Source: Celeribacter neptunius
GTDB taxonomy: Bacteria > Pseudomonadota > Alphaproteobacteria > Rhodobacterales > Rhodobacteraceae
DNA: 64,000 nt
NCBI RefSeq assembly: GCF_900113955.1
Contig: NZ_FORH01000001.1
Coordinates: 63,811 to 127,810, forward strand
Reading direction: 5' to 3'
Below the pieces are notes generated by a model. That model was not told the origin of the DNA and did no database searches. It saw nothing but the letters and a program-made list of their open reading frames with translations. Shown here piece by piece: positions 1 through 64,000 of the stretch. The position numbers and the translations under genes were made by a program. The stretch's first letter is position 1; every line of letters begins with the position of its first letter.

Positions 1-13
1 GGCAGGGGAGTGA
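1..13 (+). CDS. 3' end of upstream gene, probably exbB (partial)
   Basis: Only the last three codons and a TGA at 11-13 are in the window. The TGA overlaps the GTG start of the next gene (GTGA), the translational-coupling overlap seen throughout this operon. Since the next genes are two ExbD proteins and TonB, the missing partner is most likely the ExbB/TolQ-type proton channel. This is inferred from context alone. Confidence 0.35.
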
Positions 14-405
14 GCGGCGCCATGTTCAGCTTTGCCCAGCCCCGCAAGAAGCGCCGTCCCGATCTCACGCCAATGATCGACGTGGTGTTCCTGCTGCTGG
101 TGTTCTTCATGCTGGTCTCGCGTTTCGGCGCGCAAAGCGCCCTGCCGCTCTTCCCGGCAGGTGGCGACGGCGCGGCGACATGGCAAGGCCCGCCACGGGT
201 GGTCGAACTTTATGGTTCTGGCGAGATCCGGCTCAATGGCGAAGAGGTGTTTGCCGAACATCTCTCCGGCTGGCTGCGCCCGCTGATGCCCAGCCCGGAT
301 GCGCCGGTGATCCTGCGCACCCATGATGCCGATCTGCAAATGCTTGCCGACACGGTGGACCGGCTCTCGGGTGATGGCATCACCCGGCTGATCGTGATGG
401 AGTGA
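10..405 (+). CDS. exbD: ExbD/TolR-type biopolymer transport protein (canonical copy)
   Basis: Inner-membrane subunit of a TonB-type energy-transduction complex that uses the proton gradient with ExbB to drive TonB. The protein of 131 residues has a short basic cytoplasmic N-terminus, one membrane segment (about residues 22-40) and a periplasmic domain. The signature LTPMIDVVFLL contains Asp24, equivalent to the protonatable Asp of ExbD and TolR. GTG at 10 overlaps the preceding stop; an in-frame ATG at 22 is the alternative start. A second exbD starts three bases after its stop, so the two are almost certainly made together. Family assignment is firm; the transported substrate is unknown. Confidence 0.85.
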   Translation: MSGAMFSFAQPRKKRRPDLTPMIDVVFLLLVFFMLVSRFGAQSALPLFPAGGDGAATWQGPPRVVELYGSGEIRLNGEEVFAEHLSGWLRPLMPSPDAPVILRTHDADLQMLADTVDRLSGDGITRLIVME

Positions 406-408
406 CCC

Positions 409-855
409 ATGCGCTTTGATCCGCCGCCGAAATCCTCCGTCTCGACCGGTCTTCTGCCGATGATCAATGTCGTGTTTCTGCTGTTGATTTTCTTCCTGAT
501 CGCCGGCGAGATGCAACAGGCGGACCCGCTCGAGATCACCCCGCCCGACACGGCGCGGGCGGAAGAGGCGAAGACCGGCCTGGCGCTCTATCTCGATCCC
601 GAGGGGCAATTGGCCTTCCGCGATCTCACCGTTCCTTTCGCGGAGCGCGCCACGGTCTTGGCCCGGCTCGCAACGGAGCACGACGCGCAATGCCAGGCCG
701 ATGCCCCCTGCGCGGCGCAACTCCTGCTTCATGCCGATCGCGGCGCGCCGGCGCGGCTGATCGCGCAAATCTTGCCGGAGCTGGGCGCCATCGGCTTTGC
801 CCAGGTCAATCTGGTGACTGCCGGGCGGGGCACCTCCGAGGCGGCACAGCCATGA
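409..855 (+). CDS. ExbD-like protein with Asn at the proton-relay position
   Basis: Second ExbD-family subunit, 148 residues: short N-terminus, one membrane segment (about 17-35) and a periplasmic domain with two Cys (near residues 93 and 99) that could form a disulfide. The membrane motif reads LLPMINVVFLL, so the protonatable Asp of the family is Asn20; the codon is AAT. The family normally needs that Asp, so this copy probably cannot carry protons and may act as a structural partner of the canonical copy encoded just before it. Its stop overlaps the ATG of the TonB-like gene (ATGA). The fold assignment is sure; the role of the substitution is inferred. Confidence 0.8.
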   Translation: MRFDPPPKSSVSTGLLPMINVVFLLLIFFLIAGEMQQADPLEITPPDTARAEEAKTGLALYLDPEGQLAFRDLTVPFAERATVLARLATEHDAQCQADAPCAAQLLLHADRGAPARLIAQILPELGAIGFAQVNLVTAGRGTSEAAQP

Positions 856-1697
856 GCCGTCTGGTCGAGATTTCCGCCTTTGTCGCCCTGTCTCTGGGCG
901 CGCATGCGGCGCTCTTCGGTCTGCCCCCAGAGCAAGGCGGGGCGCAGTCGCAGGGCGATGGCGGCAGCCAGCTGGTCAGCCTCACCGCCTCGACGGCGGC
1001 GCTCGAGAGCCTCGTTGAACGTTGGGATGAATTTGCCCCGCCGGAGCTGCAAGCCGAGAGTGCGCCCCCGGAAGCCCCGGAGCCGCCTGACCCGGTCGCG
1101 GCAGAGCCCGCATTGCCACTGGCCAGCCCGACACCGATGCATCTCGACGCGCCCAAAATGCCAATGGCGAACCTTGGCCTGCCCACACCGCCCTCGGAAA
1201 GTTTCGAAGAACCGGAGGCGCCGGAAGCCCCGGAGCCGCCAAAACCACAAGCCCCGAAACCACAAGCCTCGAAACCACCCAAGCCACAGCCGCCGAGAAG
1301 CCAGAACGCCGTGCAATCGGCAGGTCAGACAGCCAGCGGCAGCGGCGCGCGCGGGGCAAGCGGCACCGCCGGCACGGCACAGGTCGCAACCCTCGATGCC
1401 GGCCGGGTTCAGCGCGACCTGAGCACATGGGGCGGCAAGATCCGCAGCGCCATCGAGCGAAAGAAACGCTACCCGTCTGCGGCCCGTGGCGCCAAGGGAC
1501 AGGTGACTTTGCGGATCACGGTCGCGCGCAGCGGCGCGCTCAGAGATGTCGCGATCTCCCGCTCCTCGGGCAACAGCACACTGGATCAGGCCGCGCTGCG
1601 CGCCGTGCAGAGTGTCGGCCAGTTCCGGCCGGCCCCCGATAGTCTCGGCAAGACCAGCTATACATTCACGCTTCAGATCAGCTTTGCGCCCCGGTGA
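852..1697 (+). CDS. tonB: TonB family protein
   Basis: Periplasm-spanning energy transducer linking the ExbB/ExbD motor to outer-membrane receptors. The 281-residue protein has an N-terminal membrane anchor (about residues 5-22), a long Pro/Glu/Lys-rich spacer (about 65-160) with repeated Pro-Lys-Pro and Pro-Glu-Ala units, a Gly/Ser/Ala stretch, and a C-terminal TonB domain (about 195-281) with the YPSAARG and GQVTLRITV segments. The start at 852 overlaps the preceding stop (ATGA) and puts the anchor at the N-terminus; an upstream in-frame start at 690 would lie inside exbD and is rejected. It is the last gene of the operon. No receptor is in the window. Confidence 0.88.
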   Translation: MSRLVEISAFVALSLGAHAALFGLPPEQGGAQSQGDGGSQLVSLTASTAALESLVERWDEFAPPELQAESAPPEAPEPPDPVAAEPALPLASPTPMHLDAPKMPMANLGLPTPPSESFEEPEAPEAPEPPKPQAPKPQASKPPKPQPPRSQNAVQSAGQTASGSGARGASGTAGTAQVATLDAGRVQRDLSTWGGKIRSAIERKKRYPSAARGAKGQVTLRITVARSGALRDVAISRSSGNSTLDQAALRAVQSVGQFRPAPDSLGKTSYTFTLQISFAPR

Positions 1698-1716
1698 TCG
1701 GTGCGGATAAAGCCGG

Positions 1717-1758
1717 CCTGTCGCAACAGCGAGATCACGGCCAGCCCCCTGCGACAGG
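1717..1758 (+). terminator. Stem-loop after tonB
   Basis: A perfect 9-bp inverted repeat, CCTGTCGCA at 1717-1725 and TGCGACAGG at 1750-1758, encloses 24 bases just downstream of tonB. No T-run follows, so it is not a classical intrinsic terminator. It may protect the mRNA 3' end or act with Rho. Confidence 0.4.
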
Positions 1759-1851
1759 GCGCATTGCCCCGAATGGACAACCCGAATGCGGGTGATCTCG
1801 AACGCCAATGCGGAGAGCGCTCAATTCAGATACCAGTGAGAAGGGGAAAAG

Positions 1852-1926
1852 TGGCAGTCCGTAGGGGAATCGAACCCCTCTTTCCAGGTTGAAAACCTGG
1901 CGTCCTAACCGATAGACGAACGGACC
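1852..1926 (-). tRNA. tRNA-Glu (anticodon TTC)
   Basis: Read on the minus strand, a 75-nt cloverleaf folds with acceptor GGTCCGT/ACGGACT (first pair G-U), anticodon arm CCAGG-TTTTCAA-CCTGG with TTC at 34-36, a T arm with the GTTCGATTC loop, discriminator G and an encoded CCA. The gene is free-standing between tonB and recJ. The anticodon reads GAA/GAG, hence Glu. Confidence 0.95.
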
Positions 1927-2025
1927 GCGCTTGGTGTGAGCGGGTATTTATGAAATGCGGGCGGGGGGCGCAAGAGGAATTTGACGCCTTTGTGAAGTTT
2001 TTTCGCCCGGCTTGGCTGGTCCGAC

Positions 2026-3774
2026 CTAGAGGGCTTCTGCGGCATCCTCGAGCCGCAGCTGCACCGATTGCCGCCCGCCCCATGTGTTGATCTCCAGCCG
2101 GCCGGCGAGATGGAAGCGCGCGCCGCCGTGGCGTTCGAGCGCCGGGCCGATCGGACCGTCGAAAGCGCCGAAACAGATCGCGTCGAGCCTTGGGCCCTGG
2201 CCATCCGAGAAGGTCAGTTTGAGATGGCTTTCGCCGATGCGGCGGGCGAAATGGATTGCACAGCTTGGGAAGGCAAAGCGCGGGGCAGGGGCGGAGGCGC
2301 CATAGGGGCCTGCGGCCTCGAGCTGGGTGATCAGCTCGATCTTTGCCGCCCCGGGCATCAGCATGCCGTCGAGCTTGAGATCGGCGGGGCCGAGGCGGCC
2401 GGCACCTTGCTTCGCCAGAAGCTCGGCCAGCCGCGCCATGGCGGGCTCAAGCTGATCGCGCATTACCGTGAGGCCGGCCGCCATCTTGTGGCCGCCGCCC
2501 TTGACCAGCAGGCCCTCGGCGGCCAGTCGCTGGATCGAGGCGCCGAGATCGACGCCCGACACGGAGCGGCCGGAGCCCTTGCCGACGCCCTCCTCATCAA
2601 ACCCGATGACAATGGCCGGGCGGTTGGTGGCCTCCTTGAGGCGCGAGGCGACGATGCCCACGACGCCCGGGTGCCAGCCATCGCCTGCGGCCCAAACCAG
2701 AGGCGCGTCAAACCCGCGGGCCTCGGCTTGCAGCAAGGCCTCCTCGCGCACGGCATTTTCCACCTCGCGGCGTTCGGTGTTCAAGGCATCGAGCCGTTCG
2801 GCCAGCGCCTGTGCCTCATGCGGATCTTCGGTCGACAGCAGCCTTGCGCCGAGATCGGCGGCGCCGATACGCCCGCCGGCGTTGATCCGGGGGCCGAGGA
2901 GGAAGCCGAGCGAATAGGAGGTGGGTGCGCTGTCCATCCGGGCCACATCCGCCAGCGCCCGCAACCCGATACGGTCGCGCCGCGCCATGATCTTGAGCCC
3001 CTGGCGTACCAGCGCGCGGTTCACCCCGATCAGCGGCGCCACATCGGCCACGGTGGCGAGCGCGACGAGATCGAGCATCGCCATGAGATCGGGGCTCTTG
3101 ACGTCCTCGGCGCGCAACAGGCGTCCGAGCTCCACCAGCATCAGGAACACCACCGAAGCCGCGCAGAGATGTGCCAGCTCGCCCGTTTCATCCTGACGGT
3201 TCGGGTTCACCACGGCGACACAGTCGGGCAGGGTCTCGCCGCCCAGGTGGTGATCGAGGATGATGACATCGGCGCCCTTGGCCGCGGCAATGGCGTCATG
3301 GCTCAGCGTGCCGCAGTCGACGCAGACGATCAGGTCGTGATCCTTGGCGAGCCCGGCCATGGCCGGTTCATTGGGGCCATAGCCCTCGTCGATCCGGTCC
3401 GGGATATAGAGTGTCGCGGCGAGGCCCATTTGCCTCAGCCAGGAGATCAGAAGCGCCGCCGAGGTGCCGCCATCGACATCGTAATCGGCGAAGATGGCGA
3501 TGTTTTCGCGGGATTTGACTGCATTCAGAAAGCGGCTCGCGGCAATGCCCATGTCTTTGAGGGTGAGCGGATCGGGCAGAAGCTCCTTGAGCTTCGGGTC
3601 GAGAAAGCCGGCGGCCTCTTCGGGGGCCACACCGCGCCGGGCCAGCGTCTGGCACAAGGGCAGGGGCAGGCGGGTCTGTTGCGCCAGAAGCTCTGCCTGG
3701 CGGGTCAGCTCGTCCGTGGGGCCGATCCAGCGGCGGCCGGTCAAAGAGGCGGAGACATCGAGAAAATCACGCAT
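2026..3774 (-). CDS. recJ: Single-stranded-DNA-specific exonuclease RecJ
   Basis: 5'-3' exonuclease for single-stranded DNA, acting in RecF-pathway recombination, mismatch repair and base-excision repair in the cytoplasm. The 582-residue protein carries the DHH phosphoesterase motifs in order: FADYDVDGGTSAALL (about residue 95), VDCGTLSHD (about 152) and LDHHLGGE (about 174). The DHHA1 substrate-binding motif KGGGHKMAAG is near residue 420, followed by a C-terminal OB-type domain. Length is normal for the family. glpX lies just upstream on the same strand but a hairpin separates them. Confidence 0.95.
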   Translation of the reverse strand: MRDFLDVSASLTGRRWIGPTDELTRQAELLAQQTRLPLPLCQTLARRGVAPEEAAGFLDPKLKELLPDPLTLKDMGIAASRFLNAVKSRENIAIFADYDVDGGTSAALLISWLRQMGLAATLYIPDRIDEGYGPNEPAMAGLAKDHDLIVCVDCGTLSHDAIAAAKGADVIILDHHLGGETLPDCVAVVNPNRQDETGELAHLCAASVVFLMLVELGRLLRAEDVKSPDLMAMLDLVALATVADVAPLIGVNRALVRQGLKIMARRDRIGLRALADVARMDSAPTSYSLGFLLGPRINAGGRIGAADLGARLLSTEDPHEAQALAERLDALNTERREVENAVREEALLQAEARGFDAPLVWAAGDGWHPGVVGIVASRLKEATNRPAIVIGFDEEGVGKGSGRSVSGVDLGASIQRLAAEGLLVKGGGHKMAAGLTVMRDQLEPAMARLAELLAKQGAGRLGPADLKLDGMLMPGAAKIELITQLEAAGPYGASAPAPRFAFPSCAIHFARRIGESHLKLTFSDGQGPRLDAICFGAFDGPIGPALERHGGARFHLAGRLEINTWGGRQSVQLRLEDAAEAL

Positions 3775-3802
3775 GACTCTCTATCGCCCGGCGCGCGGCC
3801 GG

Positions 3803-3836
3803 ATGCAAGAAAGGCGGCCCCGAAGGACCGCCTTTC
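3803..3836 (-). terminator. Intrinsic terminator after glpX
   Basis: On the minus strand GAAAGGCGG and CCGCCTTTC (3828-3836 and 3809-3817) form a 9-bp stem with a 10-base loop, followed by a short T-rich tail. It lies between the glpX stop and the recJ start and should end glpX transcription, at least partly. Confidence 0.65.
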
Positions 3837-3857
3837 GCAAAAGATATCGCCTGCCGC

Positions 3858-4820
3858 TTACTTGATCGGGTTGCGATAGGTCATGCGGCGGATCGAGCCG
3901 GTTTTCGAGCGCATCAGGATGGTCTCTGTGGTGAGATAGCCCGGTTCGCGTTTGATACCATGCACGATGGAGCCGTTGGTCACCCCGGTGGCGGCAAAGA
4001 TCACGTCGGAGGTGACGAGCTCGTCACGGGTATAGATCTTGTCGAGATCGGTGATCCCGGCCTTGGCGGCGCGGCCACGTTCGTCATCGTTGCGGAACAA
4101 GAGCTTGCCCCACATCTGGCCGCCCATGCATTTCAGCGCGGAGGCCGCGAGCACGCCCTCGGGGGCGCCGCCGGAGCCCATGTACATGTCGATGCCGGTG
4201 GAGGCCTCGGCGCAGTGGATGACGCCAGCGACATCGCCATCGGTGATCAGGCGGATCGCGGCGCCGGTGGCGCGCAGCTCCTCGATCATCGCCTCGTGGC
4301 GGGGGCGTTCGAGCACGCAGAGCGTGATCTGGTTCGGCTTGACGCCCTTGGCTTTCGCCAGCGCCTCGACCCGCTGGGTCGGGGTCATGTCGAGCGAGAC
4401 CACGTCTTTTTCATAGCCCGGGCCGATCGCCAGTTTTTCCATGTAGACATCGGGAGCATGCAGGAGCGTGCCGCGCGGCGCCATGGCGATCACGGTCAGC
4501 GCATTGGGCATGTCCTTGGCGGTCAGCGTGGTGCCTTCGAGCGGGTCGAGCGCGATGTCCACCGCCGGGCCGTTGCCATTGCCGACATTCTCGCCGATGT
4601 AGAGCATCGGGGCTTCGTCGCGCTCGCCTTCGCCGATCACCACGACACCCTGAATGTCGAGCGAGTTGAGCTGATCGCGCATGGCGTTCACGGCGGCCTG
4701 GTCGGCGGCTTTCTCATCGCCGTGGCCGACATAATCGGCAGAGGCGATGGCGGCCTGTTCGGCGACACGGGCGAGGCCGAGCGACAGCATACGGTCGTAG
4801 AAGGTGGGCGATTGCGACAT
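3858..4820 (-). CDS. glpX: Class II fructose-1,6-bisphosphatase
   Basis: Hydrolyses fructose-1,6-bisphosphate to fructose-6-phosphate in gluconeogenesis; metal-dependent and cytoplasmic. The protein of 320 residues has the class II signatures VIGEGERDEAPML (about residue 60), ALDPLEGTT (about 88) and MYMGSGGAPEGVLAA (about 190). The start at 4820 (MSQSPTFYD) fits family length; an 18-residue upstream extension reads as untranslated leader and contains a purine-rich ribosome-binding site. hom follows upstream on the same strand after about 255 bp, and the glpX-hom neighbourhood is common in this family. Confidence 0.95.
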   Translation of the reverse strand: MSQSPTFYDRMLSLGLARVAEQAAIASADYVGHGDEKAADQAAVNAMRDQLNSLDIQGVVVIGEGERDEAPMLYIGENVGNGNGPAVDIALDPLEGTTLTAKDMPNALTVIAMAPRGTLLHAPDVYMEKLAIGPGYEKDVVSLDMTPTQRVEALAKAKGVKPNQITLCVLERPRHEAMIEELRATGAAIRLITDGDVAGVIHCAEASTGIDMYMGSGGAPEGVLAASALKCMGGQMWGKLLFRNDDERGRAAKAGITDLDKIYTRDELVTSDVIFAATGVTNGSIVHGIKREPGYLTTETILMRSKTGSIRRMTYRNPIK

Positions 4821-5075
4821 GGTATTGGGGTCCCTTTTCACGCGGACAAAATCTTTGCCCCTCCTCATGACCATATGTTCCGCTCACGAGCAAGGGCGGT
4901 GCCCTATCCCTAGCGCTAACATGGCGATGTTTGCGCCAACAGTCTGATTTGGTGAAGTTTTCATGACGGGGGAGGCGGAAATGCGAAGCGGGGCGACGGA
5001 TCGAGCTCGGCCGTGTCGGTCAGAGAGGGCCGGGCAGTTATCCGCCCGCCCGATCCATTGCGTTGCCGGTTCCGC

Positions 5076-6386
5076 TCAGACGTTCTCGATCCGCAGGGCC
5101 ACCGGCTCGGTCGCCAGAACCGCGGTGGCTTTCATCCCCTCGAGCGCGGCATCGAGCGAGTTGCGCGAGGTGGCGTCGGTGACGATCAGCACCGGGGCGA
5201 CCTCGGGGTTGTCGTGCTGGCCATACTGCCGCATCCGGTCGATTGACACGCCGGCATCGCCAAGGGCGGCGGCGATTTTCGCCAGCGCGCCGGGTTTGTC
5301 CAGGAGCGACATGCGCAGGTAATAGGGCGCGGGGGTCGCGGCCACGGCCGGGTTCGCTTTTTCCAGCGCCTCGGCGGGCACGCCAAAGGTCGGCACGCGG
5401 ATGCCACGGGCGATGTCCATCACGTCGGACATCACGGCGGAGGCGGTCGGGCCCTCGCCGGCGCCGGCGCCGCGCAGCACGATCTGGCCGACTTCGTCGC
5501 CTTCGAGCACGGTCATGTTGGTGGCATTCTCCAACTGGCCCAGCGGCGAGAGCGCCGGCACAAGGCACGGTGTCATGCGCTGTTCCAAGCCGCGACCGGT
5601 CATCTGCGCCACGCCCAACAGTTTGATGCGGTAGCCCATGTCGGCGGCGTGGTGGATGTCTTCGATGGTGATTTTCTCGATGCCTTCGAGCACCATATTG
5701 TCGAAATCCACCTGGGTGCCAAAGCCGATGGCAGCGAGGATGGCCAGTTTGTGCCCGGCGTCGATGCCGCCGACATCGAGCGTCGGATCGGCCTCGAGAT
5801 AGCCCAATGCCTTGGCGGCCTCGAACACCTCGTCATAGGACAGGCCCTCGTTCTCCATCCGGGTCAGAATGTAATTGCAGGTGCCGTTCATCACGCCGGC
5901 GATGCGCTCGATGCGGTTGCCCGCGAGCCCTTCGGTCAGCGCCTTGATCACCGGGATGCCACCGGCGACGGCGGCCTCGAAGCGCAGCACGGCGCCTTTC
6001 GCCTCGGCGCGGAGCGCCAGTTCCTGACCATGATGGGCGAGCATCGCCTTGTTGGCGGTCACGACATCCTTGCCGGCGGAAAGCGCGGCCTCGGTCGCGG
6101 CCTTGGCGGGGCCGTCAGAGCCGCCCATGAGTTCGACGAAAAGATCGACATCCTCGCGCAGCGCCAGGGCCACCGGATCGTCTTCCCAGGCATAGCCGGA
6201 AATGTCGACGCCGCGGTCCTTGTCGCGCGAGCGCGCCGAGACGGCGGTGATCACTACCGGGCGGCCGGAACGCTGGGCCAGAAGATTGGCCTTGCGCTGC
6301 ACGATCTTGATCACGCCGGTGCCGACGGTGCCAAGTCCAGCAATGCCGAGACGCAGGGGGGCTTGGGAAGACGGGGCTTTGGACAT
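5076..6386 (-). CDS. hom: Homoserine dehydrogenase
   Basis: NAD(P)H-dependent reduction of aspartate semialdehyde to homoserine, the branch-point step to threonine and methionine. The protein of 436 residues has an N-terminal Rossmann motif GLGTVGTGV (about residue 16), the catalytic domain with GIMNGTCNYILT-like segment VMNGTCNYILT (about 185), and a C-terminal ACT domain (about 355-436, YYLRMSLLDKPGALAKIA) for feedback control, typically by threonine. The start at 6386 places the Rossmann motif near the N-terminus and gives the usual length; an upstream in-frame extension is not supported. Confidence 0.95.
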   Translation of the reverse strand: MSKAPSSQAPLRLGIAGLGTVGTGVIKIVQRKANLLAQRSGRPVVITAVSARSRDKDRGVDISGYAWEDDPVALALREDVDLFVELMGGSDGPAKAATEAALSAGKDVVTANKAMLAHHGQELALRAEAKGAVLRFEAAVAGGIPVIKALTEGLAGNRIERIAGVMNGTCNYILTRMENEGLSYDEVFEAAKALGYLEADPTLDVGGIDAGHKLAILAAIGFGTQVDFDNMVLEGIEKITIEDIHHAADMGYRIKLLGVAQMTGRGLEQRMTPCLVPALSPLGQLENATNMTVLEGDEVGQIVLRGAGAGEGPTASAVMSDVMDIARGIRVPTFGVPAEALEKANPAVAATPAPYYLRMSLLDKPGALAKIAAALGDAGVSIDRMRQYGQHDNPEVAPVLIVTDATSRNSLDAALEGMKATAVLATEPVALRIENV

Positions 6387-6507
6387 GGAAAGGCTCCGGA
6401 GTAGGCATGGGATGCGTGAAAACTGACCGTCCTGATAGCGCTGAACGGGGCGATGTGCAACTCTGCGAATGGCGCTCTGTCGTGCGGGGAGACCGGGAAA
6501 GTTGCGG

Positions 6508-6864
6508 CTAGAAATGCCGGTCGATGGCCGCGAGCAACCTGTTGCGGTCGTCCGTGGTGAGCACCGGCCGGGTCGAGAGGCGTCTGGCCCGCGATTGCAG
6601 GGCATTGGCGCGGGCGGCCAGTTGCTCCGCCCGGCTGAGCGTGTCGGATTCGGTGTCCGCAGGATCCGTCGCAGCCTCGGCCGTTGTCGCGACCTCCGAG
6701 ATGTCGATCAGGCTGGGCCAGGGCAGATCAGGGTCCAGTGGCGTGGTGCGCCCCGACAGGTCCGGCCGATCCGCGCAACCGCTCAGACCGGCCAGTAAAC
6801 CAGCCAGAACTGTCGCCACGGCAAACATGCGGGGTATCCGGAGAGAGGCAGAAGGGCGCATCAT
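6508..6864 (-). CDS. Small lipoprotein of unknown function
   Basis: A protein of 118 residues with a basic N-terminus, hydrophobic segment and lipobox LSGC at about residues 27-30, so it should be lipidated at Cys30 after cleavage. The mature part is rich in Asp, Thr and Ala, with a helical Arg-rich C-terminus. Two adjacent ATG codons (6864, 6861) could serve as start. I do not recognise a family. Short lipoproteins next to hom occur in Rhodobacteraceae, but no role is known to me. Confidence 0.6.
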   Translation of the reverse strand: MMRPSASLRIPRMFAVATVLAGLLAGLSGCADRPDLSGRTTPLDPDLPWPSLIDISEVATTAEAATDPADTESDTLSRAEQLAARANALQSRARRLSTRPVLTTDDRNRLLAAIDRHF

Positions 6865-7123
6865 GGGTACATAAATTCCAAAAGGATGGCCCTGGGGCGG
6901 TTTGCGCGGGGCACTCGCCAGACCCTAATACGGGCGGCCTGCGGGGACAATCGGACTTTGCTGTCGATCTTTCTGCCGAGCTTCCGCTGAGGCCTCTGCT
7001 GAGGTCTTTGCGCGGGGGAAGGGCGGGGTTTCGGCGGGCGGCTGCGCAGAGCGAGCTTTCCCTTTGCGGCGCCAGAGGATAGAGCGTGTTGACCCCACCA
7101 TGCGCAAATGCAGGAGAGCTGCC

Positions 7124-7612
7124 ATGACGGAATTGAACGCGTCAGATCTGACCCTGACCCCTTCGCCCGCCCGGCGTTTCAGCGCGGCGGCCATGCTGGT
7201 CCTGCTGGCCCTGATTCTGGTCTGGGTGGTGAGCCGACCCGAAGGCCTCGGGCTTGGCTGGAGTGCGATGCTCGTCGCGATGGCGGCGGGGGCGCTGTTT
7301 CTGGCCTGGAAGCTCTGGGTGGTGACCGGGCAACGCCTCATTCTGACCGAGGACGAGTTGCGCCAGGAGAATGGCCCGGTCTTGTGCCGGATCGAAGATG
7401 TCGCCGGTGTCGAACGCGGTACCTTTGCCTTCAAACCTTCGAATGGTTTCGTCATCCGGTTGAAAACCCGTGCGCCGCGCGGCTGGGCGCCGGGGCTCTG
7501 GTGGCGGCTCGGCAAGCGCATCGGCGTCGGCGGTGTGACGCCTGCGGGGCAGGGCAAGGCCATGGCCGATGTCATTGCTGCACGGGTTGCCGGAATGGGG
7601 CGGATCGACTGA
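7124..7612 (+). CDS. Hypothetical two-helix membrane protein with PH-like domain
   Basis: A protein of 162 residues with two hydrophobic helices (about 20-38 and 46-68) followed by a soluble domain in which LILTEDELRQENG and the later beta-rich stretch resemble bacterial PH-like (YdbT/DUF2244-type) folds on paper; this is a weak analogy. The start at 7124 has the upstream site CAGGAGAG; a longer in-frame start at 7064 is less likely. It sits between the divergent lipoprotein gene and the convergent Tad operon. Function unknown. Confidence 0.6.
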   Translation: MTELNASDLTLTPSPARRFSAAAMLVLLALILVWVVSRPEGLGLGWSAMLVAMAAGALFLAWKLWVVTGQRLILTEDELRQENGPVLCRIEDVAGVERGTFAFKPSNGFVIRLKTRAPRGWAPGLWWRLGKRIGVGGVTPAGQGKAMADVIAARVAGMGRID

Positions 7613-7647
7613 GACGTGACCGTCCTGATCCCGGTCCCGGGGGCGCC

Positions 7648-8319
7648 TCAGTAATATTGCCAGTCGTAGGTCGGCGTCAGGGTGGATTCATCGGTCGTCG
7701 TGTCGCTGGTCGACTCCGAGGTCGTGTCCGAGGTGCCGTCGTCGAACGGAACCTGTGTGGCAAAACGCGGTTTGGTGGCGACAATATCGAGGAATTCGAA
7801 GTTGGGATCGATGCCGAGCACGCTGAACGGCGCGGTCCAGGGGCGGACGGTTTCGATCAGCAGGACCTCTTCGCCGTCCGCGAGGATCGGCACGCGCTGC
7901 TCGACCGTCGCCAATGTCTCGTCCGTGAGGGCGAGGTAGTCACCGGTCGCATAGGACCAGATCAGCTTGTGCGAGCCGTTGCCATCCGTGTCGACCGTAT
8001 ACTGGATGGCGGAGGTGCGCATGTCGATATCGCCTTGGTTGTTCAGGAAGCGATAGACATCGGCCAGCCCGTCGAGAAAGGTGGCGTCGATCGCGTCGGT
8101 CTGGCGCGACAGGTAGTCGGAAATCGTGTAATTGGCCTTATTGGCGCGGGCCTTGGCCTCGAACGCGCCGAAGAACATGTAGCAGAACATCAGCATGACC
8201 AGGAGGAACGGCGCGATCAGCATGGCTTCGAGCGACATTGAGCCAGCCTCGGCCTCGCGGTATCGCCGCAGGCTCTGACGGAAGGAAGAAAGGATCTGTG
8301 CCATCGACTGTCTCATCAT
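7648..8319 (-). CDS. TadE/TadF-like pseudopilin family protein
   Basis: Third gene of a Tad/Flp-type operon. The 223-residue protein has a charged N-terminus, the TadE-type motif GSMSLEAMLIAPFLLVMLMF (about residues 26-45: membrane helix preceded by the Glu typical of TadE/F prepilins), and an exported beta-rich domain. The C-terminal 30 residues are a Ser/Thr/Asp low-complexity tail ending YDWQYY. The start at 8319 overlaps the stop of the upstream gene (ATGA); starts at 8316 or 8304 are possible. Related proteins are minor pilins that help assemble Flp pili; the tad ATPase and platform genes are not in this window. Confidence 0.75.
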   Translation of the reverse strand: MMRQSMAQILSSFRQSLRRYREAEAGSMSLEAMLIAPFLLVMLMFCYMFFGAFEAKARANKANYTISDYLSRQTDAIDATFLDGLADVYRFLNNQGDIDMRTSAIQYTVDTDGNGSHKLIWSYATGDYLALTDETLATVEQRVPILADGEEVLLIETVRPWTAPFSVLGIDPNFEFLDIVATKPRFATQVPFDDGTSDTTSESTSDTTTDESTLTPTYDWQYY

Positions 8320-8861
8320 GTGTTCGGCTCGTTGACGAAGCCGCTGGTGGAGATCAGGGCATAGCCGGAGCCCGGGGTTTTCTGGAGCGTCGAACCGAGC
8401 CATGTGGTCGGGAAGATCGGGTCGACATTGACGCAGGCCCGGACCAGCATCAGTTCGTTTTCGCCACCATCGGTAAAGGTCGTCGCCGGGGTGACATCGG
8501 CGGTGCGGTCCAGACAGACCGCGATATGGGTCGGATGCTGGAAATTATTCGCATCCACGGGTTCGAGGGCGATGTGAATGTTTTCCTCGCAATTGCGCAC
8601 ATAGCGGGCATATTCGCAGGTTGCGGATTTCAGGTTTGTCAGGGTCACATTGGGCATGTTCCCCAGACGCACATCGCGCACGGCGAGATCGAGGCCGCGA
8701 TCGAGCATGGAGGCCGAAACGGTGTAATAGCCGATCTCGTAGCCGCCCATGATCATGTAGGCGAAGATCGGAAAGACCATCGCGAATTCGACCGTGGCGG
8801 AGCCCTCTTCGTCACATCCGTGACGCCGGAAGAGCTGGTGCAGGCGGGAGAATATCGTCAT
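8316..8861 (-). CDS. tadE: TadE-like pseudopilin family protein
   Basis: Second gene of the operon, 181 residues. The motif EEGSATVEFAMVFPIFAYMI (about residues 19-38) is a good TadE signature: Gly-Ser before the helix and Glu five residues in, as in prepilin-like proteins processed by TadV. The exported domain has six Cys that could pair (for example CEYARYVRNC). Both ends overlap neighbours by ATGA, indicating translational coupling. Likely a minor pilin of a Flp-type system. Confidence 0.8.
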   Translation of the reverse strand: MTIFSRLHQLFRRHGCDEEGSATVEFAMVFPIFAYMIMGGYEIGYYTVSASMLDRGLDLAVRDVRLGNMPNVTLTNLKSATCEYARYVRNCEENIHIALEPVDANNFQHPTHIAVCLDRTADVTPATTFTDGGENELMLVRACVNVDPIFPTTWLGSTLQKTPGSGYALISTSGFVNEPNT

Positions 8862-10480
8862 TCGACCAGCCTCAGTTCCGTCACCTTCGTGGCAATGGCC
8901 GAGAAGGCGTCGGCAATTTCCAAGCCATCGACATCATAGTAATGCGCATCCGAGGAGGCGCAGGATTTGAGCGCCGCTTCTGCATCGGTCGGGGCCTCGA
9001 AGCCGATGGTGAAGACCAGAATGCCTTTCTCCTTGGCGGCCGAGCAAATGGCGTCCAGCCGCGCGTTCTTGGTGGCATTGTTGACGCCGACCCGGGTCGC
9101 GCCGGTCCAGAAATAGTAGTCGCTGGAGTAGCGCGACGCCTGATAGCGCGTGTAGGCATGGTTCTCGACGGTGATCCGGCTCCAGACTTCCTCCCAGGTC
9201 AGCTGTACGGCATTGTTGCCGCCCCAGACCGAGGAGACGTAGCTGCCGGTCGACGGGACGTACCAGCAGTGCGAGTAGTAACAGGCGCTCGAGCGGGTCT
9301 CGAAGGAGAGTTTGCCATCTGCGGCCTGATAGATGTCGGAATAGCCGGTGCGGTAGCTGTCGGGCATGTAATATTGCGTGGTGTTCACACCATCGGTCAT
9401 CACCACCATCACCTTGAGCGACGAATTGGAACTGTCATAGGGGCGATCGCTCATGCCGGCCGAGACTTCGCCGGAGGTGACCAGGGCAGAGGTCAGGGTC
9501 TGGGCAGAGGAATCCAGCAGCGCGGCGCCCCATTTCACCCCGAGATCGATCGAGGTGTTGCCATCGGCCGAAAGCCCGGCGATTTTCGATTTGATCGTGT
9601 CCAGGGAATCCGACAGGGGCAGGATGTTGTTGCCGCTGTCCGGGTCGCAGACTTGCAGCCGGAGGCCATTGTCGAACCCGGTGTAATACCAGGGATCAAA
9701 ATGCATCGTCTGATGGTAGAGCGTGGCCGTGTCGATCGCGGTCGTGCTGAAATCGGTCGCGCCGAAATTGATGCAGTAGGAGGTGTCATGCCGGTCCGCG
9801 ATGTTGAATTCGCCCAGGATGGTCGCACCGGCGTTCACCTGGGTCGAATAGGGCACGACCGAGACCGAGACCGCCCCTTCGGCGGAATTGGCAAAGATCG
9901 TATCGGCGAAATCCTCGGCCGCGATCGTCAGGTTGTAGAACTTGTTATTGCTGTTCATCGAGTTCGAGACGTCGAGCACGAGAGAGATCTCGAGATTGGC
10001 GAGCCCCTGTTCGGCGGTGCCATGGCTCTTGAAACTCAGATCGTTGATGCCGGCGTAGCGCATGAAATAGGTCGGCAGATCGGCAGATACCCGTGCGGTC
10101 ACGGACCGTCCGTCCCCGGAGGTGACGGTCTCGACCGAGGCCAGATAGTCGAGCAGGCCGGCCTTGGCGAAGTAATCGGTGACCACGGCTTCCGCATCGA
10201 GGGTGCTGTCGAGATTGGCAGCGGCCAGGACCGATCGGTCCAGCGTGTTCTGTAGCTCGGCGCGCAGGGTTTCCTGGCGCATGATGTCGATCCCCATGCC
10301 CGCGAGCAGGAGGATGATCACGAACGTGAAGAGGCCGAAAACCGTCAGCGACCCCCGTTCGTCACGGATGTAGCGCTGCCGCAGGCGCCACAAGGCGGGC
10401 CTGGCTTTCGAACGCTTCGCGTCCCGGGCATGCATGCCCTTTTCATTCGCCGCTTTGCAGCTGAAATCTGTACCCAACAT
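8858..10480 (-). CDS. tadG: TadG-like protein with von Willebrand factor A domain
   Basis: First gene of the operon, 540 residues. After a basic N-terminus there is a TadG-type segment, ERGSLTVFGLFTFVIILLLA (about 41-60), then an exported region. The VWA domain carries a MIDAS, DVSNSMNS (DxSxS, about residue 171), and the later TDG (VVMTDGVN, about 360). Many Tyr, Ser and Trp residues lie in the 380-450 insertion. TadG proteins assist Flp pilus biogenesis or surface adhesion. The ATG at 10480 lacks a strong ribosome-binding site; an internal Met at codon 16 (10435) is an alternative. Its stop overlaps the start of the next gene. Confidence 0.8.
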   Translation of the reverse strand: MLGTDFSCKAANEKGMHARDAKRSKARPALWRLRQRYIRDERGSLTVFGLFTFVIILLLAGMGIDIMRQETLRAELQNTLDRSVLAAANLDSTLDAEAVVTDYFAKAGLLDYLASVETVTSGDGRSVTARVSADLPTYFMRYAGINDLSFKSHGTAEQGLANLEISLVLDVSNSMNSNNKFYNLTIAAEDFADTIFANSAEGAVSVSVVPYSTQVNAGATILGEFNIADRHDTSYCINFGATDFSTTAIDTATLYHQTMHFDPWYYTGFDNGLRLQVCDPDSGNNILPLSDSLDTIKSKIAGLSADGNTSIDLGVKWGAALLDSSAQTLTSALVTSGEVSAGMSDRPYDSSNSSLKVMVVMTDGVNTTQYYMPDSYRTGYSDIYQAADGKLSFETRSSACYYSHCWYVPSTGSYVSSVWGGNNAVQLTWEEVWSRITVENHAYTRYQASRYSSDYYFWTGATRVGVNNATKNARLDAICSAAKEKGILVFTIGFEAPTDAEAALKSCASSDAHYYDVDGLEIADAFSAIATKVTELRLVE

Positions 10481-10981
10481 GACACCGTCTCACTGTATGA
10501 GTGGTGCCCCCATATTCCCCAGTTATGCGTCAGATGGCCGGAGTTACCCCGTGCTTACACCCTTCACACAGGCCTATTTTGACTGTGGATTTACCATCGG
10601 TAAAGTGTCCGCAGTGGCGGCCTCGAAATGGTCATATTCTCCGCAGCGGAGGCGGGGAACGTCTGTCCAAAGCGTCTCAGGCACCATGATTTCGCCACAT
10701 CAGGCCCTGAAAAAGCCATCATTTCGAACGACTCCTGCCGCAATCCGATTCGTCTGAAGCGAAATCGCCGAGCTGCCGAGGGCATTTTGCGCTCTGTCGC
10801 GGGGGGCGATGCATCGCGCGCCGGACAGGAGAGGAGCGCCCAGAGACAGGAGGTCGGAGGCAGAAGGCGAGCGGCCGGGGGCTGGTGGCGGAGGCGCAGC
10901 GGCGGGCATGGGGGCTTTCGGGACCTTCTGCCGTTTGCCGCCTCTGGACCTTGGTCCGGATTTGGGAGAATACTTGCCTTC
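10481..10981. other. 501-bp intergenic region between tadG and dnaG
   Basis: This divergent-promoter region must serve the Tad operon leftward and dnaG rightward. It contains the palindrome described separately and a purine-rich GGAG-containing stretch about 10820-10900. I see no convincing gene, riboswitch or terminator in it. The in-frame extension of dnaG upstream of 10982 runs through this region but looks non-coding. Confidence 0.5.
10590..10604. promoter_or_regulatory. Palindrome TTTACC-ATC-GGTAAA, possible operator
   Basis: A perfect 6-3-6 palindrome lies 110 bp upstream of tadG. It is AT-richer than its surroundings. A regulator site for the Tad operon is plausible, but no protein can be named. 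Confidence 0.4.
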
Positions 10982-13012
10982 ATGTCACTACCCCCGGGAT
11001 TCTTGGATGAGCTGCGCAATCGCCTGTCGCTGACCGATGTGGTCGGCCGAAAGGTCATGTGGGATCAGCGCAAGTCCAACCCCGGCAAGGGCGACATGTG
11101 GGCGCCATGCCCGTTCCACCATGAAAAATCGGCCTCCTTCCATGTCAATGACAAGGATGGCTATTATTATTGTTTCGGCTGCCACGCCAAGGGCGATGCG
11201 ATCACCTTCGTGCGCGAGACCGAGAATGTCGGTTTCATGGAGGCGATCGAGATCCTCGCTCAGGAAGCCGGCATGCCGGTGCCGAAAGGCGACCCGAAGG
11301 CGCAGGAAAAGTCCGACAAGCGCGCCGAGCTGGCCGAGGTCAACGAGGCGGCGAACCGGTTCTTCCGGCTGTGTCTCAGCCAACAGGGCGGCGCGCAGGC
11401 CCGCGCCTATCTCGACAAGCGCGGGATGAAGCCCGAGACCCGCGAACGTTTCGAGATCGGCTTTGCCCCCTCCGGCAACGCGCTTTTGCGCGCGCTGAAG
11501 GATCAGGGGATTTCCGAGGATCTGGCGATCGAGGCCGGTGTCGCGGCACGGCCCGACGATGGCCGCAGCCCCTATGATTTCTTCCGCGACCGCATCACCT
11601 TTCCGATCCGCGATGCGCGTGGGCGGCTGATCTCCTTTGGGGGGCGGGCGATGGACCCGAACGCCCGGGCGAAATACCTGAACGGTCCCGAGCGGCTTTT
11701 GTTCGACAAGGGCAATGCGCTCTACAACCACGGACCGGCCCGCGCCGGCTGTGGCAAGGGCCAGACGCTTGTGGTGGCCGAGGGCTATATGGATGTGATC
11801 GCCATGGCCGAAGCGGGCTTTGACGCCACCGTGGCGCCGCTGGGCACCGCCATCACCGAGCGGCAATTGCAGCTGATGTGGCGCATGTCGGATGAGCCGG
11901 TGATTGCGCTCGATGGTGACAAGGCGGGCTTGCGCGCCGCGTATCGCGTGATCGATCTCGCCATGCCATTGCTCGAAGCCGGCAAGGGGCTGCGCTTTGC
12001 CATTCTGCCGGAGGGGCAGGACCCGGACGAGCTGATCAAGGAGAAGGGCCGCGAGGCGATGCAGGAGGTGCTGGATGGCGCCCTGCCGATGGTCGCGCTC
12101 CTGTGGCGGCGCGAGACCGAGGGCAAGGTCTTTGACAGTCCCGAACGCCGCGCCGCGCTCGACAAGAGCCTGCGCAACACCATCCGTCCGATCACCGATG
12201 CTTCGATCAAGCGCCATTACGGCGAGATCCTCAAGGACATGCGCTTCGAACTGTTCCGCGGCAAGCGCAGCGACGGTGAGCAGGGTGGCTTTCAGGATGG
12301 CGGTTTTCAGGAGGGAAGGTTTCAGGGCGGCGGGCGGCAAGGCGGCAGCGTGCGCCCGCCATGGAACCCCGCGGGTCGCGGTGGACGCTTCGGCAAACAG
12401 ATCGCCGTGCCGACCGAGGGCGCCAAGGCGTCGATGATCGTCGCCGGCGATGAGGCGCAGGCGGATCTGATGCGCGAGGCGGTGGTTCTGGCGGTGCTGA
12501 TCGCCAATCCCGGTCTGGCGATGGAGTTCCTGACCCAGCTCGAGGCGCTGCACCCGCGCACCGAAGACCATGCGGTGCTCCTGCATGCGATCCTCACCCA
12601 TGCCGAGGAGGAGGATACGGAGACCTTGCGGGAAAATGTGATCGCCCTGGCGGGGCGTCCGGCCCTTGACCGGCTGATGTCGCATCCCCATGTGCAGATC
12701 ACGCCCCCGGTGCGGCGACCCGACCGCGAGGTGGCGCAGATGTGCCTGACCGAGGAGCTGGCCAAGCTCAAGGCGCGACGCGGCTATCAGGCGGAGCTCG
12801 ACGAAGGGCTCGCGGATATGCTCGCGGCCGAGGATGAAATGGTGACCTGGCGGCTGAGACAGGCCGCCGAGGCCCGCAACAAGGCGACGAAGGCGGAGGC
12901 CGAGGACAAGACCGAGTTCGACACGGCAGACAATGGATTGGAATTGTCGCGCAGTGAACGCGACGCCTTCCGCGCGCTTCTGGACCGAATCGCGCCCGGG
13001 CGCGGCAAGTGA
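10982..13012 (+). CDS. dnaG: DNA primase
   Basis: Synthesises RNA primers at the replication fork together with the DnaB helicase. The 676-residue protein has an N-terminal zinc-binding domain with CPFHHEKSASF and CFGCHAKGD (about residues 40-68), the catalytic core with TOPRIM motifs VVAEGYMDVI (about 265) and DGDKAG (about 310), and a C-terminal helicase-interaction domain. Between core and C-terminal domain (about 435-465) lies a Gly/Gln/Phe-rich linker with repeated GGFQ-type units. The start at 10982 begins the conserved MSLPPGFLDELR; upstream in-frame codons are not primase-like. rpoD follows, the usual dnaG-rpoD order. Confidence 0.95.
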   Translation: MSLPPGFLDELRNRLSLTDVVGRKVMWDQRKSNPGKGDMWAPCPFHHEKSASFHVNDKDGYYYCFGCHAKGDAITFVRETENVGFMEAIEILAQEAGMPVPKGDPKAQEKSDKRAELAEVNEAANRFFRLCLSQQGGAQARAYLDKRGMKPETRERFEIGFAPSGNALLRALKDQGISEDLAIEAGVAARPDDGRSPYDFFRDRITFPIRDARGRLISFGGRAMDPNARAKYLNGPERLLFDKGNALYNHGPARAGCGKGQTLVVAEGYMDVIAMAEAGFDATVAPLGTAITERQLQLMWRMSDEPVIALDGDKAGLRAAYRVIDLAMPLLEAGKGLRFAILPEGQDPDELIKEKGREAMQEVLDGALPMVALLWRRETEGKVFDSPERRAALDKSLRNTIRPITDASIKRHYGEILKDMRFELFRGKRSDGEQGGFQDGGFQEGRFQGGGRQGGSVRPPWNPAGRGGRFGKQIAVPTEGAKASMIVAGDEAQADLMREAVVLAVLIANPGLAMEFLTQLEALHPRTEDHAVLLHAILTHAEEEDTETLRENVIALAGRPALDRLMSHPHVQITPPVRRPDREVAQMCLTEELAKLKARRGYQAELDEGLADMLAAEDEMVTWRLRQAAEARNKATKAEAEDKTEFDTADNGLELSRSERDAFRALLDRIAPGRGK

Positions 13013-13257
13013 ATCACCCGCCCTGCGTGCGCCCTATGCGACAGAAGCGTGACACTGGCGCAGCAAGTGGTAAGGAAATATGGGTATTCGGGTGGCGAAT
13101 CGCCGATTCGCATGACATGATTCGTTCGATCGGCCGCATGCGGTCGTAAAACCGGCGCTGGGGCCGGATCGAGCAAGATCGACCAAGATCGGAATGGGGG
13201 CTCCCCTGGCCACGGCCAAGGCACCGTTCCCGTGACGTGAAATGAGGAGAGAGCCGC

Positions 13258-15255
<1,998 letters not shown>

Positions 15256-15261
15256 TTTAAT

Positions 15262-15290
15262 AGGCGCTCTGAGGAGCGCCTTTTATTTTT
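15262..15290 (+). terminator. Intrinsic terminator of rpoD
   Basis: AGGCGCTC (15262-15269) and GAGCGCCT (15274-15281) form an 8-bp stem with a TGAG loop, followed by TTTATTTTT. It lies seven bases after the rpoD stop. Confidence 0.92.
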
Positions 15291-15343
15291 CTCGCTTTTG
15301 TGAGGTGCTGAGGCATAATTCCCTTATTTTATTGGAGGGAAAT

Positions 15344-15667
15344 ATGGCTTTTACATATCGGGAAACCCAAATTGTTAAAGGGATGCTTGATCGAGGAGAT
15401 AAGCAACATGACATCGCGTCGTATTTCGGGGTGAATGGTGGGAGAGTTGCTGAGGTTTCCACAGGGAAGTGCGATTATCCCAATGCGCAACCTTTTCCAG
15501 AGGCTAAGCTCCCCCCGCCGGGGTCTTATGTTGGGGCAAAAACGGTCTTTGAAATTAAAGAAGTTCTGCTGGAAGCGAGAGAATTGATCGAGGAGGCGGG
15601 TAACCCGGAAGGTGATGGGGCGGTTGCCATAGACGCAATTGATACAGCAATAGAAAAACTGGATTGA
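15344..15667 (+). CDS. Small helix-turn-helix-like protein of unknown function
   Basis: A protein of 107 residues. The N-terminal 40 residues contain IVKGMLDRGDKQHDIASYFG and VNGGRVAEV, a helix-turn-helix-like pattern recurring in many small alphaproteobacterial proteins, where it suggests DNA binding. The rest is helical and acidic. The start at 15344 has an excellent site, TTGGAGGGA. The gene is visibly richer in A and T than its neighbours, suggesting recent acquisition or relaxed codon use. It sits alone between the rpoD terminator and a hairpin-rich repeat. No specific function can be assigned. Confidence 0.65.
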   Translation: MAFTYRETQIVKGMLDRGDKQHDIASYFGVNGGRVAEVSTGKCDYPNAQPFPEAKLPPPGSYVGAKTVFEIKEVLLEARELIEEAGNPEGDGAVAIDAIDTAIEKLD

Positions 15668-16003
15668 ATGGTCTCTTGCGCGGAACAAGGCCGTAGGCCG
15701 CCGCGCATCGGTCATGCTGAAAGCATGCCTCCGGCATGACCCGTCCGTCGCACCAAAGGTGCGCCACAAATAGTCGGCACGCCTTTGGCGTGACGGTCTG
15801 GCGATTTTGATGGGGCACAGCCTATTTCAAACGTCCGACGGATTTGGTGGGCATAAACTGCCCCGTTCATCCGTTTCGTCGCCATCCCCCGGTCAGGCGT
15901 TGCGCGGCTTCGCTCCAGTCTCGAAAGAGGAAAGGGTCGGCGATCCCCACCTTGCACTCCCATCGCTCTCGTTCCACACTGGCCTCCCAAACAGGAGGCC
16001 CCC
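15668..16003. other. 336-bp intergenic region with repeat element
   Basis: The first half is the hairpin-rich repeat annotated separately. The second half leads to the HlyU-family gene and has a purine-rich ribosome-binding site just before it. No other gene is supported; minus-strand open frames here read as translated repeat. Confidence 0.5.
15686..15792. repeat. Hairpin-rich dispersed repeat, copy 1
   Basis: The 27 bases at 15686-15712 match 33602-33628 with three differences. They are followed by small hairpins in series: CATGC-TGAAA-GCATG (15713-15727), CATGCC-TCC-GGCATG (15724-15738), GCACC-AAA-GGTGC (15750-15762) and CACGCC-TTT-GGCGTG (15778-15792). Both copies later reach GGCGATTTTG. 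Its structure resembles REP/BIME-like elements; no known family is assigned. Confidence 0.6.
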
Positions 16004-16306
16004 ATGTCGCTCTTTTCCAAACTCTTCGGTGGTAAATCCGCTGACACATCCGGTTCAGACGCCGCCTCCAAGCCGACTGCCGAACCCGTCCTCTATGGCG
16101 ATGATTTCCTGATCTTCCCGGAGCCGATCAAGGAGGCGAGCGGCTACCGCGTCGCCGCCCGGATCGAGAAGGAGATCGATGGCGAGGTGAAAGTGCATGA
16201 GATGATCCGGGCCGACACCATGGCCTCAAAGGAAGATGCGGAACAGGGGAGCCTGATGAAGGCACAGATGTTCATCGATCAGATGGGCGAGGCGATGTTC
16301 GACTGA
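16004..16306 (+). CDS. HlyU family protein
   Basis: A protein of 100 residues matching the HlyU family: basic N-terminus MSLFSKLFGGK, a variable linker, then the conserved core DFLIFPEPIKEASGYRVAARIEKE and HEMIRADTMASKEDAEQ. In Vibrio HlyU is a transcriptional regulator of haemolysin genes, but this alphaproteobacterial branch is shorter and its role is unproven. It is a single gene, with the convergent qorB-like gene downstream. The start is set by the conserved N-terminus. Confidence 0.8.
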   Translation: MSLFSKLFGGKSADTSGSDAASKPTAEPVLYGDDFLIFPEPIKEASGYRVAARIEKEIDGEVKVHEMIRADTMASKEDAEQGSLMKAQMFIDQMGEAMFD

Positions 16307-16328
16307 CCGCCCCGCCGGGGTCTTGCGC

Positions 16329-17180
16329 TCAGAGCGCCGCTTTCACCGTCTCGGCAATCGGCTCGGTCGGGTGACCGATCAGTTTCGAAAGCGTGTGGCT
16401 GTCATCGAACAGCGCGCCCTTGGCGGCTTTCGCATCCGAATCCGCCAGGATTGCGGCGAAGGGGGCGGGCAGGCCCGCGCCGACCAGCGCTTCGGCAAAG
16501 GCGGCTTCGGGCATGTCGGTGTAGGACACTTCCTTGCCGGACAGGTCGGTGACGATGCCGGCATAGTCGGCGAGGCTGAAAGCAGCGTCTCCCGCCAGTT
16601 CCAGCACCTCACCATCATGACCGCCGGCCAGCACGATGGCGGCGGCTTCGGCAAAGTCCTGACGCGAGGCGGTGGCGAACGTCCCGTCGCCTGCGGCGCC
16701 GAAATGCTGACCGAGCTCCAGATCCTGCGCCAGTGTCATGGTTATATTCTCGGAATACCAGCCATTGCGCAGGAGCGTATGAGGGATGCCGCTCTCGACG
16801 AGGGCCGTCTCGGTGGCGAGATGCTCCTCGGCCAGCGCCATATCGCCGGTGTCGGCCTTGAGGATCGACGTGTAGGCGATGAACGCCACGCCCGCGGCCT
16901 TGGCGGCCTTGATGACATTGCCATGTTGCACGGCGCGCTGGCCGACTTCCGACGACGAGATCAGCAGCAGGCGGTCGACGCCGGCAAACGCCGCCGCGAG
17001 CGCGGTCGCATCGGTGTAGTCACCGCGACGGGTGGCGATGCCTTTTGCGGCAAAGCTTTCGGCGGCTTTGTCGGAGCGCACGAGGGCAAGGATGTCATCC
17101 TTGGCGACCAGCGTGGCGAGATGATCGACGACACGCTGGCCGAGCTGGCCGGAGGCGCCGGTGACGAGATATGTGGTCAT
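16329..17180 (-). CDS. qorB: NAD(P)H:quinone oxidoreductase, QorB/YtfG type
   Basis: Atypical short-chain-fold oxidoreductase (NmrA-like) reducing quinones with NAD(P)H. The 283-residue protein shows the Rossmann start [15 protein letters not shown], the conserved [28 protein letters not shown] (in two segments about 90-118), FIAYTSIL and LRNGWYSEN, all closely matching E. coli YtfG. It is divergent from an HxlR regulator gene, the arrangement of ytfG/ytfH in E. coli, which supports regulation by that neighbour. Start codons of the pair are about 125 bp apart. Confidence 0.92.
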
Positions 17181-17304
17181 GTCTATTCCCTTTTGGGTTC
17201 ATTTCGGATACAGGTCTCAATTAGAGACCTTTTGTCGATCTGAAAAGGAGGCACTTTTCCGGTCCAAGGTAACAGCAAGGGAACCACCCGGAGGGAGCGT
17301 GGAG

Positions 17305-17694
17305 ATGCGAGATGCCGCCCAAACCCGTCTTGAAGCCTGGAAAGCCCAGGGGTTCGATTTTCAGGCCTGCCCGGTGCGGCAGGTGCTCGACCATGTCGCG
17401 GCGAAATGGACCTCGCTCATCCTGTTGGAGCTGGAAAACGGCCCGCAGCGGTTCAACGCGCTGGGGCGCGCCTTGCCGGATATTTCCAAGCGCATGCTGA
17501 CCCAGTCCTTGCGCGATCTGGAGCGCGACGGGCTTGTCCGGCGCGAGGTCTTTGACACCAAGCCGCCCTCGGTGAGCTACAGTCTCACCGATCTCGGGGC
17601 CTCCTTTCTGACGCCGCTGCACGGGCTGATCGACTGGGCCAGCGAGGCGATGCCGGTGATTTCTGAGGCACGTCTGGTCTTCGACGACAATTGA
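17305..17694 (+). CDS. HxlR family transcriptional regulator
   Basis: Winged-helix regulator of 129 residues. The family pattern is clear: [23 protein letters not shown], then [29 protein letters not shown] and YSLTDLG. The single Cys (about 22) precedes the DNA-binding domain at the position that in related regulators (QorR, YodB, HypR) senses quinones or electrophiles. It is divergent to the quinone reductase, its probable target. Chosen start ATG 17305 has GAGGG nine bases upstream; GTG 17299 is possible. Confidence 0.9.
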
Positions 17695-17699
17695 TCGAC

Positions 17700-17708
17700 T
17701 TATCCACA
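17700..17708 (+). promoter_or_regulatory. Perfect DnaA box TTATCCACA
   Basis: The nine bases match the DnaA consensus exactly, right after the HxlR gene. A single box is not an origin. A second perfect box lies on the other strand about 1.6 kb away, upstream of nrdR. Confidence 0.5.
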
Positions 17709-17792
17709 GATTTCTGATCCGGCCCTGAGGCTTCGTTAAGCATTCCCCTGTTCTCTTGCAGAGAGGTATCGGAACGCACGGGGGATCGTCGC

Positions 17793-18149
17793 ATGAAGTC
17801 ACGGATCACAGGTCTTGCTCTTGGGCTTGTTGCGATGGCCGGTGCCGCGCCCTTTCTGTCCCGGACGGACGCGGGTGAGAGCATGGTAATTGCGCCCGTT
17901 GTGCGCCCGATCATCCGCATGGCCGAGGCGATCGTCTCGCCCGATCCGCTACGAGAAGTGGTCGATGTTGCGCCGGTCAGTGCGGAGGCGCCGGAGGTCG
18001 TCGTGATCAGGGTGCCGGTGGCAGATCTTGCGCGCTGCATCGAGACGCTTGATCAGGTCTTCCTGTCCCCGATCGAGGCGGCGGAGGTGCAAAGCGTCTC
18101 TCTGAGCCCCGAAAACGTCGGACCCATCGTCCGCTGCGAAGCGGGGTGA
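17793..18149 (+). CDS. Small secreted protein of unknown function
   Basis: A protein of 118 residues with a signal-peptide-like N-terminus (MKSRITGLALGLVAMAGAAP, cleavage probably about residue 20-28). The mature part is rich in Val, Pro and Glu and has two Cys (about 83 and 115). ATG at 17793 follows GGGGGATCGTCGC. I recognise no domain. It may form a unit with the next secreted protein gene, 73 bp downstream. Confidence 0.55.
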   Translation: MKSRITGLALGLVAMAGAAPFLSRTDAGESMVIAPVVRPIIRMAEAIVSPDPLREVVDVAPVSAEAPEVVVIRVPVADLARCIETLDQVFLSPIEAAEVQSVSLSPENVGPIVRCEAG

Positions 18150-18222
18150 GGGCCGCTTAACGCTTTCCCATCGCCGCCCCGTCGGGCTACAATCCTTCCG
18201 GTGCGATGATGCGGAGGTGCCA

Positions 18223-18774
18223 GTGAAACGACTGTCTTATGCGGCGCTGCTGGGCGCTTGTCTGGTCCATGTGAGCCTGGCTCAGCCCGTTCAGGCCGAA
18301 CCAGGCTCGACCGAAGAGGTGCCGCTGTTCCACTGCGGTTTCGCCAATGGCAAGAGCGTCACGCTCGATGCCGGAATAGACGGTGCCGGACTAGAGGGGC
18401 TGCGCTACCGGTTCGGTCGTCCCGGCAAAATGCCGGAGCTGGAAGTGTTCCGCCCCTATGAAGAGGTCCGGGTCACCCCCTGGCCCGGTGTCGGCCGCAG
18501 CATCTGGGAGGATCTCAGCCTCACGAACGGCGATTATAGCTATCGGATCTGGGGCAGTCTGGACAAGGAGAAAGCGGTCGAGGAGGCGGCGGATGCGCTT
18601 GCCGGCGGGGTGATCGTCGAGCAGGGGGAGCACGAGATCGCAAGGCTCGACTGCCTGCCCGAGAGTGTCAGCTACACGGTGTTCAGCTTTGCCGACACCT
18701 ATGCGGAGGCGGGCTACTGCTGGGATTTCGAGCATGAGAGCTGGCGCCGCGACGAGGCGGGGAGCTGTCCATGA
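18223..18774 (+). CDS. Hypothetical secreted protein
   Basis: A protein of 183 residues with a signal peptide (VKRLSYAALLGACLVHVSLA, probable cleavage about 23-27), a beta-rich mature domain with Cys about 39, 152, 174 and 181 that could form disulfides, and many aromatic residues. GTG at 18223 has GGAGG five bases upstream; GTG 18217 overlaps that site and is rejected. Its stop overlaps the yjbQ start (ATGA), so the two are co-translated. No family recognised. Confidence 0.7.
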   Translation: MKRLSYAALLGACLVHVSLAQPVQAEPGSTEEVPLFHCGFANGKSVTLDAGIDGAGLEGLRYRFGRPGKMPELEVFRPYEEVRVTPWPGVGRSIWEDLSLTNGDYSYRIWGSLDKEKAVEEAADALAGGVIVEQGEHEIARLDCLPESVSYTVFSFADTYAEAGYCWDFEHESWRRDEAGSCP

Positions 18775-19190
18775 GCCACCGCCTGTTCGAGATCGACACC
18801 CACGGGCCCGGCCTCTACGAGTTCACGCGGGATCTGGCACGCTGGGTGGCGGGCGAGGGGCCGATGGAGGCGGCGCTGACCTTGATGGTGCAGCACACCT
18901 CGGCCTCGCTCGTCATTCAGGAGAATGCCGACCCGGAAGTGCAAAGCGACCTGCGCGCCTATTTCCATCGCCTAGTGCCGCCCAGCACCGATCCCTCGAT
19001 GGCCTATCTGACCCATACCTATGAGGGGCCGGACGATATGCCGGCCCATATCAAGTCGGCACTGTTGCCGACAACCATGACCATTCCTGTCATTTCCGGG
19101 CGTATGGCGCTCGGAACTTGGCAAGGAGTATACCTTTTCGAACATCGCACCCGGCCACACCAAAGACGCGTGCTGGCCCTCATGCGTTAG
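18771..19190 (+). CDS. yjbQ: YjbQ family protein (UPF0047)
   Basis: Small trimeric protein of 139 residues. Family hallmarks: LTLMVQHTSASLVIQENADPEV (about 37-58) and the C-terminal GTWQGVYLFEHR. Members have weak secondary thiamine-phosphate synthase activity and are often annotated so; the physiological role is unsettled. The conserved HTSAS and late EHR segments form the probable metal/active site. It is translationally coupled to the preceding secreted protein, which is unusual for a cytoplasmic enzyme. Confidence 0.9.
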   Translation: MSHRLFEIDTHGPGLYEFTRDLARWVAGEGPMEAALTLMVQHTSASLVIQENADPEVQSDLRAYFHRLVPPSTDPSMAYLTHTYEGPDDMPAHIKSALLPTTMTIPVISGRMALGTWQGVYLFEHRTRPHQRRVLALMR

Positions 19191-19284
19191 GCGGGGCGGT
19201 CGAGAGCGGGGATAAAACCGATGCCACTACATCTTGGGATTAAAATTTAAACTACCCAAATTCTAGGCGGCCCCCTATAGTGCC

Positions 19285-19293
19285 TGTGGATAA
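19285..19293 (-). promoter_or_regulatory. Perfect DnaA box upstream of nrdR
   Basis: TGTGGATAA is the exact reverse complement of the DnaA consensus and lies about 53 bp before the nrdR start, within the likely promoter region. It could tie nrdR transcription to replication. Confidence 0.5.
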
Positions 19294-19345
19294 CTGGGAC
19301 AGAGAGCCCAGATTGACGAGGCAGAGATGAGATAAGGGGGCGCTT

Positions 19346-19813
19346 ATGCGTTGTCCATTTTGCGGAAATGTCGATACCCAGGTGAAAGATAGCCGCCCGG
19401 CCGAGGATCATGTCGCGATCCGGCGCCGCCGCTTCTGTTCCGCCTGTGGGGGTCGTTTCACCACTTATGAACGCGTGCAGCTGCGCGATCTCGTGGTGGT
19501 CAAATCGAACGGGCGGCGCGAGGATTTCGATCGCGACAAGCTCGAACGCTCGATCCGCATCGCGGCCCAGAAACGTCCGATAGAGCCGGAGCGTCTGGAT
19601 CAGATGATTTCCGGCATCGTGCGGCGTCTCGAGAGCATGGGCGAGACGGATATCCCGTCGAAAACCATTGGCGAGATCGTCATGGAGAGCCTGGCGCGGA
19701 TCGACACGGTGGCCTATGTGCGCTTTGCTTCGGTCTATAAGAATTTCCAGGCTGCCGACGATTTCGATAAATTCGTCAGCGAGTTGCGCCCGGACCCTAA
19801 AGCAGACGAATGA
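19346..19813 (+). CDS. nrdR: Transcriptional repressor NrdR
   Basis: Represses ribonucleotide reductase genes in response to ATP/dATP. The 155-residue protein starts with the zinc ribbon (CPFCGN about residue 3, CSACGGRF about 31) and continues with the ATP-cone ([20 protein letters not shown] about 49-68). Length is standard. Stop and ribD start overlap (ATGA), the conserved nrdR-ribD arrangement. No typical pair of NrdR boxes is evident upstream of the gene itself. Confidence 0.96.
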
Positions 19814-20910
19814 GCCGCGACACCGATGTTCGCCATATGCGCCACGCGCTGTCGCTGGCGGCGCGCGGGCTTGGCCGGACCTGGCCGAACCCGGCGGTGG
19901 GCTGTGTCATCCTGCACCAAGGCCGGATCGTCGGGCGGGGCTGGACCCAGCCCGGAGGACGTCCTCATGCCGAGACCATGGCGCTGGCGCAGGCTGGTGA
20001 CGCCGCTCGCGGCGCGACCGCCTATGTGACGCTCGAACCCTGTTCCCATCATGGCAAGACCCCGCCCTGTGCCGAGGCTTTGGTCGCCTCCGGTGTCTCT
20101 CGCGTCGTTGTGGCGCTGGGCGATCCCGATCCGCGGGTGAACGGGCGCGGCATTGCAATGCTGCAAAGCGCCGGCATCGACGTTCTCACCGGCGTCTGTG
20201 AGCGCGAGGCCCGGGAACAGCAACAGGGGTTCCTGTCGAAGGTCGTGAACGCGCGCCCGATGCTGACGCTCAAACTCGCCATGTCCTGGGACGGGCGGAT
20301 TGCCACGGCGACCGGCGAAAGCCAATGGATCACCGGGCCGGAGGCCCGGCGTCGGGTCCATGCCATGCGGGCGGGACACGATGCGGTTCTGGTCGGCGGC
20401 GGCACGGCGCGGATCGACGATCCGACCCTGACCGTGCGCGGTCTCGGGGTCGATTACCAGCCGGTGCGTGTGGTCATGTCGCGCAGGCTCGATCTGCCAC
20501 AGACCGGCAATCTGGCGCGGACCGCGGGCGAGATCCCGGTCTGGATCCTGCATGGCCCGGACGCCGCGCCGGAATTGATTTCGGTCTGGCAGGGGCTCGG
20601 TGCGACGCTGATCGAGGTGCCGGTCACCTATGGTCAGCTCGCCCCCGGGGCGGCGATGCAGGCCTTGGCCGAACATGGGCTCACTCGGGTGTTTTGCGAA
20701 GGCGGCGGTGCGCTCTCCGCCTCGCTTCTGAGCGCGGATGTTGTGGATCATGTGGCGCTGTTCACCGCCGGGCTCGGGCTCGGCGCCGAGGGCCTTCCGG
20801 GCCTGGGGGTGCTGGGGCTCGACCGGTTGGCGCAGGCCAAGCGCTTTGCCCTGGCCAGGATGGAACAGGTCGGCCCGGATGCCTTGACGCTTTGGCAGCG
20901 GATCTGTTGA
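19810..20910 (+). CDS. ribD: Bifunctional riboflavin deaminase/reductase RibD
   Basis: Catalyses the deamination and then the side-chain reduction of the pyrimidine intermediate in riboflavin synthesis. The 366-residue protein has the N-terminal deaminase with zinc ligands HAETMAL (about 56) and [18 protein letters not shown] (about 77-94), and a C-terminal reductase starting near [14 protein letters not shown] (about 156). It is coupled to nrdR. The remaining rib genes lie 4.7 kb downstream on the same strand; the capsule genes between are on the opposite strand. Confidence 0.95.
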
Positions 20911-20916
20911 GAAAAC

Positions 20917-22668
20917 CTAGCTGAGACCCAGAAACGCCGCCCGGGCCTGGCGCAGTTTCGCGAGGAGCGCCTGTGTCAGGCGACTGCGTCCTTGCGGTGC
21001 CGTGGAGAGATACTCCAGCGCCTCTTCCGGTGACAGCGGGGCGCCGGTTTTCGGGTCGAAATAGCGCGGGTAATCGATGAGCACGGCATGGGCGAGCCCC
21101 AAAAGTGTCGGATGCGCCCCGCGCCGGGCCGGCACCTTGCCGAGATCCGTGGTCAGCCCCCAGCCGGCGTAGAACGGCGCGCCGGTGCAGGTGACGGGCC
21201 TGTCGCGCAACAGCGCCTCAAACCCGATCAGCGAGGTCATGGTCCAGACCTCATCGCAGGCCTCGATGAGCGCCAATGGATCGGCCTCATGGGCGACGAC
21301 ATCGGCGCGCTTTTCCGCGTCGCCGAGCTTGCCCTTGCGCAGGCCTGCCTCGACATCCGGATGTGGCTTGTAGACGATCACCGCCTGCGGGTGCGCCGCG
21401 CGGGCCGCCTCCAGCAGGGCGCGGTTGCTGGCAATCTCGCCCGCGCCCAGGGTGATCGAGGCGTCATCTTCGACCTGTCCGGCCACGAGGATGCGATGCC
21501 CCTCGGGCAGGGGCGGCACCCCGGTTCCGACATTGTATTTGCTCAGGTTGAGCGCGCGAAGCCGGGTGAGGAATGTATCGATCCGCCGGGATTGCGCCGG
21601 GCTGAGCGAGGCGCGTTCCGCGATCATCTGTTCGAGCCGCGACGGGCGGGTCGGATCGAAATAGATCCCGATGTCATCGAGCACCAGAGACAATGGCCGC
21701 ACCAGCGCCGCGCCCAGGCCCCGCGAGCGCAGGAAACCGTCCTCGAGTCGCAGATCGGCCGCGGGATCATTGCCCCAGACAAGATGGCGGCGCCCCCTGG
21801 CTTTCTCGGTCGCGATCTCCTCCGGGGCGTCGGTCACGGTGATCCCGCCGCGCCCGAGATAGCTCTTCAGAAACCCGTGTTTCCAGCGCAGGATATTGCT
21901 GGCGACATAGCCCGAGGCATCTTCGCGCAGGGCGCGCTCGCGGGTCTCGAGCCGGGCCAGAACGGCCTCGATCTCCAGCGCGGTCTCTCCGGCGTGCCAT
22001 TGCGTCGCGCGCATGAAGGCGGCGTGGAACAGCTGCGCCCGGGTGAGCCGCCGCGTGGCATGCGGATCGGGGCGTTCATCCTGGCTCAATCCGAGGCCAC
22101 CGTACCAGGGCTGACCGAAGACCCGGGGGCGGTGACCGGCGAAAATCGCATCGGCGCCAAAGCCGGCGCTATGGGTGTAGACCGCGGTGGCGCTTTCCAG
22201 CAGGGCGTAGAGATTGCTCTCCGGCGGCAAGAGGCTGATCCGCGGATCGGCATGGCTGGTGAAATAGCCGTCGGCACAGCAGAGCACCGCCACCTGGGCG
22301 TTCAGCAGCTCGGTCTGGGCGAACACCAGCATTTCCAGCATATCGGTGTCCGGCGGGGCGCCATCCACGCTTTTCGGCTGATCCAGAACCAGCACATATG
22401 GCCCATTCGGAAGCCTGTTTGCGTCGATCGAGGTCGCAGACTTGGACAGTTTCAACGCGACCAGCCAATCGATCGCATCGCGGGCGCGGTCGAGCTCGGC
22501 GCTCATGTCCAGCGGGTCGTTGGCGATCACATCGGCCCAGTCTTGTCGCGATGTGCCGCTGAGATCCGGTTCCTGTGCGACGCGGTCAAGGAGCAGGGGG
22601 GGCTCAAACGCAGGCCGCCCCAGCGGGGCGGCTGGGGCGGCGGTTTGTGATGGGCCATTCGTGACCAT
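20917..22668 (-). CDS. kpsC: Capsule polysaccharide biosynthesis protein KpsC-like
   Basis: KpsC extends the poly-Kdo linker on the lipid anchor of group 2-type capsules. The 583-residue protein retains a complete C-terminal module (about 270-583) with ILVAGQVEDDASI, VIYKPHPDVEAGLRKG, EVWTMTSLIGFEALL and TGAPFYAGWGL. The N-terminal module is represented only by its second half (about 30-250, ending GQPWYGGLGLSQDER). E. coli KpsC is longer, with two full modules, so this one looks shortened. Start at 22668, eight bases after the upstream gene's stop. KpsM/T/E exporters are not here. Confidence 0.85.
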   Translation of the reverse strand: MVTNGPSQTAAPAAPLGRPAFEPPLLLDRVAQEPDLSGTSRQDWADVIANDPLDMSAELDRARDAIDWLVALKLSKSATSIDANRLPNGPYVLVLDQPKSVDGAPPDTDMLEMLVFAQTELLNAQVAVLCCADGYFTSHADPRISLLPPESNLYALLESATAVYTHSAGFGADAIFAGHRPRVFGQPWYGGLGLSQDERPDPHATRRLTRAQLFHAAFMRATQWHAGETALEIEAVLARLETRERALREDASGYVASNILRWKHGFLKSYLGRGGITVTDAPEEIATEKARGRRHLVWGNDPAADLRLEDGFLRSRGLGAALVRPLSLVLDDIGIYFDPTRPSRLEQMIAERASLSPAQSRRIDTFLTRLRALNLSKYNVGTGVPPLPEGHRILVAGQVEDDASITLGAGEIASNRALLEAARAAHPQAVIVYKPHPDVEAGLRKGKLGDAEKRADVVAHEADPLALIEACDEVWTMTSLIGFEALLRDRPVTCTGAPFYAGWGLTTDLGKVPARRGAHPTLLGLAHAVLIDYPRYFDPKTGAPLSPEEALEYLSTAPQGRSRLTQALLAKLRQARAAFLGLS

Positions 22669-22676
22669 ATTCAGCG

Positions 22677-23810
22677 TCAATTGCTGGCGACGTTGCTCAG
22701 CTGATTGGCCGAGGCGGTGACGCCGGTGATCGCACCCAGGGTTTTCTGCCATTGGACGAAGGGCGCTTCGGTGACATAGAGCGTGTCGCCATCGCGGATC
22801 AGGAAGTCGCGGGCCAGGAACAGCCCATTGGGCTGGGTCAGGTCGAGCACGTAGATCAGGCGCTGTGTGCCCGTGATGTCGTCACGACCGAGCACCTGGC
22901 GGGCGATTTCTTCGGGTTCGTTGCGGAACACGAAGACGCCGGTCGGGTCGGCGGAATTGGTTTGCAGCCCACCCACTTGCGCGATGGCCTCGAGCGCCGA
23001 CAGGTTGCGGGTCTCGAAAGAGATCACGCTCTGGCCGCCGGTGGCGCCGAGCGCGGTGTAGGTGCGCGGATCGGCCTCGACTAGGATGCGGTCGCCGTCG
23101 CGCAGCGGGATGTCGTATTTCGGGTTGTCGTAGAGATCCTGGAACCAGACGCTGCCGCTCTTCGAGCCGCGGATCACTTTGACCTGGGCGACATCGGGTT
23201 CGACCGCGAGGCCGCCGGCATGCGCCAGCATGGCGGTCAGACGACGGGTCGGACGTTCGATCGGGTAGACGCCCTGGCCGGAGATCTTGCCGGTGATGGT
23301 GACGGTGGCGCCATCGCCGGCGGCGCGCGCCACCATGACCTGCGGATCGGGGGTCTGGGCGTCGAGTTTCTCGGTGATGATGCGGCGGATTGCTTCCGGG
23401 CTGTTGCCGGCGGCCTTGATGCGACCGGCATAGGGCACAAAGATGAAGCCCGCGCCATCGACCTGAACTTCAGAGAGGACCGTGGCATTGGCGCCCTGAC
23501 CGGCGAGAAGCCCGTCATCGACGTTTTCCCAGATCGTCAGCGACAGCACGTCGCCCGGAGAGATCGTGTCGGAGCCGATCACGCCGGCGTTCTGGAAGGC
23601 CGTCGAGAAGCCGAGTTCCTGATTGATCGCGGTGATCGCATTGACCCGGTCATTGACCGAGACGACAAAGGAATCACCTTGCTCCATCACGGAACCCGCG
23701 AAAATTTCTTTCTTGTTGGGGCCGGAGCGGGGCAGGCCACAGGCTGTCAAGCTGGCGGTCATGGCAAGCACGGCCACGGCGCGGGTAACGCGCGATGTCA
23801 GGATATTCAC
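22677..23810 (-). CDS. Polysaccharide export outer-membrane lipoprotein (KpsD/Wza type)
   Basis: Outer-membrane translocon for capsule or exopolysaccharide. The 377-residue precursor starts with GTG at 23810, with AGAGGAGA eight bases upstream, and has a signal peptide with lipobox LTAC (Cys about 25). The polysaccharide export domain (ISPGDVLSLTIWENVDDGL, about 80-98) and SLBB-like domains (GKISGQGVYPIERPTRRLTAMLAHAGGL and later segments) follow. It lies between kpsS and kpsC, so it most likely exports the product of those enzymes. Confidence 0.87.
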   Translation of the reverse strand: MNILTSRVTRAVAVLAMTASLTACGLPRSGPNKKEIFAGSVMEQGDSFVVSVNDRVNAITAINQELGFSTAFQNAGVIGSDTISPGDVLSLTIWENVDDGLLAGQGANATVLSEVQVDGAGFIFVPYAGRIKAAGNSPEAIRRIITEKLDAQTPDPQVMVARAAGDGATVTITGKISGQGVYPIERPTRRLTAMLAHAGGLAVEPDVAQVKVIRGSKSGSVWFQDLYDNPKYDIPLRDGDRILVEADPRTYTALGATGGQSVISFETRNLSALEAIAQVGGLQTNSADPTGVFVFRNEPEEIARQVLGRDDITGTQRLIYVLDLTQPNGLFLARDFLIRDGDTLYVTEAPFVQWQKTLGAITGVTASANQLSNVASN

Positions 23811-24019
23811 AGCTCGATCTCCTCTGCCCCATATTTTTATCGGGTTTAGATAGAAGCTTAGCCAATAGCGAGTCAAAAATCCAGCAAGCGGGCCGTGCCG
23901 CCGGCACGCTGTCGCAGGGGTGTTGCGCAGAGGTCGCGACCATCGCAGGATCTGTGTGTCGGCACATTTCACCCCCTGTATGTAGGGGGAAAGGCGCGGC
24001 CAATCGACGGAAATCTTTG

Positions 24020-25342
24020 CTATTTCACCAGTCTGAGCGGCTGTCGCGGCGGCGCGGTGCCGGACAGCAGCGCCACATCGGGCGCATCTTGCGACAGCAT
24101 CAGATCGACGACGAGACGCAGGAGCTGTTGCCGTCCGCGTTTGGAGTAGAAACCGCCGGGCACTTGCGAGGTCTCGAGCAGAAACTGACGAAAATCGCGA
24201 TAGGCGCGGGTGTCCGGCCGGTCGGGATGGGAGAAAAACTCTTCGAGCGGCTGATGCGAGACGAATTCCGGCTTGTCATAGACCGCCTGGCCGAGAATGC
24301 GCAGCGGGATGCCGAGCGACAGGACCTGTTGACCGGCGGTGGAATTGACCGTGACGGCGGACCGCGCACTGTGCAACAGCCGTTGCAACTTGCCGCCGCG
24401 CACGTAATGCACCCGGTGCTCGACGCCATATTCGGCGGAGATGCGGCGAATTTCATGGCGGAGATTGCGCCGGTCGTTTTCCAGCGGATGCGCCTTGAAC
24501 ACCAGATGATGATGCGCGGGCGCGCCCGTGGCGAAACCCTGGATCACATCGGCGATAAATTCGGGCATGGTGGAATAGGGGCTATGGACCTGAAAGCTGG
24601 TATCATGTTCGAGCTGCAACAGCGCGATATGGAACGGATGCCCGGCATTGAGGATGCGCCGCGTGTGCCAGCCGCGCGACAGGTAGTGTTGCGGCATCAG
24701 GATCAGGCGCTTGAAATACAGGAGGAATTCGCGGGTCACCGGCAATTCGCGATGGCCCTTGAAATGTTTGAATGCGCCGTTCCGGAACAGCACGAACCAA
24801 TGATAGAGCGCGCCGTAGAAGATATGCTGGCGCATGTCGCCCCATTGCGCCGGCGGTTCGATATTGTCCTGATCGATCTTGTCGAGTGCGACGCGCATAT
24901 CCTCGACGGAAAGGCCCATCAGGCTCGAATTTCCGTTCGAGCCATCGCGCTCGTAAGACACCCAATAGGGGCGGATGTAGCCCTCTTCGAACACATGGAT
25001 GGTCAGGCCCAGTGCGCGGGCTTTCTCGATGGCCAGCGCATGGACCGGGCGGGTGTCGCCATAGAGCACGATATCGGTGACGCCCTTGTTCGCGACGATC
25101 TCTGCAAAGGTCTCGGGCCAGGCTTCCGGCGTGCCGGTATAGGGCAGAAAGCTTTTGCTCGAGAACCAGAACGCCCGGTCGCCGGCGTTGAAGCCGACGC
25201 GCCAGACCGCGGCACCGGCGGCGCGCAACATCTTGCCCAGACCCCAGAAATATGGCCCGTGCGGTCCCTGAAGCATCAGGAAGACACGGCTGGCCGGTGG
25301 GTCTGACGGGCTGAGGTGTTTCATTTCTGTGTTGTGTGACAT
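24020..25342 (-). CDS. kpsS: Capsule polysaccharide biosynthesis protein KpsS-like
   Basis: KpsS adds the first Kdo to phosphatidylglycerol in the capsule linker. The 440-residue protein has the family hallmarks LMLQGPHGPYFWGLGKMLRAAG (about 22-43), GDTRPVHALAIEKARALG, VFEEGYIRPYWV (about 118) and the late KAHPLENDRRN and TVNSTAGQQVLSLGIP (about 350). Two starts are possible, 25342 and 25324, neither with a clear ribosome-binding site. It is first of three capsule genes on this strand, with a 209-bp gap before the exporter gene that could hold a second promoter. Confidence 0.9.
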   Translation of the reverse strand: MSHNTEMKHLSPSDPPASRVFLMLQGPHGPYFWGLGKMLRAAGAAVWRVGFNAGDRAFWFSSKSFLPYTGTPEAWPETFAEIVANKGVTDIVLYGDTRPVHALAIEKARALGLTIHVFEEGYIRPYWVSYERDGSNGNSSLMGLSVEDMRVALDKIDQDNIEPPAQWGDMRQHIFYGALYHWFVLFRNGAFKHFKGHRELPVTREFLLYFKRLILMPQHYLSRGWHTRRILNAGHPFHIALLQLEHDTSFQVHSPYSTMPEFIADVIQGFATGAPAHHHLVFKAHPLENDRRNLRHEIRRISAEYGVEHRVHYVRGGKLQRLLHSARSAVTVNSTAGQQVLSLGIPLRILGQAVYDKPEFVSHQPLEEFFSHPDRPDTRAYRDFRQFLLETSQVPGGFYSKRGRQQLLRLVVDLMLSQDAPDVALLSGTAPPRQPLRLVK

Positions 25343-25634
25343 GGGCGCGCGCTTGTCATGGTTAAAAGCTGTTTACTCAGAAAATCGGGCGGATTTGTGG
25401 CTCTGCTGACGCATGGTAAGGCCGGGTTTTCGAGGCGGTGGGCAGAGGAGTGCGGCCTCTCTGGTCCCGATGCTCGCACTGACCATGGCGCAGATCTTGG
25501 TGCAGAAAGGTGAATATTCCCTGAGCGCGGTCTCTTGCGGTGCCCGCCGCGGGGCGCTACCTCTTTTCGGGTGACGAATGAACCGCTTGCGTGGCAAGGC
25601 TCATCCGTCCCTCTGACAGCAACAGGAGCCCCAT

Positions 25635-26234
25635 ATGTTCACAGGAATTATCACCGATGTCGGGACGGTTCTCGAGCTCGAGAAACGCGGCGACCTGCGC
25701 GCCCGGATCGGCTGTGCCTATGACGTGGACGGGATCGAGATCGGCGCCTCGATCGCCTGTGACGGGGTCTGCCTGACGGTGATCGCGCTGGGAACAGACC
25801 CTCAGAACTGGTTCGATGTGGAAATTTCTGCCGAGAGCATCTCCAAAACCAATATCGGCAACTGGGTGGAGGGCAAGCGGCTCAACCTCGAACGCGCTCT
25901 GAAGCTCGGCGATGAACTGGGCGGGCATATCGTGTCCGGCCATGTCGATGGCGTGGCGGAGATCACCGCCATGGTGGAGGAGGGCGACAGCACGCGGATC
26001 ACCTTTGCGGCCCCCGAAGCGCTGGCAAAATTCATTGCGCCCAAGGGCTCGGTGGCACTGAATGGCACCTCGCTGACGGTGAACGAGGTCGATGGCACCT
26101 CCTTTGGCATCAATGTCATCCCGCATACGCAGGAGGTGACCACTTGGGGCGCGGCCAGGGTCGGTGACAAGATCAATCTCGAGATCGACACGCTGGCACG
26201 CTATGTCGCGCGTCTGCAGGAATGGCAGGCATGA
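25635..26234 (+). CDS. ribE: Riboflavin synthase, alpha subunit
   Basis: Dismutates two 6,7-dimethyl-8-ribityllumazine to riboflavin. The 199-residue protein shows the two tandem lumazine-binding repeats: MFTGIITDVGTV, IACDGVCLTV in repeat 1 and LGGHIVSGHVDGVAEI, LNGTSLTVNEVDG in repeat 2. ATG at 25635 after ACAGGAGCCCC. No FMN riboswitch is recognisable in the 292 bp upstream. The next gene overlaps by ATGA. Confidence 0.96.
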   Translation: MFTGIITDVGTVLELEKRGDLRARIGCAYDVDGIEIGASIACDGVCLTVIALGTDPQNWFDVEISAESISKTNIGNWVEGKRLNLERALKLGDELGGHIVSGHVDGVAEITAMVEEGDSTRITFAAPEALAKFIAPKGSVALNGTSLTVNEVDGTSFGINVIPHTQEVTTWGAARVGDKINLEIDTLARYVARLQEWQA

Positions 26235-26791
26235 GCCGCTTTGGCGTCGGCCACAACGGTGGTCCTTCGATGGATGGCGGGGTGAGCTTTCGCCGGTTTG
26301 CCTGGCAACAGGCCCGCAAGGGGCTGTTGGGCGAGCGCCTGCCTGTGGAGGTGATCCGGCGTCGGGTGCGCCGGGCCGAGGAGCTCGGGCTGCCCTACCG
26401 CTCCTATGCCTCGATTCGCGCCGCGACCGGCCGTGATGTGCTGGGCTTTCTGTTTTCCACCAATGCGCTGCGGCTCATTCGTCAGGGCGACCGCCTGCCG
26501 GTGCAATATGCCGACAAGCTGGCGCGGCTGAAGGCGGCGCGGCTGGCGGCGGTGCATGCCCCGCTCGATCCGGGTGCAATTGCCGCTTTGGACGAGATCG
26601 ACCGGGCCGGGGACGCGCCGCGCGCCTTTGCCGACTGGTCGGTGCAACGGGCTGGTTTGAAAGAGATTTTGGGGGACAAGCTGCCGCGGGATGCGGTGGT
26701 GCTGATCTCGGAGGCCGCCTTTGAAGCGGAATGGTGTGCCTCTGGCAAGCTTGCGGGGGCGATCCCGGCCCCGGTCTTTTTCGGCGATTGA
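26231..26791 (+). CDS. Conserved hypothetical protein in the riboflavin operon
   Basis: A protein of 186 residues, basic and Ala/Arg-rich, beginning MSRFGVGHNGGPSMDGG. The GHNGGP motif occurs near the N-terminus of various alphaproteobacterial proteins, but the function is unknown. The middle part is helical (RRVRRAEELGLPYRSYASIRAATGRDVLGF looks helix-turn-helix-like). It is translationally coupled to ribE and followed by ribB, so a link to flavin metabolism or its regulation is possible but unproven. In-frame start 26222 is less likely than 26231. Confidence 0.65.
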   Translation: MSRFGVGHNGGPSMDGGVSFRRFAWQQARKGLLGERLPVEVIRRRVRRAEELGLPYRSYASIRAATGRDVLGFLFSTNALRLIRQGDRLPVQYADKLARLKAARLAAVHAPLDPGAIAALDEIDRAGDAPRAFADWSVQRAGLKEILGDKLPRDAVVLISEAAFEAEWCASGKLAGAIPAPVFFGD

Positions 26792-26921
26792 GGCAATTGC
26801 GCGCAAATTGACAGACGGATGTGCCCAATTCTCCTGTGTTCCGGGGTGGGATGTACTGGCCTTTGGGCCGCCAAACCTGTAGGCAAGGGCGACCCGAAGA
26901 TCTTAAAGGCCCGCCCGAGAC

Positions 26922-28037
26922 ATGTCCGATACCACAGCGACGACCCAAGACAGCTACGAAGCCGCGATTTCCCCGATCGAGGAGATCATCGAGGATGCCC
27001 GCAACGGCCGGATGTTCATCCTTGTCGATCATGAGGATCGCGAGAACGAAGGCGATCTGGTGATCCCGTCGCAAATGGCCACGCCCGAGGCGATCAACTT
27101 CATGGCGACCTATGGCCGGGGTTTGATCTGCGTGACCTTGACCGGCGAACGGATCGATGCGCTGGGCCTGCCGATGATGGCCTCTTCGAATTCCTCGCGC
27201 CACGAAACCGCTTTCACCGTCTCGATCGAGGCGAAAGAGGGGGTGTCGACCGGCATTTCCGCCCATGATCGGGCCCGCACCGTCGCCGTGGCGATCGACC
27301 CGTCGAAGACCGCCGAAGACATCGCCACCCCCGGCCATATCTTTCCGCTGCGCGCCCGTGAGGGCGGTGTCCTGGTCCGTGCCGGTCACACCGAGGCCGG
27401 TGTCGATGTCGCCCGTCTGGCGGGGCTGATGCCCAGCTCGGTGATCTGCGAAATCATGAACGAGGACGGCACCATGTCGCGGCTGCCGGATCTGGTGAGC
27501 TTCGCGCAGATGCACAATCTCAAGATCGGCACGATTTCCGATCTGATCGCCTATCGTCGTCGCCACGACAACCTTGTGACCAAGAGCGCCGAACGGACCA
27601 TCACCTCGGCCTTCGGTGGCGAGTGGGCGATGCAGATCTACACCGACGATCTGCACGGGGCCGAACATATCGTGCTCTCCAAGGGCGATATCACCGATGG
27701 CAAGCCGGTTCTGGTGCGGGTGCATAACCTCAATCCGCTGGAAGATGTGCTGGGCATCGGCAAGACCTCGCGCGAGATCGAAGGCGCGATGGAGCTGATC
27801 GCCGAAGAGGGCCGCGGCGTCGTCGTGCTGCTGCGCGACACCCGCATGAAAATGATCGAGGAAGACGCGGCCTCGCCGCAGACGCTGCGCCGCTACGGCC
27901 TGGGGGCCGAGATCCTTGCAGCACTTGGCCTGCATGAGCTGATCCTCGTGACCAACAGCCCGCAACCGAAAGTGCCGGGGCTCGATGCCTTCGGCCTCAC
28001 GATCACCGGAACGCGCAAAATCACCGAAGGAGCCTGA
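26922..28037 (+). CDS. ribB: 3,4-dihydroxy-2-butanone-4-phosphate synthase with decayed GTP cyclohydrolase II domain
   Basis: The N-terminal domain (about 17-215) makes dihydroxybutanone phosphate from ribulose-5-phosphate; DHEDRENEGDLV (about 36), RGLICV and AGHTEAGVDVARLAGL are intact. The C-terminal domain (about 225-371) has the shape of GTP cyclohydrolase II, but the three zinc-binding Cys of RibA are absent; the stretch LVRVHNLNPLEDVLG stands where they belong. Such RibBX-type proteins are known in Proteobacteria. The 371-residue protein is followed three bases later by ribH. GTP cyclohydrolase activity must come from a gene elsewhere. Confidence 0.93.
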   Translation: MSDTTATTQDSYEAAISPIEEIIEDARNGRMFILVDHEDRENEGDLVIPSQMATPEAINFMATYGRGLICVTLTGERIDALGLPMMASSNSSRHETAFTVSIEAKEGVSTGISAHDRARTVAVAIDPSKTAEDIATPGHIFPLRAREGGVLVRAGHTEAGVDVARLAGLMPSSVICEIMNEDGTMSRLPDLVSFAQMHNLKIGTISDLIAYRRRHDNLVTKSAERTITSAFGGEWAMQIYTDDLHGAEHIVLSKGDITDGKPVLVRVHNLNPLEDVLGIGKTSREIEGAMELIAEEGRGVVVLLRDTRMKMIEEDAASPQTLRRYGLGAEILAALGLHELILVTNSPQPKVPGLDAFGLTITGTRKITEGA

Positions 28038-28040
28038 GCC

Positions 28041-28577
28041 ATGGCCGCCGCTGAACAGCATCACATTCTCGACCTGCCGAAGTTCGAACAACCGGTGAAG
28101 CTCCTGATCGTCGTTGCGCCCTATTACAAGGACATCGCCGATGAACTCGTGGCCGGCGCCAAGGCCACCATCGAAGAGGCGGGGGGCACCTGGGATCTCG
28201 TCGAGGTGCCCGGTGCGCTCGAAGTGCCGACCGCGATCTCGATTGCCGACAAGCTGTCCAACTTCGACGGCTACGTGGCGCTGGGCTGTGTCATCCGGGG
28301 CGAGACCACCCATTATGACACCGTCTGCAACGACAGCTCGCGGGCGCTGCAGCTCATGGGGCTTCAGGGCCTCTGCATCGGCAATGGCATCCTGACGGTG
28401 GAAAACCGCGATCAGGCGGTGGTGCGCGCCGAAAGCAAAGGTCAAAATAAAGGCGGCGGTGCCGCCGCTGCGGCCTTGCATCTCATCGCGCTTTCGCGCA
28501 AATGGGCAAATCCGAGCAAGGGCGTGGGATTCCATACCGACGCGATCAAGCTTGCCGGCGAGACAAAGCCCGCCTGA
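28041..28577 (+). CDS. ribH: 6,7-dimethyl-8-ribityllumazine synthase
   Basis: Joins dihydroxybutanone phosphate to the pyrimidine intermediate to make lumazine. The 178-residue protein has VPGALEVPTAI (about 55), the cap GCVIRGETTHYD (about 79-90) with the catalytic His, and GNGILTVENRDQA (about 114). Directly downstream of ribB and 14 bp before nusB, the standard ribH-nusB pair. Metabolic partner of ribB, ribD and ribE in this window. Confidence 0.96.
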   Translation: MAAAEQHHILDLPKFEQPVKLLIVVAPYYKDIADELVAGAKATIEEAGGTWDLVEVPGALEVPTAISIADKLSNFDGYVALGCVIRGETTHYDTVCNDSSRALQLMGLQGLCIGNGILTVENRDQAVVRAESKGQNKGGGAAAAALHLIALSRKWANPSKGVGFHTDAIKLAGETKPA

Positions 28578-28591
28578 CGAAAGCCGAACAC

Positions 28592-29089
28592 ATGACCGCC
28601 AACGAGTCCACCGAGAACGAACATCTGAAACCGCCGTCGAAGCGCGAGATGAAATCCGCCGCCCGGCTCTATGCCGTGCAGGCCTTGTTTCAGATGGAGG
28701 CCTCGGACATGACGGTGGATAAGGTCCGCCGCCAGTTCTACGATCACTTCTTTGGTCTCGAGACCGAGGAAGAGGGGCTGTTCATCGACGGCGACAGCGA
28801 TCTGTTTCACGAGATCACCGAGATCGCGGTGAACGATCAGGCCAGGATCGACCAGATGACCGACCGGGCGCTGGTGGCGAAATGGCCGATCGCGCGGATC
28901 GACTCGACGCTGCGGGCGCTGTTCCGGGCTGCCGGTGCCGAGCTGCTCTCGGGGCGCACGCCGCCGAAAGTGGTGATTGTCGAATTCGTCGATGTGGCGA
29001 AAGCCTTCTTCCCCGACGGGCGTGAGCCGAAATTCGTCAACGCGGTGCTCGATCATATGGCCCGCGAAGCGCGCCCGGAGGCCTTTTGA
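28592..29089 (+). CDS. nusB: Transcription antitermination factor NusB
   Basis: Binds boxA RNA with NusE (S10) to suppress termination in rRNA operons. The 165-residue helical protein shows the family motifs SAARLYAVQALFQMEAS (about 22-38), PIARIDSTLRALFRAAGAEL (about 94-113) and a C-terminal FVNAVLDHMAR. ATG at 28592 follows the ribH stop by 14 bases. The last codons (EARPEAF-stop) lie inside a 43-bp unit that is repeated in tandem after the gene; see the repeat entry. Confidence 0.95.
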   Translation: MTANESTENEHLKPPSKREMKSAARLYAVQALFQMEASDMTVDKVRRQFYDHFFGLETEEEGLFIDGDSDLFHEITEIAVNDQARIDQMTDRALVAKWPIARIDSTLRALFRAAGAELLSGRTPPKVVIVEFVDVAKAFFPDGREPKFVNAVLDHMAREARPEAF

Positions 29090-29210
29090 GGCCAGAGGGC
29101 GAGCGAGCCTATTGGATTTGTGAAGCGCGCCCGGAGGCCTTTTGAGGCCAGAGGGCGAGCGAGCAATTCGAACCTGTGAAGCAGGCCCGGAGGCCGTTTC
29201 AGGCGAGCGC
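29066..29210 (+). repeat. Tandem repeat, 56-bp period, spanning the nusB stop
   Basis: Two identical 43-bp units (29066-29108 and 29122-29164) and a degenerate third (29178-29210) recur every 56 bases, separated by different 13-base spacers. Unit 1 contains the last codons and TGA of nusB, so the gene end has been copied downstream. Each unit has a GGCC-TTTTGA-GGCC-type dyad. Confidence 0.9.
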
Positions 29211-29238
29211 GCACAGTTTGCACAGTGTGACTTTTATC

Positions 29239-29264
29239 AACGCCCCGCTTTGTCGGGGCGTTTT
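29239..29264 (+). terminator. Intrinsic terminator of the rib-nusB operon
   Basis: AACGCCCCG (29239-29247) pairs with CGGGGCGTT (29254-29262) over a six-base loop, followed by TT. Located about 150 bp after nusB. Confidence 0.85.
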
Positions 29265-29376
29265 GCGTGACGGGTTCCGCGCGCTCGGCACCGGCTGGAT
29301 GCGACGCTATGGACCTAGAAAATCTCTCAGATTCTGCTACAGTTTTTGAATATGTTTCGGATGCAGGAGCGCTGAC

Positions 29377-29697
29377 ATGTCGGATTCGATGCCCAAGCTC
29401 GTCAAACTCTATATTACCCAGGTGCTGATCGGCTTTGCCATCGCTGCGGCTTTCGTGGGCGCGCTCATGTATTTCAACGTTGCCAATCTCTGGCATCTGG
29501 TGACCCATAATGAGGCCGGGATCATCGCCGTGATCATCCTCTGGTTCGCCAATGGCATCGTGTTTTCCGGTGTGCAATTCGCCATCACCATCATGCGCAT
29601 GGCCGGGGCGGATGACGAGGATCAGGGCGGCAAGCGTGACGAGATCCCGATGACCGCGCTTGAGCCCATTCCGGTGAAAGTTGCCGAACGCCGCTGA
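29377..29697 (+). CDS. Small membrane protein of unknown function
   Basis: A protein of 106 residues with two hydrophobic helices (about 11-34 and 44-69) and a charged C-terminal tail (DDEDQGGKRDE). ATG at 29377 has AGGAG eight bases upstream. Proteins of this size and topology occur next to nusB or ribH in Rhodobacteraceae, without known function. The strong hairpin that follows ends its transcript. Confidence 0.65.
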   Translation: MSDSMPKLVKLYITQVLIGFAIAAAFVGALMYFNVANLWHLVTHNEAGIIAVIILWFANGIVFSGVQFAITIMRMAGADDEDQGGKRDEIPMTALEPIPVKVAERR

Positions 29698-30023
29698 GAT
29701 CAGATTGCTGAGATGCAGATGCTGAAAAGACAAACGCGCCCCGTATCGGAGGCGCGTTTGTCTTTTCAAAGAAAGGCGGCGGGGGACCACAGCATCCGTA
29801 GCAGCGCGATGCTCCCGATGCCTGATATATCAGGTGGGTGCCAGGTAATCGGACCACGGCCCGGACAGAGCCAGCCCCCATTCGGTTGCGTAAGGCCTCC
29901 GGAGACTTGCGCCCATGTGTACGTAACGAGCAGATCCCGCCTCGCTCGGAGATAGGGTTTGCGCGGCAGGAGGGCAAGGGGGCAGGCATTGAAATCCTGC
30001 GCGCTCTCGATCACTTTCTCTGC
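29698..30023. other. 326-bp intergenic region before the MmcB gene
   Basis: Holds the terminator hairpin (29725-29766) and, at 29821-29834, the perfect 14-base palindrome CCTGATATATCAGG, which may be an operator. An open frame runs in phase into the MmcB gene but has no good start and does not look protein-like. Nothing else seen. Confidence 0.5.
29725..29766 (+). terminator. Strong 16-bp hairpin terminator, probably bidirectional
   Basis: A perfect 16-bp inverted repeat (29725-29740 and 29751-29766) with a 10-base loop. The stem begins AAAAGA and ends TCTTTT, giving a T-tract for either direction. Confidence 0.9.
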
Positions 30024-30500
30024 ATGCCCGAGTCCATTGATCCGTTTTACAGCTCCGCCCAGCCCGGTCAGATCCTCGCCCGGGGCGTGTCGCGCCACCT
30101 GCGGACGCATGATTTCGCCTGTGTCGAGGAATTCGTGCCGACCCGGGGTCTGCGTGTCGATGTCATGGCGCTGGGGTCCAAGGGCGAGATCTGGGTGGTC
30201 GAATGCAAATCCTCGCGTGCCGATTTCAGGACCGATCAGAAATGGCAGGGCTATTTGGATTGGTGCGATCGTTATTTCTTTGCCGTGGATACGGAATTTC
30301 CGGTGGAGATCCTGCCTGAGGAGGCCGGGCTGATCCTCGCCGATGGCTATCAGGCCGAGATCATTCGTATGCCTGCGGAGGATAAACTGCCGGCGGCGCG
30401 GCGCAAGGCCCTGACGCTGAAATTCGCCCGCACCGCAGCGCTGCGGTTGCAGGGGGGCCGCGATCCGGGTGTGGCGGCAATGTTCGGGGGAGAGGGGTAG
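30024..30500 (+). CDS. mmcB: MmcB family DNA repair protein
   Basis: A protein of 158 residues with the pattern of MmcB, a nuclease-like protein that in Caulobacter acts in mutagenic translesion repair and mitomycin C tolerance. Signatures: GQILARGVSRHLRTH (about 14-28), the PD-(D/E)xK-like core TRGLRVDVMALGSKGEIWVVECKSS (about 37-61, D, E and CK in order) and KWQGYLDWCDRYFFAV (about 71-86). The start at 30024 is the last sensible ATG before the conserved part. It usually belongs to the SOS regulon, but I see no clear SOS box. Confidence 0.85.
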   Translation: MPESIDPFYSSAQPGQILARGVSRHLRTHDFACVEEFVPTRGLRVDVMALGSKGEIWVVECKSSRADFRTDQKWQGYLDWCDRYFFAVDTEFPVEILPEEAGLILADGYQAEIIRMPAEDKLPAARRKALTLKFARTAALRLQGGRDPGVAAMFGGEG

Positions 30501-30512
30501 GGCGCTTGGCGC

Positions 30513-30701
30513 TTACTTGATCTTGCGGGCCTGAGCGGCGGCGGCGCGCAGTTCCTCGGCGATTTCCTCGGCCTCTTCCGGTTCGAAATCCATCGGAATC
30601 TCGATGCCACCCGTGGCCTCGATGAACATGCGCACCATGCCGAGCGAGGTGGGGCCGATCTGCAGATTGGCTTCGATGTCTTTTTCCGAGTTGATGCCCA
30701 T
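30513..30701 (-). CDS. Small conserved protein, DUF6324 type
   Basis: A protein of 62 residues, acidic and helical, beginning MGINSEKDIEANLQIGPTSL and ending with the basic tail RAAAAQARKIK. This pattern recurs in Rhodobacteraceae (DUF6324) with unknown function. The start at 30701 has AAGGAG upstream. A much longer in-frame open frame exists but is the antisense shadow of the MarR-GNAT gene. It is convergent with mmcB and divergent from the MarR-GNAT gene. Confidence 0.75.
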   Translation of the reverse strand: MGINSEKDIEANLQIGPTSLGMVRMFIEATGGIEIPMDFEPEEAEEIAEELRAAAAQARKIK

Positions 30702-30769
30702 GGGGTCCGGCTCCTTTATGGCTGCAAAGCGTTTAAGGCTTTGGCGATGGTGAGGCAAGGGGGTGTCAA

Positions 30770-30792
30770 TATGGTTGACTGAGTCAAGTATA
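30770..30792. promoter_or_regulatory. Palindromic operator upstream of the MarR-GNAT gene
   Basis: TTGACT-G-AGTCAA (30775-30787) is a perfect 6-1-6 palindrome, extended by TAT/ATA three bases further out. It overlaps the A of ATG 30792 and sits between divergent genes, as expected for autorepression by a MarR protein. Confidence 0.6.
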
Positions 30793-31724
30793 TGCGCCAG
30801 CGTGTCCTCATGGATCACGTTTCTCACCTGCGCGCTTTCAACCGCGACTACACGGTCAAACTCGGCCTTCTTGACCGGTCCTATCTCGGTTCCGGGCTGA
30901 GCCTCACACAGGTGCGGGTGTTGCAGGAAATCGCCCTTGCCGGCGAGGACGGCACCAGCGCGCGCGACATCGCCAGCCGGATCGGCACGGATGAGGGTTA
31001 TTTGAGCCGCATCATCGCGGGGTTCGAGGCCAGGGGCTGGGTGCGGCGCCAACAGGACCCGCAGGACGCGCGGCGCAAACGGCTCTGGCCGACCCAAGCC
31101 GGCCGGGCGGCTTTCGCGCCTCTGGAGGCCGCCTCGAAAGCCATGATGGAACAGCTTTTGTCGCCGGTGACCGAGGCGGGACGGGACCGGATTTGTGCGG
31201 CGCTCACCGAGGTGCAGAGCCTGTTCGCTCCCCCCGCCGGCGAGATCACGATACGCGGGCCGGAGAGTGGCGATCTCGGCTGGGTCCTCGAAGCCCATGC
31301 CAGGCTCTATGCAAGGGACGAGGGCTACAATCAGGAGTTCGAAGCCGTGGTTGCGCAGATCCTCGCGGAGTTCGCCAGATCTACCAAGGCGCTGGATCGG
31401 GCCTTTATTGCCGTCGATTCCCATGGTCAGCGTCTGGGCAGTACCTTCGTGGTCGAGGAGAGCCCCGGTGTCGCCCGGCTCCGGCTGGTGCTGCTGGAAC
31501 CACAGGCGCGGGGCCGGGGGCTCGGCAAGAGGCTTCTCGACATGGCGCTCGAGCATGCCCGCGCTTCGGGCTGTCATGAGATGGTGCTCTGGACCCATGA
31601 AAGCCATGTTGCCGCCTGCGCCATGTATGCGCGCGCCGGGTTCTCGCTCGTCTCCTCGCAGCCGGCAGAGGCCTTTGGCGCCAAGGTGGTCGATCAGATT
31701 TGGCAAAAAAACCTTTTGCCCTGA
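30792..31724 (+). CDS. MarR-type regulator fused to GNAT N-acetyltransferase
   Basis: A protein of 310 residues. Residues about 1-140 form a MarR winged helix (LSLTQVRVLQEIAL, TSARDIASRIGTDEGYLSRII, DPQDARRKRLWPTQAG). Residues about 155-310 form a GNAT domain with the acetyl-CoA loop QARGRGLGKRLL (about 237). Such fusions are known, but the acetylated substrate and the ligand are not. The operator palindrome abuts the start codon at 30792; ATG 30810 is the alternative, and neither has a ribosome-binding site, so a leaderless mRNA is possible. Confidence 0.88.
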   Translation: MRQRVLMDHVSHLRAFNRDYTVKLGLLDRSYLGSGLSLTQVRVLQEIALAGEDGTSARDIASRIGTDEGYLSRIIAGFEARGWVRRQQDPQDARRKRLWPTQAGRAAFAPLEAASKAMMEQLLSPVTEAGRDRICAALTEVQSLFAPPAGEITIRGPESGDLGWVLEAHARLYARDEGYNQEFEAVVAQILAEFARSTKALDRAFIAVDSHGQRLGSTFVVEESPGVARLRLVLLEPQARGRGLGKRLLDMALEHARASGCHEMVLWTHESHVAACAMYARAGFSLVSSQPAEAFGAKVVDQIWQKNLLP

Positions 31725-31787
31725 GGCGATTTTTGCGCAAACTGCCTCTTGCATTCAGCGGCCGGGGACAGTAAATCCCCCGTCAGT

Positions 31788-31864
31788 GCCGCCTTAGCTC
31801 AGTTGGTTAGAGCGCCTGATTGTGGATCAGGAGGTCCCCCGTTCGAGCCGGGGAGGTGGTACCA
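31788..31864 (+). tRNA. tRNA-His (anticodon GTG), lacking G-1
   Basis: A 77-nt cloverleaf: acceptor GCCGCCT/AGGTGGT (two G-U pairs), anticodon arm CCTGA-TTGTGGA-TCAGG with GTG at 34-36, T arm with GTTCGAGCC, and an encoded A73-CCA. Base -1 is T, not G, and the discriminator is A instead of C. This is the aberrant tRNA-His known from an alphaproteobacterial clade. Confidence 0.95.
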
Positions 31865-32074
31865 CCCTTCCCCACATCGCTGTTGCCTCTACCGTATGTC
31901 GTTTGTGTGGCTTGCGGTCTCCTGCGGGCACTTGCGGCAGGTTCTGGTGCCCGGTAGACCGGGAGGCAAGATGCCGGTGGCATGATCCTCTTCCCACTGG
32001 CTTGATGCTGCGCATACCGGCGTGCCCGGCCGGTCGTTTCCTCCCATGTTCAATCCCGTTCGGAGTGACATCCC

Positions 32075-33544
32075 ATGAAAAACAAGGTTCAGCTCATCAC
32101 CTATGTCGACCGGCTCACCGGCGGCGGTTTCAACGCGTTGAAGGCGATGCTCGAAGGTCCGATGCAGGGGCTCTTCGGTACGGTGCATGCGCTGCCCTTC
32201 TTCCCCCCGATCGACGGGGCGGATGCCGGCTTTGACGCCATCGATCACACTACGGTGGATCGCCGCCTCGGCGATTGGGCGGATGTGAAAACTCTCTCGA
32301 CAGGCACGGATGTGATGGCGGACATGATCGTCAACCACATCTCGGCGCAATCCGCCCCGTTTCAGGATTTTCTCGAAAAAGGCGCCGCGTCCGAATTTGC
32401 CGAGATGTTTCTGACCTATGGCAAGGTCTTTCCGGAGGGCGCGACAGAGGCGGATCTGATGGCGATCTATCGCCCGCGCCCGGGCTTTCCCTTCACCAAG
32501 ATGCGGTTTGGCGATGGCACCCAGCATCTGGTCTGGACCTCTTTCACGGAGATGCAGATCGATATCGATGTGAAAAGTACCCAGGGGGCGGCCTACCTCG
32601 ACCGCATTTTCGATGCGTTCAAGGCGGGTGGGGTCTCCTCCATCCGCCTCGATGCGGCGGGCTATGCGATCAAGAAGCCCGGAACGAGCTGTTTCATGAT
32701 CCCCGAGACCTATGAATTCCTGGGCGAGCTGGCGCAAAAAGCCAAGGCGCGCGACATGGACGTTCTGGTCGAGATTCACAGCTATTATCAGGACCAGATC
32801 GACATCGCGAAACGCGTCGACCGGGTCTATGATTTCGCGCTGCCGCCGCTCGTCCTGCATGCGCTTTACACCGGCGATGCCGCGCCGCTGGCAAATTGGC
32901 TCGAGATCAGTCCACGCAATGCGATCACCGTTCTCGACACCCATGACGGGATCGGGGTGATTGATGCGGGCGCGGCAACCGATGGCCGGCCGGGGCTTTT
33001 AACCCCGTCGCAGATCGACAACCTGGTTGAGACCATGCACGAAAAGAGCGGTGGCACCAGCCGCGAGGCCACCGGGGCCAAGGCGTCGAACATGGACCTC
33101 TATCAGGTCAATTCCACCTATTTCGATGTGCTCGGCCAGAACGAGGCGGCGTATCTCATCGCCCGCGCCGTGCAATTCTTTGTCCCCGGCATCCCGCAGG
33201 TCTATTACGTCGGACTTCTGGGCGGCACCAATGACATGGAGCTGTTGCGGCGGACCGATGTCGGTCGCGACATCAACCGGCATTATTATGGTGCGGGTGA
33301 GGTCGAGGCGGCGCTGGCCACGCCGATGGTTGCGGAGCTTTGCGATCTGATCCGCTTCCGCAATACCCACCCGGCTTTCGAGGGCGAGTTCACGCTCAAC
33401 GTGCTGTCCTCGTCGGTGCTGGAGCTGGTCTGGGAGAATGGCGAGGCCCGCGCCGTGCTCTCCGTGGATTTCGCGACAAAGGCCGCGACGGTGCGGCATG
33501 CGGCGGGGACCGGGACGGAAGAGCGCTTTGTGATCGGTGGGTGA
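32075..33544 (+). CDS. gtfA: Sucrose phosphorylase
   Basis: GH13 enzyme that splits sucrose with phosphate into glucose-1-phosphate and fructose. The 489-residue cytoplasmic protein (no signal peptide) starts KNKVQLITYVDRL, the family's start. The catalytic triad is in place: nucleophile Asp193 in SIRLDAAGYAIKKPGTSC, acid/base Glu233 in VLVEIHSYYQDQ and stabiliser Asp291 in LDTHDGIG, each one residue from the Bifidobacterium enzyme's numbering. The gene stands alone: no sucrose transporter or regulator is adjacent. ATG at 32075. Confidence 0.93.
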   Translation: MKNKVQLITYVDRLTGGGFNALKAMLEGPMQGLFGTVHALPFFPPIDGADAGFDAIDHTTVDRRLGDWADVKTLSTGTDVMADMIVNHISAQSAPFQDFLEKGAASEFAEMFLTYGKVFPEGATEADLMAIYRPRPGFPFTKMRFGDGTQHLVWTSFTEMQIDIDVKSTQGAAYLDRIFDAFKAGGVSSIRLDAAGYAIKKPGTSCFMIPETYEFLGELAQKAKARDMDVLVEIHSYYQDQIDIAKRVDRVYDFALPPLVLHALYTGDAAPLANWLEISPRNAITVLDTHDGIGVIDAGAATDGRPGLLTPSQIDNLVETMHEKSGGTSREATGAKASNMDLYQVNSTYFDVLGQNEAAYLIARAVQFFVPGIPQVYYVGLLGGTNDMELLRRTDVGRDINRHYYGAGEVEAALATPMVAELCDLIRFRNTHPAFEGEFTLNVLSSSVLELVWENGEARAVLSVDFATKAATVRHAAGTGTEERFVIGG

Positions 33545-33939
33545 GACTGGGCCGGAATGAGCCCATGTCGGACGTTCAGAACTTAGCACCTCGTGCGGAA
33601 TCAAGGCCGCAGGCCGCCGCACATCGCTGACGCGTCCCGCGCGGCGGCGATTTTGTCAGGACAGCACAATGTGTTGAACTTTTTCGGATTTGGCTGGGGT
33701 AAATCAAGAGGCTCATAGCTCAGGCTCGCCACCGCCCGCGTCATCGAGGTGCGGCTTGTGCCAAGACTGTAAACGTCCCCTCCGTCCGCAAAGCCGTCCT
33801 TCCATTTCCGGACGGATTGTCTCGCCCCCGGGGCCAAACCTGGATCGGCACCCTGAGCGGTCAGCGACGAACAAAGGGGTGCGACAAAATGTAGCGCCAA
33901 ATGGGAATCGATGCTATCCTTTCAAAAAGGGAGGACTAT
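33545..33939. other. 395-bp intergenic region with repeat remnant
   Basis: Contains the second copy of the dispersed repeat and a stretch of lower GC around 33660-33760. A 99-codon open frame on the minus strand covers most of it, but I cannot support it as a gene; it may be the trace of a larger dispersed element. No terminator is obvious after the sucrose phosphorylase gene. Confidence 0.45.
33602..33660. repeat. Hairpin-rich dispersed repeat, copy 2
   Basis: The first 27 bases match copy 1 at 15686-15712 with three differences. The central series of small hairpins of copy 1 is missing here and is replaced by about 16 bases, after which both share GGCGATTTTG. Confidence 0.55.
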
Positions 33940-34128
33940 ATGCATCTTTATTTCGTAGGTTTTACCTACGGCGCATTTGCCATGGCGCCATTGCTCTTTG
34001 TCGTATTCGCGGCCCGGACATTGAAAGCGGATTCGGACGCGCGACAGCTCGCTTACCGTGAAGTCCTGGACGAGAACCGTGACGCTGTTCCGGTGATGGC
34101 GCAGGCGTCGTGGTATTTCCCATCCTGA
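33940..34128 (+). CDS. Putative small membrane protein
   Basis: A protein of 62 residues with one hydrophobic segment (about 5-26, FVGFTYGAFAMAPLLFVVFA) and a polar C-terminal half. ATG at 33940 has a very good site, AAAGGGAGG, six bases upstream, and a strong terminator follows, both of which support expression. No homologue comes to mind; function unknown. Confidence 0.5.
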   Translation: MHLYFVGFTYGAFAMAPLLFVVFAARTLKADSDARQLAYREVLDENRDAVPVMAQASWYFPS

Positions 34129-34188
34129 CCCGTTCGCATGGTTGAGGCCGGTGGGAGGAGTTGACCGGTTTCGGCCCGCGGACACAAG

Positions 34189-34222
34189 AAGCGGCTCTCG
34201 GGCGCGAGAGCCGCTTTTTTAT
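34189..34222 (+). terminator. Intrinsic terminator
   Basis: AAGCGGCTCTCG (34189-34200) and CGAGAGCCGCTT (34205-34216) make a perfect 12-bp stem with a GGCG tetraloop, followed by a run of T. It ends the transcript of the small membrane protein. Confidence 0.92.
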
Positions 34223-34271
34223 TACACGCGCAGGGTGGGAAGCCCGTAGGGGGGGGGGCGGCTTTCCCCGT

Positions 34272-34369
34272 TGGTCGACTGGTCGGTCTCTACTGGCCGG
34301 CCTTCATTGGCCGGGTTTGACTGGCCGGGGTCGACTGGCCGGGGTCGACTGGCCGGTTTCGAATAGCCG
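34272..34369. repeat. Tandem repeat, 14-bp unit, seven copies
   Basis: Seven head-to-tail units of 14 bases with consensus GGGTCGACTGGCCG. Units 5 and 6 are identical; the outer ones are degenerate. The array is non-coding and ends eight bases before the stop of the minus-strand DUF6476 gene. Confidence 0.85.
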
Positions 34370-34377
34370 ATCGAAGA

Positions 34378-34716
34378 TCAGTCGATCCCGATCCGCTGTC
34401 GCAGGGCCCCGGTGGCCGCATCGAAAATCAGGATTTCCTCATCACTTCCGCCCGCCGCGTCCCGTGCGACGATGGCGACCCAGTCAGAACCGCGCGTGAA
34501 GGCCTCGGGCGCGAGCCCTTCGGGCAGGGCGAGATTTTCCGGCAGATCGAAGCTGATCGCCGCGCTTTCCCCCTTCAGATCCGGGAAGCGCGTGACAAGC
34601 AGGCCAATGAGCACTAGAAACCCGCCAATCATCACCACCAGCAACGTGGTCACCAGCCGGCGCAAGAGCGTCAGCCGGGCCGCGTCTTTCGGATCAATCT
34701 CAATCGGATCGTTCAT
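34378..34716 (-). CDS. DUF6476 family membrane protein
   Basis: A protein of 112 residues with one membrane helix (about 19-42, LVTTLLVVMIGGFLVLIGLLV) and a periplasmic domain whose pattern LPENLALPEGLAPEAFTRG, DWVAIV and EEILIFDAATGALRQRIGI is typical of DUF6476, a Rhodobacteraceae family of unknown function. Its ATG (34716-34714) overlaps the ATG of the divergent pseudouridine synthase gene in the sequence CATG. A longer in-frame start is inside that gene and is rejected. The 14-bp tandem repeat lies directly after its stop. Confidence 0.8.
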   Translation of the reverse strand: MNDPIEIDPKDAARLTLLRRLVTTLLVVMIGGFLVLIGLLVTRFPDLKGESAAISFDLPENLALPEGLAPEAFTRGSDWVAIVARDAAGGSDEEILIFDAATGALRQRIGID

Positions 34717-35743
34717 GGCTTCCAAACCTGTCACCAAAGTCGCATTCGTGATCGCGGAGAACCCGCCTAAACGCCTTGATAAGGCGATTGCCCGCGATGT
34801 GCCAGAAGAAGCCACCCTGTCGCGCTCGCGATTGACGAAACTGCTGGCCGAGGGCGCGGTAAAGATCAACGATGCGGTGGTGACCGATCAGAAGGCCAAG
34901 GTCGCGGAGGGCGACCGGGTCGAGATCACGGTCGAGGAAGCCGCCGAGATCGCGCTTGTGGCCGAGGATATCCCGCTCGAGGTGATCTATGAGGATGAGG
35001 ATCTGATCGTCATCAACAAACCCGTCGGCATGGTGGTGCACCCGGCGCCCGGCTCGCCTTCGGGCACGCTGGTGAACGCTCTGATGCATCATTGTGGCGA
35101 CAGCCTCTCGGGCATCGGAGGCGAGAAACGCCCCGGTATCGTCCATCGGATCGACAAGGATACCTCCGGCCTGCTGGTGGTCGCCAAATCCGACAAGGCG
35201 CATCAGGGGCTGGCCAAGCAATTCGAGAAACACACGGTCGAGCGCAAATATTACGCGCTGGTCTATGGCGCGCCGGACCCGATGGACCCGCGTCTCAGGG
35301 GTGTGAAGGGCGTCGGCTTCGAAGGCTCCAATATTCTGCGTATCACTACGCTTTTGGGTCGTCACAAGACTGATCGTCAGAAACAGGCGGTATCCTTTTC
35401 CGAAGGGCGCCATGCGGTGACCCGGGCGCGGGTGGTCGAGCTCTATGGCACGCCGCCGCAGCTCGCCCTGGTCGAATGCTGGCTCGAGACCGGGCGCACC
35501 CATCAGATCCGCGTGCATATGGCCCATGCCGGCCACGGGCTGGTCGGCGATCAGACCTATGGCGGGCGCCGCAAGCTTAATCACAAGGCGCTCTCGGATG
35601 CGGCGCGCGCCGCGGTCGATGCCTTTCCCCGTCAGGCGCTGCATGCCGCCGTCTTGGGGTTCATCCATCCGGTGAGCCGGGAGGAGATGCGGTTCGAGGC
35701 GCCGCTGCCCGAAGACATGCGACGCCTCATCGATCAGCTCTAG
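34715..35743 (+). CDS. rluD: RluA family pseudouridine synthase (RluD-like)
   Basis: Converts uridines in the 23S rRNA (RluD type: helix 69) to pseudouridine. The 342-residue protein has an N-terminal S4 domain (about 15-75) and the catalytic domain with HRIDKDTSGLLVVAKSD (about 145; catalytic Asp), NKPVGMVVHPAPG and LETGRTHQIRVHMAHAGHG (about 250). Start ATG 34715 overlaps the start codon of the divergent gene, so each promoter lies inside the other coding region. In alphaproteobacteria this gene often stands near rpoH, as here (about 2 kb). Confidence 0.92.
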   Translation: MASKPVTKVAFVIAENPPKRLDKAIARDVPEEATLSRSRLTKLLAEGAVKINDAVVTDQKAKVAEGDRVEITVEEAAEIALVAEDIPLEVIYEDEDLIVINKPVGMVVHPAPGSPSGTLVNALMHHCGDSLSGIGGEKRPGIVHRIDKDTSGLLVVAKSDKAHQGLAKQFEKHTVERKYYALVYGAPDPMDPRLRGVKGVGFEGSNILRITTLLGRHKTDRQKQAVSFSEGRHAVTRARVVELYGTPPQLALVECWLETGRTHQIRVHMAHAGHGLVGDQTYGGRRKLNHKALSDAARAAVDAFPRQALHAAVLGFIHPVSREEMRFEAPLPEDMRRLIDQL

Positions 35744-35784
35744 GGGGATGGGGGGACAGGTCCCGAGCCGATATGGCGATGCGC

Positions 35785-36486
35785 TCAGGCGCTTTGGGAC
35801 CTGTGACCGAACAACAGCCAGAGGCAGAACCACAGCTCGGCCAGAAGCGGGATCGCGTAGGCCGGTTGGATCGCCTCGGCGAGGCCGGGGGCGAGAAGCG
35901 TCGCGAGGGAGCCGGTGAGATAGACGGCAGCGGAAGCCATCAACAACATCGGCAGGGCTTTCGGTGCGCGGCCCGAATGGCACAGAAGATGGGCCATCAG
36001 TCCGGTGTTCACGGCAAAGAACAAGAGACCGAGATCGTAACCATCGCCCTGTGCCGCCAGAAGCGGGGCGACCATGTCCGGCAATTGCAACGCCACGAGT
36101 TGCAGCATCAGCGAGGCGCCGATCACCACCGCCTGAATCAGGCGGAACACCATGGCGGCGCCCGCGAGCCCGCTATTGACCGCGCGGAACACGGAAAACA
36201 GCAGAAGCGCCAGGATGACATCGGCCATCAGCATCAGGCTGTCGAGGATCAGGCTGACCCGGAGCGCCAGCGCCTGTGCCGAGGTGTCGCTGGCCGAGAG
36301 CGCCATCGGACGGAACATCATGTCGGAGTTGATGCCGGCAAGGATGATCCCGAGATAGGCCACACCGGCCCATCGCAGGCGCAGGTCCTCTTCGAAGCTC
36401 AGGGTGAGTTTGGCGTTCGGCTGGGAATGCCCGGAACGGTCTTCACGGGTGGTATGTCGGGGGGGCAGAGGCAGGGAGGCCTGCAT
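35785..36486 (-). CDS. DUF4386 family membrane protein
   Basis: A protein of 233 residues with six hydrophobic segments between about 40 and 230. The pattern GVAYLGIILAGINSDMMFRP and the later LFFAVNTGLMAHLLCHSGRAPKALPMLLM match DUF4386 integral membrane proteins of unknown function. ATG at 36486 has AAGGAG seven bases upstream. It is divergent from the LysR gene, which is likely to regulate it. Confidence 0.8.
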   Translation of the reverse strand: MQASLPLPPRHTTREDRSGHSQPNAKLTLSFEEDLRLRWAGVAYLGIILAGINSDMMFRPMALSASDTSAQALALRVSLILDSLMLMADVILALLLFSVFRAVNSGLAGAAMVFRLIQAVVIGASLMLQLVALQLPDMVAPLLAAQGDGYDLGLLFFAVNTGLMAHLLCHSGRAPKALPMLLMASAAVYLTGSLATLLAPGLAEAIQPAYAIPLLAELWFCLWLLFGHRSQSA

Positions 36487-36503
36487 GGGGAAACTCCTTC
36501 ACT

Positions 36504-36523
36504 GGTATCTGTCGCCTGATACC
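36504..36523. promoter_or_regulatory. Inverted repeat GGTATC-N8-GATACC, probable LysR site
   Basis: A 6-8-6 inverted repeat in the gap between the DUF4386 gene and the divergent LysR gene, with the spacing and T-N11-A form usual for LysR-type regulators. Confidence 0.5.
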
Positions 36524-36579
36524 CATGCTGAACTGTGATATAAATTGCCTAATTCTCTCTATCAGATATACATAAATGC

Positions 36580-37482
36580 ATGGATAGCTCCGAGCACACC
36601 ACACGAACCGGGCGCGACTGGTCGGCCATCGCTTTCGACTGGAACCGGGCGCGGGCCTTTCTGGTCACCGCCGAGGAGGGCTCGCTCTCTGCCGCGGCGC
36701 GGGCGCTCAAGATGAGCCAGCCGACGCTCGGACGGCAGGTCACGGGGTTCGAAGAGGAGCTGGGCGTCACCCTGTTCGATCGCGGCCCGCGCGGGCTCAG
36801 CCTCACGCCCACCGGGCTGGCGCTGTTGGAACATATGCGGCGCATGGGCGAGGCGGCATTGGAAGTGACGCTCACCGCCTCCGGTCAGGCCCAGGCTCTC
36901 GACGGGCTGGTGTCGGTCTCGGTCTCCGAACTGGTCGCGGCCAATTACATGCCGCCGGTGCTCAAGGCCCTGCGGGAGACCGCGCCGCAATTGCAGGTCG
37001 AACTGGTCGTCACCAACGACCCGTCCGATCTGCGCCGGCGCGAGGCGGATGTGGCGATCCGCAGCTTTCGCCCGACCCAGCCGGATCTCATTGCCCGCAA
37101 GCTCTGCGAGGAAGAGGTGCATCTCTATGCCGAGAAAGACTATGCCGAAGGGCTCGCCCCGGATCTTTCGAATGCCGCGTTCATCGGCTATGACACCGGG
37201 CCACGGTTGCGTCAGGCGCTCGCCGCACTCGGGCTCGATGTGGCGCCGGAGCGGTTCCTGACCCTGTCGAACTCGCATCTGGTGGTGATGGATCTGGTGC
37301 GCGCGGGGCTTGGCGTTGGTATCCTGCCTGATCGCGTGGCGGCGCGGGACGGGGATTTGGTCCGTGTCGGTTCCTATCCGCCGCTTTCGCACGCGCTCTG
37401 GGCGGTCGCGCACCATGAGTTGCGCACCTCTGCACGCATACGGGTGTTGTTTGATGCATTGGTGCAAAATATAACGTCGTAA
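36580..37482 (+). CDS. LysR family transcriptional regulator
   Basis: A protein of 300 residues with the N-terminal helix-turn-helix (RAFLVTAEEGSLSAAARALKMSQPTLGRQV, about 24-53) and a C-terminal effector-binding domain. Gene order (divergent to a DUF4386 membrane protein) suggests local control. The ATG at 36580 is in an AT-rich stretch with no ribosome-binding site, so it could be leaderless. No effector can be inferred. Confidence 0.9.
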   Translation: MDSSEHTTRTGRDWSAIAFDWNRARAFLVTAEEGSLSAAARALKMSQPTLGRQVTGFEEELGVTLFDRGPRGLSLTPTGLALLEHMRRMGEAALEVTLTASGQAQALDGLVSVSVSELVAANYMPPVLKALRETAPQLQVELVVTNDPSDLRRREADVAIRSFRPTQPDLIARKLCEEEVHLYAEKDYAEGLAPDLSNAAFIGYDTGPRLRQALAALGLDVAPERFLTLSNSHLVVMDLVRAGLGVGILPDRVAARDGDLVRVGSYPPLSHALWAVAHHELRTSARIRVLFDALVQNITS

Positions 37483-37605
37483 CGGAGGCGGCAGCTCTGT
37501 AACCTTCGCCACATTGGCGTGAGAGCGGTGAAATATTCTGGCAGAGCGCCGGAGAAAGCCGCACCATTCGTTCAGACCTTGAAGAGCATGAAATGCGCGA
37601 CGGGC

Positions 37606-37634
37606 CTTGAAAAGGCTTTCAGCCATCCCCAGAT
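37606..37634 (+). promoter_or_regulatory. Sigma-32-type promoter of rpoH
   Basis: CTTGAAA (37606-37612), a 14-base spacer and CCCCAGAT (37627-37634) closely match the heat-shock consensus (CTTGAAA and CCCCATNT). It lies about 50-80 bp before rpoH and suggests autoregulation. Confidence 0.6.
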
Positions 37635-37685
37635 GGATGTTAAGCCTTATTACATTGGCGCCTAGACGCGGGAGAGACGTGAAAG

Positions 37686-38588
37686 ATGAGTAATTACGCA
37701 AATTTGCCGGCCCCCAGTCCGGAACAGGGGCTCAATCGTTATCTTCAGGAAATCCGCAAGTTCCCGATGCTGGAACCCGAGGAAGAATATATGCTGGCCA
37801 AGCGCTGGGTCGATCACGAGGACAGCCGCGCCGCCCATAAGATGGTGACCTCGCATCTGCGGCTGGCCGCCAAGATCGCCATGGGCTATCGCGGCTACGG
37901 GTTGCCGCAGGCCGAGGTGATCTCTGAAGCCAATGTCGGCCTGATGCAGGCGGTGAAACGGTTTGACCCGGAAAAGGGCTTTCGTCTCGCGACCTATGCC
38001 ATGTGGTGGATTCGCGCCTCGATCCAGGAATATATCCTGCGGTCCTGGTCGCTCGTGAAACTCGGTACGACTTCGGCGCAGAAGAAGCTGTTCTTTAACC
38101 TGCGCAAGGCGAAAGCCCGGATCGGCGCGTTTGAAGAGGGCGACCTGCGCCCGGAAAATGTCAAACGCATCGCCACGGATCTTGGGGTGACCGAGGATGA
38201 GGTGATCTCGATGAACCGGCGCATGTCGGGCGGCGATGCCTCCTTGAATGCCACGGTCGGCAGCGACGAAGAGGGCGCTGCGCAATGGCAGGACTGGCTC
38301 GAGGATGAAAGCGCCAACCAGGCCGCCGATTATGAGGCCAAGGACGAGATGGACACGCGCCGCGCGCTTCTCGCCAGCGCCATGGATGTGCTCAACGAGC
38401 GCGAAAAGGACATTCTGATGGAGCGTCGTCTGAAAGATCAGCCGGTGACGCTCGAGGAATTGTCGGGCAAATACGAGGTCTCGCGCGAACGCATTCGTCA
38501 GATCGAAGTGCGGGCTTTCGAGAAACTGCAAAAGCGCATGCAGGAGCTCGCGAAAGAGCAGGGCATCCTCGAAACCGCCGGGGAATGA
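37686..38588 (+). CDS. rpoH: RNA polymerase sigma factor RpoH (sigma-32)
   Basis: Heat-shock sigma factor, 300 residues. Regions 2.1-2.4 (GYRGYGLPQAEVISEANVGLMQAVKRFDPEKGFRLATYAMWWIRASIQEYIL in segments, about 59-115), the RpoH box QKKLFFNLRKA (about 126-136) and region 4.2 [17 protein letters not shown] (near 270) are clear. The first 60 residues match RpoHI rather than RpoHII of Rhodobacteraceae. A sigma-32-like promoter stands upstream. The long 5' leader (about 50-80 nt) could contain structure for thermal control. Confidence 0.96.
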   Translation: MSNYANLPAPSPEQGLNRYLQEIRKFPMLEPEEEYMLAKRWVDHEDSRAAHKMVTSHLRLAAKIAMGYRGYGLPQAEVISEANVGLMQAVKRFDPEKGFRLATYAMWWIRASIQEYILRSWSLVKLGTTSAQKKLFFNLRKAKARIGAFEEGDLRPENVKRIATDLGVTEDEVISMNRRMSGGDASLNATVGSDEEGAAQWQDWLEDESANQAADYEAKDEMDTRRALLASAMDVLNEREKDILMERRLKDQPVTLEELSGKYEVSRERIRQIEVRAFEKLQKRMQELAKEQGILETAGE

Positions 38589-38669
38589 CCCCGGTGCCGT
38601 GTCGCGCGAAGCCGCAGGCCGGACGGTGAACGACCGGCAGTCTGACCTCCGGGTTCATATGGTTTTCTG

Positions 38670-38694
38670 ACGGGGCGCCACCGAGGCGCCCCGT
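38670..38694 (+). terminator. Hairpin after rpoH
   Basis: ACGGGGCGCC (38670-38679) and GGCGCCCCGT (38685-38694) form a 10-bp GC-rich stem with a five-base loop. The following sequence has only a short T-run, so termination may be partial. Confidence 0.6.
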
Positions 38695-38823
38695 TGCCGT
38701 TTGGCGCCCCCGTTAAAAGCCCCAAAGGACAGGGTCGCGGGTGATTGCGCCGGGCTTTTCATCCTGCCTCTTTGCCTTTCCCCGCGACTGCGCCATGTTG
38801 GGGACGAGGAAGAGGAGGTACAC

Positions 38824-39834
38824 ATGACACAATCCCCCACAGACCCGCAAACCGGGACAGATGCCGGCCCGCTGCGCATTGGCGTGCTGGGCGCATCGCA
38901 TTTCGCGCTCGAACATATGGCACGGGCCATTCATGAGGCCGAGGGGGCGGTGCTGGCCGCTCTGGCGACATCCTCGCTGGAAAAGGCGGCGCCGTTTCAG
39001 GCCTTTGCCCCGGATCTCGAGGTGTTTCTCGACTATCAGGCGATGCTCGCCTCGAATGCCATCGATGCGGTCTATATCCCGCTGCCCAACCACCTCCATG
39101 TACACTGGAGCCTGAGGGCGCTCGAGGCCGGCAAACATGTGCTTTGTGAAAAGCCGCTGGCCGCGACAGCGGGGGAAATTGACGCGCTCATCGCCAAGCG
39201 CGACGAAACCGGGCTGGTCTGCGCCGAGGCCTATATGATCGTGCATCATCCGCAATGGCAGCGGGTGAAGGCGCTTCTGGCATCCGGTGCCATTGGCGAG
39301 CTGTGCCGGGTCGAGGTCGGGTTTTCCTTCGACAATTCCGCCGATGCCGACAATATCCGCAACCGGCCGGAGACCGCCGGCGGGGCCATGGGAGATATCG
39401 GCGTCTATGCCCTGGGCTGCGTGCGCTATGCCAGCGGTGAGGAGCCGCGCGAGGTGACCCATGCGGATATCACCTATGAGAATGGCGTTGATGTCACGGC
39501 CGAAGTCTCGGCGCGCTTTCCCTCTTTCGATTACCATGGCTATGTCTCGATGCGCATGGCGCCGTTTCAGGAGGCGCGGTTCCATGGCCGCAAGGGCGTG
39601 ATCAAGGTGGCTGTGCCGTTCAACGCCGGTGTCGCGGGCATGGCGGCGCTCGAGATCACCGATGCCGATGGCGTGATGCGGTGCGAGGCCTTTCCGACCG
39701 TGCGCCAATATGTCTGTCAGGTGGAGAATTTCGTGGCCTCCGTGCGCCGGGGCGTGGCCTATCCGTGGACGCTCGAGGATGCCAGGGGCACGCAGGCGTT
39801 CATCGATCAGGTGTTCGCGAAAAGCCGGGGCTGA
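38824..39834 (+). CDS. Gfo/Idh/MocA family oxidoreductase
   Basis: A protein of 336 residues with N-terminal NAD(P)-binding domain (LRIGVLGASHFALEHM, about 17-32) and the family motif GKHVLCEKPLAATAGEI (about 104-120, EKP with catalytic Lys), then the C-terminal substrate domain (GGAMGDIGVYALGCVRY, about 187). Members oxidise or reduce sugars and inositols; the substrate here is unknown. ATG at 38824 has AGAGGAGGT. The gene is followed 13 bp later by an FNR-type box. Confidence 0.87.
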   Translation: MTQSPTDPQTGTDAGPLRIGVLGASHFALEHMARAIHEAEGAVLAALATSSLEKAAPFQAFAPDLEVFLDYQAMLASNAIDAVYIPLPNHLHVHWSLRALEAGKHVLCEKPLAATAGEIDALIAKRDETGLVCAEAYMIVHHPQWQRVKALLASGAIGELCRVEVGFSFDNSADADNIRNRPETAGGAMGDIGVYALGCVRYASGEEPREVTHADITYENGVDVTAEVSARFPSFDYHGYVSMRMAPFQEARFHGRKGVIKVAVPFNAGVAGMAALEITDADGVMRCEAFPTVRQYVCQVENFVASVRRGVAYPWTLEDARGTQAFIDQVFAKSRG

Positions 39835-39846
39835 CAGGACCCGCAT

Positions 39847-39860
39847 TTGACACGGATCAA
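39847..39860 (+). promoter_or_regulatory. FNR/FnrL-type box TTGAC-N4-ATCAA
   Basis: TTGACACGGATCAA fits the FNR/FnrL consensus TTGAY-N4-RTCAA in all ten specified bases. It begins 13 bp after the oxidoreductase stop. With a -10-like TAGGCT at 39883-39888 it would be centred about 41.5 bp before a start near 39895, the class II activator position. Confidence 0.55.
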
Positions 39861-39922
39861 GGTTGGGCCCTGCGACTCGGGCTAGGCTTTAGGTGTTGGA
39901 AAGGCAAGGAAGGGAGGTCGAC

Positions 39923-39988
39923 ATGAGAATGTCACAGCGCTCCGGCCAGAACAACGAGGAGGAACCGCCGATTCATCGCGGCCTCTGA
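39923..39988 (+). CDS. Possible 21-residue peptide
   Basis: ATG at 39923 with GGGAGG five bases upstream opens a 21-codon frame (MRMSQRSGQNNEEEPPIHRGL) ended by TGA. It is polar with an acidic centre, no membrane segment. It sits at the 5' end of the candidate RNA. A functional peptide is unproven; translation could instead act in cis. Confidence 0.3.
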   Translation: MRMSQRSGQNNEEEPPIHRGL

Positions 39989-40193
39989 CTTAGGTGATCC
40001 GGATCCGTGGAGGGATGTTTGGACACAGGGTCGAGGCAGAGGTGAAAGGAACCGCCGCATGGGTGCCGCCGATTGAGGCTGATGAGACCCCGGATGAAGC
40101 GAGACGGAGGAGCATGTGCCCCCTCGCTCAAAGGGCCGACACCCATCGCGGAGGGGACTATGGAGGCAAGTCCTTCTGGGAGGTAAGAGGTAA

Positions 40194-40223
40194 GGGCGCC
40201 CTGATCGGGCGCCCATGTTTTTT
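40194..40223 (+). terminator. Intrinsic terminator of the candidate RNA
   Basis: GGGCGCC (40194-40200) and GGCGCCC (40208-40214) form a 7-bp stem, followed two bases later by a run of T. No annotated protein gene precedes it within 350 bp. Confidence 0.85.
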
Positions 40224-40360
40224 GGGCAGGTGTAATCCCACAGATAGCTCTGCCACGGGGCTGGCGCGTAAATGTCGGGCTCTCGATGTGAGACGGTCCG
40301 ATGAGAGCAAGGCCATGCGGATGTCTTGCCGCGAGGCCTCATGACCTCCATATCAAGCGG

Positions 40361-41161
40361 ATGACGCGGTTCCTTATCCTGTTTTCTTATATCTTTGTCC
40401 TGTTGACCATGAGCCAGCCCGCGGCGGCGGAGAGAGCGGCCACGGAGAGATTGGCCACGCCGGTTGAACCGGAGGACGCGCGTTGCGTCATCCTGTTGCA
40501 CGGGCTGGCCCGTACCGACGCTTCGATGCTGGTGATGGCGCGTGCACTCGGCGCGGTCGGGTATCGGGTGATCAATCAGGCCTACCCGTCCCGCGATGCC
40601 CCGGTGGCGCTTCTGGCCGATCCGGCGCTGCGTGCTGCGCGGGCGGGCTGTGCGGCCGATCCGGCACCCGATGTGGTGACCCATTCGATGGGGGCGATTC
40701 TGTTGCGCAGTTTCGCCGCGGATCACCCCGATCTCGACTGGGGCAGGGTGGTGATGCTCGGTCCGCCCAACCATGGCTCGGAAATCGTCGATGTCTTTGG
40801 GGCATATGCCGGGTTTGCCGCGGCCAATGGTCCGGCCGGCTTGCAGCTTGGCACCGCTGGATTGCCCGAGGCGTTGCCGCCAGTGCCCTTCGAGGCCGGT
40901 GTCATTGCCGGAACCCGGTCTCTGAACCCGCTCCTGTCGGCCGTTGTGCCGGGGGAGGACGATGGCAAGGTCTCGATCGAGAGTACGAAAGTGGCGGGGA
41001 TGCAGGCGCATCTCACCCTGCCGGTGACCCATACATTCATGATGCAGAACCCGCAGGTGATCCTGCAGACCCTCGGCTTTCTGGACCATGGGGCCTTTGA
41101 CCCCGATCTGAGCGCCGCAGAGGCGCTCAGACGGCTGGTTCGGCTCGGGTTGGAGCCGTAG
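40361..41161 (+). CDS. Secreted alpha/beta hydrolase (lipase-like)
   Basis: A protein of 266 residues with a signal peptide (about 1-23, FLILFSYIFVLLTMSQPAAA). The hydrolase fold shows the oxyanion motif ILLHGLARTDAS (about 45-56), nucleophile THSMG (Ser about 109) and probable Asp and late His (TLPVTHTFM, about 226). Pattern is like PGAP1/lipase-family proteins acting on lipids. ATG at 40361 precedes the signal peptide; there is no clear ribosome-binding site. Confidence 0.8.
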   Translation: MTRFLILFSYIFVLLTMSQPAAAERAATERLATPVEPEDARCVILLHGLARTDASMLVMARALGAVGYRVINQAYPSRDAPVALLADPALRAARAGCAADPAPDVVTHSMGAILLRSFAADHPDLDWGRVVMLGPPNHGSEIVDVFGAYAGFAAANGPAGLQLGTAGLPEALPPVPFEAGVIAGTRSLNPLLSAVVPGEDDGKVSIESTKVAGMQAHLTLPVTHTFMMQNPQVILQTLGFLDHGAFDPDLSAAEALRRLVRLGLEP

Positions 41162-41178
41162 TCCGACCTGTTGCGGGC

Positions 41179-42357
41179 CTATTGCGGCAGGATCTGCCCG
41201 AGAACCCGCAACATGTTCTCGCCCATGACGGCGCGGATCTGCGCCTCTGACAGCCCCTCATCCATCAATGCCTGGGTGAGGGCAGCCAGTTCGGAGGCGT
41301 CGAACTGTGTCTCCACCGAGCCGTCAAAATCCGATCCGAGCGAGATCGATTCGATGCCGATGGCGTCAATCCCGGCCTTGATCGCCCTGGCAATGCCCCG
41401 GGGCGTGGCGTCACAGGTGACGTCCTCCCAATAGCCGATGCCGATCACCCCGCCGCTGGCGGCGATCTCGCGCATCAGATCATCGTCGAAATTGCGTTTC
41501 ACCTGACAATGGGAATGGATGCCGGAATGCGACACCACCACGGGCACGCCGCTCTCGGCGGTCATCTCCAGCACGTCGCGGGCCATTTTCGGCGAGGCAT
41601 GGGCCAGATCGATCACCATTTGTTTCTCGATCATCTCCCGGACCACGGCACGACCAAACTCGGTCAGCCCCTCATTGCCCTCGCCATGCAGCGAGCCACC
41701 GAGCGCATTGTCGAAGAAATGCGTGAGTCCCATCAGCCGGAACCCGGCGTCATAGATCCGGTCGAGATTGTCCAGATCGCCCTCGAGCACATGGCCACCT
41801 TCCGAGCCGAGGATCACGCCGGTCAGATCGCTGCCGCCGGCGCGGGCCGCGAGCACCGCCTCGAGATCGTCTTTGTCCAGCACGCGTTTCACCTGATCCG
41901 GGGCCTTGGTCTCGTAGCCTTCGAGCCGGTCGGCCATGTAGAGCCCGCGTTCGGTGAGGTTGAACCAGCTTTTGACCGGCCAGAGCTCGGCCAGGGCCAA
42001 AAGCGTGATGTTGTCGCGCGCGTCCGCCGAATTTTGTTCGTAATTCTGCCCGGCCGGGCTCTTGGTCACCGTGGTCAGCACCTGCACCGCGACATTGCCC
42101 TCGCGCAGGCGCGGAAAATCGACCTGGCCGCGATCGCCGCGCTGCAAGAGATTGCGATTCCACAACAGGCTGTCGGCATGCCAATCGCCGATCCGCAATG
42201 TGTCGTGCAAGGCCTGTGCCTCTGCCGACACCGGGTAGGGCGCATGCGCCACCACCGGGTTCTGTCCCTTTTCGACAATGCCGGGCAGGATGCCGAAAAA
42301 CACCACCGCGCCCAGAACGAGCAAAAGCCCGATGCCACGTCCAATCCATTTGATCAT
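41179..42357 (-). CDS. Membrane dipeptidase (renal dipeptidase family, M19)
   Basis: Zinc dipeptidase, 392 residues. An N-terminal membrane anchor (about 7-25) is followed by the M19 metal site DWHADSL (about 60), a bridging Glu in LGSEGGHVLEGD (about 165), VIDLAHAS (about 243) and the late VVSHSGIHSHC (about 265) and SLGSDFDG (about 335). ATG at 42357 has GGGAGG eight bases upstream; the upstream in-frame extension is rejected. It acts in the periplasm on dipeptides. Confidence 0.92.
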   Translation of the reverse strand: MIKWIGRGIGLLLVLGAVVFFGILPGIVEKGQNPVVAHAPYPVSAEAQALHDTLRIGDWHADSLLWNRNLLQRGDRGQVDFPRLREGNVAVQVLTTVTKSPAGQNYEQNSADARDNITLLALAELWPVKSWFNLTERGLYMADRLEGYETKAPDQVKRVLDKDDLEAVLAARAGGSDLTGVILGSEGGHVLEGDLDNLDRIYDAGFRLMGLTHFFDNALGGSLHGEGNEGLTEFGRAVVREMIEKQMVIDLAHASPKMARDVLEMTAESGVPVVVSHSGIHSHCQVKRNFDDDLMREIAASGGVIGIGYWEDVTCDATPRGIARAIKAGIDAIGIESISLGSDFDGSVETQFDASELAALTQALMDEGLSEAQIRAVMGENMLRVLGQILPQ

Positions 42358-42504
42358 TGAAAATCCTCCCAGTTTACCCAGATAGCCTAGGGGCAGCGAT
42401 ATTTTGGGCAAAGCGAAACCCTACGTCGCACTGCGTGTGAGAGGAGGGTTTCCCTCTGTGACAAACGCGCTAGACTGCGCCTTGAGAGAGACAGAGGACA
42501 GACC

Positions 42505-42822
42505 ATGGCCGACCCGCATGAATTCGATCACGTGATGCCCGATCTTGGGGGCGAAACGAAAAAGACGCCCGAGGAAATTTCCGAGAACATCGGCGGGCGG
42601 ATCCTGTTTTCGATCATCATCTGGATCATGATGAATCTCGCCTCGACGATCATCGGCGTTCTGGCGATCCTGCAAACGATCATCCTGATCGTGAATGGCA
42701 AGAAACCCAATGAACGTGTCGCCAATGCCGGCACCGATGTCGGCATCTGGTATGCCAAGGCGACTCGCTACATCACCGGCGACAGCGAGGTGAAACCCTG
42801 GCCCTGGACCGAGCTGGATTAA
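42505..42822 (+). CDS. DUF4389 domain membrane protein
   Basis: A protein of 105 residues with one long hydrophobic segment (about 30-63, GRILFSIIIWIMMNLASTIIGVLA in part) and the DUF4389 pattern continuing LILIVNGKKPNERVANAGT and YITGDSEVKPWPW. Function unknown. ATG at 42505. The zinc-finger gene follows after 13 bp, so they may be one unit. Confidence 0.8.
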   Translation: MADPHEFDHVMPDLGGETKKTPEEISENIGGRILFSIIIWIMMNLASTIIGVLAILQTIILIVNGKKPNERVANAGTDVGIWYAKATRYITGDSEVKPWPWTELD

Positions 42823-42835
42823 GGGGGCGACCGCG

Positions 42836-43105
42836 ATGGCCGGAGGCTGGGCAAAAGATGGCGCGGTGAGCGAACAGATCGAAGCCTCGATCAGTGACGA
42901 GCTGGCGCGGATGAAACAGGGGCGGGTCCCCGTGGGGGAGAGCTTTGTAGAATGCGCCGAATGTGGCGAGGAAATCCCCGAAGCCCGGCGCAAGGCGGTG
43001 CCCGGCGTCAAGCTTTGCATCGACTGCCAGAACGAACGCGACCACCGTTACAAACCGCGCGGTGGCATCAACCGGCGCGGGTCGAAAGACAGTCAGTTGA
43101 AGTGA
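42836..43105 (+). CDS. DksA/TraR family C4-type zinc-finger protein
   Basis: A protein of 89 residues. It has the TraR-type zinc finger CAECGEEIPEARRKAVPG...CIDCQ with C-x2-C (about 40-43) and C-x2-C (about 61-64). The N-terminal helix is short, without the DxxDxA tip of DksA, so it resembles short TraR/YbiI-type proteins that bind the polymerase secondary channel. Start ATG 42836. Contribution to stringent control is unproven. Confidence 0.82.
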   Translation: MAGGWAKDGAVSEQIEASISDELARMKQGRVPVGESFVECAECGEEIPEARRKAVPGVKLCIDCQNERDHRYKPRGGINRRGSKDSQLK

Positions 43106-43156
43106 GCGATGGGGCAGGCCGCGACAGGTCTGCGCCCGGAGATGTCTGCAAAGCAA

Positions 43157-43180
43157 AAGCCCCGCCGGATCAGCGGGGCC
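43157..43180 (-). terminator. Intrinsic terminator, mainly for pepF
   Basis: GCCCCGC (43159-43165) and GCGGGGC (43173-43179) form a stem over a seven-base loop. On the minus strand it is followed by TTTTGCTTT, after pepF. It may also serve the zinc-finger gene. Confidence 0.85.
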
Positions 43181-43208
43181 TTGTTGATTGTCAGGGCAGG
43201 GCTGCGCC

Positions 43209-45041
43209 TCACTCCATCGCTTCCAGCTCGTCGATGAAGCCGGAGATCATGCTGAGCCCCTTGTCCCAGAACTTGGGATCGGAGGCGTCCAGGCCGAAGG
43301 GTTTCAACAGCTCGGTGTGATGCTTGGAGCCGCCGGCCTTGAGCATGTCGAAATATTTCTCCTGGAAGCCCTCGGGGCTTTCCTCGAAAGCCGCATAGAG
43401 CGCGTTCACCAGACCGTCGCCAAAGGCATAGGCATAGACGTAGAAGGGCGAATGCACGAAATGCGGGATATAGGACCAATAGGTCTCGTATTCCGGCATG
43501 AATTCGAACGCCGGGCCGAGGCTCTCGCCCTGTACCGACATCCAGATCTCGTTGATCGCCTCGGGCGGCAGCTCGCCACCTTTGCGCGCCTCGTGCAACT
43601 TGCATTCGAAGTCGTAAAAGGCGATCTGGCGCACCACGGTGTTGATCATGTCCTCGACCTTGCCGGCCAGAAGCACCTTGCGCTCGGCCTGGCTCGACGC
43701 TCCCTTCAGGAGTTTCTGGAAGGTCAGCATCTCGCCAAAGACAGACGCGGTTTCAGCCAGCGTCAGCGGCGTGGAGGAGAGAAGCTCGCCCTGATCGGCG
43801 GCCAGCACCTGATGCACCCCGTGGCCCAGCTCATGCGCCAGTGTCATCACATCGCGCTGTTTGCCCAGATAGTTGAGCATGACATATGGATGCGCGTCGG
43901 TGACGGTCGGATGGGCAAAGGCGCCCGGGGCCTTGCCCGGTTTCACGCCGGCGTCGATCCAGCCGCAATCAAAGAAGGGCGCGGCGATCCCGGCCATGCG
44001 CTCGTCAAAGCCCGCATAGGCCTCGAGCACGGTCTCTTTCGCTTCGTCCCAGCCGATCACGCGCTTTTCCTCCAGGGGCAGCGGCGCGTTGCGGTCCCAG
44101 ACCTGCAGCTTGTCGAGGCCCAGCCAGCCGCGTTTCAGCTCGTAATAGCGGTGCGAGAGCTTCGGATAGGCGGCGACCACGGCATCTCTGAGCGCCTGCA
44201 CCACCTCGGGTTCCACGTCATTCGAGAGGTGGCGCCCGGTCTGCGGCGTCGGCATGCCGCGCCATTTGTCCTCGATCTCGCCCATCTTCGCCAGGGTGTT
44301 GTGCACACGGGCGAAAATCTTCTTGTTCTCGCCCAGAACCTTGCCGATCTCGCGGGCCGCGGCTTCGCGGACCGCGCGGTCCGGTTCGGTCATCAAGGTG
44401 GTCGCGGCCTCGATCCCGAGCTCTTCGCCATTCACCTCGAATTTCAGGTCCGCGACGGTCTCGTCAAACAGTTTGTTCCAGGCCGAGGCGCCGACCACCG
44501 ACATGTCGTGTTCGTAGCGCTCGAGCTCGTCGGAGAGCTGATAGGGGCGCATCTTGCGCATGCGTTCAAAGATCGGCCGGTAGCGCGAAAGATCCGGGTG
44601 GGTGAGCACCTGTTCGATCTTCTCCTCCGGGATGCGGTTCACCTCGAGCGAGAAAAATACCAGGGGTGCTGTGAAATTGGTGATCTTGTCCTGAATGTCG
44701 GAATAGAATTTCGCCCGCTCGCCATCGACCGTGTTCTGGTAGTAGAGAAGCCCGGCAAAGGAACCGAGACGCCCGGCGACCTGGGAAATCCGCTCATTGC
44801 GCAGGATGCATTCATACATGCCGTCGCCATCGAGATCGGCGAGCTTGCCCTCGTAGTCATGGGCAAAGCTGTTGCAGGCCTCTTCGAGCCAGTCGAGATC
44901 GCGTTTGACCTCGGGTGCATCGGTGGCAGGGTAGAGATCGGTGAGGTCCCAGTCCGGCAGGTCCCCGAACTCTCCGCCACCGCTCGCCGGGGCTGCGTCG
45001 AAAACCGGTTTGGGGCCAAAGCCCGGCATGCTGAACCGCAT
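43209..45041 (-). CDS. pepF: Oligoendopeptidase F (M3 family)
   Basis: Zinc metallopeptidase cleaving oligopeptides in the cytoplasm. The 610-residue protein has the catalytic helix AHELGHGVHQ (HExxH, about 400) and the downstream Glu in LAETASVFGEML (about 429). PepF and clade 3 M3 family patterns run through the rest. ATG at 45041 has AGGAGA seven bases upstream. The hydrolase gene that follows upstream on the same strand is about 75 bp away. Confidence 0.94.
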   Translation of the reverse strand: MRFSMPGFGPKPVFDAAPASGGGEFGDLPDWDLTDLYPATDAPEVKRDLDWLEEACNSFAHDYEGKLADLDGDGMYECILRNERISQVAGRLGSFAGLLYYQNTVDGERAKFYSDIQDKITNFTAPLVFFSLEVNRIPEEKIEQVLTHPDLSRYRPIFERMRKMRPYQLSDELERYEHDMSVVGASAWNKLFDETVADLKFEVNGEELGIEAATTLMTEPDRAVREAAAREIGKVLGENKKIFARVHNTLAKMGEIEDKWRGMPTPQTGRHLSNDVEPEVVQALRDAVVAAYPKLSHRYYELKRGWLGLDKLQVWDRNAPLPLEEKRVIGWDEAKETVLEAYAGFDERMAGIAAPFFDCGWIDAGVKPGKAPGAFAHPTVTDAHPYVMLNYLGKQRDVMTLAHELGHGVHQVLAADQGELLSSTPLTLAETASVFGEMLTFQKLLKGASSQAERKVLLAGKVEDMINTVVRQIAFYDFECKLHEARKGGELPPEAINEIWMSVQGESLGPAFEFMPEYETYWSYIPHFVHSPFYVYAYAFGDGLVNALYAAFEESPEGFQEKYFDMLKAGGSKHHTELLKPFGLDASDPKFWDKGLSMISGFIDELEAME

Positions 45042-45115
45042 CTGATCTCTCCTAAATTCCTTCGGTTAAGAACAGATAGGGGCTTATCCCGGCGGATGCA
45101 AAGCCTCAGGCGGAT

Positions 45116-46069
45116 TCAGGCGGATCGTGATTGAATTTGCGCCGCGAACAGCCCGGCGAGACGGTCGTAGAACATGCGCCGCGTTGCCGGTGTTTCCATC
45201 GGGATCTCGTGCCTTGCGCCCGCCACCTCGACCAGCTCGCAGCTCGGCCAGCGGGCGGCGAGATCGCGCACGGCATTGGTGTTGACGATTTTCTCGTCGC
45301 GCCCGAGAAAACACAGCACCGGCACATCGGGCAGGGGATGGGCATGGGCCCAGTCGTTTTCCGCGATCGCCTCGGTCACCCAATGCGACGATGGCCCGCC
45401 CAGCGACAGGTCGGGCTGGGCCAGCACCTGATCGGTCATGTAATCGAACATGTCACGATCAGAGGTCAGAAGATTGTCCTCGAACCCGTGCCAGATCATG
45501 TAGCTTTCGGCTTTGGTGCCGGGCGCCCGCGTGTTCTGCAGTCCCAGCGCGTGAAACACCGGCGAGACGAAACGCACCAGCAGCTTTTGGAGGGGAGAGA
45601 GGCCGATGCCCCACATCGGCGCGGAAAATCCCGCGGCGAGGAACGGCTTGCCCTCGATCAGGGCGCGGATGCCGATGGCGCCGCCCATCGAGTGACCGAT
45701 GATGAACCAGGGTTTCGGCATCGCCCTGGCCTCGGCCAGCGCAATCACCGCGTCCAGATCTTTCTGATAATCGGCGAAATCCTCGACATGGCCGATCCGG
45801 CGGTCTTTGAGCAAGCGATCCGCGATGCCCTGTCCGCGCCAGTCGATGGCGAGGCTGGCAAAGCCGCGGGCGGCGAAATCCGCCGCCCCACGGCCGTATT
45901 TTTCAACGCATTCGGTGCGTCCGGGCAGGATGAACACCGTGCCTTTGGCGCCCTCTTTCGGCCAGAGCCCCGCACGAATGCGCACCCCGTCCGTTGTCGT
46001 CAGCCAATAGGCTTCACCCGTGTCGGGGCCATCGGCAATATCGGCGAAATAGGGGGCGCGTTCGGTCAT
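45116..46069 (-). CDS. Alpha/beta hydrolase (lysophospholipase/PldB-like)
   Basis: Serine hydrolase of 317 residues without signal peptide. Signatures: FILPGRTECVEKYG (about 48-61), DWRGQG (about 78), nucleophile GHSMGG (Ser about 124) and a late ARHEIPMET (His about 290). The pattern fits the serine aminopeptidase S33/monoglyceride lipase group often named lysophospholipase L2. Substrate unknown. It ends about 75 bp before the pepF start and is likely co-transcribed. Confidence 0.87.
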   Translation of the reverse strand: MTERAPYFADIADGPDTGEAYWLTTTDGVRIRAGLWPKEGAKGTVFILPGRTECVEKYGRGAADFAARGFASLAIDWRGQGIADRLLKDRRIGHVEDFADYQKDLDAVIALAEARAMPKPWFIIGHSMGGAIGIRALIEGKPFLAAGFSAPMWGIGLSPLQKLLVRFVSPVFHALGLQNTRAPGTKAESYMIWHGFEDNLLTSDRDMFDYMTDQVLAQPDLSLGGPSSHWVTEAIAENDWAHAHPLPDVPVLCFLGRDEKIVNTNAVRDLAARWPSCELVEVAGARHEIPMETPATRRMFYDRLAGLFAAQIQSRSA

Positions 46070-46132
46070 AAGAAAAGTCTTTCGATGAAATCGGTTAAAT
46101 TCCGACTTACCCTAGGCTCTCTTGGTTGGGAA

Positions 46133-46423
46133 TCAAGCCAGCGCTGAACCCAGCTGCATCGCCATGCCCATGTCGCCATCGACCGAGAGCTTGCCCTGCA
46201 TGAAGGCGGCGGTCGGGTTGATCTCGCCCTCGATCATGCCCTGGAAGGTCTCGAGATCGGCGGTGAGCGTGACATCGGCCTCATCATCGGCCGCACGCAC
46301 GCCGTCGCCATCGACGACGATGGCGCCTTCGCCTTCGATCACGAATTTCGCCACGCCGGCGGCAAAGCCACCTTCGATTTTTTCGGACAGGGCCTCGACG
46401 GCTTTGGTGATGATATCGCTCAT
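46133..46423 (-). CDS. SCP2 sterol-binding domain protein
   Basis: A protein of 96 residues that consists of an SCP2 fold: VAKFVIEGEGAIVVDGD, VTLTADLETFQGMIEGEINPTAAFMQGKLSVDGDMGMAMQLG. These small proteins bind lipids or acyl chains. ATG at 46423 has GGAGA nine bases upstream; a longer in-frame start is rejected. It is divergent from the TPR protein gene. Confidence 0.88.
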   Translation of the reverse strand: MSDIITKAVEALSEKIEGGFAAGVAKFVIEGEGAIVVDGDGVRAADDEADVTLTADLETFQGMIEGEINPTAAFMQGKLSVDGDMGMAMQLGSALA

Positions 46424-46532
46424 GTGTTTTCTCCGGTTGTCTGGCCGCCATATTGTCCGAAAACGCTCCGAACGGGTGCCACGCATTTGTGACTATGAAC
46501 ATGGGGGCCATCTGGCTACAATCCAGAGTGTT

Positions 46533-47090
46533 ATGAAAGGATTGCGACAGTTTCTCAAATGTGCCGTTACGTTCGGGCTGATTTTTGCCGGAACCACCGC
46601 TTTTGCGGGGTCGAACGCGCGGCTTGATGAGCTGTTCGGGCAATTGTCCGGGGCTGATCCTTTCGATGCCGGGCGGATCGAAAGCGAGATCGCGCTGGAA
46701 ATGGCGCGCTCAGGCTCGGATTCCATGGATCTGTTGTTGGAACGCGGTCGCATGGCGCTCGAGGCCGGCGATATCTCTGGTGCGATCGGCCATCTCACCG
46801 CGCTCGTGGATCATGCGCCCGAGTTTACCGAAGCCTATAACACCCGCGCCACCGCCTATTTCATGGCCGGTCTCTACGGGCCCGCGCTCAAGGATATCGG
46901 CCAGGTGCTGACCCGTGAGCCGCGCCATTTCGGCGCGCTTTCGGGCCTGGCGCTGATTCTCGAGGACACGGGGGATGCGCCCCGCGCGCTCGAGGTGCTT
47001 TTGAAAATTCAGGAGATCCATCCGAATATGGAAGGCCTCGCGGACCGCATCGCGCGTCTTCAACTGGCGCTCGAGGGCACGGCGCTCTAA
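46533..47090 (+). CDS. Secreted tetratricopeptide-repeat protein
   Basis: A protein of 185 residues with a signal peptide (about 1-25, ending TTAFA) and three or four TPR motifs (about 65-170; AIGHLTALVDHAPEFTEAYNTRATAYF and RALEVLLKIQEIHPNMEGLADRI). It probably acts as a periplasmic protein-interaction scaffold. The start at 46533 is chosen because it begins the signal peptide; the frame extends upstream without sense. Helicase gene follows after 41 bp. Confidence 0.8.
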   Translation: MKGLRQFLKCAVTFGLIFAGTTAFAGSNARLDELFGQLSGADPFDAGRIESEIALEMARSGSDSMDLLLERGRMALEAGDISGAIGHLTALVDHAPEFTEAYNTRATAYFMAGLYGPALKDIGQVLTREPRHFGALSGLALILEDTGDAPRALEVLLKIQEIHPNMEGLADRIARLQLALEGTAL

Positions 47091-47131
47091 AACTCTCAAA
47101 GCGACTCGAAAAGACCAAGAAGGCGAAGCTG

Positions 47132-50023
47132 ATGACGGGCATGACCGGTCGGATCACGGCGGTGCTCGGCCCCACCAATACCGGCAAAACCCATTACGCG
47201 ATCGAGCGGATGCTGGCCTATCGCACCGGCGTCATCGGCCTGCCTTTGCGGCTTCTGGCGCGCGAGGTCTATGACCGCATTGTGGCCGCGCGCGGGCCGT
47301 CGGTGGTGGCGCTGGTGACCGGCGAAGAGCGGATCGTGCCGCCGCGCGCGCAATATTGGGTCTGCACCGTCGAGGCCATGCCCACCGGCATGGGCGCGGA
47401 TTTTCTCGCGGTCGACGAAATTCAGCTCTGCGCGGATCCGGAGCGCGGCCATGTCTTTACCGACCGGCTGCTCCATGCCCGCGGCACCCATGAGACCCTG
47501 TTCATGGGCTCGGATTCGATGCGGGGCGTGATCGCCCAGCTGGTGCCCAAGGCGCAGTTCATGCAGCGCGATCGCTTTTCGCGGCTGACCTATGCAGGTT
47601 CGAAAAAGATAAGCCGTATGCCGCCACGCGCGGCAATCGTCGGGTTTTCTGTTGATGATGTCTATGCCATCGCCGAGCTTTTGCGGCGCCAAAAAGGTGG
47701 TGCGGCGGTGGTCATGGGTGCGCTCAGCCCGCGCACCCGCAACGCTCAGGTCGAAATGTATCAAAACGGCGATGTCGATTATCTCGTCGCCACCGATGCC
47801 ATCGGCATGGGGCTCAATCTCGACGTCACCCACGTTGCCTTTTCCTCGACGGTGAAATTCGACGGCCGCCGGATGCGCTATCTTGCGCCCAATGAGCTGG
47901 CCCAGATCGCCGGCCGGGCAGGGCGCTATCAGACCGATGGCACATTTGGTGTGACCGGCGAGGCGGAACCTTTCGAGGAAGAGGTGATCGAAGCCATTGA
48001 AGAGCATCGCTTCACCCCGCTGAAGAAACTCAACTGGCGCAATTCCCGGCTCGAATTCGGTTCTGTTGACCGGCTGATCGCCTCGCTCGAGATGGCGCCC
48101 AAGGATGCCAATCTGGTCAAGGCGCGCGAGGCCGACGATCTGCAGGCGCTGAAGACGCTCTCGGATCTGAAATCCGTGCGGCCTCGGCTCAGGGGCGCCA
48201 AGGATGTCCGGCTGTTGTGGGATGTCTGCCGCATTCCCGATTTTCGGGGAATCAGCCACGGCGAACATACATCGCTTCTGGAACGGATTTTCGAGTTCCT
48301 GCATGAATATGGCCGGGTGCCGGACGATTGGCTGGCCCAGCAGATCAAGCGCATCGATCATACCCAGGGCAATATCGATACCCTGTCTAAAAGACTCGCC
48401 TATATCCGCACTTGGACTTATGTTGCGCAGCGAGAAAACTGGGTCGATGACGAAAGCCATTGGCGCGGCGCGACCCGCGCTGTAGAAGACCGACTGTCGG
48501 ATGCGCTGCATGGTGCTCTGACGCAGAGATTTGTTGACCGGCGGACGAGCGTGCTCCTTCGGCGGCTCAAGCAGAAGGAGGGCCTTGTGGCCATTGTGAA
48601 CGACAAAGGTGAAGTGACGGTTGAGGGCGAATTCGTCGGCCGTCTTGAAGGGTTCCGCTTTCAGCAGGACAAATCCGCGACTCCCGATGAGGCCAAGACG
48701 CTGGCTCAGGCGGCGATGGCGGCTCTGGCGCCGGAATTCAGCCTGCGCGCAGACCGGTTCTACAACGCACCGGACACCGAGATGGATTTCACCGAACAGG
48801 GTGGTCTGATGTGGGGTGAGCATGCCGTGGGCAAGCTGGTGGCGGGCGATGACGCTCTGAAACCGCGCGCCGTGGCCTTTGTCGACGATGGCGTCGCTCA
48901 GGATGTGGTGGACAAGGTCCAGCGCCGTCTGCAGCATTTCATCGACCGCAAGATCGCAACCTTGTTCGAACCGCTGCTGAACATGTCGCGGGACGAGACC
49001 CTGACCGGGCTGGCGCGGGGCTTTGCCTTCCGTCTGGTCGAGAACCTCGGGGTGATCCCGCGCGATCAAGTGGCCCATGAGGTCAAGGAACTGGATCAGG
49101 ACGCCCGTGGCGCGCTGCGCAAACATGGCGTGCGCTTCGGTCAGTACACGATTTTCATGCCGCTTCTGTTGAAGCCGGCGCCGACCCGTCTGCGTCTGCT
49201 CTTGTGGGCGCTGAACGCCAAGTTCGACACCTTCCCCGACAGCCCGCCGCCGGGTCTGGTGACCATTCCGGCCATGGTGGATGCGCCGGAAGGCTATTAC
49301 GCCATGTCCGGTTATCGCCTGTCCGGTCAGCGCGCGATCCGCATCGACATGCTGGAACGTCTCGCCGACCTGCTGCGCTCTCAGGACAGCCGTGGTGGGT
49401 TTGAGGCCAACCCGGACATGCTGTCGATCACCGGCATGACGCTCGAGCAATTTGCCGACCTGATGGGCGGCATGGGCTACAAGGGTGAGAAGGGCGAGCG
49501 CGTCAAAGTCAAAGCCGTCGATCAGGTGATCGAAGCGGAGGCTGCGCCGTCCGAGACCCCCGACGAGGCCGCTGCCGATCTTTCCGGCGTTGCCGCCGAG
49601 ATCCCGGATGAGGGCGAAGCGCCGTCTGCCGAGATCGCCGAGCCGGCGCCGAGCGAGGATGAAGCCGCGCAGTTTGCCGAGACCGAGACTCCCGAGGGTC
49701 AGGCCGCGGATGCCGGTCTGAACGAGACCGAGATGGAGGTGTTCTACACCTTCACCTGGGGGGGCAACCGGGGCGGCAATCGGAATGCCGGTCGTGGCCC
49801 GCGTCGTGAGGGCGGGGATCGTCCGCAGGGCAAGAAAGGCGGCGGCAAACCGCAGGGCAAGAAAGGCGGCAAGCCGCGTCGTGACGGTGGCCGGGATGGC
49901 GGCAAGGGGCAGGGCGGCAACCAGCCCAAGACCTTCTCCGCCAAACCGCCGCGCAAGGAAAAGCCGATCGATCCGGACAACCCCTTCGCCGCCGCGCTCA
50001 TGGGGCTGAAGGACAAGAAGTAA
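47132..50023 (+). CDS. Suv3-like superfamily 2 helicase
   Basis: Putative RNA helicase of 963 residues related to mitochondrial Suv3. Motifs: Walker A GPTNTGKTH (about 13-21), DEIQ (about 93), GSDS and the C-terminal helicase domain with ATDAIGMGLNLDV (about 225) and QIAGRAGRYQTDGTFG (about 258). A long alpha domain follows, then an acidic linker (about 795-865) and a Gly/Arg/Lys-rich tail (about 870-940), ending PDNPFAAALMGLKDKK. The tail suggests RNA binding. The S4-domain gene begins directly after its stop. A role in RNA turnover is inferred from the family. Confidence 0.88.
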   Translation: MTGMTGRITAVLGPTNTGKTHYAIERMLAYRTGVIGLPLRLLAREVYDRIVAARGPSVVALVTGEERIVPPRAQYWVCTVEAMPTGMGADFLAVDEIQLCADPERGHVFTDRLLHARGTHETLFMGSDSMRGVIAQLVPKAQFMQRDRFSRLTYAGSKKISRMPPRAAIVGFSVDDVYAIAELLRRQKGGAAVVMGALSPRTRNAQVEMYQNGDVDYLVATDAIGMGLNLDVTHVAFSSTVKFDGRRMRYLAPNELAQIAGRAGRYQTDGTFGVTGEAEPFEEEVIEAIEEHRFTPLKKLNWRNSRLEFGSVDRLIASLEMAPKDANLVKAREADDLQALKTLSDLKSVRPRLRGAKDVRLLWDVCRIPDFRGISHGEHTSLLERIFEFLHEYGRVPDDWLAQQIKRIDHTQGNIDTLSKRLAYIRTWTYVAQRENWVDDESHWRGATRAVEDRLSDALHGALTQRFVDRRTSVLLRRLKQKEGLVAIVNDKGEVTVEGEFVGRLEGFRFQQDKSATPDEAKTLAQAAMAALAPEFSLRADRFYNAPDTEMDFTEQGGLMWGEHAVGKLVAGDDALKPRAVAFVDDGVAQDVVDKVQRRLQHFIDRKIATLFEPLLNMSRDETLTGLARGFAFRLVENLGVIPRDQVAHEVKELDQDARGALRKHGVRFGQYTIFMPLLLKPAPTRLRLLLWALNAKFDTFPDSPPPGLVTIPAMVDAPEGYYAMSGYRLSGQRAIRIDMLERLADLLRSQDSRGGFEANPDMLSITGMTLEQFADLMGGMGYKGEKGERVKVKAVDQVIEAEAAPSETPDEAAADLSGVAAEIPDEGEAPSAEIAEPAPSEDEAAQFAETETPEGQAADAGLNETEMEVFYTFTWGGNRGGNRNAGRGPRREGGDRPQGKKGGGKPQGKKGGKPRRDGGRDGGKGQGGNQPKTFSAKPPRKEKPIDPDNPFAAALMGLKDKK

Positions 50024-50422
50024 GTGGAAAAGCGGGAGACCATCCGTCTCGACAAGTGGCTGTGGTATGCCCGCTTTTTCAAAACCCGCGGGCTGGCGGC
50101 GAAAGTCGTCACCGGCGGCCATGTGCGGGTGAACTCGGCCAAGGTCGCGAAAGCCGCGACCTCGGTGGGGCCGGGTGATGTGCTCACCTTTCCGCAAGCG
50201 CGTGACATACGTGTGGTCAAAATTTCCGTCTGTGGCACGCGCCGCGGCCCGGCGCCCGAGGCGCAGGGGCTTTATGAGGATTTAAGCCCGCCCGTGTCAC
50301 AAGCGGAGAAACAGGCCAGCGAGGACTATGTTCCTCCTGCGCCGAAGTATGAGGGAAAAGGTCGTCCGACCAAGAAAGATCGTCGCACCGGCCTCCTTTC
50401 CCGCCCAGACATGCTTGATTGA
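50024..50422 (+). CDS. S4-domain RNA-binding protein, Hsp15-like
   Basis: A protein of 132 residues: N-terminal S4 domain (TIRLDKWLWYARFFKTRGLAAKVV and GHVRVNSAKVAKA, about 6-45) and a basic C-terminal tail. Hsp15 rescues stalled 50S subunits bearing nascent chains. Start is GTG, directly after the TAA of the helicase gene, so the two are coupled. The tail, rich in Lys/Arg/Pro, is longer than in E. coli Hsp15. Confidence 0.87.
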   Translation: MEKRETIRLDKWLWYARFFKTRGLAAKVVTGGHVRVNSAKVAKAATSVGPGDVLTFPQARDIRVVKISVCGTRRGPAPEAQGLYEDLSPPVSQAEKQASEDYVPPAPKYEGKGRPTKKDRRTGLLSRPDMLD

Positions 50423-50475
50423 TCTGTCACATGCCTTTAGCAAAGGCGCCAGAGTTTGGATTTGGATGAGCCGAC

Positions 50476-50814
50476 ATGACCTACGTCGTTATCGATAACT
50501 GCATCGCCTGCAAATACACCGACTGTGTGGAAGTCTGCCCCGTGGATTGTTTCTACGAGGGTGAGAACATGCTGGTGATCCACCCGGATGAATGTATCGA
50601 CTGTGGCGTCTGCGAACCGGAATGCCCGGCCGATGCGATCCGCCCGGATACCGAGCCGGATATGGAGAAATGGGTCGAGCTCAACCGCAAATACGCGGAG
50701 CTTTGGCCGGTGATCCTCGAGAAAAAGGATCAGCTGCCCGAGGCCGAGGAGCGCGACGGCGAGAGCGACAAGCTGACGAAATACTTCTCCGAGACGCCGG
50801 GCGAAGGGTCCTGA
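50476..50814 (+). CDS. fdxA: Seven-iron ferredoxin FdxA
   Basis: Electron carrier of 112 residues with a [3Fe-4S] and a [4Fe-4S] cluster. Ligand pattern: [14 protein letters not shown] (about 9-22) and [12 protein letters not shown] (about 41-52), followed by the C-terminal extension typical of FdxA. ATG at 50476. Single transcription unit ended by a hairpin. Confidence 0.95.
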
Positions 50815-50868
50815 GCCCACCGAGTCTCGCTGCAACTGCACAGGCCGGTGGCACTGATTCGCAGTTTG

Positions 50869-50893
50869 AAAAGGGCCCTTTCGGGGGCCTTTG
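50869..50893 (+). terminator. Terminator of fdxA
   Basis: AAAGGGCCC and GGGGGCCTTT form a hairpin with one mismatch, 55 bp after fdxA, followed by T-rich sequence. Confidence 0.65.
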
Positions 50894-50950
50894 TCATGTT
50901 TGCCGGCGGGCGGAGTGATGTTAAACCGTTGGAATCTCATTAAGCCCCTG

Positions 50951-50975
50951 AAAAACGGAGGCTTATCGCCTCCGG
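50951..50975 (-). terminator. Minus-strand terminator without a matching gene
   Basis: CGGAGGC (50956-50962) and GCCTCCG (50968-50974) form a perfect 7-bp stem, loop five. On the minus strand it is followed by TTTTT. No minus-strand gene lies upstream of it before carD, so it may end an antisense or small RNA. Confidence 0.55.
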
Positions 50976-51273
50976 TAAGGCGCTGTGCTTTCTTTGGGGC
51001 GTTTTTTGTGCTATGATGGGGAAACCATGACAGGACATATCGACCTCAAGCCCCTTAAGCTGCGCTTTTCCGGGGATTGAGTTTTTCGCGCCAAATTTCC
51101 GGTCGTAAGCGCTTTTGAAAAGGTGTTTTGCGGCGTTTCTCGCAGGTTTTGTGTGTGCCTGAGAGAAGGTTGAGAAAGGCGGCGGAGGCTGAGAAAGAAG
51201 GCCGAGAAAGTCGGGATGCGACTGACTGTATCGCGTATAAACGGTTCGCCCCGTGTGAGGAAAAAAGCTGCAA

Positions 51274-51783
51274 ATGAGCAAGACCAAGAAATCCGAATTC
51301 CGCCCCAATGATTTCGTTGTTTACCCGGCCCATGGGGTTGGCAAGATCATGTCGATCGAAGAACAGGAAATCGCGGGCATGTCCCTCGAACTTTTCGTCA
51401 TCGCGTTCGAAAAGGACAAGATGACCCTGCGTGTGCCGACCAACAAGGCGGTGGAGTCCGGGCTGCGCTCGCTGTCGTCGCCCGATGTGGTGCAGGACGC
51501 GATGAAGACGCTCAAGGGCAAGGCCAAGGTGAAGCGCGCCATGTGGTCCCGCCGGGCTCAGGAATATGAGCAGAAGATCAACTCCGGCGATCTCATCGCC
51601 ATTGCCGAAGTGGTGCGTGACCTGCATCGCAGCGACGATCAGCGCGAGCAGAGCTATTCCGAGCGTCAGCTCTACGAAGCCGCGCTCGACCGGCTGACCC
51701 GCGAAGTCGCCGCCGTTTCCGGCTCCGACGAGGCGGATGCCCAGAAGAAAGTCAGCGATGTTCTGGTGAGCCGCGCCGCCTGA
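51274..51783 (+). CDS. carD: CarD family transcriptional regulator
   Basis: RNA polymerase beta-subunit-binding regulator that stabilises open complexes, notably at rRNA and stress promoters. The 169-residue protein has the N-terminal RID domain (FVVYPAHGVGKIMSIEEQEIAG, about 14-35; LRVPTNKAVESGLR, about 53) and a helical C-terminal DNA-binding domain (about 75-165, MWSRRAQEYEQKI). ATG at 51274 has GAGGAAAA upstream. An isolated gene. Confidence 0.95.
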   Translation: MSKTKKSEFRPNDFVVYPAHGVGKIMSIEEQEIAGMSLELFVIAFEKDKMTLRVPTNKAVESGLRSLSSPDVVQDAMKTLKGKAKVKRAMWSRRAQEYEQKINSGDLIAIAEVVRDLHRSDDQREQSYSERQLYEAALDRLTREVAAVSGSDEADAQKKVSDVLVSRAA

Positions 51784-51806
51784 TTGCGCCGCAAACGCGT
51801 TTGATG

Positions 51807-51839
51807 AAACCGTCGTGGGGGAGACCTCGCGGCGGTTTT
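51807..51839 (+). terminator. Terminator of carD
   Basis: AACCGTCG and CGGCGGTT (51808-51815 and 51830-51837) form an 8-bp stem with one G-U pair, followed by TTTT, 23 bp after carD. Confidence 0.75.
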
Positions 51840-51927
51840 GCTTTGCCGCTCCGCGCGTCTTGCCGCGCGTTCTGCGGTTCGTCTTGCCGATCCGGCCGAT
51901 CACAGGGAAACGCGGCTGTTTGCCATA

Positions 51928-51958
51928 AAAAAAGCCCGCCGATCTGGCGGGCCTTTTC
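51928..51958 (-). terminator. Terminator of valS
   Basis: On the minus strand GCCCGCC and GGCGGGC (51947-51953 and 51935-51941) form a 7-bp stem, loop five, followed by a run of seven T. It lies 19 bp after the valS stop. Confidence 0.92.
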
Positions 51959-51976
51959 ATGTCTCTGGGAGCGATT

Positions 51977-54900
51977 TCAGCCGATCTCGGAGAGCCGCGC
52001 TACGGCGGCCTTGAGCTTGGCCTCTTCCTCTTCGCGGGCGCTCAGGTTTTCCTGCGCCTCGGCGACCACCTCTTCGGGGGCGCTTTCCACGAATTTCGGG
52101 TTGTTCAACCGGCCGCGCAGGCCCCCCAACTCCTTGGCCAGCTTGCCAAGCGCTTTTTCCAGACGGGCCTTTTCCTCGGCAATGTCGATCACCCCTTCGA
52201 GCGGCAGGGCGAAAGTGCCGCCCGCGACCGAAATGGTGATCGCGCCTTTCGGCATCGGGCCTTCGGAGAGGCTGTCGAGACGCGCGAGTTTCATGATCAG
52301 CGCCTCGTTATTGGCCCAGGCGGTCTTGCCGGCCGCGTCCAGCTCGACCTGTACCATCGGGATTTTCAACCCGGCGGGCACATGCACCTCGGCACGCGAG
52401 GAGCGGATGGTTTCGATCAGATCGATGACCCAGTTCATCTCGGTATCGGCCTCGGCATCGACGAGATCCATCGACAGCTCCGGCCAATCGGTCAGCGCCA
52501 GCATGCCACGGCCCGGTTTGATCGTGCCCCAAAGCTCTTCGGTGATGAAGGGCATGATCGGGTGCAGCATGATCAGCGCCTGGTCCAGCACCCAGCCCAT
52601 GGTCTGACGGGTCTCGGCTTTGGTCGCCTCGTCGCCATCGTAGAACAGCGGTTTCGACAGCTCGACATACCAGTCGCAGAACTTGCCCCAGACAAAGGCG
52701 TAGAGCGCGTTTGCGGCGTCATTGAACCGGTAGTCTTCAAAGGCCTGATCGACCTCGGCCAGAACCTTGGCGGTCTCACCGACGATCCATTTGTTCACCG
52801 TGGCGGTGGGCGTCGGCAGGGTGCCCGGCTCATAGGCCTCGAACACCTCGTTCATCTCGGCAAAGCGCGCGGCGTTCCAGATCTTCGTGGTGAAGTTGCG
52901 ATAGCCCTTGATCCGGTCGACCGAGAGTTTCAGCACGCCGCCGATCGAGGCCATGGAGGCATTGGTGAAGCGCAGCGCGTCGGCGCCGTATTCGTCGATG
53001 ATTTCCAGCGGGTCGATGACATTGCCGGTGGTCTTCGACATTTTCTTGCCCTTCTCGTCGCGGACGAGCTGGTGCAGATAGACGGTGTGGAACGGCACTT
53101 CGCCGGTCACCGCGAGCTGCATCATCATCATCCGGGCGACCCAGAAGAACAGGATGTCGAAACCGGTCACAAGGACATCGGTCGGGAAATACTTCGACGT
53201 GCTCTCGTCCCAGTTGGGCCAGCCCAGTGTGCCGATCGGCCAGAGCCCCGAGGAGAACCAGGTGTCCAAGACATCGGCATCGCGCCAGACCGGGTAGACG
53301 AGCTTGGTCGGGTCCTGCGTGACATTGTACTCGGCCAGTGCGCTCGCGAAGGTCTCGTTGGCCTCCTGACGGTCCGCCACCTCGACGACGCGGCAATGGT
53401 TCAGCGGCGTCGGCAGGTCGGCCATGTCGCCGAAGAACTTGCCATGCACATCGTCGAAATTGGCGGCGCAGTGATGCACCGTGCCACGATGCAACATACC
53501 GCCCTCGGTCAGAAGCTTGATCAGTTCCACTTCATCGAGGGCGCCGTCGCCCTCGTCATCGGTGAAATCCGGGGCGGAGAGGTCGAGCCCGTACCAGACC
53601 GGGATCTGGTGGCCCCACCAGAGCTGACGCGAGATGCACCAGGGTTCGATATTCTCGAGCCAGTGGTAATAGGTCTTCTCACCGCTTTCCGGCATGATCC
53701 TGGTCTTACCAGAGCGCACGGCGTCCAAGGCCGGGCCGACGACCTTTTCGGCATCGACATACCATTGGTCGGTCAGCATCGGTTCGATCACCACCTTGGA
53801 GCGGTCGCCGAAAGGCTGCATGATCGGCTTGTCTTCGACATAGGGGACGGTCTCGGAGACTTCCGTCTCATTGCCGTCTTCGTCGGTCACTTTGCGGGTC
53901 ACCGTGGTGGTGACGGCGAGGCCCTCGGCGTTGATCTCTTCGATCACCTTCTTGCGGGCCTCGAACCGGTCGAGGCCGCGCAGATGATCGGGCACGAGGT
54001 TGATCGTGTCGACTTCCTGCTCGGTGAAAGGACGGCCCGCGAGGATCTCGGCGGCGAGAATGGCGCTGTCCTCGTAGGACAGGCCGTTTTCACGCATCGC
54101 GCCCTTGGTGTCCATCAATCGGTACATCGGCAGGTTGCCGCGCTTGGCGACCTGGTAGTCGTTGAAATCATGCGCGCCGGTGATCTTCACGGCACCCGAG
54201 CCGAAAGTCATATCCGGGTATTCGTCGGTGATGATCGGGATCAGACGGCGGTGCTCTTTCGGGCCGACCGGGATTTCGCAGAGCTTGCCGACGATGGGCG
54301 CGTAGCGTTCGTCATCCGGGTGCACCGCGACCGCGCCGTCGCCGAGCATGGTCTCGGGCCGGGTCGTGGCGATGGAGATATAGTCGCGCTCTTCCGAGAA
54401 GGTGACATTGCCGTCCTCGTCCTTCTCGACATAGGTGTAGGTCTCGCCGCCGGCGAGCGGGTATTTGAAATGCCACATATGGCCGGCGACTTCGATATTC
54501 TCAACCTCGAGATCCGAGATCGCGGTTTCGAAATGCGGGTCCCAGTTCACAAGGCGTTTGCCGCGATAGATGAGACCTTTCTCATACATATCGACGAAGA
54601 CCTTGATCACCGCATCGTGGAAATTGCCATCTTCGCCCGCGGGCGCATTCGGTGCGCCGGACATGGTGAAGGCGTTGCGCGACCAGTCACACGACGAACC
54701 GAGGCGTTTCAACTGGTTGATGATGGTGGAGCCGTATTGCTGTTTCCACTCCCAGACCTTCTCGAGGAAAGCCTCGCGGCCCAGTTCGGCGCGGGACGGT
54801 TGCTGGGTCTTGGCAAGCTCTTTCTCGACCATCAGCTGCGTGGCGATGCCGGCGTGGTCCTGACCCGGCTGCCACAGCGTGTCGAACCCGCGCATCCGGT

Positions 54901-55105
54901 GCCAGCGCACGAGGATGTCCTGGATGGTGTTGTTGAAGGCATGGCCGACATGCAGCGCGCCCGTGACGTTGGGCGGCGGGATCATGATGGTAAAGGTCTC
55001 ATCGCGGCGCTTGTTGGCACCCGCCTTGAAGGCACCGGCCTCTTCCCAGGCCTTGTAGATGCGGGCTTCCGCTTCCTGCGCGTCGAACGTCTTTTCCAAT
55101 GCCAT
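51977..55105 (-). CDS. valS: Valine-tRNA ligase
   Basis: Class I aminoacyl-tRNA synthetase charging tRNA-Val. The 1042-residue protein has the HIGH motif [15 protein letters not shown] (about 37-51), the editing domain, KMSKS as [13 protein letters not shown] (about 640), the anticodon-binding domain and the C-terminal coiled coil (about 975-1040, [19 protein letters not shown]). Start at 55105 ([20 protein letters not shown]) is family-conserved. The length is above that of E. coli ValS (951) because of insertions in the editing region. Single gene with its own terminator. Confidence 0.96.
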
Positions 55106-55334
55106 CGTGTCTTTTCCCGTCTCGTCAGATCTCTGGTCCCGTGCTCTGCGCCATGCGGTGGCACAAGGGTCCCCGGCTATGTAGCCGTTGCGCGGGGCTA
55201 GGAAAAGGGCGAATGGCGGCTCACCGGGCTGCAAATTCCTGACAGTCCGCCATCAGTGCTGGGCGGGCGCTCACATATTGACCCTGTCTTAAACCTTCTC
55301 GTGCATCAAAAATCAGGAGCGCGAGGAGAGCGAC

Positions 55335-56483
55335 ATGCGCAAGGCAACGGCCCGGCTGCAAAGACTGGCGGACAAACTGACGGCGACGGATTGGCACAAT
55401 GGTGTCGCCATATCGATTTTCGATCAGGCCACCGGTGCGGAGCTTCACATCGGCTCGGGCGAGCTCGATACTCGCACGCCGTTCTTCGCCACCCATATCA
55501 CCAAGCTCTTCGTCTCCGCGATCATCCTGCAATTCGTCACCGAGAATCGGCTCTCGCTCGAGGACAAGATGATCGATCACATCGGCTATTGTTCGCATTG
55601 CAAGGAGCTGCATGTGATCGACGGGGTCGATTACACCGACCAGATCACCATTCGTCACCTGATGTCTCACACTTCCGGGCTGGGCGACTTCTTCCTGTTC
55701 AAGATGCAGGCGCGTTCGTTGCGCCACAGCATGATCGACGGCATCGACAGTTCCTGGAGTTTCGAAGAGGTGATGCAGCGCGCCCGCAGCCATGGCGGCA
55801 TCGCGATCCCGGGCGAGAGCAAGAAGGCCACCTACACCGAATCCAATTATCAGCTGTTGGGCCGGATCATCGAAAATATTGAGGGCAAGAGCCTCGCCGA
55901 GGTGATCCGGGACCGGATCGCCGGGCCGCTGGGGCTCAGCTCGACCTATCTCTATTGCGACCCGTCGGATCATCGCCCGCTCAACCTGATGTCGCGCAAT
56001 CGCGAGGTCTATATCCCGCGGGCCATGGCCTCGTTCCAGGCCGACGGCGGGGTGGTCACCACGGCGCGCGAAGGGCTGATTTTCATCCGGGCGTTTTTCG
56101 AAGGCTATCTCTTCGACAAGGCGGCGCTGCCGTTGCTCTATGACTGGCGCCCGCTGTTTTTCCCGGCGCGCTTCGGGGTTGGGCTGCTGGAGCTGCAAGT
56201 GCCCCGGTGGATGGCGCTGCGCCACCGGCTGCGGATGCATACCCGCCATATTTTCAAACGCCCGCCGCTGTGCCTCGGCACCGTCGGTCTGGGCAATGCC
56301 GTGTTCCTCTATGCGCCCGACGAAGGCGTCTATATTTCGGGGACGGCCAACCAGCTGGTCGATCCGGAACGCAGCGTTTCGCTGGCGCTCCGCGCCATCG
56401 AAGAGGTCGCGCGCTACGGGCGTCACGAAGTCTACGGTGAAAAAGGCATTTCCGCGCAGCCAGCGATTGGCCTGGCAGAATAG
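55335..56483 (+). CDS. Beta-lactamase-fold protein lacking catalytic motifs (copy 1)
   Basis: A protein of 382 residues with the overall pattern of class C beta-lactamase/serine hydrolase proteins: LMSHTSGLGDFFLFK (about 109), ESNYQLLGRIIENIEGKSLAEVI (about 175) and GTANQL near the end. The SxxK position reads HITK, so the nucleophilic Ser is His58; the YxN position reads YTE, and the HTG/KTG position is TVG. No signal peptide is seen. A pseudoenzyme is inferred, perhaps with a binding role. The paralogue follows after 187 bp; origin by tandem duplication is likely. Confidence 0.8.
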   Translation: MRKATARLQRLADKLTATDWHNGVAISIFDQATGAELHIGSGELDTRTPFFATHITKLFVSAIILQFVTENRLSLEDKMIDHIGYCSHCKELHVIDGVDYTDQITIRHLMSHTSGLGDFFLFKMQARSLRHSMIDGIDSSWSFEEVMQRARSHGGIAIPGESKKATYTESNYQLLGRIIENIEGKSLAEVIRDRIAGPLGLSSTYLYCDPSDHRPLNLMSRNREVYIPRAMASFQADGGVVTTAREGLIFIRAFFEGYLFDKAALPLLYDWRPLFFPARFGVGLLELQVPRWMALRHRLRMHTRHIFKRPPLCLGTVGLGNAVFLYAPDEGVYISGTANQLVDPERSVSLALRAIEEVARYGRHEVYGEKGISAQPAIGLAE

Positions 56484-56670
56484 GCGCGACAAGTCGAAGA
56501 GGCGTGACTGAGAGGCGACCGTGATGCGAGAAAGAGGCGGCTGAGAAGTGGCCGGGATGTGATCATGACGCGTGCCCGACGGCGCGATGCATGGTCCGTG
56601 GCGTGCGGTTGTTGACCTCGTATTAAGTCTTTCCATGTCATGACGATTTCGAATTTCAGAGGAGCGTTTC

Positions 56671-57879
56671 ATGAGCAGCGCCACGGCGTCGATACAGAAG
56701 CTGGCTGACAGGTTGCTCGCCAGCAAGTGGCACAATGGTGTCACGCTGTGCCTGTATGACTGTGAAACCGGCAAGGAAACCCATGTCGGGGCCGGGGCGC
56801 TCAGCACCCGCAGCCCCTATTTCGCGCCGGCCCTGTCGATCCTCGTCACCAGTGCCATCCTGCTGCAGTTGCGCGAAGAAGGAAAAATCGATCTCGATCA
56901 CCCGTTTCAGCGCTATATGAGCTTTCCCGGCCAGGTTGCTGAGCTGCACGTCAAGGACGGCATCGATCGCACCGACCGGATCACGCTGCGTCATCTGATG
57001 TCGCACCGGTCGGGCTTCGGCGATTTCTTTCTGTTCAAGAACCTGGCCCGGACCGTGCATCACGATTTTGCCAATGGGGTGGACAGTGCCTGGGGTTTCG
57101 ACGAGGTGCTTCAGCGCACCCGCTCGCATGGCGCCGTGGCCGCGCCGGGCGTCGGTCGCCGCGCGCGCTATGCGGATTCGAATTTCCATCTGCTCGGCCG
57201 AGTGATTGAGACCGTCGAAGGCAAAAGCTATGCCGATGTCGTGCGCGACAGGGTGATCGACCGGCTCGGGCTGTATTCCACCTATGTCTATTGCGACCCC
57301 TCCGATCATCGTCCGCTCGACCTGATGTCGCGCAGTCGCCAGATCCATGTGCCGCGCACCATGGCGTCGCTGCAGGCCGATGGCGGCATCGTCACCACCG
57401 CACGCGAGGCGGTGACCTTCTTGCGCGGGTTCTTCGAGGGTTATCTGTTTGACAAGCGGATCCTGCCGCATCTCTACACCTGGCGCCCGATCTTCTATCC
57501 GGTGGTCTTCGGAACCGGTCTCACACAGGTCCAGCCCCCTTGGTGGATGACCATCCCGCATCGGCTGGGCTACAAGCCGAAATTCTTGCTCAAACCGGTG
57601 CCACGGATGATCGGCAATGTCGGGATTGGCGGCAGCTTTGCCTATTATGCGCCGGATGTCCGGGCTTATGTCTCGGGCACGGTGAATCAGCTCAGCGATC
57701 CGGCGCGTGCCGTGGCGCTTGCCGTTCATGCCTTTGATACGCTGCGCTACGAGATCCGCCCGGAACAGTTCGGCGTGCTGGCACAAAGCCTGCCCGGGCA
57801 AAGCTTTGACATGCCGCCATCGAAACCGGCCTGTCCCGACCGGATGGCCGCCTCAGATCGAACGGTCGAATTTCGTTGA
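56671..57879 (+). CDS. Beta-lactamase-fold protein lacking catalytic motifs (copy 2)
   Basis: Paralogue of the preceding gene, 402 residues; the two share long blocks (DLMSR, YCDPSDHRPL, MASLQADGGIVTTARE, FFEGYLFDK). Here the SxxK site reads ALSI, losing both Ser and Lys; YxN reads YAD and the third motif NVG. HLMSHRSGFGDFFLFK is kept. A C-terminal extension of about 25 residues ends in a polar tail. The last 27 bases overlap the convergent lrp-like gene. ATG at 56671 has CAGAGGAG upstream. Function unknown. Confidence 0.8.
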   Translation: MSSATASIQKLADRLLASKWHNGVTLCLYDCETGKETHVGAGALSTRSPYFAPALSILVTSAILLQLREEGKIDLDHPFQRYMSFPGQVAELHVKDGIDRTDRITLRHLMSHRSGFGDFFLFKNLARTVHHDFANGVDSAWGFDEVLQRTRSHGAVAAPGVGRRARYADSNFHLLGRVIETVEGKSYADVVRDRVIDRLGLYSTYVYCDPSDHRPLDLMSRSRQIHVPRTMASLQADGGIVTTAREAVTFLRGFFEGYLFDKRILPHLYTWRPIFYPVVFGTGLTQVQPPWWMTIPHRLGYKPKFLLKPVPRMIGNVGIGGSFAYYAPDVRAYVSGTVNQLSDPARAVALAVHAFDTLRYEIRPEQFGVLAQSLPGQSFDMPPSKPACPDRMAASDRTVEFR

Positions 57880-58284
57880 CAGGTGGATCAGGCTCTCGAT
57901 GTCCTGAACCCCGGTAATGGCGTTGATCTGATCCAGCGTGCCGTCGATTTCCTCGGTGCTGTCACAGGCGATCTGTGCGATCAGATCGACGCGTCCCGTC
58001 GATGTGGCGACCATTTCCACCTCCGGCAGGGATTTGAGCCGGGTCACCACCGAGGCCGATGTGCGCGGTTCCACCTGAATGAGCACGGTCGCCTTGATCC
58101 GCCGTGCCAGCGCGACATCGCCGAGTTTGATCGTGTAACCGGCGATCGTGCCATTGGTCTCCATCCGTTCGAGCCGGGCCTGCACCGTCGAGCGCGCCAC
58201 CTTGAAGCGCCGCGCCAGACGCGACACCGAGGTCGATGAATCGGCGGCCAGTGCCGTCAGGATTTTTTGATCAAGTTCGTCCAT
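57853..58284 (-). CDS. Lrp/AsnC family transcriptional regulator
   Basis: A protein of 143 residues: N-terminal helix-turn-helix (MDELDQKILTALAADSSTSVSRLARRFKVARSTVQARLERM) and C-terminal RAM ligand-binding domain (about 65-143, VLIQVEPRTSASVVTRLKSLPEV). ATG at 58284 has AGAGG nine bases upstream. It is divergent from the decarboxylase gene and has an inverted repeat in between, so it is the likely regulator of that gene in response to an amino acid. Confidence 0.92.
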   Translation of the reverse strand: MDELDQKILTALAADSSTSVSRLARRFKVARSTVQARLERMETNGTIAGYTIKLGDVALARRIKATVLIQVEPRTSASVVTRLKSLPEVEMVATSTGRVDLIAQIACDSTEEIDGTLDQINAITGVQDIESLIHLSTKFDRSI

Positions 58285-58335
58285 TTCGGGGCCTCTGGGA
58301 GTGTCTCGGATTTGCAGCTTGGCTTGCGATGTCAG

Positions 58336-58357
58336 ATTGACCGATATTTTCGTCAAT
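58336..58357. promoter_or_regulatory. Inverted repeat ATTGAC-N10-GTCAAT, probable Lrp site
   Basis: A perfect 6-bp inverted repeat with AT-rich centre, 52 bp before the lrp-like start and about 215 bp before the decarboxylase, in the divergent promoter region. Confidence 0.5.
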
Positions 58358-58572
58358 TTGACCGGCTTGCCGCACGATTTTACCCTTTTCATCGGCAAAT
58401 TCAACACGCATATAGCGCTTACGAAATGACAGGAACACAGGACGGCGAGAGGGCCGGATCAACCCCTCAAATCGCACCTGGCCTGGTTAGGATTAACCGC
58501 GTAAGCGCAATCCCAACCGGACAAAATCCCGGGCAAGATGTGGCTGCGCTCTGTTGGTAAAGGACGACACCA

Positions 58573-59751
58573 ATGGGGCTCTCTAAAACCATCTGGGCAA
58601 CGCCCAGCGAATACCTGCGCAATCATGCACCCGAGCATCCGGTGCTGTTCTTCTCTCCCGCCATCCTGCAGGCCACCGCACGCCGGTTCCTCAAAGGTTT
58701 TCCGGGGCTGGTGACCTATGCGGTCAAATCCAACCCGGATGAGGAAGTCCTGGCCAATCTGGTCGCTGCCGGGATCAAAGGCTTCGACGTGGCCTCGCCC
58801 GTCGAGATGGACACGATCGCCCGTATCGCGCCCGGCGCCGCCATGCATTACAACAACCCGGTGCGTTCGCGCACCGAGATCGCGCATGCCGTCGAGATGG
58901 GGGTGAAATCCTATTCGGTGGACAGCCATTCCGAGCTCGTCAAACTGGGCGAGTTGGTGCCGGCCGACGGGGTCGAGATCTCCGTGCGTTTCAAACTGCC
59001 GGTCGAAGGCGCGGCCTATAATTTTGGCGCGAAATTCGGCGCCAGGGTCGAGGACGCGGTCGAGCTTCTGACGCTCGCTTCGCAGCTCGGGTTCACCCCG
59101 TCGCTGACCTTCCACCCGGGCACGCAATGCACCGATCCGCACGCCTGGGACAAATACATCCGTGCCGCGGCCGAGATCGCGCAGCGCGCCGATGTGAAAA
59201 TCGCCCGCCTCAATGTCGGCGGCGGTTTCCCGTCGCATCGCCTGAACGAGGTGAACCCGCAGCTCGAGACCACGTTCGAGCTGATCGGTCGCGTGGCGAA
59301 AGAGGCGTTCGGGGACGATCTGCCGGCGCTGGTGTGTGAGCCGGGCCGCGGGCTCGTGGCCGAGAGCTACTCGCTGGTGACCCGGGTGAAAGCGATCCGG
59401 GACGACGCGCATGTCTTCCTCAACGACGGCGTTTACGGCGCCCTCTCCGAGCTGCACCTCGTCGGTGTGATCGATCGCATCGCCGTGTTCGGCCCGGAAG
59501 GGGTGAAGCGCGAGGGCGAGACCGTCAACCGTACCGTCTTCGGCCCGACCTGCGACAGTCTCGACAAGCTGCCCTCCGAACTGGCCTTTCCGGAGACGAT
59601 GGAAGAGGAGGATCACGTGATCTTCTACGGTCTCGGCGCCTATTCGGTGGCCACGGCGACGAAGTTCAACGGGTTCGGCCAGATCACGGTGGAAACCGTG
59701 GCGCGTCACCTTGAGGTGCAGGCGGAAGCCCGTCAATTGCAAGTCGCCTGA
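58573..59751 (+). CDS. Ornithine/lysine decarboxylase, fold type III
   Basis: PLP enzyme decarboxylating ornithine (or lysine) for polyamine synthesis. The 392-residue protein has the PLP-Lys segment TYAVKSNPDEEVL (about 48-60), phosphate-binding RLNVGGGFPSHR (about 213-224), CEPGRG (about 254) and the Cys-dependent GPTCDSLDK (about 318-326). Alphaproteobacterial relatives usually take ornithine. ATG at 58573. The leader of about 170 nt contains the stem GGATT/AATCC with an inner hairpin (58490-58513), and could be a speF-type leader RNA, which I cannot verify. A terminator follows. Confidence 0.92.
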   Translation: MGLSKTIWATPSEYLRNHAPEHPVLFFSPAILQATARRFLKGFPGLVTYAVKSNPDEEVLANLVAAGIKGFDVASPVEMDTIARIAPGAAMHYNNPVRSRTEIAHAVEMGVKSYSVDSHSELVKLGELVPADGVEISVRFKLPVEGAAYNFGAKFGARVEDAVELLTLASQLGFTPSLTFHPGTQCTDPHAWDKYIRAAAEIAQRADVKIARLNVGGGFPSHRLNEVNPQLETTFELIGRVAKEAFGDDLPALVCEPGRGLVAESYSLVTRVKAIRDDAHVFLNDGVYGALSELHLVGVIDRIAVFGPEGVKREGETVNRTVFGPTCDSLDKLPSELAFPETMEEEDHVIFYGLGAYSVATATKFNGFGQITVETVARHLEVQAEARQLQVA

Positions 59752-59806
59752 GCGCGCGCGCCGAACAGGCCCCGGAATACGCCTGAGAGTCGTTCCTCAT
59801 GCGAAA

Positions 59807-59837
59807 CCCCTCCTCGAAAACCGAGGAGGGGATTTTT
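59807..59837 (+). terminator. Terminator of the decarboxylase gene
   Basis: CCCCTCCTCG (59807-59816) and CGAGGAGGGG (59822-59831) form a perfect 10-bp stem over AAAAC, followed by ATTTTT, 55 bp after the stop. Confidence 0.93.
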
Positions 59838-59862
59838 CATGATTCTGTGCTAAATCTCTGGA

Positions 59863-60897
59863 ATGGAACAGAGAAAGAGTATTCTGAGCCATCTTGGCCC
59901 CTTGTTCAAATTCCGCCGGCGCATCAAGACCTCGGGCGGGCATCACAGGCGTGGCCCGCTCACCCATGTGATCCTGATGGACGGCACTCTGTCCTCGTTG
60001 ACGCCCGGGCTCGAGACCAACACCGGGCTGAGCTACAAGCTGCTCTCCGAAGTGGCGCAAGAGGCCAATATGCTGGTGCGGTACGAGGCGGGGATTCAAT
60101 GGGATAGCTGGCGCGACACCATGGATGTGATCGAGGGGCGCGGCATCAACCGGCAGATCCAGCGCGTCTACGGTGCGCTCGCCTCGCGCTATCGGCCCGG
60201 CGACAGGATCTATCTCTTCGGTTATTCCCGCGGCGCCTATGCGGTGCGTTCGCTCTCGGGGCTGATCGACATGATCGGGCTGTTGCGTGACGAGGAGGCG
60301 ACCGAGCGCAATATCCGCGATGCCTATCGCCACTATCAGACCGCGCCGCATTCCGAAGCGGCGAGGGCGTTTTCCAAGGCGCATTGCTATGACAAGACCG
60401 AGATCGAATTCCTCGGCGTCTGGGACACGGTCTCTGCCGTGGGGCTGCATATGCCGATCGTCTGGCGCTATTCCTCGGTGTTTCACATCTTTCACGACTA
60501 TATGCCGGCGACCAATGTCAAACGGGTCTATCACGCGCTGGCCTATCACGAGGCGCGCAGCGCCTACGCCCCGGTGCTGTTCAGGACCAACCCCGATCTG
60601 CCGGGGCAGAAGCTGCAACAAATGTGGTTCCCGGGTAGCCATGGCGATATCGGTGGGCAGCTCTCTGGCTATAATCCGGAGCGGCGGATTTCCAACGCGA
60701 CGCTGGTCTGGATGCTCGACAAGGCCGAGGGCGCCGGGCTGCAATTGCCCGAGGGCTGGCGCATGCGCTTTCTCGCCGATCCGCATGGGCCGTCGATCGG
60801 CATGAACAGGGGCTGGGGCAAGTTCTTCTGGCTGCGCAACAAGCGCAAGGTGGGGGCAGATCCGTCCGAGGTGCTGCACCCGTCGCTGAAATACTGA
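59863..60897 (+). CDS. DUF2235 family hydrolase-like protein
   Basis: A protein of 344 residues. It shows the DUF2235 (alpha/beta-hydrolase-like) pattern: THVILMDGTLSSLTPG (about 34-49), the nucleophile elbow LFGYSRGAYAVRSLSG (Ser about 121), FLGVWDTVSAVG (about 188-199) and a late WFPGSHGDIGG (about 252-262, His). Related proteins include type VI secretion phospholipase effectors (Tle1), but this one has no VgrG or immunity neighbour. No signal peptide. ATG at 59863, no strong ribosome-binding site. Confidence 0.87.
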   Translation: MEQRKSILSHLGPLFKFRRRIKTSGGHHRRGPLTHVILMDGTLSSLTPGLETNTGLSYKLLSEVAQEANMLVRYEAGIQWDSWRDTMDVIEGRGINRQIQRVYGALASRYRPGDRIYLFGYSRGAYAVRSLSGLIDMIGLLRDEEATERNIRDAYRHYQTAPHSEAARAFSKAHCYDKTEIEFLGVWDTVSAVGLHMPIVWRYSSVFHIFHDYMPATNVKRVYHALAYHEARSAYAPVLFRTNPDLPGQKLQQMWFPGSHGDIGGQLSGYNPERRISNATLVWMLDKAEGAGLQLPEGWRMRFLADPHGPSIGMNRGWGKFFWLRNKRKVGADPSEVLHPSLKY

Positions 60898-60961
60898 GAG
60901 GCCGCGCGGCGTTCGGCCCGAACTCCGCTCCAAGCTTTGGCCAGAGCGTCAGGCCAGCGTA

Positions 60962-61795
60962 TCAGGCGGCGCCGAGATTGCTGCAGACCGCCTTGGTCAG
61001 GGTTGGCCGGTTCAGCGTGTAGAAATGCAGATCCTCGACACCGTTCTCGATCAGGGATTCGCACAGCCCGGTGCAGAGATCCACGGCCAGCGCGGCGTGA
61101 TCGTCGCTGGCATCGAATTCCTCGCCATAGCGCGCCGGCACCGGCGTGCCACAGGCCGAGGCGAATTTCTGCACGCCTTTCCAGCTGGTGATCGGCAGGA
61201 TGCCGGGAATAATCGTTCCGGTGATGCCCTCTTTCTCGCAGCGGTCGCGGAAACGGAAAAAGCTCTCCGGATCAAAAAAGAACTGGGTGATCGCCGAGTC
61301 GGCCCCGGCTTCGAATTTGCGCTTGAGCCAGGTGATGTCGGAATGCCCGTCTTGTGCCTCCGGATGCGGGTCCGGATAGGCGCCGACGCGGATCTTGAAA
61401 TCCCCGGTGGCCTTCAGCGCTTCGATCAGCTCGACGGAATTGGCAAAGCCGCCCTCGGCCGGGGTGAACGTGCCCGCGCCCTTTGGCGGATCGCCCCGCA
61501 GCGCGACGATCTCGTTGACGCCAACCTCCTTGTAACTCTGGGCAATCGCGAGGGTTTCTTCGCGGGTCGCGTTGACACAGGTGAGATGCGCCGCGACGTT
61601 CCAGCCGTATTTGCGATGCAGGAGCGCCACCGCGTCATGGGTCAGCTCGCGGGTGGTGCCGCCGGCGCCATAGGTGACCGAGGCAAATTCCGGTGCCATG
61701 TCGCCCAGCACCTGCAGCGTCTCGAAGAGGCTGAAACAGGCTTCGATATTCTTCGGCGGGAAGAACTCGAAAGAGATTTTCGGTGCTGTGGTCAT
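60962..61795 (-). CDS. metF: 5,10-methylenetetrahydrofolate reductase
   Basis: FAD enzyme making 5-methyl-THF for methionine synthesis. The 277-residue TIM-barrel protein has ISFEFFPPK (about 7), SVTYGAGGTTRE (about 40-51), NEIVALRGDPPKG (about 95-107) and FFFDPESFFRF (about 174). ATG at 61795 has GGAG upstream; an upstream extension is not protein-like. Slightly shorter than E. coli MetF (296). Divergent from a LysR regulator that resembles MetR. Confidence 0.95.
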   Translation of the reverse strand: MTTAPKISFEFFPPKNIEACFSLFETLQVLGDMAPEFASVTYGAGGTTRELTHDAVALLHRKYGWNVAAHLTCVNATREETLAIAQSYKEVGVNEIVALRGDPPKGAGTFTPAEGGFANSVELIEALKATGDFKIRVGAYPDPHPEAQDGHSDITWLKRKFEAGADSAITQFFFDPESFFRFRDRCEKEGITGTIIPGILPITSWKGVQKFASACGTPVPARYGEEFDASDDHAALAVDLCTGLCESLIENGVEDLHFYTLNRPTLTKAVCSNLGAA

Positions 61796-61822
61796 GGTCG
61801 TCTCCAGTCTGTCTGGCGGGCC

Positions 61823-61850
61823 TTGTCTCACGGGTGGCTCTGTGAGACAA
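61823..61850. promoter_or_regulatory. Inverted repeat TTGTCTCA-N12-TGAGACAA between metF and its regulator
   Basis: A perfect 8-bp inverted repeat lies in the intergenic region. The right arm also pairs, as TGAGA-N12-TCTCA, with 61860-61864. A LysR-type operator controlling metF is likely; an mRNA hairpin is the alternative. Confidence 0.55.
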
Positions 61851-61888
61851 ATTCATAATTCTCAAGATCAACATGAGTATCGTTCAAG

Positions 61889-62791
61889 ATGCATCTCGAA
61901 TTCCGCCACCTGCGCACGATCAAGGCCATCCATGAGGAGGGCGGGCTGGCGCGCGCGGCCGACCGGCTCAACATCACCCAATCGGCGCTCAGCCATCAGG
62001 TCAAGGGGCTCGAGGATCAGGCCGGGGTGGAGTTGTTCGTGCGCCGTTCAAAACCGTTGAAGCTTTCGGCCGCCGGGATGCGGCTCCTGGCGCTGGCGGA
62101 GGATGTGCTGCCGAAGGTCGAGGCCTTGGAAGCCGAGTTTCGCGGAATCGAGGAGGGCACGACAGGGCGGCTCCACATCGCCATGGAATGTCATGCCTGT
62201 TTCGACTGGCTTTTCCCGGTGCTCAATCAGTTCCGCAAGGCCTGGCCCGAGGTGGATGTCGACATTCGTCAGCGCCTCGCCTTTGGTGCGCTTCCCGCGC
62301 TCGAGCGCGAAGAGGTGGATTTCGTCATTTCGTCGGACCCCGAAGAGATCCCGGGCATCACCTTCGTGCCGCTGTTCGACTATGCGCCGATGTGTGTCAT
62401 GTCGTCGAAATCGCCGCTTTCGGAGAAATCATACGTCGTGGCCGAGGATTTCCGCGACCAGACCCTGATCACCTATCCGATGGACCGCACAAGGCTCGAT
62501 GTGTTCAAAGATCTCTTGACGCCTGCGGGTGTCGAGCCCGCCGTGCAGCGCCAGGTCGAGCTCACCGATGTGATCCTGATGCTGGTCGCGGCGGGGCGGG
62601 GGATCGCGGTGCTGCCCGATTGGGTGATGCGCGACATTCGCAACCACCCCGACTATGCCGTGCGGCCGCTGACCGAGACGGGCGTCACGCGGCGCATGTA
62701 TGCCGCGGTGCGCGACGATGACGTGACCAAACCCTATATGGCGCATGTGCTCAGGATTGCGAAAACCGAGGCGGTGAAACTGCAGCGCTGA
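61889..62791 (+). CDS. metR: LysR family transcriptional regulator, MetR-like
   Basis: A protein of 300 residues: N-terminal helix-turn-helix (AIHEEGGLARAADRLNITQSALSHQVKGLE, about 13-42) and the effector-binding domain. The pattern HLRTIKAIHEEGGLARAA...FVRRSKPLKLS and the AMECHACFDWLFPVL segment (about 97) fit MetR, whose co-inducer is homocysteine. Divergence from metF supports this. ATG 61889. Confidence 0.88.
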   Translation: MHLEFRHLRTIKAIHEEGGLARAADRLNITQSALSHQVKGLEDQAGVELFVRRSKPLKLSAAGMRLLALAEDVLPKVEALEAEFRGIEEGTTGRLHIAMECHACFDWLFPVLNQFRKAWPEVDVDIRQRLAFGALPALEREEVDFVISSDPEEIPGITFVPLFDYAPMCVMSSKSPLSEKSYVVAEDFRDQTLITYPMDRTRLDVFKDLLTPAGVEPAVQRQVELTDVILMLVAAGRGIAVLPDWVMRDIRNHPDYAVRPLTETGVTRRMYAAVRDDDVTKPYMAHVLRIAKTEAVKLQR

Positions 62792-62802
62792 TCCCGGCGC
62801 GG

Positions 62803-63153
62803 CTACAGCTTCAACAAGGTTTCAAACCCGCCGAAGATCATTCGCTTGCCGTCAAAGGGCATATCGCCGGCTTCGGCGAAACGCGCATCCGACGCCATTG
62901 CCGCCATACAGGCCTCTGCGGTCGCCGCGTCGGGCCATTCTATGAAGGAGGTGCAGACCGTTTCGCCCTCTTCGAGCTTCACGGCCAGCGGCAGCGAGGT
63001 CAGGTCGCCCTCCGGCACCATGCTGCCCCAGCCTTCAAAGATTTGAAGGGCGCCATACTCCTTGAATAGCGGTGACATTTTCGTGGTGAAGCTTTGGTAC
63101 GCGTCCCGATTGCCCGACGGCACCGGGAAAACGGCGATCTGAAAATAGGACAT
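62803..63153 (-). CDS. DUF1428 family protein
   Basis: A protein of 116 residues with dimeric alpha+beta-barrel-like pattern: YFQIAVFPVPSGNRDAY (about 3-19), FEGWGSMVPEGDLTSLPLAVKLEEGETVC and MPFDGKRMIFGGFETLL near the end, typical of DUF1428, function unknown. ATG at 63153 has AGGAAGG upstream; an in-frame extension is rejected. Confidence 0.9.
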   Translation of the reverse strand: MSYFQIAVFPVPSGNRDAYQSFTTKMSPLFKEYGALQIFEGWGSMVPEGDLTSLPLAVKLEEGETVCTSFIEWPDAATAEACMAAMASDARFAEAGDMPFDGKRMIFGGFETLLKL

Positions 63154-63355
63154 ATGCGCTTCCTTCCTCGTGAAGGTCCTTTCGGACATGGGTGCCGAGA
63201 GGGGCCCGGCGCATGCAGTCTCGCACGGATTGCCGTGAAAATCATGGTGAACCGGGCATTTCTTTGCCTCGAAACCCTTGGCAGGGCGGGTTTGGCGGCG
63301 TATACGCCCGGTCTGAACATCTTACTCGACATTTTACCGCCCCGGAGTCCGGACC

Positions 63356-64000
63356 ATGCAAGGCAGTGCCAATCTCAACGTTATGATCAAAGCTGCCCGC
63401 GCCGCTGGCCGCTCCCTCGTCAAGGATTTCCGCGAGGTCGAGAACCTTCAGGTCTCCTCGAAAGGCGCCGGTGATTTCGTCTCGAAAGCCGATATCCGGG
63501 CCGAAGAGATCATTCGCGAGACGCTGATGGAAGCCCGCCCGAACTACGGCTGGCTGGGCGAGGAAAGCAAACCGGTCGAGGGCAAGGACCCGACCCGGCG
63601 CTGGATCGTCGATCCCCTGGATGGCACCACCAATTTCCTGCACGGTCTGCCGCATTGGGCGGTTTCGATCGCGCTCGAGCACAAGGGCGAGATCGTCTCC
63701 GCCGTGGTGTTCGACCCGGCCAAGGGCGAGCTCTTTTGGGCCGAAAAAGGCAATGGCGCCTGGATGAACGACATGCGTATCCGGGTTTCGGGCCGCACCA
63801 AGATGATCGAGTCGATCTTTGCCACCGGGCTGCCCTTTGGCGGTCGGGGCGATCTGCCGGAGACGCTGCGCGATCTGGCGCGGCTTCTGCCCGCCACCGC
63901 CGGGGTGCGCCGCTGGGGCGCCGCCGCGCTCGACCTCGCCTATGTCGCAGCGGGCCGCTACGACGGTTTCTGGGAGCGCCGGCTCAACGCCTGGGACATG
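63356..64000 (+). CDS. suhB: Inositol monophosphatase family protein, SuhB-like (partial)
   Basis: The frame runs off the right end of the window after 215 codons, so the C-terminus (about 50 residues) is missing. The Li-sensitive phosphatase motifs are clear: DFVSKADIRAEEII (about 39), GEESKPV (about 67), WIVDPLDGTTNFLHGLPHWAVSIAL (in two parts, about 83-107) and the late NAWDM at the edge (WD.A motif). Alphaproteobacterial SuhB-type proteins hydrolyse inositol-1-phosphate, and SuhB also joins rRNA antitermination complexes in E. coli. ATG at 63356. Confidence 0.93.
   Translation, partial: MQGSANLNVMIKAARAAGRSLVKDFREVENLQVSSKGAGDFVSKADIRAEEIIRETLMEARPNYGWLGEESKPVEGKDPTRRWIVDPLDGTTNFLHGLPHWAVSIALEHKGEIVSAVVFDPAKGELFWAEKGNGAWMNDMRIRVSGRTKMIESIFATGLPFGGRGDLPETLRDLARLLPATAGVRRWGAAALDLAYVAAGRYDGFWERRLNAWDM

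Follow-up and report, generated by a model that had tools for sequence, protein, structure and literature searches.

A putative FNR-controlled, structured RNA of Celeribacter that carries GGAGG motifs and may act as a decoy of CcsR-type RNAs

The window analysed in this study is a 64 kb stretch of the Celeribacter neptunius genome, in which the gene order around the locus of interest is rpoH (37686-38588, an RpoH equivalog), a GFO/IDH/MocA oxidoreductase gene (identified through Pfam, ending at 39834), the putative RNA gene, a frame at 40361-41161 and a convergent gene for an M19 dipeptidase. The 40361-41161 frame, which separates the RNA from the dipeptidase, has no Pfam match and looks like an alpha/beta hydrolase. 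In the RNA locus itself (39847-40223, plus strand), an FNR box and a -10-like element are followed by seven GGAGG motifs, with an intrinsic terminator at the end. The FNR/FnrL-type box TTGACACGGATCAA (39847-39860, plus strand) is the sole TTGAY-N4-RTCAA within the 64 kb, where 0.14 are expected, and its centre lies about 40 bases 5' of the predicted transcription start. The initial annotation, made before any comparison with other genomes, had credited the box with all ten consensus bases; scored against the FNR consensus TTGAT-N4-ATCAA, it matches nine of ten. The core promoter, recognized by alignment and position, consists of a conserved GCGACTCG (39872-39879) and the -10-like TAGGCT (39883-39888), both on the plus strand, the latter reading TATTCT in several of the aligned orthologs. 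Judged from TAGGCT, transcription would start at about 39893-39895, which puts the box at about the class II distance, as had been proposed. A plain sigma-70 consensus scan returned no promoter at the RNA locus, which is expectable because the promoter would be activator-dependent. The previously noted terminator (GGGCGCCC-TGATC-GGGCGCCC and a T run, 40194-40223, plus strand) is present, its stem spanning 40194-40214 and its T run extending to 40223, and a stem of this form occurs in all 13 sequences that carry the locus.

These 13 sequences come from a DNA search of 195 genomes, which detected the RNA locus in 13 of 20 Celeribacter genomes and in none of the 175 others. A fourteenth genome, G015, contains a remnant directly behind rpoH (L079, 1501-1612), which is devoid of the oxidoreductase gene, FNR box, promoter and SD and retains the micro-ORF frame (MSRKTGSNNAEKPP..), a TGGAGGG and the terminator. 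We also searched with models of both halves of the RNA. The model of the branched module described below (R1), applied to 394 genomes of the family, recovered the C. neptunius genome with 114.5 bits plus nine weak matches (E 9e-4 to 0.097). Six of these were searched again and four alignments were inspected, in which most of the module was missing or the pairing was poor; on the basis of these four, all nine were treated as chance matches. On nine Celeribacter genomes (the seven without a match in the DNA search, plus G011 and G012), R1 gave nothing below E 0.31. The sequence model (R2) found, among the 195 genomes, the 13 known loci and the G015 remnant; another ten genomes, none of them Celeribacter, gave weak matches. 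Four of the ten were inspected and rejected: three consist of an FNR-like box before a protein gene, and the fourth (L081), which resembles a transposase gene, lacks a box. Neither model thus yielded a convincing relative elsewhere (R1 in 394 and R2 in 195 genomes). In eight genomes outside the genus (L099-L106), the 1500 bases beyond the dipeptidase gene contain neither an FNR box nor the terminator of the RNA, and a mobile element origin was discarded after no match was found among plasmids or phages. As far as these searches reach, the RNA is very likely restricted to Celeribacter. As a side observation, the FNR-like boxes in three other genera (L080, L082 and L083) precede protein genes, which encode an Hsp20 protein (Pfam), a Usp-family protein (Pfam) and, in L082, perhaps a polyphosphate kinase 2.

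All 13 aligned orthologs retain the FNR box. In 11 of them it is contained in the final codons of the oxidoreductase frame upstream, which mostly reads ..FDADQG-stop at its end, and conservation of the protein might therefore explain that of the box. Several observations argue against this. The oxidoreductase gene of C. neptunius stops before the box, and in L002 the frame is shifted, yet the box is kept; L001 and L002 both retain it although the oxidoreductase frame cannot account for it there. Furthermore, GAT and CAA each account for only 0.38 of the Asp and Gln codons, respectively, in these oxidoreductase genes, yet all 11 frames use precisely this pair under the second half-site; the frames come from related genomes and do not represent 11 independent events. 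The end of the oxidoreductase and the regulator site (38824-39860 in the window) share the same bases in those 11 orthologs. The exact pattern box-N11-GCGACTCG occurs in 13 of the 195 genomes, 12 times at the RNA locus and once before a Usp-family gene. C. neptunius encodes FnrL (equivalog score of 452 bits, cut-off 300). It also encodes three other Crp/Fnr proteins with an ExxSR helix, and because of these a Dnr-type regulator may possibly act on the box instead of FnrL. The comparison, with the box in 13 of 13 orthologs and an FnrL gene in the genome, thus supports the FNR-type control that the initial annotation had suggested for the RNA.

The view that no protein gene uses the locus is likewise supported by comparison, which points to a free-standing RNA. 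The longer plus-strand frames (39994-40344 of 116 aa, and others) either are short or extend past the terminator, and any frame through the conserved module is broken by its gaps of one and two bases. A leader or attenuator was considered and rejected: in four RNA-bearing relatives (L087, L088, L092 and L098) a gap of 45-78 bases separates the beginning of the terminator from the stop of the dipeptidase gene, which is convergent, and leaves no room for a gene between them, and no conserved downstream gene in the same direction was found among the RNA-bearing genomes compared. The earlier alternative of a translated leader is therefore weak, since there is no shared downstream gene and the micro-ORF has no coding signature.

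Micro-ORFs of 21, 5 and 8 codons had been listed for the RNA; all three exist, but only the first is conserved. The 5-codon ORF (ATG at 40059) is absent from the 10 other sequences in the module alignment, and the 8-codon ORF starts at ATG 40160, with another at TTG 40019; an 8-codon frame 4-9 bases after a GGAGG was found in no other ortholog. The 21-codon micro-ORF (MRMSQRSGQNNEEEPPIHRGL, 39923-39988, plus strand) has its SD and ATG in 12 of 13 orthologs, where its length ranges from 17 to 35 codons, and its ATG at 39923 is held in a predicted start-codon hairpin (GACAUGAGAAUGUC, 39920-39933, plus strand). Upstream, the predicted helix H1 (39894-39956, plus strand) pairs UGUUG..GGC at the 5' end of the RNA with GCC..CRACR in the middle of the micro-ORF; the first GGAGG falls into an internal loop of this helix. 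All 13 sequences form the eight outer pairs of H1, with one-sided changes only, of the G-U type, which are weak evidence for pairing, and the structure was itself predicted from these sequences. The retained SD and ATG, the matching frame that persists in the G015 remnant and a dN (0.29) below dS (0.52) would suit a small messenger or dual-function RNA with the micropeptide of 17-35 aa as its main product. We nevertheless regard this reading as very unlikely. The synonymous share of differences was 0.202, compared with 0.196 in column shuffles, of which 222 of 500 were as high, in a test that covered codons 1-16 in ten distinct sequences and with so few codons has little power; differences at the three codon positions numbered 159, 169 and 203, the third being only slightly higher. 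H1 pairing would account for much of the conservation, and L010 has lost the micro-ORF ATG yet kept the module. L012 and L013 show the reverse, with most of the module missing and the micro-ORF kept. In a dipeptidase tree their genomes group with G018, apart from G007, the genome of L010, so that the losses look separate.

The structured part of the RNA continues with hairpin H2 (39987-40032, plus strand), which forms around an invariant GGAGGGA and has a covarying stem. When each ortholog was folded alone (MFE), the terminal loop of H2 held GGAG in 11 of 13 and GGA in L005 and L009, and the energy of H2 was below the flank-shuffled mean in all 13, with 0 to 43 of 300 shuffles equally low. With H1, the start-codon hairpin and H2 taken as one set, seven pairs change on both sides; 9 of 500 shuffles and one slid control reach this number. 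The branched module (40059-40146, plus strand, 88 bases) is composed of P1 (40059-40067 with 40138-40146), a small P2 hairpin and a P3/P4 stem, and is present in 11 of 13 orthologs. Nine of its 22 pairs have changes on both sides, which none of 500 shuffles reached, whereas slid controls gave 0-3, a control that leans to the structure because the structure was drawn from the tested sequences; the number of further pair types was reached by 12 of 500 shuffles. RNAalifold returned the same overall design of the module, except that P3 was displaced by one; its covariation term was small. The C. neptunius module alone folds no better than shuffles (z +0.64), and with this single-sequence fold being unremarkable, the evidence for the module is the covariation. 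The whole RNA folds better than 100 shuffles (z -2.56). Overall, in the aligned orthologs H2 and the branched module covary. Rfam, searched at its gathering threshold, gave no family match to the RNA and only two tRNAs in the window; the best weak match in the RNA region scored 18.3 bits versus 75 required, and a known RNA family, FnrS included, was thereby rejected.

The apical part of the module is near-invariant in 10 of the 11 module-bearing orthologs, which is beyond the needs of GGAGG alone and could point to an ordinary trans-acting sRNA that works through other conserved segments such as the module loops, its GGAGG motifs being incidental or structural. We consider this unlikely: L012 and L013, which miss most of the module, keep five GGAGG.

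The seven GGAGG motifs within 271 bases are confirmed (starts at 39913, 39958, 40009, 40106, 40150, 40162 and 40179), but the expectation of about 0.5 given by the initial annotation was too low: shuffles of 39907-40200 yield 1.92 when dinucleotides are preserved and 1.28 when mononucleotides are. The excess over dinucleotide shuffles is therefore about 3.6-fold, as opposed to the 14-fold implied by the earlier estimate. Only 8 of 5000 dinucleotide shuffles contained at least seven GGAGG, and no other 271-base stretch with seven occurs elsewhere in the window on either strand. All motifs described here are on the plus strand. Site A (39913-39917), which is the SD of the micro-ORF, and site C (40009-40013), which lies in H2, are kept in 13 of 13 orthologs, while site B (39958-39962) and site D (40106-40110, in the apical part of the module) are kept in 10 of 13. 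Two extra motifs (40150 and 40162, within 40150-40166) are found in C. neptunius only. Just ahead of the terminator, 11 of the 13 orthologs have a distal GGAGG (40179-40183), or 12 of 13 if the motif at 254 in L011 is included. A GTG lies five bases after site D in 10 of the 10 orthologs with that site; its frames vary from 4 to 187 codons, and it was dismissed as the start of a protein gene.

Conservation of the motifs beyond chance, to which the initial annotation had tied its reading, is borne out by enrichment in each ortholog: all 13 have 4-7 GGAGG, versus shuffle means of 0.88-1.92 (p 0.036 or lower in each). Among eight representatives, chosen from the 13 orthologs in order to thin close relatives, GGAGG has the highest z of all 1024 pentamers (9.9, with 42 copies against 11.2 expected) and is the only pentamer with at least three copies in all eight. 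L011-L013 are without the motifs of sites B and D and carry others, at 83 and 254 in L011 and at 167 and 181 in L012 and L013. Since a lineage without B and D has substitutes, the number of GGAGG seems to be what is kept, and selection on this number is well supported by the comparison. In the predicted folds the unpaired fraction is 0.25-0.6 at site A, 0.34-0.80 at site C, 0.05-0.65 at site B and 0.23-0.29 at site D, the mean over the RNA being 0.32-0.41. Exposure of the motifs is thus uneven, with site D and often site B predicted as paired, which speaks against the decoy discussed below.

A candidate partner for these motifs is encoded in the same genome. C. neptunius has five DUF1127 genes, and behind one of them lies an array of eight tandem CCUCC clusters (L107, 1642-2005; contig C9 near 393199), six of which are 0.96-1.0 unpaired in open hairpin loops of the predicted fold. 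By its sequence and layout this array is of the CcsR/cuckoo (CIN1/CcsR) type; R. sphaeroides is reported to have four CcsR RNAs in a ccaF1-CcsR layout like that of L107 (PMC10253847). The motif TCCTCCTCCCTG is present 4-13 times in 19 of 20 Celeribacter genomes, with or without the RNA, a distribution that weighs against the sponge; outside the genus, 5 of 21 genomes have the CCTCC pattern. Separately, a second DUF1127 gene (L111, 1630-1740; contig C5 near 675939) is followed by CCTCCTCCC and a CCTCCC stretch. The RNA studied here does not look like a CcsR/cuckoo member itself: hairpins with CCUCCUCCC loops were not found in it, and CCTCC is absent from the C. neptunius RNA and present in 7 of 13 orthologs. 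Pairing of the RNA with the CcsR loop beyond GGAGG gave p 0.04-0.47 against shuffles and 0.06-0.54 against reversed probes, and favourable duplex sites exceeded all 60 shuffles in just 2 of 13 orthologs; L006, whose RNA has an insertion and measures 466 bases to the terminator, was analysed to 345 for the duplex-site count and to 430 for the complementarity test. The suggestion that the RNA is a sponge for CCUCC-loop RNAs is therefore upheld as to the presence of a partner array in the genome but not as to complementarity beyond GGAGG, which is not above chance.

Site A fits the 16S tail as well as or better than it fits the CcsR loop; in 11 of 13 orthologs its match to the tail spans 8-10 bases (p 0.004-0.13). 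This match, together with the facts that GGAGG is the SD core and that site C lies in a loop, would suit an RNA that serves free 30S subunits as a decoy or docking site, in which GGAGG would pair with the 16S anti-SD and titrate or park ribosomes at low oxygen. Such a role seems quite improbable to us: site A is the SD of the micro-ORF, which explains its 16S fit, the other sites with conserved flanks (GGAGGGA and CAGGGAGG) show no extension toward 16S, and one small RNA would presumably need ribosome-like amounts. A protein could also be the target. The GGAG in the H2 terminal loop in 11 of 13 orthologs recalls the CsrB-type layout, and the RNA might act as a CsrB/RsmZ-like decoy of a binder other than CsrA, e.g., a DUF1127 protein of the CcaF1 kind, for which the five DUF1127 genes would offer candidates. 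We hold this for unlikely as well, given that the enriched motif is the five-base GGAGG, for which we know of no specific binding protein. CsrA (PF02599) was not found in the one genome in question, C. neptunius, with 3 of 14 control genomes positive, which makes a CsrB-type sponge unlikely, and a sponge for CsrA in particular was rejected.

Taken together, the gene, its FNR box, terminator, structures and GGAGG enrichment, as well as the FnrL gene and the CcsR-type array, are supported by the sequence comparisons. The RNA is very likely real, structured and FNR-controlled, and the last two properties together are held with high confidence. With a CCUCC array in the genome, a GGAGG decoy becomes possible, and by analogy a decoy of CcsR RNAs is plausible; the most likely explanation is a new, genus-restricted, FnrL-activated regulatory RNA that serves as a GGAGG decoy. 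As a whole chain, i.e., an FnrL-activated free-standing RNA acting as GGAGG decoy of CcsR RNAs, this explanation is put forward tentatively. A free-standing regulatory RNA of about 330 bases would be transcribed when oxygen falls, activated by FnrL or a Dnr-type relative. Its successive folded elements, namely the internal loop with the SD, the H2 loop, the apical part of the module and the stretch before the terminator, would present GGAGG cores that pair with the exposed CCUCC loops of CcsR/cuckoo RNAs. Decoying may then relieve mRNAs whose SD is blocked by CcsR RNAs and thereby link low oxygen to the CcsR network. That decoying of CcsR RNAs is the main action of the RNA is somewhat doubtful, and the further-reaching picture of an oxygen-controlled mirror of the cuckoo RNAs, which would sequester the anti-SD CcsR array and free many mRNAs at once, is slightly less probable still.

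CcsR-like anti-SD sRNAs beside DUF1127 genes are reported to be frequent in alphaproteobacteria (PMC10253847). In searches of the open-licence literature, we found no paper on an RNA that counters CcsR-like sRNAs, nor one on an RNA that displays GGAGG behind an FNR promoter. If true, the proposed function would tie FnrL-bound sRNA promoters to the CcsR network and provide a compact test case for decoys that mimic the SD. Even without the decoy, the locus would represent a new family of structured RNA with covariation and an FNR promoter and without an Rfam match.

CsrB and RsmZ have many G-rich motifs, some of them in hairpin loops. Their motif is GGA, whereas that of the Celeribacter RNA is GGAGG, and their protein, CsrA, is missing in C. 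neptunius. CcsR, cuckoo and alpha-r14 (NfeR1) RNAs resemble the Celeribacter RNA in having hairpins that each bear one short motif, with several copies per transcript; they show CCUCCUCCC, whereas the Celeribacter RNA shows the complementary GGAGG. In S. meliloti, NfeR1 uses its CCUCCUCCC motifs to block a translation start (PMC10746234). Some sRNA sequences of Paracoccus denitrificans are reported to recur in Celeribacter (PMC5107571).

FnrS of E. coli is described as an sRNA directly regulated by FNR (PMC4263372). The likeness lies in the FNR box at a predicted class II distance and the FNR-type regulator gene that comparison assigns to the Celeribacter RNA and its genome, the difference in the lack of an Rfam match to the RNA region at the gathering threshold. 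FnrS is also shorter than the Celeribacter RNA and acts by mRNA pairing. In R. sphaeroides, FnrL ChIP-seq identified sites at the sRNAs RSs0019 and RSs2461, for which an effect of FnrL could not be established in that study (PMC4263372). RSs0019, later named Pos19, is a coding sRNA with a translated sORF, and its over-expression lowers the homologous mRNAs RSP_0557 and RSP_6037; direct binding of Pos19 to the RSP_0557 mRNA could not be shown in the same study (PMC5036791). RSP_6037 is ccaF1, the host of CcsR RNAs (PMC8307010). Pos19 differs from the Celeribacter RNA in its RpoE promoter, its length of 219 nt, its location between cxp and fadB and its reported occurrence in R. sphaeroides strains only, and resembles it in being a small RNA with an sORF and in having an FnrL site in its putative promoter region. 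An FnrL-bound Pos19 that acts on a DUF1127-CcsR locus would be no more than a suggestive parallel to the Celeribacter RNA.
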